Below are positions 1-64,000 of a stretch of 64,000 nt of DNA, piece by piece. This DNA comes from Lindgomyces ingoldianus (lineage: Eukaryota; Ascomycota; Dothideomycetes; Pleosporales; Lindgomycetaceae). The stretch covers positions 919,120 through 983,119 of the forward strand of contig NW_022985163.1 in the NCBI RefSeq assembly GCF_010093535.1, read 5' to 3'. Under the pieces are notes generated by a model that saw only the letters and a list, made by a program, of their open reading frames with translations, had not been told where the DNA came from and did no database searches. Made by a program: the position numbers and the translations under genes. The first letter of the stretch is position 1. Each line of letters opens with the position of its first letter.

Positions 1-1
1 G

Positions 2-3000
2 ACGCCTCAGGTCGAAGAGACTCCAGACACCACCGATCAGCCGTCGCCAATCAACGACGATGACGCCGACCAACCGCAGAAGCCGGCATCTGCGCCCTTG
101 CAAAAGCGGCGAAGAGTGACCCGCGCATGCGATGAGTGTCGACGGAAGAAGATCAAATGCGACGGCAAACAGCCCTGCACCCATTGCACTGTCTACAGCT
201 ATGGTACGTCTGGCCTTCCGTATCCAACGACGTTGCCCGCCGCCGCATGCTGACGTAGAACCTATGAAGAATGTACATACGATCAGCCATCAAATCGCAG
301 GCGCAACGCTGCCCCGCAATATATCGAAGCCTTGGAGACTCAATTGAAGCGTGCAAAGGCACTTTTGCACCTTGTGTTCCCCAATCTTGATTTGAATGAC
401 CCGAACATCGACCATTACTTGCAAAATGGTATGCTTCCCCAACTGCCAATGGGTGGCCCACGACCTCTACAGAATCCGCACGGTCCTCGCATGTCGCACC
501 GGCGCGACGACCAAGCAGGAGAAGAAATCCCTGAATCGCATCTTGAGTCGATGGTCAAGGCCACAGGCCAGCTCGATCTTGACGAGGATGGGAATTGGGA
601 CTATCACGGTCACTCTTCAGGCCTCAGTTTCATGAGAAGACTGCAACAACAGTTTGGAGACATCATCGCCCCTTCTAACGGTTCCCCAAGCTCCCCCTTT
701 GTCAAGTTCCGACCCATGTCACAGGTGTTTGACTCTCCAAAGTCCGCCCAGGATTCGCCTGTGGACTCATCAACCCCATTGCCCTCCGGTACTGATCTGC
801 CCCCGAAGAAGGAAGCTAAACTGTTGTGCGACAATGCCTTAGTCGATGCTGGTGCGCTGCTACGAGTTGTGCATATCCCCTCGTTTTATAAGTCGATGGA
901 CCGGATCTACAATACTGCACCGGAGAACTATGGCAATGCAGAAAATCAATTTTTGCCCCTGCTTTATGCTGTCCTCGCCCTAGGAACACTATTTGCGAAG
1001 AGTAGTGCCGAATTCGACCAGATAGGATATGAATCCGCCATCGATGAAGGGTAAGCCCAACTCGCCACAATAATCTATCGAAAATGCATGGTAACATTTT
1101 GCAGCTTCAAGTATTTCAAGGCCTCTCGACAACTACTGGACATTGCAGACTGCAGAGATTTGGTTTCACTGCAGGCAATAGTGTTCATGATTCAGTTCCT
1201 GCAATCATCTGCGAAACTATCGACCTGCTATGCGTACGTTGGCGTTGCTTTACGATCTGCCCTGCGCATGGGTTTGCATCGATCCTTCAACGACAATTTT
1301 AGTCCGATCGAGGCTGAGACGCGAAAACGTGTTTTCTGGGTTGTCCGCAAGATGGACACCTACGTTGGGGCTATGCTGGGGTTACCTCACTTCCTCGATG
1401 AAGAAGACATTGATCAAGACTGGCCGACTGAAGTTGATGATGAATATATAACAGAAACAGAAATTCGCCCTATGCCCGAAGGGAGAATTTCTCTCGTTGC
1501 CGGCGCCAATGCTCATACTCGAATTGTCCAGATCCTTGCGAAGATTTGCAAGTACGTGTATCCTATTCAAGGTACCCAGTCTGGCGGAAAAAATTCAGTC
1601 ACATATTCCGTGAGCTATTCTAGGATTCGAGAAATCGAACAAGATCTTCAGCAATGGTTGGACGGGCTTCCAATGGCGCTTAAACCAGGTGGAGAAGCGC
1701 CTAGAGTTATTGTCAGGTACGTTCACGATAATTCTTCCATGCGATACCCATGTCGCTCACGGAGGCACATTACAGGGTTCAACAACTTCTTAGGATGGCT
1801 TTTGGCCATGCGCAGCTACTCCTTTACCGCCCATTTCTGCACTACGTCTCGCAAACATACAAAACCAAGACAGCCGACCAAAGGGCATTCGCTTGCGCCT
1901 CAGCATGCATCAGCGTTTCTCGGAACATCATTCACATTACCACAGAGATGAAGAAAGGAGGACTCCTCATTGGAGCATACTGGTTTTCGATGTACACGAC
2001 TTTCTTCGCGATCATTTCTATCATATACTTCGTATTAGAGAATCCGAACAACCCCACGAGTACTGAGCTCTTCCGTGATGCATTAGAAGGCAAAGAAACA
2101 CTAGCACATTTCGCCAAGAGAAGTATGGCAGCAGATAGGTGTACTGCCACACTAAATGTATGTGGCTTTCAGTTGTGTTTCACATTGTACGGACACTAAC
2201 AAAGGCGTTAGACCATTTTCGAGAGGCTACCTAAAACGGTAAAACATAGTGGACCTTTCGCCAGCAGCAAGAAACGCAGGCAGGGTAGTTCACCGCAGTC
2301 CATCCAAAGCCGCCCCAGCTTGTTCAAACAGGATCCGGAGTTAATTGAAATGGGACCTCGCCGGGCGAGCACCTTCCCTGAGTCGATGCCAAACAGCAAA
2401 CGCACCAGCCTCGGTCACTCCCTCCCGATATCTGGAACACATCTCGCCAATCTTGGTGTTGACTCCCCCTACGGGCAGTCGACTTCCCAATCAAGTAGCG
2501 ACTTCTTCGACCCCACCCCTAGCCTAACCCCAACATCCACAGGGACGAGCAATCTCAGTGGCTTCAGCCTTCCTCAAACCCACACTCCTCTTCAGGGACC
2601 CACTCAGTCATATCCCTCTACTTCACTCACTAATACGGTTGTTGATCCTACAGGCCTCAACGTCCCGGTTTCTGATGTATCCGCAATGATGTTTCCCTCC
2701 GCTGACCCCTTTGCATATCCAAACCAACCGATGACAACGTTCGAGAATAATAATCTCCAGAATTTTGAGCCCAAGACTTCATCGCCTAGTAGGTCGAACT
2801 TAGGATTCCAAGCTTCTGGGGTAGACATGAAATCGCATCCTGCCACATTTGGTCCTAGCAGTCACCCGAAAGGGAATGTGCCGATTGACCCTAGGGCACC
2901 TCACCCGAGCGATAATGATGTACAACTTTTTGGCCCAATGCCAATGTACCTGATGCAGGGCGCTCAAATGGCGGGTACACAAGGACAGCGGTTCCAGCCG

Positions 3001-3192
3001 GAGCTCCCTCAACATCGCCTTCACATACATGGCGCAGACGGCGGCAATGTGGCCTTCGATGACCTCTTCGGCGGTGAAGAATGGGCAAATACATTCATGG
3101 ATCAGGGTCTGGGACTGAGTGGTAATGGAAGTGGGTTTGGTGGCAACCCTGGTGTTGACCCGGCTGGAATGGGGATGGGAAATTGGCGGTGA
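2..3192 (+). CDS. Zn2Cys6 fungal transcription factor (5' partial)
   Basis: Sequence-specific nuclear regulator; the target pathway is not evident. The reading frame is already open at base 2, so the true start lies outside the window. Exons deduced: 2-203, 270-1050, 1105-1716, 1776-2157, 2212-3192 (985 visible residues); introns are 54-66 bp with GT-AG ends. The binuclear zinc cluster is at visible residues 43-69, spaced C-x2-C-x6-C-x5-C-x2-C-x6-C ([11 protein letters not shown] then CTHC), and is split by the first intron just before the last Cys. A basic linker and a short coiled coil ([13 protein letters not shown]) follow. The middle holds the fungal_trans domain with GLHRSFND and [12 protein letters not shown], and the C-terminal third is Ser/Pro/Gly rich, typical of an activation region. 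The cluster resembles yeast Hal9/Tbs1 and filamentous Fcr1-type regulators, from memory only, so no symbol is given. Confidence 0.9.
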
Positions 3193-4193
3193 CGAAGAAA
3201 CAAGAATGAATACCATGGAAGACGAAGCAAGAGAGGGAGTTGAGTTACCATAAGTGCTTTCAGGATCTTCTTACAGATGCCAACCTCATTTCCGCGGAGC
3301 GGCGGTCTCACGACTAGGAGAACTTCACTAATCCTTCGGATTGTTGACACCCGCCTCACTTCTGAAGAGCCATGGCCTCTTTCGTGGGTACTTTTCCGTC
3401 AAGATACACGTACAGACACAGTCTCATATTATGAATTACCGAACCGGATTGAGTAGGTTGTTAAAATGATACCCTCTTCGCTACGAAGTATCACCCTAGG
3501 CAGTCCCAAAGGCCGAGAGCAGGTTCTCTCGAGGTTAAGTTGTTAATCCCTGACTCTTCTTCCTTTCCTGATACCCATTCCGTATTTCATAATTCTAATC
3601 AACAGATTTCAAATTTGCGTCATTGGATTTCCTTTCCAGTTTGAAACTTTTGAAAAGGGCCATTCTTACAATGGCTTAAGTTTGGATACGATCTAGCGAT
3701 TGGGGAGATACCAAAATCATAGAGCATGCAACTGGCGTTTTTGGGTCAGGATTTTGTTTCCGATTGGCTCTTCTCAACACTTTCCACAAAATTTTATTGG
3801 GTTGAATGTGAAGACGCAGCCTTGGCGGACAGTAACGAATCGGTCTTGAAACTGAGTCTGTGGTCGGCCTTGTAGATTTGAAATAAAGTTAGGATATATA
3901 TAACCCGCTGGTGTCTATCATGGTGGTGGCTGGTCAACAGAGTGGAATATTTTAACGAGTGCAAATGTGGCTGGTGGGCTGTTCCTCTTTGTTGGTTGGT
4001 CTATGGTTTCCCGTCCGTGCTTGTGGCGATTCGCCACACTAACTTCAATCCTTTACCTTGACTCACTAAATCCCTCTACCACTACCAATTTAACTTGTTC
4101 TACTTAGTATTTTCTGCCTCTCCGCCCACTTTCAATCCATTCCCATCCAGCAACATTCCGCCCAACCATTTACTCAAGCGACCATTTTCTTTC
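3193..4193. other. Intergenic: 3' flank of the Zn2Cys6 gene and promoter of the phosphotransferase gene
   Basis: No credible reading frame. The last ~120 bp before 4194 are pyrimidine-rich and free of in-frame ATG, consistent with a 5' leader. Nothing else recognised. Confidence 0.6.
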
Positions 4194-5362
4194 ATGACTA
4201 CTAGACGAGTGGCCCGTGGTGGGCGCAACCCGAAAGACCTACCTCGTGATCAACAGGTTTCCAGGAAAGTGAGTTGGCTGTTGAGACATGGTGCGAATCA
4301 GGAGGGTTTGAAGCTAGGGAAGGGCGGCTATGTTAGTGTTCAGGATGCTGTAAGCTATCGTTATATCGTCTGGCATTTTATATTTCCATCCGTGCACTTC
4401 CTCATACTTCTTTCCTGTTGCGAAATATTGCGTTATAGATAGCGATTTTCGATGTCTGTTTTGGATTATCCACAGTATCCATATTACTCCTCTTCACCCA
4501 GCATCCATACTTCAGCTTGAGCTCAGTTTCTAAATTCTTTCAGCTCAACACGCGCGCCCTAAAATCGCTCAACATAACCTTCCCCGAACTCCGCGCCATG
4601 GTCGCCGAAAACGATAAACAACGTTTCTCGATGATCCTCGCCTCATCACTTAGCGATTCCTCCAACATCACCTCTTCCCCAGTAAACCGACTCGAATCCG
4701 AGGCCTTCGACCCAACCCCCAAGTCTGACGACCCAAGCGACTACATCATCCGTGCAAATCAGGGCCACTCCATCAGTGTCGAGACGGAAGGCCTGTTAAC
4801 GGAAGTCAGCGAGGAAAGCGGGAATGTGCCAGAGCTATGTGTCCACGGCACTGATGAGCCCGCTTGGCGTTTAATTTTGAAATCTGGTGGCCTGAGATGC
4901 ATGGGAAGGAATCATATCCACTTCGCGTCCGGGCTTCCTAGGGGCTTCAAGTCGATGGACCAAGGCATCGCTGCTACCGTAGAGGGAAAAGATGCCCCGC
5001 ATGTTATATCGGGAATGCGGAAATCTTCTACTATTCTCATTTACATCAATATTCGTGCCGCTATGGCCCATGGTATCAAATTCTTTTTGAGTGAGAATGG
5101 GGTTGTTTTGACGGAAGGAAATGAGAAAGGAGTTTTGTCATATGAATTCTTTGAGATGGTTGAGAGTAGAAAGAAAGGAGGTGGGGTCTTGATGAGAGAT
5201 GGTGTGTTGCCGGATGATGTTGAGGTCGATATTCGGGGGTGGGAGAAGGATATTAGCGATGCAAGAAGTTTGAAGCGGAGTCGCAAAGGGAAAGAGAGAA
5301 GCGGTAGAGGTGGGAAGGCGAGGGTTAATGATGATTCTAGGGATGTGTTTGTAGGCGTTTGA
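4194..5362 (+). CDS. TPT1: tRNA 2'-phosphotransferase (Tpt1/KptA family)
   Basis: Transfers the 2'-phosphate left at the tRNA splice junction to NAD+, the last step of tRNA splicing. Exons 4194-4349 and 4544-5362 (324 residues) flank a 194-bp intron, long for this window. The ATG at 4194 is the first in frame and opens a basic N-terminus (MTTRRVARGGRNPKD). Family motifs appear in order: SRKVSWLLRHGA, LKSLNITFPELRAMV with NDKQRF, IRANQGHSI, LCVHGT, GLRCMGRNHIHFASG, and MAHGIKFFLSENGV. The Arg and His residues of the LLRHG and RANQGHS motifs match positions required for catalysis in the family. The Lys/Arg/Ser-rich tail after about residue 280 exceeds the bacterial KptA length and is probably a disordered extension. 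A tRNA-Arg-like locus with an intron at 40.4 kb shows that tRNA splicing substrates exist in this genome. Confidence 0.93.
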
Positions 5363-8300
5363 ACCAGCTTCATAGCAATGCGGTGTCTATGTGGCGTCTT
5401 TAGTACTGAGAGGCTTCCTACCTGGTCGGTGGCATCTCTTTTAAGCAAAGGCACTTTAAGATTGAACTATAGCTCCTCTGGCCGTTGTACTGTCAAAAAT
5501 CAGATGCCCAGAACACTCTTGCAGACACATAAAAGCGAACTTTGGAGTTTCATTATATTTTCGCATATTCCCCTGATCTTTCCTTAACCTCCCCACACAC
5601 CCAAGCTCCAGAGAGTAAAACTAATTTCCACTTTTCGTTTCTGATTATGTTTCTGATTATTTTAGTGTTTAGCTCTCGAGGCGGCTTACATTTTCGCGCC
5701 AGTTAGGCTATTTACATACCAGCTTCTACAGGAGTTTAAGAGTTCCATTCAAGTTGTTTGCGTCTCGCAATCGGCTCGTTCATAAAGTGTTCAAGTTTTA
5801 CTCCTTGATCTCCTCATTGTTAGTTACCAACTTTCATATGCCAACCCCTAAATCCCATCGACCAAATTGGCCTTGCTTGGGCGTTCTAGAACGTCTTGAC
5901 ATTTTGCCCATTCTCCGGAATTTCGGCCTTCAACGTCGTCGTTATGGAGCTCGGTTTACCTTCCAATTCTGCAAAATTGGGACCTTGGCTTGGCAAACTG
6001 TGCTGCGACTATAATTGGCAATGCTTGACTTGTGTACTGAAGGAAGCATATCCATTCCTTCCATTGAAGCTCGAGAGGGTGGTGATGTTTAGGGAACCGC
6101 CAAGAGGGATGGATAGTTTGCAGGCGGTTTTCCACAGGGCTTCTGGCTTTGTCTATTCACGATCTACGATACTTCGACGCAGCTTACTATCATTCCAGGT
6201 TCGTTATTTGTTTCTATAATCTGTTTAAAGTTCCCCGGCCAGTCTAGATTGAATGGATCTTGGGGCAAATTTATCGTTGCGAGGATATACGTTTAAGTAA
6301 GAGAAGACTATGTTCAGTTGGCAGGCTCATTAACGATTTACTACATGTCGGCCAGTTCATGCTCCATCAAATTCATGGATGGTTTCAAAAATAATATCTG
6401 GGATATAAAGGCAAGTACAAATATGGGTATAACAATTGCAGATGTGCACATTGAGATTAATGAAGTGTTCTTAATCAAAGTTCACGTTCCTGACGTAGAA
6501 TTCTCAAACATCTCGAAATCGGTATGATATACCGCCTTCCTATTTAATCTGCATGATGATATAGAATGTTTAAAGCCTTCTGCTGTTCATCGGCTTTACA
6601 CTGTTCCTCTGGGAACAGGTGGCTATGAGCAACGCCATGCACATTCTGCCTAGGATAGCATCATTTCTGAAGGATCCCGATTAACGCTACATGGGTTAAC
6701 ACACTAACCCAATTTTCTACTATTGGTCTTTACCCATTCACATAACTAGCCAGTGAGAATACTGCATCGTTTTGATTAACTGGGGATTGCGGCTTCGACT
6801 AGCTTTCTCTCCTTCTGCGTAGTTTATCCCCTAATAAGGTGGAAGGTCTATGTACAAGAGGAAATGGTCGGGCTCTAATCACCGTACTCCAGTGTAAGTG
6901 GTGGCGAAGGTGTTGGAATATGGTGGCTGAACATACGCCCATGAGTTGCATTTGTTTCAGGTATTCACATACATGATGGAATTTGCGTTTAAGAGTTCCG
7001 TAGTTCTCGGATTGTGCTTGAATTCGGGGTCCTGGGCTATGTGCGTTTCATGTCACTAGCTGGTAGGTTAAAGGCACAGTTACAAGGTAGTCCCATGTAA
7101 ATCACCTTCGAAGATGATTATTAATAGCACCGGTGATAAACATCAGACTTCCAATCTGATCTGCTTACGACGGCGTGGAAATATCTGTATGGCTATTTCA
7201 CCCTATATTTCTACTGGAGGAGCCGTTCGCTTAAATGCCAGAAAACAGACCATCGAAGAACACCTCAGGCAATCCGCGTAAGAGACCTCCGTCCATGAGT
7301 TGGCGTGTGTGGGCGTTGACCGCCCAGATGCAGCCAATGCATCTCAAGGATAAGACAGTTGGCGCCCACCGTATCTAGCCATCATTTCGTTGTCTAGTCT
7401 AAGGTTAAGCCAAGAAGTGAAATATAAGCTTGCTCTAACTGGTACGTTAAGGTTAGGCTCTCTGCCCTCAGACCTTACGTGCTTTTTAAATACATTCCTT
7501 TTTGCTATTTCACACTTGCTCTGAATGGAAGCCCGGACGAACCAAAGGTATCTATGCTCAACCAATCTGCCTAGGGCTCTGATATATTAATGATTTCCGT
7601 AAGCGTGAGCTATCTCCAGGCACATCGAAAGCATCGTCCTTGAAGGATACATCGAAATCTCCCAACGCCGTTTGGTGGGGCGTAGTGTGGTTGCCTCAAA
7701 TGTAGCTTAATGCTATGTACCTAGGTATGGGTTTGGGCCGCGAACTAAGCATTAACAATGAATAACAGCTATTTATGCAGCCGGACACCAAGCTAGAGAT
7801 CCGATATGGAAGGGCATATCGTTTGACGATCTACTTCACAGAAAGTTACCATTCTTTCACTATTTACATCATAATCCATTGCAGCCCTAGCAAGTCTAGT
7901 GGAACTCCTTCAATATTTTCGCCGGTATCAGGAGGGGTAACGCAAACCAAGGGAATCTATCTAAAGGAAGATTGATTCCGCGCTGTATCCTCCATCGCAC
8001 CCCCAAATTCCCCTAGTTGTTCATGCGCGAGATATTCCTAAACATTTTGACAAGTGGAACATCCCCTTAACCAAAGCACGCAAATGCATTCCTAGAAGTT
8101 CCAAGCTATTTTACGACATTTCGAGTATTGTGACGCCAGGTCTCGTAAATAAATTTTCGATGGGCATAGAGCAGTGTTGAAGAGCGGGGTAATCGAGCTA
8201 TGATCGACGTGATTTTCATGATATTGGGTCATTTCCATAAGTTACAAGGCGGTGGTTTCGTCTCTATAGGATATCAGAGTAAGTGGAAGATGTCGAGACT

Positions 8301-8978
8301 ACACAGAAAGAAGATTTGCACTTTTTGTCCGGAGGCCAAGCCCAAAGGTTATCGTTGCCGCTTAGGACGTAGGAGTTCATCCCTGCCGAAAGTTGAAAGC
8401 GCTGATTGTCATAAGAAGTAAACCCTCTTCTGTCCTTTGGGTGAACATGAAGTCGCGGCAGTTGATGGTCCTACCGGTAAGTGTGCCCAGGCGGCCGTAT
8501 TGAAACGATGAGCACGCGCTTGCGACAGGCGCCTTCCTACTGGAGTTAGAGAGATACTTGGCGTCTGATGTTCCCTTCACTTCAGGCCGCTCCAGCCTTG
8601 GCAGAGCTAAACCGCTCGTCGTAACTCTCTGCATCTCTTCCTGTATCAGCCTGCACATCCCGCCAATTTCATTGTGGTCCAACGTAGCTCAGCGTAAATT
8701 TATACGTATACATTGTCGTTCTGAGCTTGATTGATAGCATATGTTCGAGTATATAGTTGTGCACAAGGAGAGGCACGTAAGCTGCCCTCGCCTGCGTCCC
8801 GGCCAAGAATGGAGATAAAACAAACACTGTAGCAGACGAACCAGCCTCGAAATTTACCTTCATAATTAGCCACCATGACTTGGACAGACTCCGACACATC
8901 TTCCTTTGCCTCTTCTTCTACCGTCCCCTCGAAAGTCCATCTCATGGTTATTTTTCAAATCGCTCACACCCCCAGGAT
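5363..8978. other. Long gene-poor interval
   Basis: About 3.6 kb with only short overlapping frames showing no domain, motif or splice structure I recognise. Base composition is moderately AT rich but not at the level of the terminal block. A pyrimidine-rich stretch and an ATG in a good context (8875) just before the next gene may belong to that gene's leader. No RNA gene or repeat recognised. Confidence 0.5.
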
Positions 8979-10650
8979 ATGTTCATAGACACCGCTGCCG
9001 CCAACGCCGGCTCCAAGGCTAAAGTCGCTCGAGCTCCTCAAAGTACAACTCGAGATTCCGAAGAAACAACACCCCTTCTAGAAACATTCGTTGGTCAGGA
9101 TCCACCACCTACCTACCTTGAAGCTACCACACCCAATCCATGGAATGGTCGGCCGAGTGGAGATGAAGCTACTCGCTTACTGTCCTTCGATGGGCGAGGC
9201 ACACCAGTTCCACTGCTTGCCCGCTCGTCGGATGGAATGTATAAGGGTGGAGCGTACCAGCGGCGGAGCCTCCGAGAGCATTGCTCCCGAAGACGGATGA
9301 TTAAATACATCGCTGCCGTACTCTTCTTAATCATAGTAGCAGCCATTATTGCGGCAGCAACTCGGAAGGAAGAGAAGGCATGTCTTCGTTTCAGCCAATA
9401 AGAGCCCGCTGACCGCCTAACAGAAAATCGTCTCGCCCATCCCAGCATTACCATCACAACCACAAGAGGGATATCCCATTCGCTGGCCTTCAAATTGTAA
9501 GAAGGATTATAACACAAACACTGCGGAGTTCAACTTCGGTATGCCTCCCGAGTTGCGCATTCAAGAGGCAGTCCACCAGCTAGACGGCCCCTACAAACGC
9601 GTATCTGGTTGGATCCACGTTGTTAGGGCACCAGCAGATCAACCAGCGGGCACAGTCCAAGCAAAGCTTGCCTACGCAGTTTCCCAATCAGTCGATATCG
9701 ACAGTATTAAATATGCTTCGACAGAGACAGGTCTAACCATTGGTGACCCTGTCGTTCCAGACGTTGGAGACAGCGTTAAACCCGGTACAGCATGCTTAGG
9801 CATATCTGTCGTTGTATACATTGCCCCAGGAGCGAAGCTAGAGAACTTCAACGTAGCATCAGTGCATCTGGGTATGCAGATACATCAGGGAGTCGACTTC
9901 TCGGTTATCAATGCGACCTCGATATCCTTGACAACTGGAACCTTGGATGCTCCTCCATTCAACTCCCGTGAGACGAGGCTCGAGACGATATCTGGGTCCA
10001 TTAGTGGTAAATACGCTCTGCTCGACCTTCTCTCTATCAAGACGAAGAGTGGGTCTGTAAATGTCAACGTCGCGCCCAAAAAGGCAGGGAAGGAAGGATC
10101 TGAACCAGCCATCTTCCTAGCGAGCTCGCTATCTGGAAGCATCCGGGCTGATTTTGAACGGAAGAAAATTCCAGACCGAGATTATCAAGTGTCGATTGAT
10201 ACTAAGGTCGGTTCGGTGGATGGGACATTCATCCATGGTTCCACGACGGTGATCCAGTCTATTGCTGGATTCATTACCGCTGACATACTTCCTTTCGAAG
10301 CTGGCTCGTACGCATCAACAATTGAAACCTCTACTTCCTCGGGACAGACGAAGCTGAAGATCCGACCACCTTATGTAAACCCAGGGACTGCACTAAACAA
10401 GCTTACCAGCACGCATAAGAGTATCTCAGGTGCAATGGACTTGACCTATCCACAAGAATGGGAAGGTCATCTTGAGGGTAGCACTCTTAATGGAAGTCTT
10501 CATCTCGAAGGACGAGATCTCGAGCTAATTCATCAGGGCGAAGATGTGCCCGGTGGAAGTCGAGTCGAAGCTAAAAAGGGTGGCGGAGGCAGTAATATGT
10601 TGTTCAAAACCGTCAGCGGAAGCTGCGAGGTCAAGGTTGGAAACCTCTGA
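8979..10650 (+). CDS. Single-pass membrane protein with Ser/Gly-rich repetitive ectodomain
   Basis: Function unknown. Exons 8979-9377 and 9424-10650 give 541 residues. The N-terminal ~107 residues are polar and carry a PPTY motif (DPPPTYLEA, ~residue 42), a possible WW-domain or ubiquitin-ligase docking site, plus an acidic TPLLETF. A hydrophobic helix spans ~108-128 (IAAVLFLIIVAAIIAAATRK) after a basic flank, suggesting type II topology. The rest repeats short strands of the kind LETISGSISGKY, KTKSGSVNV, ASSLSGSIRA and KTVSGSCEVKV, resembling the beta-helical putative-adhesin (DUF4097-like) proteins common in fungi. The 46-bp intron starts GCATGT and ends TAACAG; only this GC-AG choice keeps both frames in phase. 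An alternative upstream ATG at 8875 could add a short exon. No partner is suggested by neighbours. Confidence 0.8.
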
Positions 10651-13600
10651 CAGTGTGCTTTAAGTTTGGCTAGACCCGGTGCTCTACAATGAGTTTTTGG
10701 AATATTAGTAAGGAGTACAATAATGGGTCCCCATCGTGAGAGATGATGAGCACACGCTGGGGCTTTGTTATAGATACATCTCAGCAGGATTTCTATCGCA
10801 CACAATGCCTATTTGATGTCTCCTCGAACCCACAATCGCTACCTCATCATGTAAGACATTAGTGACACATCAGTGATCAGTACTGCAAATAAATTATTTT
10901 TTCTTCCATTTCTCAAGATTACCCTTTCTAATCTTGATCTTGACGTCATGAGCGCATCCGCGCACGCGTCCCCTTCAAGGTTCTTCCGCCACAGACCCGT
11001 GGTCCTGGAACATGGGCACATCCTAGCATCTCATCTAAATCTACGCAAGTGCCACCATTACCCCTTCAAGCTTCCATCCTCTGAGTCGGTAGGGCTGAAC
11101 CAACTTAGTCATTGTGGAACCCATTCCCAACTTCGACATCCAGCATTTTGACGCCATTAGCCTCAAACCTTGAACCTCTACGTCCCTCGGCTGGCTTTCC
11201 CCAGAGCGGCATACCTTCGGCAGAACGTAGCGTGAACGGATGGATGGGTTCTTTTGGAGGCCTGATCTTCTCCAGAACCACTTCACACGGTTGGGAATAT
11301 GAGTAACACCGGCGGCTTGTGACAACGATAGCGGAGATCGCCTATCGGACTCTTGAACCAAAGCAGTGTCCCGTGAGCAAGAAGTCTAGTTCTCCCCCTG
11401 ACAATCGCCTGCCTGGCACGCAGTCCATACTGTTGAGGCGAGTAGCACAGCCCCTATTGAAGATCAACTTTACGATCGAGTTGGGTTATCATCGAAGTCG
11501 TCCGTACGATATTCGCGAATCCTATCAGGAAAGGATGTATTCCATAACCGAGGACCGCGCATTCCAGCCCAATGATACGTTGTCGAGGAATTTGCTGAAC
11601 CAAACAAGTATAAAATGTAGTAAGCTGAAGAATGTACGGCCGGTTCTCCGTGTACGACGGGGCTTGTGGAGCTGGACCGAGAATGATAACAGTCCGTAGT
11701 GGGGAGACGAGAGCCGTCCTTGCACAAATTCAATATGTTCTACAGCTGGAAGCAAGGGAGGACACATGAGGACAACCACCCACCCATTGACTTCCAGGTG
11801 ATAGCCATTCACTCCTTAGAAATAGCACGAAGGAAAGCGAACGGCCCGCATCTACTAGGGCATGCATGCGGGAGGCTCATTTTAGACGACAAGCCATGTC
11901 GGGAATGGCGCACAAATGGCTGCTCATCTGCAATCTGCACATCTTCACCTACCGCTACAACCTGTCATGCGTCTATGAGGTAAGATAGGCAGCATGATGG
12001 TGGCTGAATCGCAGACAATGATCTCTTGACGTCTAAACCTTTCTATCCTGAGGTTTTCATGCCTAGCCGGGAGGGGCCGACTGGAAGCCGTCCGGAAGAG
12101 AAGGAACAGATTCTAACCGATGTGCGAGGTGCATACTGACTGACAAATATACGTCTGGTGGGGTAGTACGGACTGAGGCGACGAGGGGCTGGGGCAGCGG
12201 TTAATAGAGGAGACACGGATCTGCTGCTGGAGCCGTTTTTATGACGTCTGATATTGCATGCAAAACATTGGGGGGACTACACAGACGCACCCCACAGACA
12301 GTTTTGCACGTTCCCTCACCGGCCAAGTTGCGGGGCTGAATCAAACAGCAAGCCTGAAGTGCAGAAGCAGAAGGAATTGGAGGTGGTGAATGTAACAAAG
12401 TGGCACGAACCTGTCAGTCAGCTGTCAAACGTCAACACGAGGCATTCACCGCTCAGCGCAAAGGGCGTCTGCTGGCTATGGAGTGGTTTGCATCGTACAC
12501 GCGATGCTGGCGAGAGCAGTTCCACGATGGTATTGCCGGGGCCGGGTTGGCCATGTTTGGCTTCTGAGGTGTGAGCTCAGGTGAAGGGGTCGGCCATCCT
12601 AAAGCGGCCACTCTTCTCGGGTTGGACGGCGAGCTCGGCGCGCTCTCCGCCTCAAGGTGCTCGCTCGAGCTGAGGGCTGCTGACGGCGGCCGAATCACGT
12701 CGAGTGGAGGTGCGATGTGATGGTGGTGAAAGGCGATGGTGAGGATGTTGCGCCGCGGTGAAGGTCGCTAACAACCCCTGTCCAGTTTCACGTGCGTTTC
12801 AAGTCTCTGACCCTCCTCGTCGCGTCCTGACCGACCACCAACATCTTCTCTCCATTCCTCCCCATCAGCGCTCGTTCGCAGGCCCGTCTTCTCGATTGAG
12901 AAGATCGCAGCCAGGGCTGTCCTGAAACTGCTGTCCTCGAGAGTTTCGTCTCGCGAATAGGGCTGCTTCCCCCAGGCATCCTGCTCTCCGAACCGGCACG
13001 CTCCTTGTCCGGGAGAAGATCAATTGGTGACTGCCTCTCTCTTCCATGTCGACCGCGCCGCAAGGGAGACACGAGCTGCGAGCTCAGCATGCACTCCCGA
13101 GCGCGCAATGAGCACCCCGCGGCCGCAGCGCGGTGCGAGTGTTCTCAAGAGTCCCATAGATGAGGCCAGGGCCTTCTATTCACACCCCTCACCCCCAGCA
13201 GCCCTGGCAAGCTGTTCAAACCCCTCACCTACCTCGATCCCCGTCGACTGCTCCTTTGGGTGAACGCCTCTGCCCCAAGCTGTCGCCGTTCCAGATCTCT
13301 GCAGCCAAGGCGCCTGACGCTGCCCTCAAACCAAGCGCCCAAATGGTTCCTTTGCGTCAACTCTCCCACATGTCATCTCATCTCATTGTTGCTGCACGGA
13401 AATCTTCAAACCCGTGTTTTCCCATATAGTCCCATGGTCCCTCAAGCTGTCCTTCCTTTTACTTTGGCCTCGTCACTCATTAGAATCCCAGCCCTATTAT
13501 TCTTACCTATTCATTCTTTTCTTGTCACTGGAGCGGGCTCCTTTCCGCGCTGGCTGCGAAGGGGATTCTTTCTCCGTACACTCTTTTAATTCAATCCTCA

Positions 13601-14055
13601 CAGGTTCCTTTTGTCACCATACCAACCCAGCTGAAGTCGTGCACTACTGTCGACTAGCCACATTCCTTTGACTAGACCTACTTTCCTTCAGTTCTTGACC
13701 AAATTGTACGTCCTCCGCATCTTCGCCCATCCCTTTCGTCCGTTGTCAGCCCACCGCTCGGGCCTGCCGTCCCCAGCTGCACCTCATAGTTCTCAGTTCT
13801 TTGTGAGGTCATGCTGTACCTATTGAAGTGCTAACAGTTGCGCCAAACTAGTTTACAGTGGGATTCACCCCAGAGCCATCTTCTACAGAGAACAAGGCTA
13901 AAGATGGAATTTAATGCGGTTCGACAGTAAGACATACCATCATCCTCAACAATCGTCTTGGCCCTACCCATGCTGACTACATATAAAGATACCGACCATC
14001 ATCTAATAGATCCTTTACCATCTCGCAGCCTTCCTCCCGACATGCAGCGCAGATA
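10651..14055. other. Long intergenic and probable 5' leader region of the Rua1-C gene
   Basis: No coding frame I can support. From about 13.15 to 13.75 kb the top strand is strongly pyrimidine rich (runs of CCTTT, TTCTT, CTCAC), as seen in long fungal 5' leaders and core promoters. GC-rich segments near 12.5-13.1 kb open overlapping frames in several phases, which is expected by composition and is not coding evidence. Confidence 0.5.
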
Positions 14056-16195
14056 ATGTACCCATACGGGAACATCCAGCTTCAACCGCAACAAAATCAG
14101 GCTCTTCAACAGCAGTCAAGACCTTCGCCACCCTACCCCACGTGGGCCGTGCCACAGACCCACAACCCCTACAGTCAGATGAAGGGTCCGGTCACAAGCA
14201 GTAGCCATGAATCTGAGCAAGTAGTGGCCAAGACCGACATCACCACGTCTCAATCCCCTGCCATGAATGCAGCGCACTTCCGCCATAACATGGGTGGTCA
14301 CGAATCCCTCGGAACCCCTGATTACTTCCAAGGTACCGTCATTGACACCAGTAGGTTTCTATTACCTTTGATTTGGATTCGCTGTCTAACATTTATAGGT
14401 CCATGGGGCCAGAAAGTCTGCGAAGAGTTGGAGTCATTTCCATCCATGGATCCGGATATGTCCGAGTTCAACCAAGGCTTTATTGGTCACGACGAGAATA
14501 CACCCATTATTGACTTAAGGCAGTATCACGGCATGGAACAGCAAGAGGCCGATAACATGGCGACATTCAACCCGTCTTCATCTCGACGAATGTCTGAATC
14601 ATCATTTTCAATGTCAAGCACCGGTGGAGCGCTCCAAGAAGTGTCCACGTACGAAGAAATAGGCTCATCCGAGGCCGTTTCATACGCGTCAGATTGCGAA
14701 GCTTGGAACAACCTTGAGCCGGCGCCAAGCCTTCTTTCACCGCTCGCCTCACCACGTCGCCCGCAACACGATTCCGTTGTAAGGAGTGGCAGTCGCTCAC
14801 GGGCATCTCCTGCGCCGCACAATAATGTGCGCTCATCGCCGTACACAATGGAGAGCAGTCGCTTCAAGAGGTGGTCTACCGGACATGCACCAACCTCAAC
14901 TCCTTCAAGCTCACGTGCGCTGGCCCAAGTTCAGGACCGATTCGCTCCTTATGGTCCCCGCTTGAACCCACACCACTCAATGCCGGCGTATCCGACGAGC
15001 ACTTTGAGTAATTTCCAGTTACACCCCAACAACGTTTTGTACTCGCAGCCACATCCATTGCAGTCAAGTAACCCGGCAATGTTCGCGTCCCCTGACCAGC
15101 CGTTTCATCTTGAGGTCCCACGTCCTCTGCCCTCGCAAGGACTCTTCCGCCTTCTACAAAGTAACGCAGACCGACACGGCGGCTGTTCATCACACTTTGC
15201 AGACCTCTCAGATCCGCCGGACCTTTATTCATCCCTCCATGAGGAGCCCTCGAATCCACCAGAATCGGACATGAACCCCTCAGATCCCGATCTCGTCCCA
15301 CATGAACAGGATCTACGCTTCAGCGGAGATCTATATACACCGCGCTGGGTCCGTGGACACGGCAATAAGCGTGAGGGCTGGTGTGGACTCTGCAAACCTG
15401 GTCGATGGCTTGTGCTTAAGAACAGCGCATTTTGGTACGATAAGTCGTTCACCCACGGTGTGAGCGCCGCAACTGGCGCTGCATTCCAAGGACCCCAAGA
15501 TACCCGCCGAACCGAAGGCAATCTTGATGTCTGGGAAGGACTTTGCGGGAGCTGTGGCGATTGGATTGCGCTAGTAAGCAGCAAAAAGAAAGGGACTACA
15601 TGGTTTAGGCATGCATACAAGGTAGGTCTCTCGTCTAAAATCTCCTCTTACCTCTCCAATTTCTAGTTTGTTGCACCAAATCTATGCTCATGCTAATTAC
15701 ATATTCCAGTGCCACACTCACCCCAAAGTGAAAGACGGCCCTAAACGACGTCGTGAAACCCACAACACGGTTCGCGCTCGTGCAGTATCCTCGGCATCTG
15801 CAACCTCGTCTTCGTACCCTCTCAACAAAGATTTATCGCAAGACTCCTCACAACAGCTCTCTCATCCTCATCCTCACTCAACACCAACGCAATCAAACGC
15901 TCAGCCGGTGCAGCACCACTCGAATAGTTTGTCGATTTCCCCCATGCCGCGGATTGCACACCCAACTACGTCATCTTCGATTGTGTCAATGCAACCCTCA
16001 TATCCTACAACGACGCATGCGGAAATCCAGCCAAAGCAGGAGCCAGTCATAGGTATGTTCAGCTCACCCTTGCAGTCGATATCTACGTTCTCTGGTTCCA
16101 ATTCGTTCTCAAATCCTGCGCACCAAGTTAGCGAACCAGAACTTGTGGGCGTGAAAACGACATCGCCGTTAAACAGCTTGGCGAGTATGATATAA
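14056..16195 (+). CDS. Putative transcription regulator with Rua1 C-terminal (DUF4451-type) domain
   Basis: Likely nuclear regulatory protein. Exons 14056-14350, 14399-15621 and 15710-16195 give 667 residues. The 48-bp first intron is a multiple of three and contains no stop, so it can be misread as coding; GTAGGT, CTAAC and TATAG mark it. The first ~420 residues are low complexity (Gln, Pro, Ser rich) and predicted disordered. The conserved module follows: TPRWVRGHGNKREGWCGLC, a KPGRWLVLKNSAFWYDKSF segment, WEGLCGSCGDWI, and, across the second intron, WFRHAYKCHTHPK. Its paired Cys and final His-x-His look zinc binding. This matches the domain found at the C-terminus of Ustilago Rua1 and many ascomycete proteins. 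The tail after ~530 is again Ser/Pro/Gln rich with HPHPHS-like repeats. An ATG just upstream is followed at once by a stop. Confidence 0.87.
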
Positions 16196-19100
16196 GAACT
16201 TTCTCCCATGAAAGGTGTACGTCCTATCTCAGTCATGCGTCAGCTGTGTCCTTTCCCAAAGGAGTCTTGGATTTTCAGTCAGCGTTGCAATAGGGCGCAC
16301 CGAGGCGTATTAAATATCCGCTTGTTATCCTTCACTCGCATCCTATTTTGTGCGTTGCTTGGCGTTCTTGGATAGACGGTGGGCAGGCTTTCATGCCTCG
16401 ATCAGGGAAACCGGGTATTGGGGTTCTATTGGCGAGCGTTGTGTTATGCGATTTCTTCACTCTGGTGGTTGGTCATTGATTCGGGTATCAGCGCTGTTCA
16501 TTCATGTGTTACGTTTCTTCTGCAGCTGCAATGGGTGCTGCAGAACATACATGCATGAGCGACTGGGTTGGTCGGTCTTGTAAGTTGTGCGAGTAAATGG
16601 ATCGGGCATACGGCCACACGGGATTTGAATATGGGTTTTTGGCGACATCCGTTTTCTTTGTTTGTTTGCAGGACTTGGCGTGCACGCTTCCGTGGTGCGG
16701 CCTTGTCTTTGATGATGTAATGACTATCCTCCACCTGTAGCGTAACTCCGTAGGTAGATTTCAGTTGTAGATAGAGCTGTGTTTGGGAACTTTCTTTGAA
16801 AGCACGTCACTCATTTGAATCAAAATACAGAACTTAATCTACAATTCCATGCTTTCGTCTATATCGTCCCAGAATGGTGAGTCGGTGTGAGATAGACAAG
16901 TGGGACTACAAAACACTTCTGAGAGGAGAGAGAAAGCTGTCGGGATTCTCGTTCTGCATGGGACTTCATGTTCCGCCCCCATCTCCACCAACTTGCACTA
17001 CAGGCCCCAACGTCCAAGCCCCCTCGATATGATCTGCGCTCATGGCTGCACGTAGACCGCCTCCGAACCTGGCCCTCTTTTCAACCTGGGACTTGGGGCC
17101 AGTTCGCAAACTCGTTGAAATCCGGACCGGCCAGGGCTGTCTCCAAGTCTCTAACAACGAGGGACCCTTGAAACAAGGCCCTGTCAGCGATCATGCTTGT
17201 CTGGTCTGCAGTTCCGGCAGTATGGGTTTGGTTCGGTTGAAGGGTCTGGATTTGGGTCACGGGGCACAGCCACGTTGCGGATTATGCGTAGGGATGTCTG
17301 TGATTGAGTTGGAGTGTCAGACTGGAGATTGATTAATTAGGTGTGAGGCCTCAGATTCGTCATAATGATGTACACAGAAGTAGATGATCTTAGGCTGGAT
17401 CTACGCAGAATGTGGAAGTGACGAAGCGGGAAAGGCGTTGAATAAAATTGTTCTCGGATCTCCGCCTCGTTGATCGTGTGCGTATCATATGTATTAGTCG
17501 CATCGCACGTAGCAGATTATTTTCAGGCTTCTGTATCTGCACTGCGCAGATAGACCAATTGTGGTTTGGCGGAGGCTTTGCAGATCTTGATGCTTTGACA
17601 AGTTTGAGATGCGTCGCCGTTCTTCTAGAAGAGCGTTCTTTGATGCGGGAAAAGTAATGTCCTCCTGACTAAGTACCCTTGCAGCCTTATACACACCGCA
17701 TGCTGTTCGGCAATTAGCTGGGTACTATGACAGATACTAGTTGATGTGCAGGGTCGACCTTGAGCATTGTCTTCATGTATGTCAGTTTCCGTTAAGTCGT
17801 TGTACATCCTTGGGTGAGAAATGGTTCGACGGGAAGCGCTTGGCTCAGAAGCTCGGAACCCGGATAATCACCTTATACATAGGTGTGTGACGTGATGCAG
17901 AGTTCCTTGCGATATAGATGTGTGCGCATTGATGAGCGACTAGTAGAGGGTACGTTTCCGCATCACGATATTGGATTTTTAGTCGGGGTTTAGCCCTGAG
18001 TGTGTTAGAAATTCGGAACAATTAAAGGTGTTGCCTGAATTACTGATGTAATAAAGGTCCTTTGTTAATCCGAACTCTCTGTGGAGATTTACTCTTGATG
18101 GTGACGACAGTGGCGCCCAGTTGACTAGCCGTAATCGCGATGCGAGAACGAGATATTCAAGTGAGCCAAATGTCTTCAGTGAAATCCGAGTACTTAGGGT
18201 TTCTAAAATCGGAAGTCGGAAATTAAACCCATCCGGTGTAGAAATAAACTCTGTCCGGTGAAGTGGAGATTCAGTCTGTGTCGCTGAGATCATAGCATTG
18301 ACAGTTGCCCTGTGATAATTCGTTCAAGGTTCGATATAGCCTAAGTGCACTTCCTGGACTTAGCTCATCAGTGTCACGCACTCGTGACATTTCAAAAACC
18401 TCATCGATGGAATGCACCACTGCTTGGAGAAAGTTGAAGCGTGTTGATGGTAACACTAACGAGAGTTCTGCGACAGGCAAGTGAATTCGCGCACGCCGTG
18501 GGGCCTCCTCCGCTACGGGCCAGGCGACAACGTAGGAAACATAAGGAAGTGAGAAGTGAGAATGTCTTGGGCGTCAATGCATGCATGGCATGATTCTACA
18601 CATTTGGTATACCCTCCCTTTCGTTCGATAATGCCCAATCCAGGCACGGAGGCAAAGTTGACACCGGATGAATGTAGTGTTGAAAAGCGAGCATGCGCAC
18701 GGAATGTGAGTTGACGGATACGATAGAGATCAACTTTAGCATACTTTCTTGATCATCTGTGCCTGTCGTTACTCTATGCTTGATAGGCGACCGCTACAAA
18801 TAGAGTCATGCAGGTCCCATGCGGGCCATTAGAGTAAGAAGAATGCGAAGAGACCCTCTGTAACTCTCCATAGCTTACCACTGTTGGCTCAAAGCCAATA
18901 ACGATCCGTCAGAATATTAGCGAAAAATAGAAATTCGAACCGTCGTGAAGAGGGAGCTTGGAGTGTAGGCCTGAGAAGATACCAGGAATACTGGAGGGGA
19001 GTGCTTTGACATATCGTCTGGCTCCACGAATGCAGATAATAGAATATTGAGACATATTCCACTTCTAGGTCGCGCGGGGATTGTGGTCTAGATGATGAGG

Positions 19101-19307
19101 ATTGTCTGGTGTCGGGACAGTGAAGGTGCTCGATTTTTGTTCTGAAATCGTGTGCATTAGATGTAAATTCAAGGGAGACTCGTTGTGTGGTGGCTGCTCC
19201 AGGTACTGTGAAGGTACTAGCGGACTGTGTTCGAGTTCGAAGATTGGTGCCAACCTGGAGAGCTTCAACTTCCACCCCTCAACGACGATCCTCTAGCCTT
19301 TCGCGGA
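16196..19307. other. Intergenic, no supported gene
   Basis: Roughly 3.1 kb with only short, mutually overlapping frames. A plus-strand frame at 17042-17332 and a minus-strand frame at 18889-19275 lack recognisable domains and have composition typical of chance frames. Nothing else seen. Confidence 0.5.
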
Positions 19308-20327
19308 TTACTCGCATCCACAGCCCGGCTGACCTCGGCGCTTGAACTCATGGTAAGCCTTGGCAACGATGTGACCGATTTTTTCTGGCTCCAGCCGCAG
19401 GATTCCATTCGAACTTCTCTTCTGAAAGGCCCCAACCGCCTTCAATTTCTCATCATACAGAACACTCCTCTCAAGTAAGAACATACCAGAATCAGGATAT
19501 CCACGCTCAATTCTCTTCTTCCCTTCTTTTATTGACTCTTCGACATGCTCATATTCCACGCTCCATTTCTTGCCAGAGGATCTCTCTAGACAAGCCAAGA
19601 CGTCATTTGCCGTTGTCAAAACGCCTGCGGCATATAGGTAGCGGTTTTTGACTTGGTCCCAGTGCTGAATGATATTCGCTACCACATTCCCAGCTCTTTC
19701 GAGACTTGAAACGGCAAATGGTTCGGTTCCGGTTCCGTGGATGGTGACACTTTGCCATTGCATGTCGAAGCCGAGATCGCCGGCCACGAGGACATGATCA
19801 AGGATACAGCCAACGGACACAGCGGCCCATTCGAAATCGAGGTGGGTTCTGGAGAGGTCATGAAGGTATCTAACGACCTTGGCGCGGTCTGCGCTTCGCG
19901 GTAATCTTTCGTGTACAGCTTCATTAAGGGAATCGTGTCCAAATTCATGGGGCACGAAGCGTTTGACTCCTGCGAGGACCGCAGCATCGATTACTCGGGC
20001 TTGAAAGTTGTAGTCCCCTCCGGCTATCGTATTTATGACCATGTCTTGCCCGGAAAATGAAGATTCTAGGGACGGCACAGAGAAGTCAGATGTCCTGTGT
20101 TCGACTAGGTTTGGGGGAGTATTTGGGGGTAGCCACGGCGTTTGGGAGGGGTAAGTTAACACAGAGACGTGATACGGCGTACTGACGTCGGTTAGGGATT
20201 TCTGCAGCAGGGCACTAAGGATTGAGAAGGAGAGTTGTCGATTCTGGTGAGTATGTTGTTAGCAAGGGAGGGCTCGCAGCTGGAAGTGTAGATTTACGCC
20301 AATGATCAAGACATTTCTGATGTCCAT
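19308..20327 (-). CDS. NmrA-like / isoflavone-reductase-like NAD(P)-binding protein
   Basis: Atypical short-chain dehydrogenase of the NmrA/PCBER group; either a reductase or a redox-sensing regulator. Exons on the minus strand: 20327-20298 (MDIRNVLIIG) and 20243-19308, separated by a 54-bp intron (GTAAAT, GCTAAC, CACCAG); 321 residues. The body shows typical elements: GQDMVINTIAGGDYNFQ, AAVLAGVKRFVPHEFGHD, IHGTGTEPFAVSSLERAG and YLYAAGVLTTANDVL, covering the central Rossmann strands and substrate loop. The N-terminal dinucleotide motif is odd: after VLIIG the exon continues NRQLSFSILSALL, so the expected GxxGxxG is shortened and two glycines are replaced. Either the intron boundary differs from my model or cofactor binding is altered. 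It is transcribed divergently from the nuclear atp8 gene, 263 bp apart. Confidence 0.83.
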
Positions 20328-20590
20328 TATGAAGGATGCAATGCCAGATTGGGGACTGCGACTTGGTTTGGTATTACGCAGGGGCTTGGGTGGACGGGCT
20401 TTCACGTGATCCGGCTCTTTCCGGTTCCCGATCCCCGGACGTGCCTTCGATGAGAGCTTTTGCCGACGACGTCTTGTCCTTCACCCGCAACCTAAATCTC
20501 ACCTCAACCCCATCAAATCAACCACCTATCCTCCATACAGTGCGTCGACTCCCTTGGGGCAATCCGCCACCTGCCAATTGATCGTCCAAG
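20328..20590. promoter_or_regulatory. Short divergent intergenic region shared by NmrA-like and atp8 genes
   Basis: Only 263 bp separate the two start codons, so the promoters must overlap or be bidirectional. The half next to atp8 is rich in CTCAACC/ATCAACC pyrimidine tracts typical of transcription start regions in fungi. No TATA box is evident. Confidence 0.45.
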
Positions 20591-20959
20591 ATGAACTCGA
20601 CACGCCTTTTCCGCCCAATTGCGCGGGCCTTCCGCCAACCTGCAATACTCCGATCAACCACCATGGCCCGTCCCGTCGTCGCCGACGCCCAAGTCAAGGC
20701 CCAGAAGACCGAAGCTCAGGCTCCCACTCAGCAGATGGTACTGCCCGACTTTCACCCTCGCCTTCCTATCAACCCCAAGCTAACACCCCCACAGACGATC
20801 CTCAAGTCGGCCATGCCGCAGCTAGTCCCCTTCTTCTTCGTCAACGAGACCACCGCAGCCTTCATCTTGCTCCCTTCTCTCATCTACGTCCTCTCGAAAT
20901 ACATCTTGCCGCAGCGGGTCCGCATGATGGCTGCTCGTCTCTTCATTAGCAAGCTCTAA
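20591..20959 (+). CDS. atp8: Nuclear-encoded ATP synthase F0 subunit 8, mitochondrial precursor
   Basis: Stator subunit of the mitochondrial F1F0 ATP synthase, inserted in the inner membrane. Exons 20591-20737 and 20795-20959 encode 103 residues; the 57-bp intron (GTACTG, GCTAAC, CCACAG) is in phase and stop-free, so it can be mistaken for coding. The last 48 residues begin MPQLVPFFFVNE, contain one membrane helix (AAFILLPSLIYVLSKYIL) and end in the basic ARLFISKL; this is the complete length and pattern of fungal ATP8/A6L, including its ancestral initiator Met. Ahead of it lie ~55 residues with a classic mitochondrial presequence (MNSTRLFRPIARAFRQP, Arg rich, no acids) and an Ala/Gln/Lys linker. 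Exon 1 supplies the targeting part and exon 2 the old mitochondrial gene, suggesting functional relocation. It uses ordinary nuclear codons, so it is not a recent mitochondrial DNA insertion. Confidence 0.9.
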   Translation: MNSTRLFRPIARAFRQPAILRSTTMARPVVADAQVKAQKTEAQAPTQQMVLPDFHPRLPINPKLTPPQTILKSAMPQLVPFFFVNETTAAFILLPSLIYVLSKYILPQRVRMMAARLFISKL

Positions 20960-21568
20960 AGGCATGGGTTGGTGGGCTATGTACAATTAGAGAACGTGTG
21001 CTGTTAGACAAGTGAATGGCAAGCTGTTAGCATTCGTGTAGCTTCCTCCAAATAATGTCAGGCGCACGCCGTGACCACCTCATAGGTAGACTATCGATGC
21101 TGAAATGTCGAATGGCTCGTAAAAGCCACCGTTTGCAAAATTAAATCTAGTCTTGCTAGACTTCGGATATACCAATTTTATTGCGAATGAACGTACAATT
21201 TCATCTAACAACAATGCATTGATGAGGTTGCCTTGGGGAATAAGGAAAAGATCAAGGTAATTTCTAATATGAAAAGTCCTGACGTGTTTCGAAGAAATGG
21301 CTTCCACAGCAGTCCGAGCGAATGTTTTGGCAACGTGGGGCGCTGTTCTTCCAGATCGTAGGTATATGATAATAGATGGACAGACGTGAATCTGAACGGG
21401 AAGTGAAAGGGACGATTCGGGAGAGAAAGAATGGAGGGTACAGGAGAGGGTCCAATTTGACAAACGTATAAAGTTCCCAAGGGTTAGGGTGTTTGTTGGG
21501 TTCGTAGTTATGATGCTCGGATAACGAGATTAGTCTTCTGGAATTTGAATGATGCCCATGCCACCGCC
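20960..21568. other. Intergenic 3' flank of atp8
   Basis: About 600 bp between convergent genes. Overlapping minus-strand frames at 21080-21480 have no recognisable motif. Nothing else seen. Confidence 0.5.
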
Positions 21569-21955
21569 TCATGCAGCGACAAAGTTTGGACGATGCTGAA
21601 GGTGGGGATCCAATCCCCACGAATATGGTGTCCCCTCGGGGGCAGCTTCGTCTCGCCGAATAACCTGCCACTCAGCATCGACATCATCGGACAAGGGGCA
21701 GTTTTGGATCGTTTGAGACTTTGGCCGAAGGACAAGGGGCTTCGTCGGATGTGCCTGCTCCATTAGCTTAGACGGGCGACGGATCGTGGAAATGTCAGGA
21801 CTGGGCTCGCCCGACATGAAGGACACTGAAGAAGCCAGGCTGGGAACCGGAGATGGAGATCGATCGCTGCTACTGCTGCTGCTGCTAGCGGTGCCATCTT
21901 TGGAGGGTCGTCTGCTTCAACTTCGTCTGGTGCGGCGGCCGTTCCTAGGAGCCAT
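21569..21955 (-). pseudogene. Small Ser/Arg-rich protein frame with internal TGA
   Basis: Reading the minus strand from the ATG at 21955 gives a Lys/Arg-rich start (MAPRNGRRTRRS), then TGA at 21919-21917 (codon 13), after which the same frame stays open for 115 codons: SRRPSKDGTA, a run of seven Ser from an AGC-type microsatellite, SPSPVPSLASS, GEPSPDIS and a Trp-containing C-terminus (EGTPYSWGLDP). The codon is flanked by Arg and Ser in an RS-like tract, so CGA to TGA is the simplest origin. No intron with GT-AG ends removes it. Alternatives are a shorter protein beginning at the ATG near 21817, or a chance frame. Family unknown. Confidence 0.42.
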
Positions 21956-22140
21956 TTTTTCTCCTATCTCGAGGGGAGCTGGTTTGCGTCTTGTAGCGTT
22001 GACAGCCCGGTAAATGTGAGTTGCTTGTCCGGAGTAGACGGTCTAGAGAAGGCGAAGTTCCTGCGGCAGAGCAAGGAAGGATTTTGATAGTCTGGTGGAG
22101 ACACTGAGGAATACTCAGGTGAATACTCTGGAAGTTTGAC

Positions 22141-23676
22141 CTAGTGACACTTTATTCTCCGTTTGATGTCTGCAAAGACGTCTTGAGTGGGGGTAAGCAG
22201 AATCAAGCCATTGTCCCTACCCCATAGCAGCCCCAGCAGCTTGTTATCGCTACTAAGGATCAAAGCACCAGAATCTCCCCCGAAAGCTACTAGGCCAAGC
22301 CTCTCACAGCCGGGGACTGCCGTGGCCCATTCGTAGGAAATTCTACCTTTAATTGCAACTTGGGCGGGCGCAAGGTGAATCCAGCCTTCCCTTAGCCTGC
22401 TTGCCTGTCCAACGTAAAAGGCACTCTCCCCGCCCCTCACATCACTGGTCAATTCACAGGGTATTCCGGAACCTTCAGGTTCGGTGACCCCGTTGCTGAG
22501 ATCATCGATATTCGGCTCCACAACGCAGCGGCGTTTGTGTACGTTTTTGCTTTGCCTGTCATCGTTTGTGACCTCGGAAAGTGACCAGTCCATTCTATGG
22601 AACGCTTGGGAAAGAGGCTTTATCGATGGCCTTAGGGAATTCTGCTCGCAACGGTACCTTACGATTCCCAGCGCAAACTCCTGATCTTCTTTTTTCAGCT
22701 CTCTTTCAAAACTATGGTAATGCTCCAACGCTTCGTTAGTCTGAAAAGGAAACAGAATTTCCCCAGCGCGATTGAGCGGTATCTCATGTGGAGCAGAATG
22801 CCAGATTTTTAGGTCGAGCTCGTGCAACTTTCTCTCCACCTGGTGTCTGATGTCTTCAAGATCACCAACCGATGGCGAGCTCAATCGATTGGCTTTCTCA
22901 CACTAGCATCGGAGGGCGGATAGATGAAATGGTCGACAGAGAGTATGTATTTCCTTCCGTATATGCAAACGTATCCGCCAAGTGTCGCAGAAACATGACG
23001 ACATCCACTCATTCCAATTGAATCCCCCATTCCAGGCGCTTGACGGGTCGGCGCTGATGAGGGAAAGGCATCCGGTCGTTAGAAGGATCATCCTTAACAG
23101 ACAGGTTCGAATTTTCTCCTACTAGGCACACTAAAGTACCTCGCGAAAATTGGATTTGTAGCGCTGGTATATGGCTCTGTTCACATATTTCCTTTAGGTT
23201 TTGTCGGATGATTTGCCGTGAAACGTCGTCCTGATTGTCCGAACTGTGGAATCGAATGATCGGGCAGCCGCCGCGATCTCCACTCTGGAGAACGAGGGAG
23301 CAGAGTAACTGCCTCCGACCGACACGCCCTTAAAGATTCCCGGTAATGCAGGAAGAAGGCATTTATTCCATGTTCTTAAGGACTCTGCATCTGCTACCGG
23401 GTCCAGGGGAAGTATCTCAGGTTGCAAGTGGATCGACACTTGCTGTTGAAAGCCGGCCCTAGTTTTAGGATGTACTGGTGCACTCATGTCGTCCTTTCGT
23501 AGACATGGAGGTGTGGCCTTTTCCATCAGTTTCTTTAAGAGGGCCTTTCCCTTCTCCATTTCGACTGCTGAGCATGAGCCCCGCAACTTAATGGCTACAT
23601 GTCTGCTGTCAAGGGTGGGAGGGATATCCAGTGACTTCGATTTTGCCAGTACAGATTTGAATTCTGAGACAAGGCC
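22141..23676 (-). pseudogene. Degenerate trypsin-like serine protease
   Basis: A chymotrypsin-fold protease whose catalytic residues survive but whose frame is broken. From the upstream end: an acceptor at 23677 opens GLVSEFKSVLAKSK and runs to GIFKGVSVGGSYSAPSF; the continuation CPIIRFHSSDNQDDVSRQ is in another frame (shift near 23.28 kb, or an intron too short to be credible, ~41 bp). A credible 88-bp intron (GTACTT to CATCAG) then leads to SATLGGYVCIYGRKYILSVDH with the catalytic His (~22.93 kb). A second shift near 22.90 kb, where no intron fits, is needed to reach SPSVGDLEDIRHQVERKL, the MDWSL Asp motif and the nucleophile motif FGGDSGALIL (~22.28 kb). Further upstream, QIEETLAFLVFEHILTK ends in TAG. 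Intact relatives are scattered, often multi-domain fungal proteins. It lies between two other disrupted minus-strand loci. Confidence 0.65.
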
Positions 23677-24237
23677 CTGTTAGCATCTCCATTGCAATGG
23701 GGAAACATTTCATACCGTGCTATTTCGTGAGAATGTGCTCAAAGACTAAGAAAGCCAACGTCTCCTCTATTTGCACTGTGGAAATTTGCGAGGTCAGATT
23801 CGAGGTCTCGTTACCGCTCAGGCAAGGTTGCGTGGTGCCAGACAAGTCAAATTATGCTTTCTAGAGGAGCTGGTCGAGCTTTGGAGAGGTTCGGCAGTGA
23901 TTTTCGACAAATTGGACATTTGGATGGCTTGTGGCCGTGGTGGCAGAGCTGAACCTGATCTCATGTTAGCAAATAATATCGGACATGTCATATTTACTCT
24001 GAAACGTAAAGATGCGTGCCAAAATTGCCATTTACAACCTTCCCTCGCTTCGATTCAGATTCCAGGGTTTGGTCAAGTGGCCGCTTCCCAACATTCCCGG
24101 CCTCGTGGATGTACGAATCTGATCGCGGATAGATTGACCCTAGACGAGGGCTTTAGATTCAACTCATGCTATTATAGAAGGAAACGGTCTTTCAAGGATG
24201 CCATTATCTCACCATGATTCGATCCGTGCATTGTTGT
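23677..24237. other. Interval between the protease and C2H2 pseudogenes
   Basis: Contains minus-strand remnants that probably belonged to the protease 5' exons (QIEETLAFLVFEH then TAG near 23.72 kb). A 148-codon plus-strand frame at 23771-24217 has no recognisable motif and I do not accept it as a gene. Confidence 0.4.
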
Positions 24238-25071
24238 CTATTGAGGAGAATGCTCGCGTCGGCTGCGCTCATCCAACCGATCCTTAGAAGTTGAAAATAT
24301 TCCCCCACAAGACTCTCCTAGGTAGCAAAGCTTTTCTGTGCATCTAATTAAGTCGTTTGATGTTTTGTGAGAGTTTTTGATATGCTTTCTTAGTTTCTCG
24401 CGTCGCCTGATACCTTTCGGAGGCAGTCCATTCAGCTCACAAGTTCCGCATCTATACCCCAGTCCAGTTTCACTATGCTGTTTCTCGTGTTCAACTTTGT
24501 CCTTTCGGCGAGGCAAACAAACATCTTTGCAGCCCTCATGAGGAAATCGGCGTTGTTCGCTCATGTGTCGATTAAGTTCGTATTGGCGTCCAAATGTTCT
24601 CTTGTGACACGGTTCAGGGCATGTGAATGGTTCAGGAGCCGTAAGTATAGGGGAGGCCGCTAGGAAAATTGGCTGCGGGTTTGAACTCGCATCACGGCCG
24701 GAATGAGACTTCAAATCTGGAATATGTTGCGCTGGAGAGTCTGGTGTAGTATCGTACACCGGACTTGGAGAAGAGCCATCTAGGAACTGAAGAAGTTGAG
24801 TAGGTAACCATCGGGGATCTATTATGGAGCGTACAGAATCTCTACTTTCGAAATCATTATAACTTGTGTTGGTAGAGGACGCACTTGCGGATGAGATTTC
24901 CTCAGATGCCGGGGATGTTTCTTGATGGTAATCTACGCTCTGAAGACTCGACTACGAAGCGTCGAAATTGGGGTTGATGGGGCCTGGATCAAAATCCCCA
25001 TGTGGTATTGGAGAGGAAGCGAAATGCGAGTATGGGTCTATGTCTGCGGGATTGAAGTAGACGTCCTCCAT
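24238..25071 (-). pseudogene. C2H2-type zinc-finger protein with internal TAG
   Basis: A fungal zinc-finger regulator read on the minus strand. From ATG 25071 (MEDVYFNPADIDPYSHF) one frame of 278 codons runs to 24238, interrupted only by TAG at 24954-24952 (codon 40), between FDAS and SSLQSVDYH. CAG to TAG (Gln to stop) is the simplest reading and is a C-to-T change. The disordered N-terminal half is followed by finger-like sequence: FTCPEPCHKRTFGRQYELNRH, then HEGCKDVCLPRRKDKVEHEKQH, then YRCGTCELNG with HIKNSH, and RCTEKLCYLGESCGG, i.e. several Cys/His pairs with unusual spacing shared by a group of ascomycete C2H2 proteins. Initiation downstream of the stop could still give the finger domain, so residual function is possible; a sequencing error is the main alternative. 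Confidence 0.68.
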
Positions 25072-26903
25072 GTTAAAGTCCGAGAGGGTTCTTATACTCG
25101 TCGGTGGGCCGAGACTTCGTTGGGTTAGCTGAATAATATGCCAAAGGGCGATATCGTCTAGAAGACAGGATGAAGCCCATTGTTGAACGTATTTAACGTT
25201 CGTAATGTGGTAAACTTGACGCTAGGCATGCAGAGGCCAACTTATATGGAGTCTGCTACTCAGCCATTCAGACCAGAGGCATCGGCGTGAGGAGGGCAAA
25301 TGTTCCAAGATCAACTCAGCATAGACGGAAAGGGAGAATGGAAGGAGAAACACGTAGCGTCAGACGTTGCAAAGGCTGACGAAGATGACCCGTGGACGGT
25401 AACTGCAAGGCTCAGGGACTAAACTTGCCCAAGATATGTAAGGGAATGAGGGAGGGTGAAGGATGGTGAGGCTGTGGAAAGTTTTCGACGGTAAAAACCA
25501 ATGTGAAGCTCACCAAACCGGAGAAAGACAACTGACTCCACTTCAAGGGGAGCCTCGCCGGCAACGAGGCTGCGGGTACATCCAAAAACACAGTCAGTGC
25601 CTCCGATGATATCAATCCTAGATCGGTAACGCGGGGGCTGCAATGATCACTGGTTTGCAGACGCCCCCAATTTCCCCTTGACGAACCATGTTTTGCCCCA
25701 CCAATGATACGCATAATTACAGCATGGCTTCGCTCACCTTCGCAGCTTGAAAGTTACCGAATAGCGGGGGCGCAGGCCAGCTCCTGTCGTCGCATCTGCC
25801 CTCGGAGGTAGGCTTTCGCCCTTTACTAGTCGTTGCTGCCCTAAGCCCATCCCGAGTCTATAAGCCCCCTCTGTGTCTTCGGCTACCTGGGCATCTGTAA
25901 GGGACTCCGTGTCGAGGACTGAAAGAAACGCTGTATTACAGAATTACTAGAGTAGAGAGTTAGTAGGTACAGGTACGGGAGTCTGAAGCGGAATGGGAGC
26001 GTGCTAAGCCCGCACGGGTCTGCCCCCCCCGGTAGGAGGTGAATTGTGGAGAGCCTTCTACTAATCCTTCCTAATATCAGGTGGGGCCTTGCTGAATAGT
26101 AAGAAGGTGTTGTTTGGTTGCTTCTGATTTAGAGTGAATGTAAATTTAGTACTGGTTGTAAATAGATTTTAAGATAATTAAGAGTATTTGGTTTGTATAT
26201 TCCCCATCAGGTGGTAGGATCTGTTTAAGAATTGATTCACCTCTATGTACAAGAGTCTTGTTCGACAGGCTTTTGTTGTTGGCGATGCTCAACGAGGTTG
26301 TAGCGAGGCGGGAGGGATCAACCCGACCTCCACTTGTCGGGAGCTTCGTTTCCGGATGGATCCCAAATCAGGACACTGGCTAGGTGCTTGGAGTGGTCCG
26401 CAGCCAGGCCAATCTAAATCTTAAACTCAATTAAAATGCGAAGCCATAGCGAGATAACAAGTAGGTAAGACCTCGCTGCTTGCAAGACATTTAGAAGACA
26501 TTACAGGTCCTGTATCTAAGGAAGTTGACCCATGAACATCAATTACAGAAAGGCGTCACGTCCAACCGTACACCATCGAAGACATCGAACATGATACGCG
26601 TAGAATTCATCTGTCAAAACCCCATGGGAAAATATAGAAGGCTAATAAGACGCAACCCTTTGTCTTGAATCACTATAGTCATATTCCGCGTGTGGTGACA
26701 ACATACCATAAATTATCAGACACCATCATGACATTGCTATCAACTATTCATTGACACTAAGGGTATCAGGGTATCATTCATTCCAGGGGCCAGAGAAACT
26801 AGCATCATTGATGAAAATCTCCAAGTCAAGCAACTCCCCTCCCTCTTCCAGAAATAACCTTAGGGGGTAAATATCCTTCCAAAGCAAATCGTTGTCACCT
26901 GCT
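25072..26903. other. Intergenic, includes a C8 run
   Basis: No supported gene. A minus-strand frame at 25412-25714 lacks motifs. A homopolymer of eight C occurs near 26.03 kb within a short GC-rich patch, followed by an AT-rich, TAAAT-type stretch around 26.1-26.2 kb that may mark an old insertion or polyadenylation region. Confidence 0.45.
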
Positions 26904-29711
26904 CTATTGAAAGCTCAACTCATCCTCACTCTCACCCCCAATTTGCATGGTTTGTGGAACCCACCAATCCTGCCTCGGCTTCTTCTTCCTCTCTATCCGC
27001 TCGGCCCACTTGTGATTCCTCTTCTTCGACGTATTTGCAAGCTCGTCAACGTCGTCGAGATTGATGCTGCTATCACTATCGTCGGCGACGGTAATACTGT
27101 TGTTGCCCTTGTTCTCGCGCTGTTGATATTCGTTCTGAACTGATGCTGGAGCTGGTGTGACACGCTTTTTATGGACAGTTGTGCGTGCGAGCAGCTTTGT
27201 GTGGTGGGATCGTCGCGGCTGAGAGACAAAGGTTGATGTATTTTGGAGGTCGGACGACTCGGGGGTGAGGACGCCGAGTTGCTTCAGCGTACGTTGCGAT
27301 CCTCGCCGTTGCAAAGTGGACAGGGTGTGGAGGGTAGAAGAGCCGGAAGATAAGCGTAGTCGCTTCGATGGCGACGAAGTTGCGTGTCTCGGTACGATCA
27401 TAACTGCGAGGAGTCGTTTACGCTGGAATTTTACTGGCTCAGGGTATATGAGCTGCATGATAGGAGAGAGATGCGGTGATGTATCGCCGTCAAGTGTTTT
27501 GCCATGATCGAGGAGAGATCCGTCGTGTAGTTGACGCTCTAACGCTTTGTCATCCGTCGGACAACTTACACCATCGCCCTCGGACTCATTATCCGAAGGC
27601 GTGAGTGTTGGTAATAGTTCGAGAGGGTACATCGGGCTCTTTGCCACTGGCTGAGCCGCTTGCCTTGCGAACGGCGTGCAAGCCACCCACTCGCCAATGC
27701 CTTCTTCCCAATGAAACCCGGCTCGAGAGGACGGTGAATGATTCGAGGGGTTTGACGAGTTTAGCATAACACGACCCTTCCTGGTTAGCGATGTCTCGAC
27801 CCGGCGAACATAAGCTATGTGTTGTGGATCACCAGTGCTGTGAGCAAACTCCAGTGCAGAATCCAGCGCCAGCCGTTGCAAACTCCATGACTTGTGTGGA
27901 GACTGAAGACTCTTCTTGGACAACATGCCATCGACTAATCGTTGGAGTTCATCAAATCCGTCGTGCTTCCGAGGTCTGCCTGAGCACCGGGCTATCGATG
28001 ATATGAATGTCGGGAGTGTCTCGAGAATGGGATACACGTTGATATCGTCCAATGAGTACTGTGAGACCAGCCAGTGGAAACTCCTGACAAGCATTGAATG
28101 ATTTATAGGTGTCATGCCTGGCTGAGATAGAGATCCTTCTAGATGTATTAAAAATGGCGCAGCAAGCGACCACAGAGCCCGTTTAGCATAAGCCCGCAAA
28201 CGATCCTCGTCCGGTGAACGTCGCTCTAGTTCGTCCATGATGCTTTTTCTCTTTAACAAGCCAACAGCAAGGGAATCTAGCACCCAGGTGACTTCGTGAA
28301 CAGCAATTTCCTCGACTTTTTGCCTTTCAGCACGGCGCGCAAGTGTGATCCCAGCCAACAGTGTAAAGAGGCTTGAGAAAGTCGTATCCAGTGCTTCTCG
28401 AAGGGCACTGCTAGAGGACACCTTTGCTGATTTGCACAACGTACCAATGCCTTCGAAATCTAATACACTGTCATCTGGAAGGCCCACACCAATACAGACC
28501 GCAGTCTCAAGAAGATGGAAGGCATTGGCATAAGTCCGGTGGTCTCCATCAGACAAGATGGACACAATCCTGCTCCAGATTGGCCCCATTCGTACGGTAG
28601 CGAGCCACTCAACAGGAAGAAGCTCTTGAGAGACCATGTACTCTAGCTGATCGTAGAGGAATTGGTGTCGCTGCGTCATGGCGACGAATTTGTTGACAAT
28701 GTTCATATAGACGGATGTCTGTCGACCGAAGAGATCAGACTGAACATTGACCGGAATTGGTAATGGTTTCAAGAAGGGTAAAAAGGTCCACATGAATTTC
28801 TCAATCTCGTCCCATGCCGAGACTTTCATGCAAAGCGACACAACAGCCTCTAACATCTCTAGGCCGAGAAGTTGATCCTCAAATGCATCGCACATGAGTG
28901 CAGTACCATGAGCTCGAACTATCTGCCGAAGGTGTCGCCAGCCTTGCCCAGTATGGGTTCCGAATTGTTCCTCGAGCCAGGTATACACTTCGGCCGAGAC
29001 ATCTCGTTCTTCATTCTCGCCAGCTTCCTCCTCCTCGAGCTGTACAAAATGTACTTCTAGGGCGATATATTTCGGCATTTCTTGGAGGCAGGTAGCCATG
29101 AGGGACCTTGTTCCTTTCCTCGTTTTCCTCTCGTCCACTTTGGTGGCCTCTAGCAGGTTTGCATATGCATCAAACAAGCCATTAACCAGCTTCCATATCG
29201 TAGGTGTCATCTGGGCCTTGAGAAGCTGTAGCTGCTCCACCTTTGCGATAAGCGGTCCCCTCTTTTTGGTGGCATTTTTCAGCGGCGAACCATGCACGTA
29301 AGGACTGTCTTGGAGTCTTTGCCTCGTCCTAGCAATGAACGGAGTGGCCAGCGCAATCTCGCCAGGTCGCCTGAAAATAGCATTCTCCGAGGCTGTTTGT
29401 TGTACTGAAATCGGCTTCTTCGAACCCCTTCGGCGGTACGTCTTTTTGCTTGCGCCCCCTGAATTTGCGCCCGGCGCCCAGTCGGGGTCCATTGTCTTGT
29501 CGAAGCCTCGGAGTTTTGCGCGCTTGCCCTGGGACGAGTTAGGCTTGCTCGGAGGAGTTTGGGATAGGGCATTGGATGCATTGGGCGCTTCTCCAAGTGC
29601 CTGTCGCCGCCTGTCGAGTTCTTTGCGCAGGGTGGTGAGGCGGGAGGAGATGGGACGAAGAAGTCGATTGCAGCGGGAAGTGGTCCATGGTAGATTTTCG
29701 TCTGTAGACAT
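26904..29711 (-). CDS. Large conserved-looking fungal protein of unknown function, probably nuclear
   Basis: Single exon of 935 residues from ATG 29711 (MSTDENLPWTTSRCNRLLRP). I recognise no named domain. The N-terminal ~190 residues are basic and disordered with nuclear-localisation-like clusters (KRAKLRGFDK, KKTYRRRGSKK). Residues ~190-640 are predicted mainly helical with alternating hydrophobic segments (TPTIWKLVNGLFDAYANLLE, LLGLEMLEAVVSLCMKVSAW, FMWTFLPFLKPLPIPV, TYANAFHLLETAVCIGV), as in HEAT/ARM-like scaffolds. The C-terminal quarter is Ser/Thr/Pro rich and ends with another basic patch (ERIERKKKPRQDWWVP) and an acidic tail. Uninterrupted length and even codon use make coding very likely. 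A chromatin or DNA-repair scaffold would fit, but that is only a guess from shape. Confidence 0.85.
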   Translation of the reverse strand: MSTDENLPWTTSRCNRLLRPISSRLTTLRKELDRRRQALGEAPNASNALSQTPPSKPNSSQGKRAKLRGFDKTMDPDWAPGANSGGASKKTYRRRGSKKPISVQQTASENAIFRRPGEIALATPFIARTRQRLQDSPYVHGSPLKNATKKRGPLIAKVEQLQLLKAQMTPTIWKLVNGLFDAYANLLEATKVDERKTRKGTRSLMATCLQEMPKYIALEVHFVQLEEEEAGENEERDVSAEVYTWLEEQFGTHTGQGWRHLRQIVRAHGTALMCDAFEDQLLGLEMLEAVVSLCMKVSAWDEIEKFMWTFLPFLKPLPIPVNVQSDLFGRQTSVYMNIVNKFVAMTQRHQFLYDQLEYMVSQELLPVEWLATVRMGPIWSRIVSILSDGDHRTYANAFHLLETAVCIGVGLPDDSVLDFEGIGTLCKSAKVSSSSALREALDTTFSSLFTLLAGITLARRAERQKVEEIAVHEVTWVLDSLAVGLLKRKSIMDELERRSPDEDRLRAYAKRALWSLAAPFLIHLEGSLSQPGMTPINHSMLVRSFHWLVSQYSLDDINVYPILETLPTFISSIARCSGRPRKHDGFDELQRLVDGMLSKKSLQSPHKSWSLQRLALDSALEFAHSTGDPQHIAYVRRVETSLTRKGRVMLNSSNPSNHSPSSRAGFHWEEGIGEWVACTPFARQAAQPVAKSPMYPLELLPTLTPSDNESEGDGVSCPTDDKALERQLHDGSLLDHGKTLDGDTSPHLSPIMQLIYPEPVKFQRKRLLAVMIVPRHATSSPSKRLRLSSGSSTLHTLSTLQRRGSQRTLKQLGVLTPESSDLQNTSTFVSQPRRSHHTKLLARTTVHKKRVTPAPASVQNEYQQRENKGNNSITVADDSDSSINLDDVDELANTSKKRNHKWAERIERKKKPRQDWWVPQTMQIGGESEDELSFQ

Positions 29712-32700
29712 ATCCAAAATTAAGTATACTCAACAATGAAGACTAATTGATGGGGTGTGTCTCTCCAAGAAGAATCAAAAAGGCATGTCGAAACTGTGGG
29801 AATGGCGTAGTCCACGGTGTGTTGACAAACAAGCTTGGACGTCGGCGAGTCGGCGAGCTTCGCGCGGAACTAACCCCATGTCGGAATAATACCACCCCTC
29901 TAGATCACGTGAACTGTCAGTTTGGGCACTCTTCGATAAGCCTTCGAGAAGCTCCTAGAAATGTATCTGCGGTGGGCAAATGTAAATGAGGTTAAGCCTG
30001 CAAAGTAATTAATGAACACGAATAAGTATCTTAAAACGAATGAAGATAATCGTTGGGAAAAGTTCAACTGATAATCACTGATAATCACCTTATCAGATAA
30101 AATGCGGTTGCAAGCAGTCGAACTACGCATTTTCCTCGCCATGGTGTTTACGCTGCGCAAATCCCATCGCAGTGCGTAGGGGATGACGTGGGAATAGACT
30201 TTGCGACTTGCCAGCGAGTAGCAATTCATTCCGCTGATATCTTGCAGCCTCCATTGTTGCTCGCCAGCAAGGAGGATGATCATAACCTGTTGATGGCTGC
30301 ATGTGGCTCAGATTAGCAATGCGCCACTTCTGATTCGCGAGCGCCTCATGCGGAAACTATCATTGAAACGGGAAAAATACGGCAAGGAAATTTGAGCTTC
30401 GCAGTCAATTTCGACCTCGCAATCTGCTGCGTGCGTATCGCTGCCGCCCCATCGCCAAATTCCCCCCTACTCCCGTTCTTTATCAGTGACTCCTTTTAAT
30501 TCAGAATTGGAGGACGTTGTCGAATCCAGCAGGTAGGTGTCAGACTAGAAGGATTGCTGGGCAAGTTGCGCGCCTTATCAACCCAGCCGCTTGCACAGGG
30601 AGTTTGAGAAACCAGTTCCTAGGCATTGGGAGGTGATGTTGGTCACCTTCCTTCACGCAGGGATGTATGGCCTGTGATATTCCCCCGGCGTGTTTATTTG
30701 TCGGCGAGTTTTGTGGGGGCTCTTGCCTTTCTGGTGGTGAGATGTTCCTCAGTGCATGAAACAAATTCGCCAACACCCTGTCAGCCATTGCACGATCCAC
30801 AGAGCAGCACCGGTCGTCTTACTTTTTACCCTGCTATACTGTAAATGGTAGTTGGTAATGCCCTCATAAGTAGAGTGATCCGCGGCTTCAGATGAGAGGC
30901 ATCGTGCAGTTCTGAATTCGGTTAGAAATGCGTTGCTCTGATGACACGAATACGCATCACGTGTGGCCAAGGAGGCATGACAGGTCAGGGTCCGGGGTGA
31001 GGTAGCACCGTTCCAGCAACGAGGATAAATTTGACCCCAGATTCGATGGTTAAGCTCATCTTGAGCTGCAGTGCAAGGTCGTTAAGATGCAGATGCGGGT
31101 GCGCAAGGCTAATTAAATCTCGCCAAAGTCCTGGACTTGGGGAGATGGGGAAATTTGAGAAATCTTTTTACGAGTCGTACGACGGCGAGATAGTGCGGAA
31201 AAGAGACAAGAAAATATTAAATGCGAGGCGCAAAGCTCGCTGCAGCATTACAATACTCGGTGCCTACCTATAGCAACGAAAACAGTAAGCTCGGGCGCTT
31301 TCAGGATCGAATGATCCAGAAGTTACCTAGTTATGCAGTAAGTCTCCTGGTTTGACCCTTAGGTCACTAAGGCAAAAAATTTGCCCAACAAAGCGAGAGC
31401 GGAGGGGAATTAACACCAATAGGAGGTACGAGTCACCACCAACCAAGGAGTGGCATAGAAGGAGCATTCGTGGACAAACACCGCGAGGATGACGAGGTGG
31501 TGCAAGCGACGTAAGTATCGCCCTGCCTCCAGATTCATACGTATGCAATCCAAAGTTGCCTGAGTTCATGATGTGAAAGCAGGTTTCTTGGAAACAGGAA
31601 ATGCATCCAAGACTTCACTACGACTTCCAAATGGGTCTGGTGGTGACGAAGGTGAATGATGTTTTCATGCTTTCAACTTCTGTCGCACTAGCGACCTCGT
31701 TCCATATGCCTCTGCATCGCTAGCTTTGCTTGTCAATCCACCTTTTGTTTCTCTGACGACAGACTGCTTGGCTGTCAGCCGACAGACAAAATATCCCAAA
31801 CGGGACTTGTTTGTCGTACAACACTCTGGGGCGTGGGCGCACATCGGTGAGTGTGGCAGCGCGCGCCAGCGACTGTAGGCTAGGCCGTTCCACGACATCC
31901 AGAGACTGGGACGCCGGGTAAACAGAGCAGCACAGGAGATAGACGAGAGAAGCTTTTGCGCATGAAAAGGAAGGGAATTCGTGACGACTAAACGGTGGCT
32001 TGGTACACGTGGAAAGCTTCACTGCATGACGCGGATCGGCAGAAGGCGTCTCTGCCCGTTTCAAGTCCATGCTCAGGGCCAAGGCGTCGTCTCGACCTGA
32101 CTCGATGGATGGGGGACTCAGATAGCCGATGGATACACATCGGGGCTATGGCAGTAGTTGATGTGAGGTTTGAATCATGGCTTGAAGATAGGGGAGACCG
32201 CAGATAAGTCGGAACGGCGCCGACTGCACCTCGGGCCGTACAGGCTGCAATCACCTGTGTTGCCCGTCGGCCCCGGGGGTGCACTGCAGATTGATTGAAG
32301 CGGAATTGCGAAGGCATGGGCATGGCAGACTCTTGCTGCGAGGGGGGAATGGGTCCACAAGTGGTGTTGAGGGGCCGTTCGATAATGGGAGGCTATCGGG
32401 CGCGAGTCGCAGAAAAAGTGGACGGCAATGGCTGTTGTTTTACCTATGGAGCACCTGTGGAGCACCTGTAGCGGGCAAACAGGCACTTCGAAAAGCTATC
32501 GTTGCCACAATATGACGCGTTCAATGGAAATTTACTGGCGGTGATGAAGGAGGCACCTCGGAGTTTTTGAAACGCCGCTGGCTGCCGTGGCGAAAGCCCA
32601 GTAGAGGACGCCCAGTGGCTGCGGTTCGAGCGTTTCAGAGAGTCCGTGAGCGCCCGCGAGCCCCAATGGCAGCCTGTAAAAGCACAGCGGAAGGGCTGCT

Positions 32701-33533
32701 TGGATCCTTGTGGGGACTGCCTTGGGCCGCCAATTTGACGCCAACGCCTCCCGCAAATGGCAGGGCACTGGCAGGGCATCGGCGGCACATTTGCAGGGCA
32801 ATGCAGTGTTGAAGGCCTGCGACAATCAAACTACCACGACTCCCTTCCACAACCCACTTTCTCTCTCTTCTTATCCACAACGCCTCTCTTCTTATCCACA
32901 ACGCCTCTCCTCGCCCAAGTCGCTCTTTTGCCGCCTATATTCCCTTCGTGTTGCTCCTGCTCCCCATCGAGCCTCGTTCGCCCGGCTACTCAATTCAATT
33001 CTAACCCCTGTGGAGGACTTCCCTGGACGGCCTATCGTTGCATCCCTTTTTTTCCTGCCTTTTTGTCCCCCGGGTCACCTGCGCAGCGCCTGTGGCCTTC
33101 CCCTTGCGTACTGTCCAGATTAAACTCGCCGAGTCTGTCCTACCTCAGCTGGCCGGATCCATTGCATACCCTCCTTGTATTCCATATCTCAACCCCCGTC
33201 ACCCCAGCGTTCCGATTTGCCAAAGTGGGCGTGGTCACAACACATCGAACTTCACCCGCTAACACGCCCTGGTCCCCCGCGCCCACCCTGCTGCTCATCT
33301 CAAATTCGCTAGTTGGCGGCAGGCCCCGTTCCTAGATCTGTCTTTTGCTGGTCAAGGCAGATACTGCTCTCGACATATTTGTCAAGCCCACGCCTGCTAG
33401 TGCACAAGCACTTACCCTTGGTCCATAAAGAGCATCTTGCCGGCCACCTTTCTGTGTAGACCACGTCTAGTCTTCTCTCTGGGCTATGCTTACTAACAGT
33501 CTTCGTTGTACCTGTTTTCTCTCTGCCGTCACC
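29712..33533. other. Long intergenic region and ferric reductase upstream sequence
   Basis: About 3.8 kb without a supported gene. GC-rich sequence at 31.7-32.9 kb opens overlapping frames on both strands by composition. The last ~650 bp before 33534 are pyrimidine rich (CTCTCTTC, CCTTTTTT), typical of a 5' leader. An upstream in-frame ATG at 33486 could extend the following protein by 16 residues. Confidence 0.5.
32863..32904 (+). repeat. Two perfect 21-bp tandem copies in a leader region
   Basis: The unit CTCTCTTCTTATCCACAACG plus C occurs at 32863-32883 and 32884-32904 without mismatch, with a partial third start. It sits in the pyrimidine-rich region upstream of the ferric-reductase-like gene. 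Confidence 0.85.
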
Positions 33534-35590
33534 ATGGCAGCTGCCCAAGCCAATGCCAATGCTGGAGGAGGTGGAGCTGGTGCTAAAAGTGGCGGAGGAG
33601 GAGGCCATGCCGAAGGTCCAACCTCAGCCGATTTTGAAAACATCGACGTCGAGCACTTTCTTGGCTATATCTGGGTAGCCTTCGTGTCCGTCTTCATCAT
33701 ATACCAAATCGCCTTCCACTTCGTCCGTTACGTTCGAACAGTAGCCTGCCTCAACAACGACACCCAGAAGTACTTCGCTGCTCCTCATGTTCTTTTCGCC
33801 CGTTTCAAGAAGCATCTACTGGATGCTCCGCTTTTCCGGACCCGACATCACCGCGAATTCAAGTTATCAACCGCTATCAACATTGGCACGTTACCCAGCC
33901 GTCTGCAGACTCTTCTTCTCGTTGGGTACTTCAGTACCAATGTGGGTTTCTGTGTCTGGAGCATTGATTGGAATGGCCAGTATTCTGCAGTTGCCGGCGA
34001 GTTCCGCAACCGTACCGGTGTCATGGCTGTCGTCAACATGATTCCATTGTTCTTGCTCGCTGGACGAAACAATCCATTCATAACATTTTGCGGCATCTCC
34101 TTCGATACGATGAATCTGATCCACCGTTGGTTTGGCCGCATTGTGGTTCTCGAATCTGTTGCTCATACCGCTGCATATTTTGCCAGCAAGGTGCATACCA
34201 GTAAGGCACTTCAAAAACATAGTATATATATTATGAGACTAACAAACACTCAGAGGGTTGGCCTGCTCTTCAAGCATCCATTACAGGATCTGAATTCATC
34301 ATGACTGGCTTTATTGTGAGTTCTCGAGTCAAGGAAGAAGGCATGCGAACAGAGCTAACAAATCTAATCCAGGGCACCGTGTGCTTCGTGTTTCTTCTTA
34401 TCCAATCGCCTTCTGCTGTCCGCCATGCGTGGTACGAAACTTTCTTGCACTTCCACTTTATTGCGGCGGCCACTGCAGTGGGTGCTGTGTGGGTTCATCT
34501 CAAGCAACGACCCCAGCAATACTTGCTCTACGGAGTAGTCGCCTTATGGGCCTTTGAAGTAGGTTTCGAAGTATTTTAGAAAAAATAAAGTGGATGCTAA
34601 TCGGGCCGCAGCGCACATATCGTCTTGTCCGACTTGTCATCCGAAATATCGGAAGTGGTGGCACTAAGGCTGATGTTGAAGTGCTGCCAGGCGATGCACT
34701 CCGTGTCACAGTTCGCATGGCTCGCCCCTGGAGATTCCGCCCTGGTCAGCATGCATATCTGTACTTGCCAACTGTCGGACTCTGGACCAATCACCCCTTC
34801 TCATTGGCCTGGAGTGAAGAAGAAGAAGATCTCAACATCTCGACCATGGTAGCCGATGAAAAGGGCCTTCCAATGAGTCGCCAAGATATTTTGGAGATGC
34901 ACAAGACCAGCATGTCATTTATTGTTCGCCGCAGGACCGGTTTCACCGAGAAGCTCTATAAGAAGGCTGATCTCTCCGCTGCCGGCAAATTTACGACTAC
35001 GGCATTTGTCGAAGGTCCTTATGGTAAGTGCCGAAGCTTGTTTCCCCGGCTTGCACTTTATTGTTAGATTAAAAATAAGATCCGAGTAGCAACACCACTA
35101 ACCTCATATTGCAGGTGGCGAAAATCTCACTTCCTATGGCACAGTAATGCTCTGGGCTGCCGGTATTGGTATAACCCACCAAGTTCCTCACGTGCGGGAC
35201 CTTGTCGCCAAATACGCCAACGGGACCACTGCCACCCGCCGCCTAACACTCGTCTGGATCATCCAATCTCCGGAACACCTTGAATGGATTCGTTCTTGGA
35301 TGACCCAGATTCTGTCCATGCCTCGCCGTCGTGAAATTCTTAAGATCCTCCTCTTTGTCACTCGACCAAGGAGCACGAAAGAAATCCACTCTCCCAGCTC
35401 TAGCGTCCAAATGTTCCCTGGCAAGCCCAACGTTCAGGCCTTGGTAGACCAGGAGATGCAGGAGGGCGTGGGCGCTGCCTGTGTCAGCGTTTGTGGAACG
35501 GGCTCACTGGCCGATGATCTGCGTCGCGCGGTGCGCAATCGCGAGAGCAAATGGAATGTTGACTTCCGCGAGGAATCTTTCTCGTGGTAA
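33534..35590 (+). CDS. Ferric-reductase-like transmembrane flavocytochrome
   Basis: Membrane enzyme expected to pass electrons from NADPH via FAD and two hemes to extracellular ferric or cupric chelates. Exons 33534-34200, 34254-34315, 34373-34558, 34612-35023 and 35115-35590 (600 residues; introns 53, 57, 53, 91 bp). The N-terminus has a Gly/Ala-rich stretch, then helices starting at FLGYIWVAFVSVFIIYQIAF. Heme-ligand His pairs are in NLIHRWFGRIVVLESVAH and ETFLHFHFIAAATAVGAVWVH. The FAD-binding barrel contains RFRPGQHAYLYLP and HPFSLAW; the nucleotide domain has EGPYGG across the last intron, MLWAAGIGITH, and the terminal CGTGSLADDLRRAV, ending in the usual FSW-type residue. ATG 33534 has the better context (ACCATGG); ATG 33486 would add a short hydrophobic leader. 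No siderophore or multicopper oxidase gene is adjacent. Confidence 0.92.
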
Positions 35591-38500
35591 AGCATGCACA
35601 CATGTGTCTCAATAACTGAGTATTCAGCCTGCTTCTTCTATCTACCTGCCACGTCCTGTCACGGTTCCCTCGAGACACCTACCCTTGGACTTTTAGCAAT
35701 GTGGTTTTCTTCTTGTGATGGATCCACGTGTTCACAAGAATCAAGCTCTACATACCTGTCATGTACCCTCCATCTCGCTAAGGTTTAATGAGGGTCTCAA
35801 TCTCCGTTTCTTTATTTGCTTTCTTGTAAAAACTTCTGACCCTTCCTTTGATCGATCAAACGATCACCCATATTCGAACATTTTGGTCTCTCCGCGTCAA
35901 CGCAAATTAAAATTAGGGGAAGCTTCTCCCTTCGCCATAGATAGAATATGGTTCATTTCCATCACATCAGTCTGCGAAACCTAATTCGAAGATTTTCAAT
36001 TCATGATTGTGTTGGCGTTTCGGTGGCATCCGGTATCATATGTATGTACACATTCCCGAGACACCAGTTTCGTCTTCGGATTTAGGAGGAAACACAGCAA
36101 ATCCAAGCCAGGAACAGTTACCACTGCTCGCACCATATAGCTGTAGTGAATATATTGTCTGCCCGATTGTCTATCTGTGAGGTACCAATCAACACTGTCA
36201 TGTGAGAGTGAAACATGCTCGCTAATACAGCCCTCGGACAATCGACCAAAAGCGCCCCGAGTATTCACATTTCAGGTTTCTACATTATCACCTCATCACC
36301 TACTATTGGTAAAGACCCCTTTTCATATCATGACTTTTCGCATTTTTGACGTTTGTATCGCCATTTTTTGCCTCCAGTGGGGCACTCAGGGATTTCTCGT
36401 TAATCAGCAGAACGACCAGTTTTCAGTCAATACGGTGTCAGCCCTAAGATCGCCGTGACTTTTAGTACAAACTGCGCAAGTGCATGGCTCGAATTATGAG
36501 TAAAGAACTGTTGTGAATGTACCATAAGTTAATCAGTAGGATTTCCAAGTTCCTTGTATGTTCTACGGGAAGTGGCAGTGCTACACGACTGCTTCGATTT
36601 GAATTCATGTGGCATTCCTAGCCGTCCATATCTGACTGCGCATGTTCAAGGTTGGCGCTAACATCTGGTCCAAACCATCATGTCTCAAAATAAGCCCCAA
36701 ATCCGATGCTTCAATTGTCCACGAGAACCGTCCTCTCTGCTCCGTTCACGATTCGGAAATCTTCGGGCTGTGGGCAGGCACATAAGGTTATCGATGTTTC
36801 TTAGCCCTCTCATCTGTTTCTAAAGCTGTTTGCCTCTATCTAATGATACTTAAATAGCTCGAAGAGATGGTCGACGCGTATCCTACACTGCATTATTATG
36901 TAACACGGGATTTGATGAGAGAGGTATTAATCTATTAAGTCTCCTCTTGGAATTAATGAGGAAGTCAACAAGATGCAGATTTCTGTTCTGTACTACTCTC
37001 TGTCTTGCTCCACGTTAGGCGGCAAGAGCGTGGGTCTTAGTGTTGCTGCACAGTTGCATTTCCGGTGGAGACCCGGTACGCGTCCGAAAACCTTCATGCA
37101 CCGTCGGACTTTGGACGAAGATCACTGATGAGAATACGATGATTGCCACTTGTTGGGATTCTTGCGTTCGGGGAAGTCCAGGGACAGTGCTATTTGGGCT
37201 TGGCAGAAGAAAGTAGGATGCAAGATAGTACCCTTAAATGTAACGACTTGATAAGCACTGGCCGTCCATGCACAATGACATGGACGAGGCATGAACAGGA
37301 AAGATAGAAAATAGTGAGCAAGTCTCTGTTCTCGAGAGCGGACAAGGAAAATGCGTAGCCAGCGTGATGTGACAGCATTCACAGTAACGGTACATGTTCA
37401 ATCACACCTGGTGCAAACATACTGACTATAATTTCGCCGTGGAGACCACAAATTCAAGCTCAACGCCAAGAATTACGAAGAAAGGTAACTTTCATCTATA
37501 TCACTTGTGTGTCTTGTCTTGTTTTGTCTTGTCTTGCCTTGTCATCCCGCATTTTGTGTTCGCTGACCACACAGAATAACGTGCCGGTGCATCTGGCCAG
37601 ACCATCAATAACAGTTGTGTTATTATGAAAATAAAGGAAGCGAGGGCGCATGGGCCTGTGGCGAGCGGCGAAACTGTGGGCTCTGCAAACGGCGATGCAT
37701 CCAGACATGCAACCACTGATCTAGATTCAAACCTTTGAAGTCACGCCGAGTACCCTGATATAGCCAACCACGTGGGCGCGGGTATTTGCAGTCAGTAGGC
37801 CTCGAGATGCAACTCTTGTATTACGGCGAAGAAGCTATTCTTCCACCGGTTAGATTGACATCTCATTTCTCAGAAGGGTTCCATGCGTCATGGAGCCTGG
37901 AAAACGGATTTAGTTGGTGATCTTTGACCGCGATATTGCTGGATGGGCATGTGAGAAAATGACTGCATTGTTGATGCAAGTGCTCGTAGATTCAAATCTC
38001 CCATAGAATTGGATGTCAACTCCGAGATGTATCATTCGCCCTTCATTTGATAGCGAGGGAGCCAGGTGAGTGGGCTTACGATTCGTCGTCGTACTTGTAG
38101 GACTTTCACGTCGACACCACGATGCAGACCCTACTAGTGGAGCCTGACGAAACCACTACACCATGCATCGTATTGACGCAGGATTGTGATGTCTCGAAGA
38201 GAGGCTGCGGCAGAGAAAAGGCTGCATACATTGTTGACTACTTCTTATGATTATTGTTGACAATAGGACGGTGTACCCTATTTGTCAGGTCAATACACCT
38301 CCCAAGAGTAAGCACGGACCAAACCGGTCGCCGAGGAGCAGTGCACAGCTGCAGAATTGATTGCAAAACGGTACACCGTTTCTCGTGAATCTCTTAAGAG
38401 CCGACATCAAGAGCCTCCAATCCACATCAGCTATGACCATTCGGAGATTTTGTCAAGTATTTGTCAAGCTTCCTCCAAGTCAATGAAGTCGTTTAGTGGG

Positions 38501-39379
38501 AAAGCATAACAGGGCAGACAATAACGAGGAGGAGCATGGGGCAGACCTCGCTTTTATCCAGTTCTGCCGCGAAGGCTAGAACTTTCGGCTTTTCTAAGCC
38601 TCGCGCGCAGAGTCTCGGACAGGGATATCTCCCAGCTCGCGGATACGATGACAGTTTCCTGGATGACGTGATTAAACCTGTTAAAATCAATGGGTAACGA
38701 AGAGGACGTGCGTTTGTGGAGTCAATTTAGGGAGATGAGGAATGTGGGGGAAATATATAGCCATCTGGCACTCAGTACTGGCTTGGCAGGACAAGCGAGC
38801 CGACCAATGCATGGCTTTATTGAGGGGATTGATATTGAAGCAGACAGGGAAGAGAGAGACAAACTTGGAAATCGACGATGAGGGTGGGATCGCCTTTGCT
38901 TTCGATCTTGCATTGTGACACCTCGTTAAAGAGGCTTCAATACGGATGGGCACTGGGACGGACGAGAGGGGGTGATCTTGTGACAGACATTTCATTTGAC
39001 TTCCAAGGCTGAGCCTTGTGTCGTGTTTCGTCCTAGACGTAATCTCACACTAGGAAGTATCGTCCACACACCGTCGCATCTGCAAAGTTAAGTGAGATCA
39101 CGTCCTTCGAGTTTGTTGTTTTCAAGGATCCTGTCTTCGAGGACTGATGTGTGGGATATCCAAGCCCGATAGCAGTCCAATCTTTGAGGTTTTTGCATAA
39201 ATATGTCACCTTTCGTATTAGAATCGGGCAGTGAGAGGCCTTGGCAGCCGCTGGAAATTGGACATGGTAAGATGACTATTCCTTTGTGACGTGTCCGGGC
39301 TGTCGAGGGCAGAATCACGCTGGAGAAGCTTCGAGTGAGAGAAAGGCTCTCAACAGAATGAAGGCTCTTCACCAGCTCA
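35591..39379. other. Long gene-poor interval
   Basis: About 3.8 kb with no supported gene; frames are short and motif-free. A TCTTG/TTTTG pentanucleotide-like run lies at about 37.51-37.55 kb. Nothing else recognised. Confidence 0.5.
37512..37547 (+). repeat. Imperfect (TCTTG)n simple repeat
   Basis: About seven imperfect units of TCTTG, with TTTTG and CCTTG variants, in an intergenic region. Confidence 0.6.
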
Positions 39380-40143
39380 TTATGCATTCTCGTCATCCAC
39401 GAATCCTTCCGCCGCGAATCTTTCCTGTATCCCTTTCCACCCCCTTAGCACAACATCAGCCATGATGCCATTCTTTCCAAGTTTCTCCACAGCCTCGCCA
39501 ACAGGGAGCAAATGCGATTCGTACGTCTGCTCTTCTGCATCAACCCCAGTGCCTTCGTGGTGCATAGGTTCGTAGTCTTTGGGCTCCATCTTGATCCTAT
39601 CACGAAGCTTCAGGTCGTGGGGGAACGATGGGGGAGGCTTGTACGCTTCGCCAGCCTTTCTCTCTAGCTCTTCCTCAAGGTCCGGCGGAAGCGTCTCCGC
39701 AATGTACCAGTATATAATGTACTGCCTTGATCCATAGTCCATCGGGAGCATCTGCATCCATACCGGTTCCGCGGTGAGTGGCGGCGTTTGAACCCGTGGG
39801 TATGCTTGGGGCTGCCGATGCTTTAAGGACAGAGGAAGCAGGCGGTTGCGATAGCCCGACTAACATAGAGATTGTGTCAGCATCCCCGGTGTGGCACGTT
39901 CGCCGAGGTATTTACCTCTTCATAGCCTTCTCGTTCGGCGCCTCTGCCGCTCTCCTCTCCTGCGTCTCTCCTTCCCTTAGGCAAAAAGTAATATTTCCTG
40001 CCATAACGGTCTCTAGCACTGCAAATGACGACTCGTTGCGAGGCAATGTGGAAGATGGCGACGCCTGCACCAATCACAAGGTCTTCAGAGGAGAATTGGG
40101 CGATGATAGCGGGAAACGTTGAGCAGGGTGTCGTGTTAGTCAT
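39380..40143 (-). CDS. Nudix hydrolase domain protein
   Basis: Hydrolase of a nucleoside diphosphate linked to another moiety; the substrate is not predictable. Minus-strand exons 40143-39916 and 39859-39380 flank a 56-bp intron (GTAAAT, GCTGAC, TGTTAG); 235 residues. The N-terminal strands read VIGAGVAIFH and RVVICSARDR. The Nudix box GX5EX7REUXEEXGU is complete only after splicing: GRRDAGEESGRGAEREGYEE is joined to SGY, so the intron cuts between the second metal-binding Glu and the SG of the box. The second exon gives the C-terminal strand and helix set (AEPVWMQMLPMDYGSRQYI, IAETLPPDLEEELERKAGEA) and an acidic tail. Length is typical of small fungal Nudix proteins. ATG 40143 is the first in frame. 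Confidence 0.87.
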
Positions 40144-40424
40144 GACGAATAAATATTGAGCACTGTTAAATTATCATAGAGCTGGCTGTAAATGTAAGAG
40201 GGGCATGTCTGCGCTGCCATTCTGATGAGTTTGATGGTGCGGTTGTTGCCTGCGCCTGCGTACCTTCCGAGGTTGGTCATTATAAGGGCGTGTTTCTAGC
40301 GCGCGGCTAAGCCACGCGCCGGCTTCCTGTGTGTCACCCAGCTCCCACAAAAACCTTTTTTAACAGCTATCCAATATAGAATATATACGATAAAATTCTT
40401 AGTTCTCTCATTAATTAACAAATA
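40144..40424. other. Short intergenic region
   Basis: Contains a GC-rich inverted segment near 40.30 kb (GCGCGCGGCTAAGCCACGCG) and an AT-rich stretch just before the tRNA-like locus. No coding frame. Confidence 0.4.
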
Positions 40425-40513
40425 GGGGTACTGGGGAAATGGCAAGGCGCTTGGCTACGATCGACCAAAGATCTGAGATCAAGAGATTGCAGGTTCGATC
40501 CCTGCGTAGGTCA
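40425..40513 (+). tRNA. tRNA-Arg(ACG)-like gene with intron; 5' half degenerate
   Basis: The 3' two-thirds fit a fungal tRNA-Arg(ACG). Anticodon stem CTTGG/TCAAG encloses loop CTACGA, a ~17-nt intron after position 37, then A38. The variable loop is AGATT, the T arm GCAGG-TTCGATC-CCTGC is perfect (box B GGTTCGATCC), the acceptor 3' strand is GTAGGTC with A as discriminator, and a run of six T follows as a Pol III terminator. The 5' part does not pair: the expected acceptor GACCTAC is GGGGTAC, and the D-stem 5' strand is GGGG instead of one complementary to GGC, which also spoils box A. The total length is about right. It is therefore probably a pseudogene or a recently damaged copy, unless the assembly is wrong here. 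Confidence 0.6.
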
Positions 40514-41227
40514 ACTTTTTTGTTCTTGTGGGGGTTTTCACTCTTTTTTGTTTCACGAATGGTTCAACTGACGCATCCCTTGTGTTAGGCACCATTTCTT
40601 CTTTTTCTACTACACATGCCCAACCCGATAATAACACGACTGAGGTTTCTCTTACTTGTAATGGATGAGTTCATCTATCGGAGCTCTTTTCAAAGTACCA
40701 CTATGCTCCGTGTAGAATCTAAAAGATCTATCCTCAGATTTGCCATTTCAAAGCGCCCCTAAGATGAGCAACTAGATAATCGCCAACAGGATTCACGCCA
40801 CTACAAGAATGCCCCAGCGCGAAAGGAAACTTCGGTCGAGGAAACAGACACTTCTTCCTACAAATATGGCCAGCCGCTCGCGTTCGAACGTCACATTGCT
40901 AAAGCTCCACAGCGTGCTCCGACTGCTCAAGATAAAGAGACATAGTAATCTTGCTATCTATCGGTGCGAAAGAAAGTAAATACGTCCATGTTAAAGATAT
41001 GTATCGGTACCTTAGGTATCAGCGAATAAATCATGGACATCTTACGGCTCCACACACACTTGCTTACGGATGTTCATTCGACCCTGGAATTTACAAATAG
41101 GGTTCTACTGTCACCTTTATTGGATACATACCGCACATGGGTTGACGGCTTAGTCCGTTCAATTACACATTTCCCATCCAAATACCTACACACCTCATCA
41201 ACACTAGCACTCAAATCCCTTGCCCGT
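40514..41227. other. Intergenic
   Basis: T-run terminator for the tRNA-like locus at 40515-40520, then ~700 bp with no supported gene. Confidence 0.5.
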
Positions 41228-42395
41228 CTATTCAAATTGTCCTTTAGCACTTGAAACTTCACCCTCCTTCTTCTCTTCTATTTCCAACAGCTGTATCCCC
41301 AGACTTGCAAATGTTTCCTTCTTACTTCTAAATTCCAGCCGTAACATGGTCTTAACCTTCGTCGCATCAGCACTAAACGCACACTCTAGCAGCGTGCTCG
41401 TTCCGGGGATTCCCTTGGGTGGTCTTTCCAGTGTGCCTAGCACCTCTTTACGGAAAATGTCAGAGATTTCTTGACTCGTCACCGCCCCTGCAGTGACCAA
41501 GAAGCGCTGGTTAGATGTTGACGAAGCGTCCATAGCGAGGACGTGGGCATGAGCTAGATCCTAATGACTCTATCAACTCGTTACCTCTAACTACCTTCTT
41601 TGCTAAAGAAGCTACCAATAGAGAGTGAATACCTACCCTCACGTCCACATAAAGCGGAAGTCTATTCGGTGGCACTTCCGTCTCAGTGGCATTCTTCTCA
41701 CTCAAGAAAAGATTCTAGATCCGCGCGGTGCTCTCATTAAGTTCATCCATACTCTCAACCTTGTGAGCCGAAGGTCCATAAACCATGGGTGGGTTCAACA
41801 CCACCAAATCCCATTCCTTGGGGCCTTTCTTCTTCACTTCCTGCCACTCCGCTTTCTCTGCAAACTTCTCGCTCGCACGATACGCAAACTCCCTTATCTT
41901 CACTCCTCACTGCCTCCTCCAAAGTCACCGGATTCCAATCTTCCTCAGTATATACACCTTTCGCCGCTCATCGACCTGTCCAAACGCACCTACAGCTGCG
42001 AAGCTGCTAGTCAAAATCACCCTTGTTACGCTCCCCACCGCCACACGATTAATCCCCTCCAAGATCTCCGTCGTCCCTTTGATAGCTGGGTCGAGGAAAT
42101 CCGTTGCAACGTCTGTGGTTTTGTATAGGAATGGTGATGCTGTGTGCATTACAATGTCAAACGGCGGATTGGATTGCAAATCTGAATCGAAAGCTCCAGG
42201 AATGGTCATGTCTGGGACGACAGGACAGTCAAGAGATGAAGAGGGATAAGAGGCAAATAAAGCCTTTACAGCATCAGCTTTAGAGAGAGACCAGACTACC
42301 GCTCGCACCGAGTGATTGGCGCGCAGTAGTTGTGAGAGGATGTGTGAGGCTACGAAGCTGTTTGTGTCAGTGAGGAGAATACGGTGGGTTGCAAT
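41228..42395 (-). pseudogene. Dead GRE2-like NADPH-dependent ketoreductase (extended SDR)
   Basis: Relative of yeast Gre2 methylglyoxal/ketone reductases and dihydroflavonol reductases, read in pieces on the minus strand. The start region ATTGCAACCCACCGTATT aligns with where an ATG is expected but reads ATT. RILLTDTNSFVASHIL shows Asp in place of the first Gly of the TGANSFVASH-type dinucleotide motif. DIVMHTASPF and GTTEILEGI follow. A TA-repeat insertion near 41.95 kb shifts the frame before TEEDWNPVTLEEAV; a second shift near 41.90 kb precedes REFAYRASEKFAEKA, which covers the YxxxK region. VVLNPPMVYGPSAH leads to TAG at 41717-41715, where Trp is expected (TGG to TAG), then NLFLSEKNATETEVPP, an intron, and LAHAHVLAMDASST to the end. 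Several independent lesions make loss of function very likely. Confidence 0.8.
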
Positions 42396-42866
42396 TATCA
42401 GGGCTTAGAATGAGGGGGAGCGGGTTGATAGAAGAACCAGTAGGTAGATTAAGAAACTGTAGAGTAGTTATTACAGTGTGTAGTGAAAGTCAGCGGCACA
42501 CATCAAGGGATGCGACTGGATTTTAAGTGGGAAATGGTGTCACGTCAAACGTACCCCCAAAATGCTAACGAAGGTCACATCCCGTTTGGGTGGGTAAGCT
42601 AGAGTTCATAAGCGAGGTCGTCCTTCGAGCCCTCAAAAAGGTTATAACTCAGAACCTAGATGTCTTATAGCCGATAGCGCCAGAAAATCCCTAACAAGCT
42701 GCGTAATTCAGGCCTGTCCACCCTACCCTCCAAAGGCCAGAGTAGTATCCAAAATGCCCTGATAGTCACTGAATATCGATTAAGATATGCTGTGGCAGTC
42801 ACCGAACGCCATAGAAATGCTGATGCCATACATCAGGAGTCAGTGCAATTCATCGCGGGCTTAATC
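42396..42866. other. Intergenic
   Basis: About 470 bp between the ketoreductase pseudogene and the transporter 3' end. No feature recognised. Confidence 0.5.
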
Positions 42867-44833
42867 CTAAAACCCATAGATGAATGTGATCCTGTCATCG
42901 CCTTCTCTTCCCCCTGCGGTAGCTTCTTCCAACCATTCTACCGCCCATTGTGCACTCTCAACCCTCTTTAGACCTATAGTTATCCAACTCAGTACCCAAT
43001 TCTCACTCCTGAATGGTCCTGTGCCGCTTAGCTTCTCATTCTCTAATTCCTCTGCGTTCCAGTTAAGCAGTAGCTGCCTGCGCCTTTCATTTTCAGCGTT
43101 CAGATTCCTCCAGAAGAGAACATAGCCTGCCATTGCAACCCCAACACAAGCCAAGGTCCACCAGAATGGCGAGATATATCCGGTCGCCGCATACTTTGGT
43201 TGGAAGAGTAATGCGCTAAATATTCCAGCGAGATTTCCCCATCCGTTGATGCCAAGCAGGAGAGCTCTTTTTCCGGGTGACGGGGTATTGCCAGAAATCC
43301 AGGCCACGGTCAGGGGTGATGCAATGAAGGTCCCAGACAGGAGGACATTGAGTCCCAGATAGCGTGGAATAGCCCATGCCCTCGATGTAGGCAGGGCTAC
43401 TACAAACGTGAGACCAACTAACAGCAGGGTCAAACCGACCAGAACGGGCGCGATTCGCTGCTGTTTGCGGTCGCTATAGCTCGCGAAGAAATATAAAGTA
43501 ATGGCGCCACAGATATACGGAGGTGCTGTGAGAAGGTTGACTAGAGCTGGACTGGGGGTTTTCGTTAGTGGAGCCAACACTAGAGGTAGGAAGACGGAGA
43601 AGGCATAAACCGGGATTGAAGAGAGAATATTACAGGCCAAAATGTGCCAGATATTTGGAGAGAGAAAAGCAGAGATTACGTCGTGCGGCGTTAGACCGCG
43701 GTCATCAGTGATGGCTCGAGTTTCGGCCCCAGCCAGAGGGGTGGTGGGGTGAGAGGGATTAAGCAATCTACGGGACTCATGATTGAACACGGGCTCATCG
43801 TCGTCGTCGCCGACATCAACAGTTGAGAGTTCAGGATCAGAGGAGCGGTCCCGAGCGATGCGCTCTGAAGCGTACACGCGCTCCTCGACAGTCAAAAACC
43901 ACGCTGTGTCGGCACTGTGCGGCAGCCAAAAATATCCCGTAAGCGCAGTGACGATTGTCAGTACCCCCTCAAGCAGGAACAAGACCTGCCATGATTGCCA
44001 CCTGGTGCTGACTTCTGGATCCAGCCCAGCAGGTTGCAAACGCTGCTCGGGGAAGCGAGAGAAGACGAAATAGCTGATCAGGCCACCCAGCGCTCCTCCG
44101 AAAGCAGCTTGGCCGTAGAAGAGGCTGAGGCGGCGGCCAAATTCGAAGCGAGTATAGAAGAGGGAGAGGTAGGAGACAGTGACGGGGTAGAAGCCAGCTG
44201 CAGTGAGTGAGTTGGTGGTTTAAGCTCCTTCGGCACTGATTGTCGCCAGCGACTGTTCAGCTGCTCCTTCCGCGCTGAGCTGAGGCTCCTTCCATCCTCG
44301 GGCGGGCTAGCGGGGGAGTAGTAGGAGGAGGAAGGGTAAGTGCACCTGGGAAGGGGCGGGGATACACACCTTCTAGACAACCAATGATGATACGGAGAGT
44401 GAATAGCTGCCACCGGGCTCTCACCCAAACATGCAGTGCCGTTGATATCCCCCAGAGGAGCATGCACGACGGTACCCACAGCACCATACCATATCGCCGT
44501 CCAAGAGCGGCGCCGACGGGCTGTAGGGCCACGAAGAAGGTAAAGAAGAGGGCGACGGCCGTATTGAGGTCTTCCTTATGCAGGCCGATGTCTGCTGTGA
44601 AGTGTGCCGACTCGGCATTTCCTATCTATGAAGCTGGTGAGCACATTTGACTGAGAGGGAGGACTGGCGGGGCAGCGCACGTTGGATTTATCGAGTGAGT
44701 TGAACAAGAAGAGCAGAGCAAGAAAGGGCAGTAAGAGGAAATCAAGCTTCCGCACTGTGCGTTGGTGGAGAGCATCGTTACGCATTGTTGATGATCGAAT
44801 ATCCGACGTGGATGTGAGTTCGTATTGCTCCAT
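42867..44833 (-). CDS. MFS transporter, anion:cation symporter (Dal5/allantoate permease-like) family
   Basis: Twelve-helix plasma-membrane carrier; relatives import carboxylates, vitamins or allantoate, so the substrate is open. Minus-strand exons 44833-44681, 44625-44370 and 44197-42867 (579 residues; introns 55 and 172 bp). Family signatures: RKLDFLLLPFLALLFLFNSLD followed after splicing by SNIGNAESAHFTADIGL, GRRYGMVLWVPSCMLLWG, RIIIGCLEAGFYPVTVSYL across intron 2, RRLSLFYGQAAFGGALGGL, WQVLFLLEGVLTIVTAL and the second-half motifs GNTPSPGKRALLLGINGWG and FWWTLACVG. The central loop is long and acidic (VDVGDDDDEPVF). The start at 44833 (MEQYELTST) suits the family; an in-frame ATG at 44911 would add 26 residues. 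It is next to the ketoreductase pseudogene but I see no functional link. Confidence 0.9.
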
Positions 44834-44911
44834 ACTTCCAAGGTTGCCGTCGAAAGCACCCAAGACTGCCAAGACGTGCGGAGGGCGCGTCACGGGTCGG
44901 GATGGTGGCAT

Positions 44912-46056
44912 TCACCGTAACAGCTGCACATGGATGCAAGGAGAAAGCTAGTTCGCATTGACTTATGGAATGGTTTTCTTGTGACAGGCACCCGCCACAT
45001 CTCAACTAGGCAGTGTCTTCGGGGGTATCTCCCGTCGTAGCTGATAGACCTGAATTCAGGCCGCTGATGACGATGACGAGGCACTTTGATAGCAGAGCAC
45101 GAACATGTCTGATTGGACAGGTCCCGCCAAGCTATCAAATGGCTCAAACATGCAGGCGGCTCTGAATCTGCAGGGCTCGCGACTGTCGTGAGAAATTTAC
45201 TGTGGAGATTCCTTCACAACCTTTGAAGATGGCCAATTGCAGCCAATCTTAAAGGGCATTCATTCTGCATCTGCGTCCACATCTCTGGACAGCAACACAA
45301 GATGCTGATCCGAGTCGAACGAGCTGTTGGAATCAGCTTGGATCGTATTAGCAGGCCCCCTTCTGGTCGAAGCCCACAAATCACACACCGCCGCGTCCGC
45401 GTGCATTTGCTGACTCGAAGTGACGCCCTATCACTCGTCGCAGCCAAAAGCAATGCTCACGGCTTGACGCTATTCAGTGGAAATTTCGGAGCGCGTGATA
45501 TTCGAGCCCGCGTCAAGTAGGCTTTCAATCCATGGCTCCGCTACCAGACAACAAGCAAACGGACGGAATCACTGCAACAGACTCAACAAATCAGGACTGC
45601 AACGAGACGGGCGACACGGGGAGTGGTTAAGACGGGTGCAGCCGCCTAGCCGCAAAACCGTCTAAAAACGCCTGGGTTTGATCCCTGTCGCCGGGTGAGG
45701 GCAGGTAAACACCAAAACATCTCTCTCCTCTAATCCCAAACCTCCGCAAAAAAGTCTTTTCTATACCTTCCCTTGCATCCCTACGGCGGTAAAAAACAAC
45801 CACCTAGGTCAACCAACACTCTGTGCCGTTATACACGCCGGTTTTGTTGACTTTGCTCGGACCTCATACCCCCCTTTCACCCCGGACGCAGCGCCCGATG
45901 CTTTTTCTCCGACGCTCAAACGCCACGCCGAACACGACCCAACATTGCTTGTCTCCATAAGTATCAGCCTCTCCGCACCTGCATTGACTTGTCTGAACTT
46001 CGCAAAACCCCATCGGAGAGCCTTGAGGGGCGTCTTCTCCCACAGTCAAGCCTGAG
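44912..46056. other. Intergenic upstream regions of two divergent genes
   Basis: Separates the MFS gene from the coiled-coil protein gene. The 300 bp before 46057 are pyrimidine rich (CTCTCTCC, CCCCCCTTTC). A tRNA-like hairpin near 45.61-45.69 kb was examined and not accepted. No supported gene. Confidence 0.5.
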
Positions 46057-48087
46057 ATGGACGGTCCTCCTCCGCCACCGCCGCCCCATGGCACGAACCC
46101 GAAATCAACCGCAGGTGGAGGCCTGCCCGCTGGCAACTACGATATCTTCATCATCCCCCCGCACTCAGCAGGCGGCGGCTTTCTGTACCTGCCCTCGTTG
46201 CAGGTCCAGCGGAACAGCTTCATCGCCGGGGTTGCTAGCACCCTCGCCAGCATAGCAGTATGGAAGTTGATAGAGCCCACAGTCAAGCAGTGGTTTATCA
46301 TAGTCACCGCGAGTATGTCGACAGGCAGCAATGGCGTCGTGCTACTCGTTGCCGTGGTCGGACTAGCGGGATGGGCCTATGGGAAAGCACAACAGCCGGG
46401 AGGGTTCGGTGGCATGGGTGGAGGACCTGGAAGTGGCCCACAAGGTGGGGCTGGGGGTTCTGCATCGGGATCTGGATATCAGCGGGCTCAGTCCCCCCCC
46501 AATGGCGGCTTCCCAGGAGCCGGCGGCCCCCCTCCTCAAAGCAGTCAAGGAGGGACCTGGGGCGCACCTCCCAACCCACATCAACATCAGCAACACAGAG
46601 CTCCACCTTCACCGCCCCACGAACATGAACCTCCACCACAGTCCTCGTGGTCCGGCTCTCAGCCCGATCCTCATGCTAAGGCAGACTGGGAGAAGGCCCG
46701 CGAAGAGACTCGCAAGCGGGACGAGGAGCAGAAACGAGCTGAGGAGGCGCAACGGAGGAGGGAGGAAGAGCAAAAGAAGAAGGAGGAGGCCGAACGGCAA
46801 GCTCGAGCGAAGGCAGAGAAAGAGAAATGGGAGAAGATGCGGGCACGGGAACGCGAGCAGCGAGAACGAGAAGCCCGCGAGCGCATCGCCAAGGAGAGGC
46901 TGCAGCGGGAGAGGGAACAGCGAGAGAAAGAGGCCCGCGAACGCGAACAGAGAGAAGCCGAGGCTCGAGCCCGCATCGAGAAGGAGATACGGGAGAAGCT
47001 GGAAGCAGAGCAGAGAGCTAAGGCGGCCGAAGAGGCTCAGAAACGGGCGGCCGAGGAGAAGGCGGTGGCCGAGGCCAAAGCCGCCCTGGAGAGAGAGGCA
47101 GCGCAGGCCAAGGCCGCCAAGGAGAAGGCCGACGCGGAAAGACTGGAGCGTCTGAAGGCTGCGCGGGAGCGCGCCCAACGTGATCGCGAAGCCCGCCTCA
47201 AGGCCGAGGCCGAGAAGCTTGCTGCCGCTGAGAAACTCGCCGCTGCTGCCGCCGCTGCTAACGGCCGTCGCTCGACAACATATGGGGGGGTCGGCGGAGG
47301 TGAACGAACTGATCCATATGCCGGCGTCAGAAGCCCACCAGCTCCCTCGGTAACTTCGACACACTCTTCTCCAGTCAAGGCCACTGTCTCGGCAACGAGT
47401 TCTCCGAAGAAAAAGTACGAGAAGCCGAGCGCGAAGTCTTACCTTGGAACCGAGGACGCCCACTCGTTCCGACCATACGATGCTCCCAAACGACCCCCAC
47501 AGCCCCCGTCTCACTCGTCGGCCTATTCAGAGTCATCGTACGCACCGTCCCAGAGCACTACAAGAACAACACCCCCTCCGTCCCAGCGTGGTCCTTATTC
47601 CACCAACGACCCCGACAAGATCCAGATCAAGGCCGTCTTTCTTTTCAATGACTTGTTTCCGAAGCCGGTGGCCCAGCTTGTTGCAGGTATCGGAAACGTT
47701 ACAGATGGACTTATCCTCAAGGTCACGACCGAGGGTCTCTTCATCGATGACGACGTCCGCGGTGTTGCGCAGCGCGAATGGGATATCAAGGCTTGGACAC
47801 TCAAGCTCGTTGAGGTATGTTCTCTCCCTAATATCCACGAGTAACCGTAGGATGGATGCTAACCGTGATAGACGGGAGAGCGGAACCAGAGACACGTCCT
47901 CCGCGCCTCGATCCGCGACCCCGACGGCAAGAAATACGTCTTCATCATCGATGACAGCGAGAGCTGGAAAGTGGCTCTGGGGCTCCAGAGACTGCGGCGA
48001 GGATCTCAGGTCCGGAGTATGGGTGTCAATCAGATTGCAGCAGGTGAGATGGCAAGACTGTTGAATACAATTCCGCCGCTTGCTTAA
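46057..48087 (+). CDS. Membrane-associated coiled-coil protein with conserved C-terminal domain, function unknown
   Basis: Exons 46057-47814 and 47872-48087 (intron 57 bp, GTATGT, GCTAAC, GATAG) give 657 residues. Order of parts: Pro-rich start (eight Pro in MDGPPPPPPPP-like sequence), a hydrophobic stretch FIAGVASTLASIAVWKLIEP (~50-70), a second VVLLVAVVGLAGWAYG (~95-110), a Gly/Pro/Gln/Ser-rich linker, then about 200 residues of uninterrupted Lys/Glu/Arg/Ala coiled coil (~208-405), a Ser/Pro linker, and a compact C-terminal domain (~525-657) with IKAVFLFNDLFPKPVAQL, GLILKVTTEGLFIDDDVRG, QREWDIKAWTLKLVE and, in exon 2, HVLRASIRDPDGKKYVFIID and SWKVALGLQRLR. The alternating strands and final helix of that domain suggest a PH-like fold, by inference. 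I recognise it only as a fungal conserved protein; an organelle tether is one possibility. Confidence 0.85.
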
Positions 48088-49459
48088 AGAAGGATGGACA
48101 CAGTCGGTCGAGGGAGAGAAGGTTGTACAGTCTGCATTTGTTGTAGAAGTGGTGGGTCTGGAATGCTGCATTACCCCATGCTCTGTCCTCTTCTGGATAA
48201 GCCGGGGCAGCATTCTAGAAGTGCATCCCCTGCTTGCGTTGCGTGTGTCATAGTTCGTAGTGCGAAAGCGAAAAGCTAGCGATGATTCCCCTTTTGCGAA
48301 GTGAGAAATATCCCATCTTTTGGTTGGGTTCGAGTTCCAGTCTCATCTGCATCAGCGATGGAGTTGTGGTGGGTTATAGTATAAGGGGAGAAAGTGCCGT
48401 GGCTGTTCTAGGGTTAGCTTGTGGAGCATTCAAACACTCATTCTACCTTTCATTGTATATTAAATAGTAGGTGGGGTGGGGAATAGCGCAGTTCTGTATA
48501 TGCATATATATGCGCAGTCATTGTATGATTCGTATACATAGATATGGAGATAGTTGGGAGATCAGGGTTGGGAGAGAGCGAGACAAATAGATGATAGTGA
48601 TTTGAAATTCTACGTGTGTGGGCATGGAGAGACTGGACGTGTGAAAGTACACTGGAGTATAGTCGGACTAGATGGAAGTAAGTATTAATACAGTATCCCC
48701 TAATTCCATCTATTGAAAGCATACTATACACATCCACGCCGGTGGCACTTCCACTGTTCACTCATCACCCACAACGATCATGAAAAAGGCCACATAAACC
48801 CCAGGAGTGAACATCAAGAGTTGAAACGAAGGGTTTACAGATCCGCCATTCCAGACACTAGCCCACCCTTTGAAGCTCGACACTCACACAATGCTCTATC
48901 TATATGCAGCTCTGAATCTCGTTCACTAGCACTGTAGTCTTCAATATGGGTTATAGAAACTTGATATAGATGTTAGTACGTACCCCCAGCGACTCCTTCC
49001 CTCGTGGACGCGGTGGAAATTCAATGGAGACTCGTCATTTACTCTCCTGTGTTAGAATAGCAAGAGGAATATCTATGCAGTGCAAGTGTCCCCAAAAAAT
49101 AGTTGTCATTGAAAATTTCTTAGAGCCACCTCCCACCCTCCATACCCGAATACCGGTCGCAAATCCCAAGGTTACTGCATAGTGCATGTATTACGGGCGA
49201 AGCCATGACTTTGTCTCCATGTTAAATCTGAGGCGAAGTTGAGATAAAGTGGATTTCGATTTCGGGATCGGGGTTGGGATTGGTACCGGCGTCGGCATCG
49301 GCATCGGCATCGACACCAGGTTTCGCTTATATAATCGACCCGTCAACTTTGTGCCACCTCTACATGATACACAGCACTAGGGCTGCTCTACGCCCTCTTC
49401 AGGTACCAAAGCTCGCGGCTAGCAGCCATGACGGACTGAGTCTACTTGCTCAAGACGCT
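48088..49459. other. Intergenic
   Basis: About 1.4 kb. AT-rich segment at 48.44-48.6 kb with TATATGCATATATATGC palindrome-like sequence; a GGCATC hexamer microsatellite at about 49.29-49.31 kb lies in the upstream open frame of the Sec39 gene. No separate gene supported. Confidence 0.5.
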
Positions 49460-52328
49460 ATGGTGGAGCTTTCAGAGCTCTCGGCGCCACACTGCCTTCT
49501 CCTTGCCGTCCACTATGCCGCTGAGGCCAACATCACGGCTCTACAGGAATTGACCTCACGCAGGCACGATGCCTTTGAGCCCGCCCTCATCTTCCGCATT
49601 CTCTTAACATATCTGCCCGAAAGCATAGACCCCTCACAGTACACCGGATATATTCACGACATTGCGGCAGGGTCGCGAACACATGACGACGAGCCCGCTG
49701 TGGCCCTGGATGTTTCGTTGGTAAAGACCCTCTCGGGTTCACAGGCTCGCAGGAGGGTGCATAAGTTGCATCTACAGCCTCTCGCACACTCTCTTTACCA
49801 GGCCGAGTCGTCCCTAGACCCGTTGACGTTATTCCTGCTACACCGAGCCCATCAGATCGACGCAGAGACCGGCCTCCTCGACCTTGTCCCCCACCTGGTC
49901 AGTCCATTCCTCGAAAGTTCCGTGTACCTGCGAACATGGTTCATCTCAACCGTTCTGCCTCTGCTTCGGCTTGCCTATGAATACTACCCGCAGAATCCGA
50001 CCCCTTCGCTCGAGGCTTTCGCACAGATGAAGGGAAGAAAGGCCGTGGAAAGCCAGCTGCTATATCTTCGACGGTCTGGAGGAACCGTCCCCGACACACG
50101 GGACCCTGCTCGAGACATTCGGGGCGTCGTGGGCCCGTGGATGTGTGGAGCTAGGGAGCGTAATTGTCGAGAATTGCATGTCCACCATCTGAGAGGGACC
50201 ATTGATGAGCCGCAGAGCCTGGAGCTAGATGATTGGGGGTTCCTTTTTGATTGGCTGGTGTCCACAGCCAAGGAAGACTTTGCCTTGGCATCTTCTGCTA
50301 TTATGGGCTGGGATGGACCCAAGGATCTAAGCTTGGAAGGATACGGTGACGGCCACATGTACATCGACGACGAGCGCCAACGCCAGCTTGAATTAAGATA
50401 CGCTCAATCAGCGCTAGCATGCCTCTACCTGGTTGAGAATAGCAGCGTGGAGACTATTCAGACAGCACACTCCGTTTTAGTGAGGCTAGCTACTCTTCTC
50501 AACATGGAAACGCCGAGGGACTTGAATATGGACGTTGGATCGCTTCCCGTTTGTGACCTCAATCCCTTGATTCCCGACGAATATGCCTCTACCGCCCTCC
50601 AGGACGAGCATATGCTTGAGCCTAATAACATCCTTACGCAACCCGACCGAAAGTCGATCCGTCTTCTTGAGCTCTTCATTTCCTCAGCGTGCGTACTCTC
50701 TAGCATGGAGTATCATGTATCGGTAAGAGACTTAGCGAAATTCTACCTGCGCAATGACAATGGTGAACAAATCTCGCTCATCAAAAAGATTCTTCACTCT
50801 CTTAGCAGTGGCCCAAAGAAAGACGCTCATGAATGGGAAGTGTTCAGATCAAGACTGCTTTGGTTGTGGAACTGGGGGGCAAGCAGCCAGGAGAATAGAC
50901 AAGGCATCTTCGCGCGCATAGAGAGCCAAGTGATTGAGATCGAAATCCTTAAAGCACTTCTGGAAAGTGGCCATTATGGGTTAGCGACTCAAATCTACAT
51001 CCAGAACTCATTCGAGCACCGGCCATTACCTCTTTCAGAGGCCGAAAAGGCCATCCTGGAAACTTCGATGCACCATTACGACAATGCGAGCAATGGCAAC
51101 CGCACAAGAGGAGGGATGAAGAGGGCCTCAGATATTATTGCCACCTTTATTTCTTACTTTCCCGATTCAACCCGCTTTCAACGAGCCCAGGCACTTCTCT
51201 CTGCAACCCACGCCATGTCCTTCTACTCACTGATTTTGCAACACGGCGTCCCGTTCCAACCCGTCAATATCAGAGTCAGTGCGAATCCCCTGTCCTTGTT
51301 GTCAAAGGTGCTTATCCAGAATCACGGGAGCTACACTCATCTCGATGATTTGATATCTATAGGGCAGAATCTTATCGTAGCTATGCCATCGACGCTCATG
51401 GATGAAGAGCCACGTTCTTCTCTATTAGATCCTGCCGAGATGGGAGGAAAGAAAGCTGCTGCTAAACGTCGTGTAATTGGAATGGCTATTGAAGCTGCTC
51501 TGGCTCAAGACGATTTTGAGACGGCTTATTCCTACGTCGTCAATCACCTCTCACCGCCGTTAGTATCCCCAGATGTATCAATGGTGGCGTCTACATTCTC
51601 TTTTGATTCTAATGAGTCAACTGGTCAAGATGTCGTGGAAGATGTGTGGCGCGCGGCACTTCTTGCTGGACGGCATCAATCTTCACCAATGTCCTCCTCA
51701 ACAGCATGGACAGGGTCCACCACCCACCCCGATCTAAGGAGATTGGAGCAGCGAATGGAACTACTTTCGCAAGCTCTCCTTCTGGCTCCACTATCTCATC
51801 TGGAGGAAGTTCTCATCGTGTGGCAGCAATGTGAGGCAGAGATGGCGAGACTACTCGCAGACGAGGTAGAAGCAGAAGAACGGTTTAACGATCTAGCTGA
51901 CCGTCGACTTCCGGGTGCGTTTGCCAACGAAACAATCGCGGTTCAGCCGCGGCGTGAAGTTGGACGCGGTGCGGTCGAGGAAGCACCCATGGGTTTGTTT
52001 GATGTTGCTCGAGGAGCCGCGGCTGCATTTTCTAAGAGCGCTTTCCCCTTGAGAGGAATCAATCCAGGAGCTTCGATAATAGAAGCAAGCGATGCTAGGG
52101 CTTCTCCGAGCCGCTCATCATTGGAATTGGCTAGCGACTCTGAGAGCATTGGCGGTGCGGATGAAAGAAGTAATAGGGCTAGGAAGAGGGATATGGTTGC
52201 TAGTGCGGTCACGGGAGGTCTTGCGAGTGGGATTGGCTGGGTTCTCGGTACGTGCTTTTTATATTTTGTATTCTTTCCGCTTACAATAATTAGGTGCCAA
52301 GCCTGTACAAGATCAGCAGCGGGAATAG
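49460..52328 (+). CDS. SEC39: Sec39-domain protein of the Dsl1 ER tethering complex
   Basis: Peripheral ER protein needed for docking of Golgi-derived COPI vesicles, with Dsl1 and Tip20. Exons 49460-52247 and 52294-52328 (46-bp intron, GTACGT to TTAG) encode 940 residues. The start at 49460 (MVELSELSAPHCLLLAVHYA) matches the usual beginning of the family; the frame is open further upstream, and an ATG at 49364 would add 32 residues of poor composition. The body is an alpha-solenoid of repeated helices, e.g. LTLFLLHRAHQIDAETGLLD, VYLRTWFISTVLPLLRLAYE, ESQVIEIEILKALLESGHYG and HMSF-type YSLILQHGVPFQP, consistent with the Sec39 domain. The tail after ~800 is charged and Ser rich and ends GWVLGAKPVQDQQRE, completed by the tiny second exon. 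Length fits filamentous-fungal homologues, longer than yeast Sec39. Confidence 0.88.
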
Positions 52329-53146
52329 ACTGATAGAAGTTAGAAATACTCAAAACGCACGTAGCTTCATTTCGCTTCAATTGCGAAATTGCGAAATTGT
52401 AAAGAGGCATTCCTCACCTCTTCTGCGATTCTGCGAAGCAGCCAAGTGCCATTGACCCTTTCAAATCCCATTATCTTACCATGCTCAAGATTTCGTCCCG
52501 TACTACTTCCCAGAGCGCAACTTCTTGGAAAACCTCCTTAACGCAGTCAGCTTGGATCGGCACGCATCCCCCACCAACCAAACCCCATTCAATCTCTCTA
52601 TTAGCGCAAACAACACCGCGATTATAACTAAAGTCCTCGGTCTCCCTTCCTCCGCCAACTTCAGAAGCCTTAGCAGCAACATAGCTTAATTACATCAGTC
52701 TCTAGCATAGCACTAACTGTAGCTCTGACCCTCGCTATATAGCAACACGGAAAACACCAATGGATGAGACTGCCTGCAAATGTGCCTTCTGTACTTCGTT
52801 CTTTGGGATCTCCTCGGCAAAATTAAGGCCTGGGAGGAAGGCATGGAAGATGGAGACGGTTAGTTTTGCGGTATAATTCCAAACAGTGCCGTATTCTCAG
52901 CCGGGCGAACCAGGTCAAGCCTCCCAGCTCAGTCGTTGGGTCGATCTCGATCATTTTTGCTGTACTTCATTCCTTGGAGCAGAGACCCTGGCCCTTGGCT
53001 TGACAGAATTCTTTGTGTCGCCAATAGTCTAATTAGGGAAGGAACCCCTGGCAAAAGGGGGGTTTACATTTTGTGGTGGCTAATGTCGAGAGTCGAAGTA
53101 TGCGCCTATTAAATAGGGGTGTGCAAATATACAATGCTGAATAAAG
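52329..53146. other. Intergenic between convergent genes
   Basis: About 800 bp with a short repeated GCGAAATT motif near 52.38 kb. No supported gene. Confidence 0.5.
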
Positions 53147-54652
53147 CTACCCCTTAGACGTCACTATAGTAACTTTAGTCGTCCGAACAATTCCCCTCGA
53201 CTCAGGCCCGTCGATATCTTCAATCCTTAATATCGCATCGCTACTCGCATTTGACCCTCGTCCGCTCCTGATACTCTTTTCATCACCAGCCACCGTCACA
53301 TTGTAAGGCTCCAGTTCATTTAATTCCATCTCCGCTGTATCTTGACGCGTTCCTATTTTTGTGTTCCCCGCATAACTAGCAGTATTGTAGGGGTTCCCGT
53401 TCCTTTGCCGGAGGTACCCAGATGATAACTGCCGTTTATATCCGTGAGAGGCTCCAGTACGGTTGCCCGACGTCCCGGTGGCGAGGGATTTTGCGGTTTC
53501 AAGGAGCCAGCGGAATGCGGGTTTGAGAGAGGGTAAGGTGGCGGCGATGATCCCGACGTTCATTTCAATTCTTATCTCAGTCAGATACATTCATATACAT
53601 TTAGGATAATACGGGGAGGCGTGCTTACATTTGCCAAGCATAATACCATGACCGATTGCCAGTTGAATCAAAGTCATCGAAGAAGTGGTAGAGAAGAGGG
53701 GTCTTAATGATTCCAGCGGCACATGCACTAGCTGTTTTAGCATGTTAAGCCATATGCGGTGGATCGCCCGGATTGCTTACAAGAACCCTAAGCTTAATAT
53801 GAAGATGAGAGAAGCTTTTGTCCGCTTATTAACCTGCAACGTCCATATCAAAGGTATAGGCATGAGCGCAAGAATGATGTCCGTGAGTATGTTTGTAACT
53901 GCTATCGTGAGCAACAAGCCCCAAGACGAGCAAAGGCCCAGGCTTACTGCTATTGAAGAGTGCAATATTTCGGTATGTTGTAAGTGACAAGCACCTTGCA
54001 TGTCCAGTTCCCATCGGTGGGCGGCGCAGAGCAAAATTCCAGTTCGCTGCTATTGGAACGCAACCAAAGACGAGGGAAAATAATGTAAATAGCATGAAGA
54101 CAATTAAAAACACTACAAGCATTAGTGTCAAGTCAATTTTGGATCAAAGCAGAATGAACTGACCAATAATCCCCCAATGAAATCGACGATAGGGGGTACC
54201 ACGTTGTGTGAGCGGTAGCAAAAAGAAGACGATGGATAGCTTCACAAAGCAAATAGCCGACGGAATGAGAATTGCAACGATGAAGATCCACATGAGCAGT
54301 GGCATAATGTTCTCCGGAGATATCGCAAATATGTGTTTTCCCATACCGAGCTGAACCACGTGAAGGAAAAAACAACAGCTGAGAATGCTGCACACCTAAA
54401 TCTTAACGTTAATAACCTACCATGCATAGGACAGACAACTCTACTTACCATGGCAGCAACGATGAGGTAGTCATCCAGCCTAAATACATGAAGAACGAAA
54501 ACTCTGATATACACTCGACCGAGAACCGTGATCAAAGCTAAGATCATCAAAGAAAGGTCGATAGCTGTCAGGTGTCTTTGTATAGACCACGTATAGTATG
54601 CTGGATCGGTGGGTAGACCTGGCGGAGGATCCTGCCTCTTCAAGGCGGCCAT
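53147..54652 (-). CDS. Fungal rhodopsin-domain (Pth11-like) seven-helix membrane protein
   Basis: Integral membrane protein of the large ascomycete family related to Pth11-type receptors; ligand unknown. Six minus-strand exons: 54652-54449, 54395-54164, 54112-53948, 53901-53781, 53727-53629 and 53570-53147 (414 residues; introns 46-58 bp). Helices in order: LTAIDLSLMILALITVLGRV followed by the family motif FRLDDYLIVAAM, SILSCCFFLHVVQLGMGKH, PLLMWIFIVAILIPSAICFV with KLSIVFFLL, VFLIVFMLFTLFSLVFGCVP then CxP-type NWNF, VTNILTDIILALMPIPLIW, KRTKASLIFILSLG, and ACAAGIIKTPLLYHF with WQIIEMNVGIIAATLPSLKP. The cytoplasmic tail (~290-414) is Ser/Gly/Asn rich. The acceptor of exon 4 may be 53902 or 53899, changing one residue. 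It is the last gene before the AT-rich repeat block. Confidence 0.87.
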
Positions 54653-55600
54653 GTCAATGAGAACCCAGCGCGAGGACTGTCGCACACTTCGACTCCAAAC
54701 CCACTTTTGTGCGGAGGATTGTTATACCGATGAATATCAAAATAATGGTCTCAGGGTCGGCCCCAGAGTGTATTCGTCCTTGGATATTCTTATTCCTGCT
54801 CTTATAATTCCATTGTGGTGGTTAAACAACGCCCAAGAGTTGGGGACTAGTAGATCTTTCCAAGATTCAGTGACGTTACAGAGTCGAATGCAGGATCAAG
54901 GAAGGGAGTTCGTAAATGACGTGCGCAACGTCTCGCTCTATAAGGCCAGTGTAAGTGGACATGTAAAGTTTCGGGTTGCAAGCTCGCGACGCCTGACGCA
55001 CCACAGGCTATGCGTCGGGTCTAGTTGGACTATGCTAACAGGCACCGGAAAAAAGGTGTTAAGGGTTCATCAAACTGTTGCGCAAATTATGCAGCACAAT
55101 GGTGTACAGGCAATTTCTAATTGGCGAGTTCAGACATGGATACCTGGAACTCTAGAATGTCGAGATGAGGGAGCAGGGTCTGACTAAATGTTCAGCTCGA
55201 ACGATATGAAATTGCGGAGGCGAATGTCTCTAACTGTGGTAGCCCACCATGTCTCCTAATGATTCACTGACAGAGGATCTTCGCCCCGGCGCGCTATCTG
55301 AACTCTTTTTGATCGACCAAAGCATTCTACTTTATCCGAATCGGGCTCCTACATTCAAACGGTGTCGCAGAATCATGGCTCGCAATTCCTCATTATATCA
55401 CGTTTGGTCGGAACGGCTCACACCGTGCATGGGATCAGTGAAGAACCCGCCGATGTCTGTGTGCTATTTTGTCGATCGCTTTATCCTCAAGCGTAAGACG
55501 TACTGGAGAAGGTCCATGGTAAGATCTTTTAAATGGATGATCTGCAAAGGAAAGGCGAGAGGGGGGATTTAGGTGACGCTCCTCGTACTGGCGAGTTTAG
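54653..55600. other. Intergenic transition to AT-rich block
   Basis: Normal-composition DNA upstream of the rhodopsin-domain gene. Plus-strand frames at 54609-55187 and 55249-55572 have no motif or splice support and are not accepted as genes. Confidence 0.45.
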
Positions 55601-56066
55601 CCGGATTGACGGATGGTAGGGTTGTCGAAATGGAAACCCGTAGGCTAAATGCTGGCTAATAAGGGGGTGGCAACCTACACAATACCTTTGTTTTGTGAGG
55701 TTGGAGAGAAACGATGACAAAGGCATTATCGGGTCTATTAACGTTGTCTGCGTTGATCCATTCATTGTGTGGGTTAATCTGTGCAATGTCTTAGCATTCG
55801 CGTTGCGTCCTTTCTGCCTTACTAAATATATAAGAACTTTAACTAAGCAACAATTTGCCCCTATATACACCTATATATGCCTAAATATCTATTTCTTTAG
55901 TTAGATCTTAAAGCTATACTTACGTTACTTCCTAATTAGGAAACAATCAAGCTAACGTAAGGATTCTAGATAAATAGGCATGAGTAGCAACATAGAGTAA
56001 TAGTGTTACGAATGATGATTCGGTCAGAACCTTGGACGAGGTTACGGCTCGGCCGACTACTCTTGT

Positions 56067-56086
56067 AACGATTCGCTTGAATCGTT
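56067..56086. repeat. Hairpin palindrome
   Basis: AACGATTC and GAATCGTT form an 8-bp perfect stem around a GCTT loop, within a CpG-containing stretch (56.0-56.1 kb) that also has TGTTACGAATGATGATTCGG. Confidence 0.7.
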
Positions 56087-56136
56087 CCTCGTATCTGCCT
56101 AGACCCTGCCCTGCCCCCTGCGCTACCCCTATCTCC

Positions 56137-56305
56137 AAGTATTTAGCAGCACCTCTCCCCTTAGCTAGCCTAGTAGTTTTCTAATATCCTTCTGTACAAA
56201 GCCTATAGGGGTTAATGGAATTACTAGGTTTCTAAGTCTCTATGCACTTCTATATACCTCTAAGTAGATTTATACCGCATTTAGACCTGTTGTCTTGCCT
56301 ATTGT
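56137..56305 (+). repeat. Dispersed repeat, copy 1
   Basis: About 165 bp shared in direct orientation with 63610-63775: anchor words are CTAGTAGTTTTCTAATAT, GCCTATA, CACTTCTATATRCCTCTAA and CATTTAGACCTRTTGTCTTGCC. Copy 2 shows more A/T changes. Possibly the ends of a larger element split by the insertions between them. Confidence 0.75.
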
Positions 56306-56375
56306 GAGAGCACTGTGAAGCAGGAAGCATGAAGCGCAGAAGGGGGTACAGGATAGTATTGATAGACGAATCCTT

Positions 56376-56964
56376 TGTTACAATCCTTGCTTCGGGAAGC
56401 ACTCGGGTCGAGGTTATTCCTAGGAGGTAGGACGGAGGCTAGGGGTCGACGGTAGGGTGTACAGTCCTACGTAAGGGCTAATAGGCTAATAGAGTAGGGT
56501 AGAGCGACCAGATCGTGGTTTGTCCCTGTGGCGGCAGTATAGTGGCCAGGTTAAACAGTCCTGTTAGACAGAATTAGAGGTATATATGTTGCAAGATATA
56601 TAGATAGTATTACAGCTCTTTAGAAAGCTAGAATGCTACTTAGTTTATATAAAAAATAAACTAAATATTAAATACACCTTTTAAAGGTTATTTAAGGCTA
56701 GAATTATATATATATCTAATAGTGCTAAGAATAAGTTACCTAAGTTTAGATAAGCTTACTATATAGTAAACTTATCTAACTTACTTAGACTTATTTTATT
56801 CTCTTAGCCTACCTTTCTACTAAATAATACATTATTCTGTAATTCTAGGCAGCAGCGCTGCCTCTGCGTCTTCTAATTAGTCTATAAACAAGCTCTGTCT
56901 TATCCTAGCTAGATTATAGAGCACTTTAGATAGAGTTATATTAGTCTAACTATAGACTATAACA
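56376..56964 (-). mobile_element. LTR of a retrotransposon (589 bp), inverted relative to 59581-60166
   Basis: Begins TGTTACAATCC and ends GACTATAACA, i.e. TG...CA termini with a TGTTAC/GTAACA-type inverted end. Its reverse complement matches 59581-60166 along the whole length, including AGTCCTGTTAAACAGT-type and CTACGTAAGG words. It retains several CpG sites (CGGGAAGC, TCGACGG), so it is less mutated than its partner. No 5-bp target duplication is evident at its borders. Confidence 0.78.
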
Positions 56965-57224
56965 CACTGTCTTCTCTTTCTAGTAGCGTTCTTACTGCTC
57001 TGCTTATATAACTATGTTAGTAAAAGTTTATTTATAAAGTAAGTGCTTACTTACTAAAAGGTGTCTATAATATTTATTTTTCTTATGCTAAATAGCTTAC
57101 TAGTCTTATTTATTTTACTATTTTTACACTGCCTTTTACTTTAATTCTTTTTACTAGACAAAGATAAGGCCTTATAATACTTACTAGTTTTTAAAGTTAT
57201 CTTATATGTTAACTTTGTCCTTAG

Positions 57225-57439
57225 TGTGACGGTGCTGCTTGTCAAGCTCCGCTGCTAGTCACATGATCTCGCTAAGGGTTAAGCGAGCGCGCTAGCGCCT
57301 TGGCGCTGCGCAAGCTTTTCTCTCGCGAAAACCCTTTGCCTCCTTCACTCCCCATCCTAGTTTAGCTGAAATAGAGCCGACCTACTCTACCTTGCTTCCC
57401 CAGCTCCATACGGTAGTAGAGACAGTGCTTGTCATCACA
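57225..57439. mobile_element. 215-bp CpG-rich solo LTR (or small non-autonomous element) with CTTAG target duplication
   Basis: Starts TGTGACGG and ends CATCACA (imperfect inverted termini, TG...CA) and is flanked on both sides by CTTAG (57220-57224 and 57440-57444). Unlike everything around it, it is GC rich and keeps many CpG dinucleotides (GCGAGCGCGC, TCTCGCGAAA) and a palindromic GCGCTAGCGCC segment. Solo LTRs form by recombination between the two LTRs of a retrotransposon; a 5-bp duplication fits that class. Confidence 0.75.
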
Positions 57440-57567
57440 CTTAGATAAGTGCGTAGAATATGTAAAAAAAATAACTAGTGCAACACTTTTATTTTTAACA
57501 CTACTTAGAATTAATTAAAAAGAGAAAAAAAAAAGCTTTTTTAGTTTATAGACATAGTAAAGGTTTA

Positions 57568-59433
57568 ACGTACTTCATAGGCGAGTTGCTCACACACCCG
57601 AGTCGCTCACTTTTGCCAAGACCCCACCCTAACAAACTCTATTATAGCCTATAACAACCCGCTCTAGCACTATATAGTACAGTACAGCCTAGAATATTAT
57701 TTAGATACTACTTCTGCTTCTTACTTACACATTTGCGCGTTATGCCTAGTCTAATTGCACTATCTATAGCGCCTTTAGAATAGCTTACCTACTTTAGCTT
57801 ACACCTGCTTCTTTGCCTTTTTTCTGTTACTGCGCGCTTTAAACTCCTTTAGAGCTATTAAGTGTAGGCTTTTTTAAATTATTAAGGTCTTTTTTACCTT
57901 AATCTGCTTTTTTTTATATAATTTATATTATGTAGTAGCCTTATTAGCTGCTTAAAGCTTAGTAATTTTTTATTACACTAATACTAGCTTATACATAATT
58001 ATTACTACTCTTTTTAAAACCTTTTTAAACACTTTAACTATAAAAGTTAGTAAACTATTTATATGCTTTTAAATTTTTATTTTTATAAGTATTAATTATA
58101 ACTTAAGTTTTAGAGTATTACTTAGAGTTTATAACTACTAAAGCTTATTATATATAAGTAGTAGTAGTAATAAAGTGCACAACTTTATATTAAGGCCTAT
58201 TATAACTTATTATAGGTTAAAAAGAACTAATTTAGCGCTTTAAAACCTTTCTTAGATATTACTAGAAGTAATTATAGCATTATAAGCTGCTTTAAAGCAT
58301 AGTAGAAACTTTATTTTTATAATATAAGTAATCTAGTTACACATAAGGTTTTTAGCTTAGTGCTTATACACCTTTTTTAAAAGAGTAAAACAACCTACAT
58401 TAAGTAGCTATAAAAAGTGTAATAAGTAAAAAAGTACATAAATAGTAATAATCTTATTATTTTTATAGTATTACTAAAAATAAAGTAAGTTATAGCTCTT
58501 ATAGCTGTTAATAACTAGCAGACAGTAGCTACTAATAGTACACTTTTTTATATGCGCGTTAAAGTGCTTTAACTAGTCTAGACTAAGCTAATTAGTAGTC
58601 TAGCTATGCTTAAAAATTATAATAACTTAATTTTAAAGTAGATTTTTTTTCTTATATTAGTTTAAAAAGTAGTTGCTACTCTAAAAAATAATAAAGAGTA
58701 AAATAGCTTACTTTTTAGCATTAATGCTTTAGATAGCTATTGTCTACTTCTAGTTACCTAGCTAGACTGCTTTTAGCTGTCTTTATTTTTTTAAACTTAT
58801 AATAACTGCTCTAGTAGATATCTAGCCTATTATAAACTTTATCTTATTAAAGTTGTACATGTTGTTATTTTAAATGCTATACTTAGCTTTAATATTCTTT
58901 ATAAAGTTAAACTAGCTTTAAATTACTATAGAATTTTTATAAAAAGCTTTTTTATAGTTATGCTTACACTTAAATTTTACTTTAAGCTTTAAGTAACACT
59001 TAATAAATGTATTAAGCTAGTTTATGCTAATATAGCTTATATTATGCTTAGCGTGTAAAGAATTAGCTATATTAGCTATAGCTACTAGCTAGGGGGGAAA
59101 TCCTTACACATCTAGCTTAAGTATATGCTAAATAATTACCTACTTTTTGTTATTATCTAGCTTTTATAAGTTAGCTATATAATTAGCTTAGAAAGGTTGT
59201 CTAGCGTGTTAGTTACTTATTATCTTTTAAAAAACTTTATAGATAGCTGCAGTGTGTTAGTTAAAAAGTATTACATCTTATTTAAAAGCTTAAAGCATAA
59301 GCTACATTTAATATTCCTTTAACATATTTAAGTAGTGTTGTTAGAAATGCATTAGTGTAAGAAAAGTAGTGTAGTAGAGTCTTAGCAAAAGTAAGCAACT
59401 TAGGTGTGTAAGCAACTCGCCTATAAAGTACGT
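57568..59433. mobile_element. RIP-degraded Tc1/mariner-type (pogo/Fot1-like) DNA transposon
   Basis: A 1,866-bp element with terminal inverted repeats of about 53 bp: left 57568-57620 begins ACGTACTTCATAGGCGAG, right 59381-59433 is its reverse complement with G-to-A and C-to-T differences. TA dinucleotides flank both ends (57566-57567 and 59434-59435), the target site of this superfamily. Within the repeat, GCGAGTTGCTCACAC and GAGTCGCTCAC form two spaced, similar blocks as in Fot1/Tan1-like elements. The interior is full of TAA and TAG in all frames, so no transposase can be made. Orientation could not be determined. Confidence 0.8.
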
Positions 59434-59580
59434 TATAAGTAAAAACTTATAAATAAACATTTACATCTAGTAAAGAAACTTCTTAAGAAGGTAGTAAAAA
59501 TAAAAAAGTGTTAAAAAAAAGTGTTTTAAATAAAATTATATCTAAAAATTACTAGGTCTGTTAGAGGCTTGTTATATAAA

Positions 59581-60166
59581 TGTTACAGTCTATGGTTAGA
59601 CTAACGTAACCCCTCTAGTGGTGCTCCACAGTTTGGTTAGGTTGGAGCAGGGCTTGCTTATAGACTAATCAGAGGACACAGAAGCAGCGCAGCTACCTGC
59701 GGTAATAGAAGAGTGTACTATCTAGTAGGATAGTAGGACGCAGGTTCTAACAAGCTAAGCAAGTTAAGCAAGTTAGTAGGGCAGCTAACTTAAGGAACTT
59801 ACCTAACTTGTTCTTAGCACTTTTTAGACATGTATATATTCCTAACCTTAAACAACCTTTAGAAGGTGTGTTTAATATTTAATTTATTTTTTATATAGAC
59901 TAAGTAGCATTTAGCTTTCTAAAGAGCTGCAATACTATTTGTATATCTGCACTATATATACCTCTAACCCTGTCTAACAGGACTGTTTAACCTAGCTACT
60001 ATACTGCTGCCTAAGAGTAAACTATAATCTAGTTACCCTACTTTACTCTATTAGCTTAATAGCCTTTACGTAGGACTGTACACTCTACTATTAGCCCCTA
60101 CTACCTGTCTTACCCTACTAGGAATATTATTAACCTAAGTGCTTTTATAAAGTAAAGATTATAACA
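59581..60166 (+). mobile_element. LTR (586 bp), probably 5' LTR of the gypsy remnant to its right
   Basis: Begins TGTTACAGTCTATGG and ends GATTATAACA; it is the inverted counterpart of 56376-56964. The following DNA carries gag- and pol-like remains in the plus orientation, so this copy is placed as a 5' LTR. A primer-binding site directly after it (TTAAACACTACC) is not recognisable, perhaps because of mutation. Confidence 0.7.
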
Positions 60167-63100
60167 TTAAACACTACCCTCTTTAAAAAGTATAACTACT
60201 TAACATAATTTAGATTCTAACATAGCCTATGCAGCCTTATTAGGATCTACAGAAGCTCCTACTTAAAGCAAAGCTGTTCTAGTAAAACAAATTAATATAA
60301 TCTAGAATAACATTAAAAAACTCTAGTAGATTAGTAATAAAAGAAATAAACTAGCAAATATTTAAGAAAAAGTTAAGAACCTTTACTAGAAAGTAGTAAA
60401 ATTTAATAATTTTTTATTATCTTTAAACCTTTAACAAGCTACTAGCTCTACACACTAAATACATATGTTATAAGTAGAGCTAGCTAAACTCTAAAACATT
60501 TTATCTAAAAAAACAAGTATTACAGCTAAAAAAACTTTAAAGTTAGCCTTTTTAAAGCTTTTTAGAGGATTGCCTAAAGACCTTTACCTCTTTTTTACTA
60601 AATGCTACCTTTATATGTAATATAATAAAGGAGCATTTTAAACTAATATAAAAATAATATCTTAGATAAGATTATACCTAAAAGGCCCTCTTATAATTTA
60701 GTTCTAGCTATATGTAGATAATTAAATAGACTTTAAAGCTAACAGCACAACACTTACCTTTAAAACAGAAGAAGTGTTTAGTAGTGTTAAAGCTTTTAAA
60801 AACGCTTTAATAGATATTTATAAAACTATAAATAAATAAAAAATTATAGCTAATAAGCTAAATACTTTAAAACAAGGAAAAGGCATAGTTTAGAACTATG
60901 CAGTACGCTTTAGGAAACAGCTAGCTATCTGCAGCTAGACAGATTAAAAAGCTCTTTACTAAATGTTTTATAATAGACTAAGTAACATAATTAAAAATAA
61001 ATTTATGCATAATAATAAACTAACTACCTTTAAAAACTTTATTATATAAGTAATAACCTATAATAATTAACATATAAAGTGTAAAAAAGAAAAATAGTAA
61101 AAAAAAAACTTCTTAAAAACTAAAGTTTATTTCTAGGAAAAAGAAGTCTCTTTAGTATAATAAAAAACTAATAGACCTTAGTTATATAAAACATATATAA
61201 AGCTCTTTTTTAAAAAAAAAACTAAGTTCTAGAACATAATAAGCTGCCTCTAACTAAGAAATAATAAAAGTAGTTAAAGAACAAGGCTTGCCTAAACTAT
61301 AGAAAAGTAGGACATTTCTACTAAAATTACCTAGACTTCTAGAAGAGGGAGAATAAAAATACTACTATAATAATAAAAGCTATTACTGCTAAATATAGCT
61401 TTATAAATAAGAAAATATTAAAAAGATTAAATAATAGACTTTACTAGTAATGTAAAAAAAAACTATTCTTTAAGAAACTACTTTAAAGTGTATTAAAAGG
61501 TAGTTATCTTAAATTTAGCAGCTTAAATAAAGTGTTGTAGGACCTTATAATTCTTAAAAGGTATAAAGAAGAGACTTAGATCTAAAGATACATTATAAAT
61601 ATTAAAAAAGAAGAAAAATAGTTCTCTTTCTATAACTAGACCTCTAGCACTTTAGTAAAAGAGCTCTCTAGACAGTTCTAGAAGTGCAAGTGCTAGAAGT
61701 GCAGCCTATAATATAACTATCTAAATAAATGCATAGTTATGCTTTATTAGATAAATATTAGCAATAACTATTTTACATTTAACATAGTATAATAAATAGC
61801 TAAAGTTAAGTATAACATTATAAATAAAGAAGAATAATAGTAGTTTTTTTATTAGAATTTAAAATTAAAAACTAGAAAGACTAGGTAGACCTGCTAGGTT
61901 TAAAGTCTCTAAGCTAGTTCCTAGAAAACCTAAGACACTGCTTTTAGGCCTAGCAGTTAGCAGGAAGGCCCTTGTGATGCAACAAAACTATAGGCAATGC
62001 GTGCTCTATAGAAGCGACTCCTACAGCACTAACAACTGCTAGTAGAAAGAACACCCTGTACAGGTAGTACAGACACAAGAATACTGTAATAAAAAGCACT
62101 AACTATATAAGTAAAAAAAAATAAGTTTAATAATAACTTATAAAACATCAACTTATACCCTTTAGAAAATAAAGAAGTTCTTTATAATATATTAGCCCTA
62201 GTTGCAGTAAGATAAGGAGCTAGACATAGTCTAACTACAACCTTTGCGTTTAAGGGATAATTAGGACTTACCTTTATTAACAGCAGATGTACCTTTACTA
62301 TAATAGATAAAGATTAAGTAAACTAATAAAGTATCTTATTTTAAATTAAAAAAGAACTATTTAAAGTAACCCTTACTAACACATTTTTAATAAAATATAG
62401 TAAAAGATAGATTAACCTAAAAACATATAAAGAAGACTTTAAAACTTTAAATATAAAGAATTAAAAATCTATAAGCATACTTCTGCTAAAAGGTAAATAT
62501 AATGTAATTTTAGAATATAATTAGCTTAGAAAGCATAACCTTGCTATTAACTAGAAAATAATAACTATAAAAGAACCTAAGAACTACACACGCATAACCT
62601 AGTTAGCATGCTATAATAATCTATGCTTAGTCTATAAATAAGTAAAGTAGAGTAGTAGTTACTACTCTAAGAAAAGGAAACTTTAGAAGTTCTCTTATAC
62701 AAAACTAGAAGCCTAAGTAATAAAAATAATTAAAAAAAAACTTAAAAAAGTCTTTTATAAAGAAATTAAAGTAGATAAAGATGTAGAATAGGTTAAAATC
62801 TATAGGATTTAAGAAAAGAACAGTATCTCTACTAAGTATAAAGATTACTAAGATATGTTTAAAACACCTGCTAATCTAGAAGAACTGCCTCTACACTAGC
62901 CTTAGGATTATGCTATTAACTTAATAAAAGGCTATAACCTAAAAACCTATAAGCTCTACTCTCTAATAAGGATATAGAAGAAGGCCTTATAAGAATATGT
63001 TAATTAAATGCTAGTATAAGGCTATATTTAAGAAAGCTATAGCCTAGTTGCTTTAGCAGTAGTCTTTATAAAAAAAAGATCTAAGTTTATTAAGATTATA

Positions 63101-63215
63101 AGACTTTAAATAATAACATAATTTAAAACTAGTTTCCTTTACTAATTATATAAGACATTATAAACTAACTAAAAGAAACCTAATACTTTAAAATACTACG
63201 ACAGTTTATAAATGA
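60167..63215 (+). mobile_element. RIP-inactivated Ty3/gypsy retrotransposon internal region (gag and 5' pol)
   Basis: No open frame survives, but family landmarks can be read. At 61289-61330 a gag zinc knuckle appears as CLNYRKVGHFY-stop-NY: the pattern CX2CX4HX4C with two Cys turned to Tyr (TGT to TAT) and a Gln codon turned to a stop. At about 62.88-63.20 kb the start of reverse transcriptase is visible: ELPLH-stop-P with DYAINL, KTYKLYSL, SYSLVALAVVFIKK, KNRYPLPLI-like FPLLII, and YFKILRQ, as in LPEHRPWD...YPLSP...SPVASPVFFVKK...YPLPLI...KLDLR. Spacing is normal up to there; RNase H and integrase are absent before 63.28 kb, so the element is truncated. Protease lies in 61.9-62.8 kb by position only. 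Confidence 0.75.
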
Positions 63216-63278
63216 TCTGTAAAAGCAAAGCTTGCTTAGAGCAATAGTTAGCACATTAAGGTAGGTGTAAGGCTAGAT

Positions 63279-63400
63279 GTTCTAGAGCGGGCTAGTATAG
63301 CCTCCCCTGACCTGTTTAGAGGTCACATGACCTGTACTTTGTATATAAGCATAAATTCTAACAAGTAAGGCTTAGTAGCAATTTGTCTCTTTTATAATAC
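63279..63400 (+). mobile_element. LTR-like promoter segment
   Basis: TGTTCTAGAGCGGGCTAG opens a segment with a palindromic GGTCACATGACC, a TATATAAG box at about 63.34 kb and AAGTAAGGCTTAGTAGCAA downstream, the layout of an LTR U3/R. It directly follows the truncated reverse transcriptase. Its 3' end is not clear. Confidence 0.45.
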
Positions 63401-63609
63401 ACTTCTATCTTTTTTTAAAAGCTTACTTTTAGTGCTATCTATGCTACTTACTATTCTATCTTTATAGTAAGTTATTTAGGTTAAAGAATAGTTTATAATA
63501 ATTTTTATAAATTATTTTATCTTAAGTTGCTTAGAACTTATCTAATAAGTTTTTATATTAGCTTTAACTATAACTTAACTTTATCTTTTATAGTTACTTT
63601 TATTTTTTT

Positions 63610-63775
63610 AAGTATTTAGTTGCATATTTTTTTTTGCTAGCTTAGTAGTTTTCTAATATTTTTTATATAAGGCCTATAAGTGTTAATAGCATTCCTAGGT
63701 TCTAAGTCCCCACACACTTCTATATGCCTCTAACTAGATTCCTACTGCATTTAGACCTATTGTCTTGCCTGCGCT
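63610..63775 (+). repeat. Dispersed repeat, copy 2
   Basis: Direct copy of 56137-56305 with additional C-to-T type differences; see that entry. Confidence 0.75.
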
Positions 63776-63882
63776 GTTATATAGTTGTAGCATAATGCTT
63801 AGCAAATTTATATTAGATAGGTAATAGACATATAATAATAATATTTAACTATAGCATGTAACTAATTATAGCCTGTAACTAA

Positions 63883-63951
63883 GCATAGCTAATGCTAATC
63901 TCTAACACACTAATATAGCTAATGCTAATTCTTAACATACTAATATAGCTA
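63883..63951 (+). repeat. About 30-bp tandem repeat
   Basis: Two full and one partial copy of a unit containing ATAGCTAATGCTAAT and CTAACA(C/T)ACT at the AT-rich end of the window. Confidence 0.65.
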
Positions 63952-64000
63952 AAAGTATAGAATAAATATAGCTAACTATAATTTAAATATATTTTATATA

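What the first reader, a model, noticed from the sequence alone, without database searches (positions are those of the whole stretch)
20591..20959. Mitochondrial atp8 relocated to the nucleus, built from a presequence exon plus an ATP8 exon
The second exon carries a complete 48-residue fungal ATP8 (MPQLVPFFFVNE to ARLFISKL) with its old initiator Met, and the first exon supplies an Arg-rich mitochondrial presequence. ATP8 is one of the last genes kept in fungal mitochondrial DNA; artificial nuclear expression is known to be difficult because of its hydrophobic helix. A natural, intron-bearing nuclear copy shows how the transfer was solved. Loss of mitochondrial atp8 is reported for some Dothideomycetes; the identity of this copy is from family knowledge and the relocation is inference.
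Basis: partly seen in the sequence, partly recalled or inferred. Interest (0 to 1): 0.82.

Follow-up and report, generated by a model that had tools for sequence, protein, structure and literature searches.

The report
Nuclear-encoded mitochondrial ATP8 in a fungus
A small ATP-synthase gene that most fungi keep in their mitochondrial DNA sits here in a nuclear chromosome with an import signal and an intron; this relocation is real but already published for this group of fungi, though it looks older and more widespread than the passages I read say.

Summary
Exon 1 (20591-20737), a 57-nt intron (20738-20794) and exon 2 (20795-20959) give a 103-residue protein, identical to an NCBI gene model of Lindgomyces ingoldianus (Pleosporales). 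Residues 56-103 match Pfam Fun_ATP-synt_8 end to end (E 2.9e-18). A working nuclear ATP8 with a presequence is well supported, but not new: Franco et al. 2017 (PMC5626475, passages) reported nuclear atp8 and atp9 in Stemphylium, and PMC11167856 (passages) says neither was detected in any Pleosporales mitogenome reported to date. The remark that artificial relocation of ATP8 is hard is not supported. Two comparative points seem new: (1) an intron exactly six codons before the old Met occurs in several Dothideomycete orders, so the transfer probably predates Pleosporales. (2) Pro at ATP8 position 21, in the membrane helix, occurs in 86 of 90 long database forms but in 0 of 8 mtDNA-encoded ATP8s; it may let the helix pass TIM23 for conservative sorting, an untested idea. 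The strain's mitochondrial genome appears absent from the assembly, so loss of the mtDNA copy could not be tested; no RNA was available.

The parts
20591..20737 (+). Exon 1: 49 codons, N-terminal mitochondrial presequence and linker (MNSTRLFRPIARAFRQPAILR...QQM)
   Evidence: amphipathicity; exon-1 peptides of 19 of 21 named non-Pleosporales proteins tested score above all their shuffles
20738..20794 (+). Spliceosomal intron, 57 nt, phase 0, no in-frame stop; branch-point-like CTAAC, 3' site CACAG
   Evidence: absent from the gene model P0001; position shared with relatives
20795..20812 (+). Six codons of exon 2 before the old initiator Met (TILKSA)
20813..20959 (+). Complete 48-residue fungal ATP8 plus stop
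   Evidence: PF05933 1-48/48, E 2.9e-18; GC3 0.80 against 0.06-0.25 in seven mtDNA atp8 genes
20873..20875 (+). CCT codon for Pro21 of ATP8, within the membrane helix
   Evidence: Pro21 in 86 of 90 long database forms; no Pro in residues 14-30 of 8 of 8 mtDNA-encoded ATP8s

Best explanation
This is a functional nuclear gene for ATP synthase subunit 8, moved from mitochondrial DNA in an ancestor of many Dothideomycetes and inherited since. Shown: intact coding region, nuclear base composition, presequence-like first exon, and an intron at the same place in relatives. Inferred: the 103-residue precursor is made in the cytosol, its N-terminal amphipathic helix takes it through TOM and TIM23, and the presequence is cut off. 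The short single-helix protein then reaches the matrix and is inserted by Oxa1 with its N-terminus outwards, joining the Fo sector. A proline in the helix may help the segment avoid arrest at TIM23, where a stop-transfer protein would end up with the opposite topology.
For: Identical annotated protein and a Pfam end-to-end match. One match in the assembly. GC3 of the ATP8 part is 0.80, against 0.06-0.25 in seven mtDNA atp8 genes. Amphipathic Arg-rich N-terminus without acidic residues in its first 30 positions. Conservation: 25 invariant columns in a 15-sequence alignment, all in the ATP8 part. An ATP9-type gene is also in the nuclear assembly. Mitochondrial atp8 not detected in Pleosporales mitogenomes reported to date (PMC11167856 passages); nuclear atp8 with a TargetP presequence in Stemphylium (PMC5626475 passages). 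Gln, as a 3'-terminal CAG of an intron would give, stands seven before the old Met in 41 of 55 unnamed proteins, and in only 5 of 68 named models, one of which reads through the intron. Spliced forms on short environmental contigs such as P0018 (1,176 bases) and P0053 (1,067 bases) suggest transcripts. PMC11452304 passages: conservatively sorted proteins often carry prolines and lower hydrophobicity in their helices.
Against: No RNA or protein data for this strain. No mitochondrial genome found in the assembly, so a second mtDNA copy is not excluded. TargetP or MitoFates was not available. The proline step rests on correlation: most nuclear forms probably descend from one transfer, so it counts as one or few events. 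P0130 (long, named) lacks the proline, and P0082, P0102, P0103 and P0108, which may be nuclear, lack it too. One mtDNA form (L010, hydropathy 1.48) is less hydrophobic than the mean of the long forms (1.74).
Confidence: 0.93

Rival explanations
1. A recent non-functional insertion of mitochondrial DNA in the nucleus (NUMT), with exon 1 a chance open frame.
For: Only the sequence similarity to a mitochondrial gene.
Against: Nuclear GC3, same two-exon structure and similar exon 1 in other orders, strong conservation, and an NmrA-like rather than mitochondrial frame upstream.
Confidence: 0.02
2. A nuclear ATP8 that coexists with a mitochondrial atp8 in this strain (dual state, for example differential expression).
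For: The mitochondrial genome was not found in the assembly, so this is untested. Mycosphaerellaceae keep mitochondrial atp8 (PMC7999263 passages), while Extremaceae of the same order have a nuclear form with the same intron position, so a dual state existed somewhere if the transfer was single.
Against: Mitochondrial atp8 was not detected in Pleosporales mitogenomes reported to date according to PMC11167856 (passages).
Confidence: 0.04
3. The retained intron frame matters: with 57 nt and no stop, an unspliced mRNA gives a 122-residue isoform with 19 extra residues.
For: Frame stays open; six relatives closest to Pleosporales also give in-frame read-through proteins, one of them an NCBI model, P0056 of Ascochyta clinopodiicola.
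Against: The inserted stretch varies in length (16 to 22 residues) and sequence among those six, and listing full-length read-through ORFs selects for open frames. P0001 itself is spliced.
Confidence: 0.03

Closest known systems
Nuclear atp8 (locus TW65_04673) of Stemphylium lycopersici, Franco et al. 2017, PMC5626475 (passages seen)
   Same: Same order, same relocated gene, N-terminal extension with predicted mitochondrial targeting, atp9 also nuclear.
   Different: The passages seen do not describe the intron, the spread beyond Pleosporales, or the helix proline. They suggest loss after the split of Dothideomycetidae and Pleosporomycetidae, whereas nuclear copies with the same intron position also occur in Extremaceae (Dothideomycetidae).
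Nuclear ATP9 genes of Podospora anserina (PMC3420929, passages)
   Same: Relocated small hydrophobic Fo subunit with presequence; reduced hydrophobicity of a membrane segment needed for import.
   Different: Different subunit with two helices; its nuclear expression in yeast needed that reduction, whereas yeast Atp8p needed only a targeting sequence and recoding.
mtDNA-encoded ATP8 of yeast and other fungi (PDB 6b2z; L009-L015)
   Same: About 48 residues, same start MPQLVPF and similar end.
   Different: No presequence; the seven mtDNA genes read are open without an intron and have AT-rich codons; no proline in residues 14-30 in any of the eight.

Membership tests
Fungal ATP synthase subunit 8 (PF05933) | Profile match over the full model above the gathering score | tested here: met
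   E 2.9e-18, 66.2 bits, model positions 1-48 of 48
Fungal ATP synthase subunit 8 (PF05933) | Alignment to a solved Fo subunit 8 | tested here: met
   6b2z chain A, query 1-48 to chain 1-48, E 3.3e-10; the organism, yeast, is recalled, the table names the molecule ATP synthase protein 8
Fungal ATP synthase subunit 8 (PF05933) | Assembled in the Fo sector of ATP synthase | not testable with these tools
   Needs biochemistry
Functional mitochondrion-to-nucleus gene transfer | Gene lies in a nuclear chromosome | tested here: met
   Window is C2:919120-983119 of a 68.4 Mb assembly; P0001 is on a 2,763,343-base contig
Functional mitochondrion-to-nucleus gene transfer | Mitochondrial presequence gained | tested here: met
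   By composition and amphipathicity only; no dedicated predictor was available
Functional mitochondrion-to-nucleus gene transfer | Nuclear-type codon use and a spliceosomal intron | tested here: met
   GC3 0.80 against 0.06-0.25; shared intron position; splicing itself not observed
Functional mitochondrion-to-nucleus gene transfer | Organelle copy lost | not testable with these tools
   No cox1 or atp6 found in the assembly; literature says not detected in Pleosporales mitogenomes reported to date
Functional mitochondrion-to-nucleus gene transfer | Transcribed, translated and imported | not tested
   No RNA or protein data; spliced relatives on short contigs are indirect

The most novel reading that the evidence does not exclude
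ATP8 moved to the nucleus once, before the main Dothideomycete orders split, and before atp9 followed in Pleosporales. The relocated protein gained a proline in its single membrane helix that switches it from TIM23 arrest to conservative sorting, so that it can adopt the N-out topology its mtDNA-encoded ancestor got by direct Oxa1 insertion. The retention of mitochondrial atp8 in Mycosphaerellaceae would then be a relic of a long dual-copy stage.
Probability: 0.3. Interest if true: 0.62.

Novelty: new member of a known kind. Interest (0 to 1): 0.36.

Why it matters
Why some genes stay in mitochondrial DNA is an open question, and transfers of atp8 are counted as rare (fewer than six, passage of PMC10809612). 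This gene adds one clean example with exact anatomy. The comparison it prompted gives two testable points: the transfer seems older than the Pleosporales event described in the passages read, and a single helix proline may be the adaptation that makes import with correct topology possible. Botryosphaeriales, with nuclear atp8 and mitochondrial atp9, would show the order in which the two genes left.

Tried and rejected
NUMT reading rejected (shared two-exon structure, nuclear codons). Search for a donor of the presequence: exon 1 as query in the own genome returned only itself, so no donor gene was found at E <= 1. Search for mtDNA in the assembly: no cox1 or atp6 match; apart from atp8 and atp9 other mitochondrial genes were not tried. 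Looking for close mtDNA relatives of P0081 in viral contigs found none; the nuclear-type alignment also found none there. Bacterial promoter scan is not informative for a fungus. Exon-1 similarity to Extremaceae is not supported (P0139: 10 of 200 shuffles as good; P0140: 123 of 200), so for that family only the intron position speaks for common origin. No tree was built, because 48 sites seemed too few; no structure was predicted. Literature searches that could show the proline or the older intron in print; their listings showed no paper that says so by title or abstract start, but I opened passages of only 11 papers, the library lacks most subscription journals, and supplements were not open to me.

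Full report
What is there. The stretch 20591-20959 on the + strand is open as 122 codons. Taken as two exons (20591-20737, 20795-20959) around a 57-nt intron, it encodes 103 residues, the same as an annotated NCBI protein of Lindgomyces ingoldianus (P0001). By NCBI taxonomy that species is Dothideomycetes, Pleosporales, Lindgomycetaceae. Residues 56-103 match the Pfam family Fun_ATP-synt_8 end to end and align over all 48 residues with ATP synthase protein 8 of solved structures (6b2z, yeast by recall). No other PF05933 match was found in the 68.4 Mb assembly.

Is it nuclear and adapted. The GC at third positions of the ATP8 part is 0.80. In seven atp8 genes on AT-rich fragments that I take for fungal mitochondrial DNA it is 0.06-0.25 (L009-L015). 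By eye, the neighbouring frames under code 4 look like atp6, cox or nad genes in six of them and like atp9 in L009. The N-terminus is Arg-rich, has no acidic residue in its first 30 positions, and is more amphipathic than all but a 0.003 fraction of 5000 shuffles. The nuclear assembly also holds an ATP9-type frame (L003; PF00137 E 4.7e-14). No cox1 or atp6 match was found, so the mitochondrial genome appears not to be held and the strain's mtDNA copy could not be checked.

What is known. All papers named here were seen as passages only. Franco et al. 2017 (PMC5626475) state that Stemphylium lycopersici mtDNA lacks atp8 and atp9, found both in its nuclear scaffolds, and predicted mitochondrial targeting by TargetP. 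[quoted passage not shown] PMC11167856 says neither gene was detected in the Pleosporales mitogenomes reported to date. PMC7225605 notes atp8 missing in nine of 20 fungal mitogenomes it analysed. The finding is therefore a further case of a published relocation. The phrase search (six phrases on nuclear atp8) returned only PMC5626475. [quoted passage not shown]

How far it reaches. Three protein searches returned 148 distinct proteins; one search listed only the best 120 of 343 hits and scored only 7,989 candidates, so the reach may be wider. Named hits include Pleosporales and other Dothideomycetes: Lepidopterella, Mytilinidion, Lophium (recalled as Mytilinidiales), Phyllosticta, Lasiodiplodia, Aplosporella, Saccharata (Botryosphaeriales; Lasiodiplodia checked, the others recalled), Verruconis (Venturiales), Venturia and Tothia (Venturiales, recalled), Pseudovirgaria (Acrospermales), Rhizodiscina (Aulographales), Bogoriella (Trypetheliales), Coniosporium (incertae sedis), and Extremus and Vermiconidia (Extremaceae, Mycosphaerellales, Dothideomycetidae). 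One MAG is labelled Pyrenula (Eurotiomycetes).

The intron. Of 68 usable named proteins, the residue seven before the old Met is Met in 51, Leu in 7 and Gln in 5. Of those five, P0056 (Ascochyta clinopodiicola) is an NCBI model that reads through the intron. Of 55 unnamed proteins with at least seven residues before the core, 41 have Gln there, as expected if CAG ends an intron at that point. The other 14 are seven that look spliced (P0004, P0018, P0030, P0035, P0045, P0053, P0119), two mitochondrial-looking (P0080, P0081), two tandem-ATP8 ORFs (P0109, P0112) and three unclear (P0082, P0083, P0108) (the grouping of the 14 is mine). A further 23 unnamed proteins are too short upstream to tell. 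Pairwise alignments show the inserted stretch starting with Val (GT) after exon 1 and ending with Gln six codons before the old Met in six pairs closest to Pleosporales, one Coniosporium pair and one Extremaceae pair (in the last the aligner set the gap one residue later). P0138 against Tothia fits within one residue. P0074 found no close spliced partner. ORFs starting inside the intron show the same boundary for sequences that look closest to Botryosphaeriales and Venturiales (by eye). A profile of 43 Pleosporales exon-1 peptides (order by recall) scores 19 of 21 non-Pleosporales exon-1 peptides above all of their 200 shuffles, some by only 2.8 to 4.3 bits (P0124, P0118, P0113). It fails for the two Extremaceae proteins, and the own ATP9 presequence, used as the single real control, scores no better than shuffles. 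I infer one ancient transfer with its presequence and intron already in place; for Extremaceae the evidence is the intron position alone.

Fit with mitogenomes. Botryosphaeriales mitogenomes are described as holding atp6 and atp9 with no atp8 listed: Macrophomina (PMC8451660) and Phyllosticta yuccae (PMC10815617, text and gene table). PMC4366305 finds atp9 but not the atp8-atp9 pair in N. parvum. Nuclear atp8 proteins of other Botryosphaeriales are in the hit list. So atp8 seems to have left first and atp9 later, in Pleosporales. Against a simple loss, Mycosphaerellaceae keep mitochondrial atp8 (PMC7999263), which under a single transfer needs a period with both copies.

The proline. Among 90 database proteins with at least 40 residues before the core, 86 have Pro at ATP8 position 21; the window gene, identical to P0001, also has it. 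The four others are P0083 (Pro22), P0109 and P0112 (tandem ATP8 units; P0112 begins with what I recall as a COX1 C-terminus, so probably mitochondrial), and P0130 (Pyrenula MAG, none). Of the 68 usable named proteins 67 have Pro21. In 57 shorter proteins, 47 have a Pro in residues 14-30 and 10 do not (P0080-P0082, P0102-P0108). Some of those 10 look nuclear (P0082, P0102, P0103, P0108), which counts against necessity. P0079 could not be scored because its reading lacks the core start. None of 8 mtDNA-encoded ATP8s (seven fragments and yeast) has a Pro in residues 14-30. Mean Kyte-Doolittle hydropathy of residues 14-32 is 1.74 for the long forms (91 rows, window gene counted) while the eight mtDNA forms range from 1.48 to 2.57, so at least one mtDNA form lies below that mean. 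[quoted passage not shown] 2005, which I could not open. That ATP8 has its N-terminus outside is recalled knowledge. That the proline is an import adaptation is my inference; it may be a single founder change, or ancestral in Dothideomycete mtDNA, whose ATP8 sequences I did not obtain under a name.

Verdict. A real, intact, very probably functional nuclear ATP8 gene; ordinary for its order; the comparative pattern is the part worth following.

Noticed in passing
L011-L015 (NZ_BMRP01000034.1, NZ_BMCE01000010.1, CANQPA010000017.1, JADBKX010000149.1, NZ_JACJRE010000084.1); L009, L010 (IMG/VR): Contigs labelled as Streptomyces, Fictibacillus, Tolypothrix and two bacterial MAGs, and two called viral, carry what look like fungal mitochondrial genes (atp8, and atp6, cox, nad or atp9-like frames read by eye under code 4): contamination or misclassification.
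   Followed up: partly
P0112 and P0109 (environmental proteins): ORFs with two (P0112) or three (P0109) tandem ATP8 units joined by the linker NSLPKPHPFVNLPLQSG; P0112 begins with a COX1-like C-terminus (recalled), suggesting a mitochondrial cox1-atp8 read-through with duplicated atp8, or an assembly artefact.
   Followed up: no
P0130 (MAG labelled Pyrenula ochraceoflavens, Eurotiomycetes): Its exon-1 peptide matches the Pleosporales exon-1 profile (28.7 bits, 0 of 200 shuffles as good) but its ATP8 helix has no proline: mis-binning, horizontal transfer, or a transfer older than the class.
   Followed up: partly
P0116 and P0117 (two Lasiodiplodia models): They differ by one Gln at the exon junction (AKM|TMLYAG against AKM|QTMLYAG), as a tandem CAGCAG acceptor would give.
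   Followed up: no
window 19308-20162, - strand: NmrA-like NAD(P)-binding protein frame (PF05368, E 9.9e-14) upstream on the other strand; not a mitochondrial gene.
   Followed up: no
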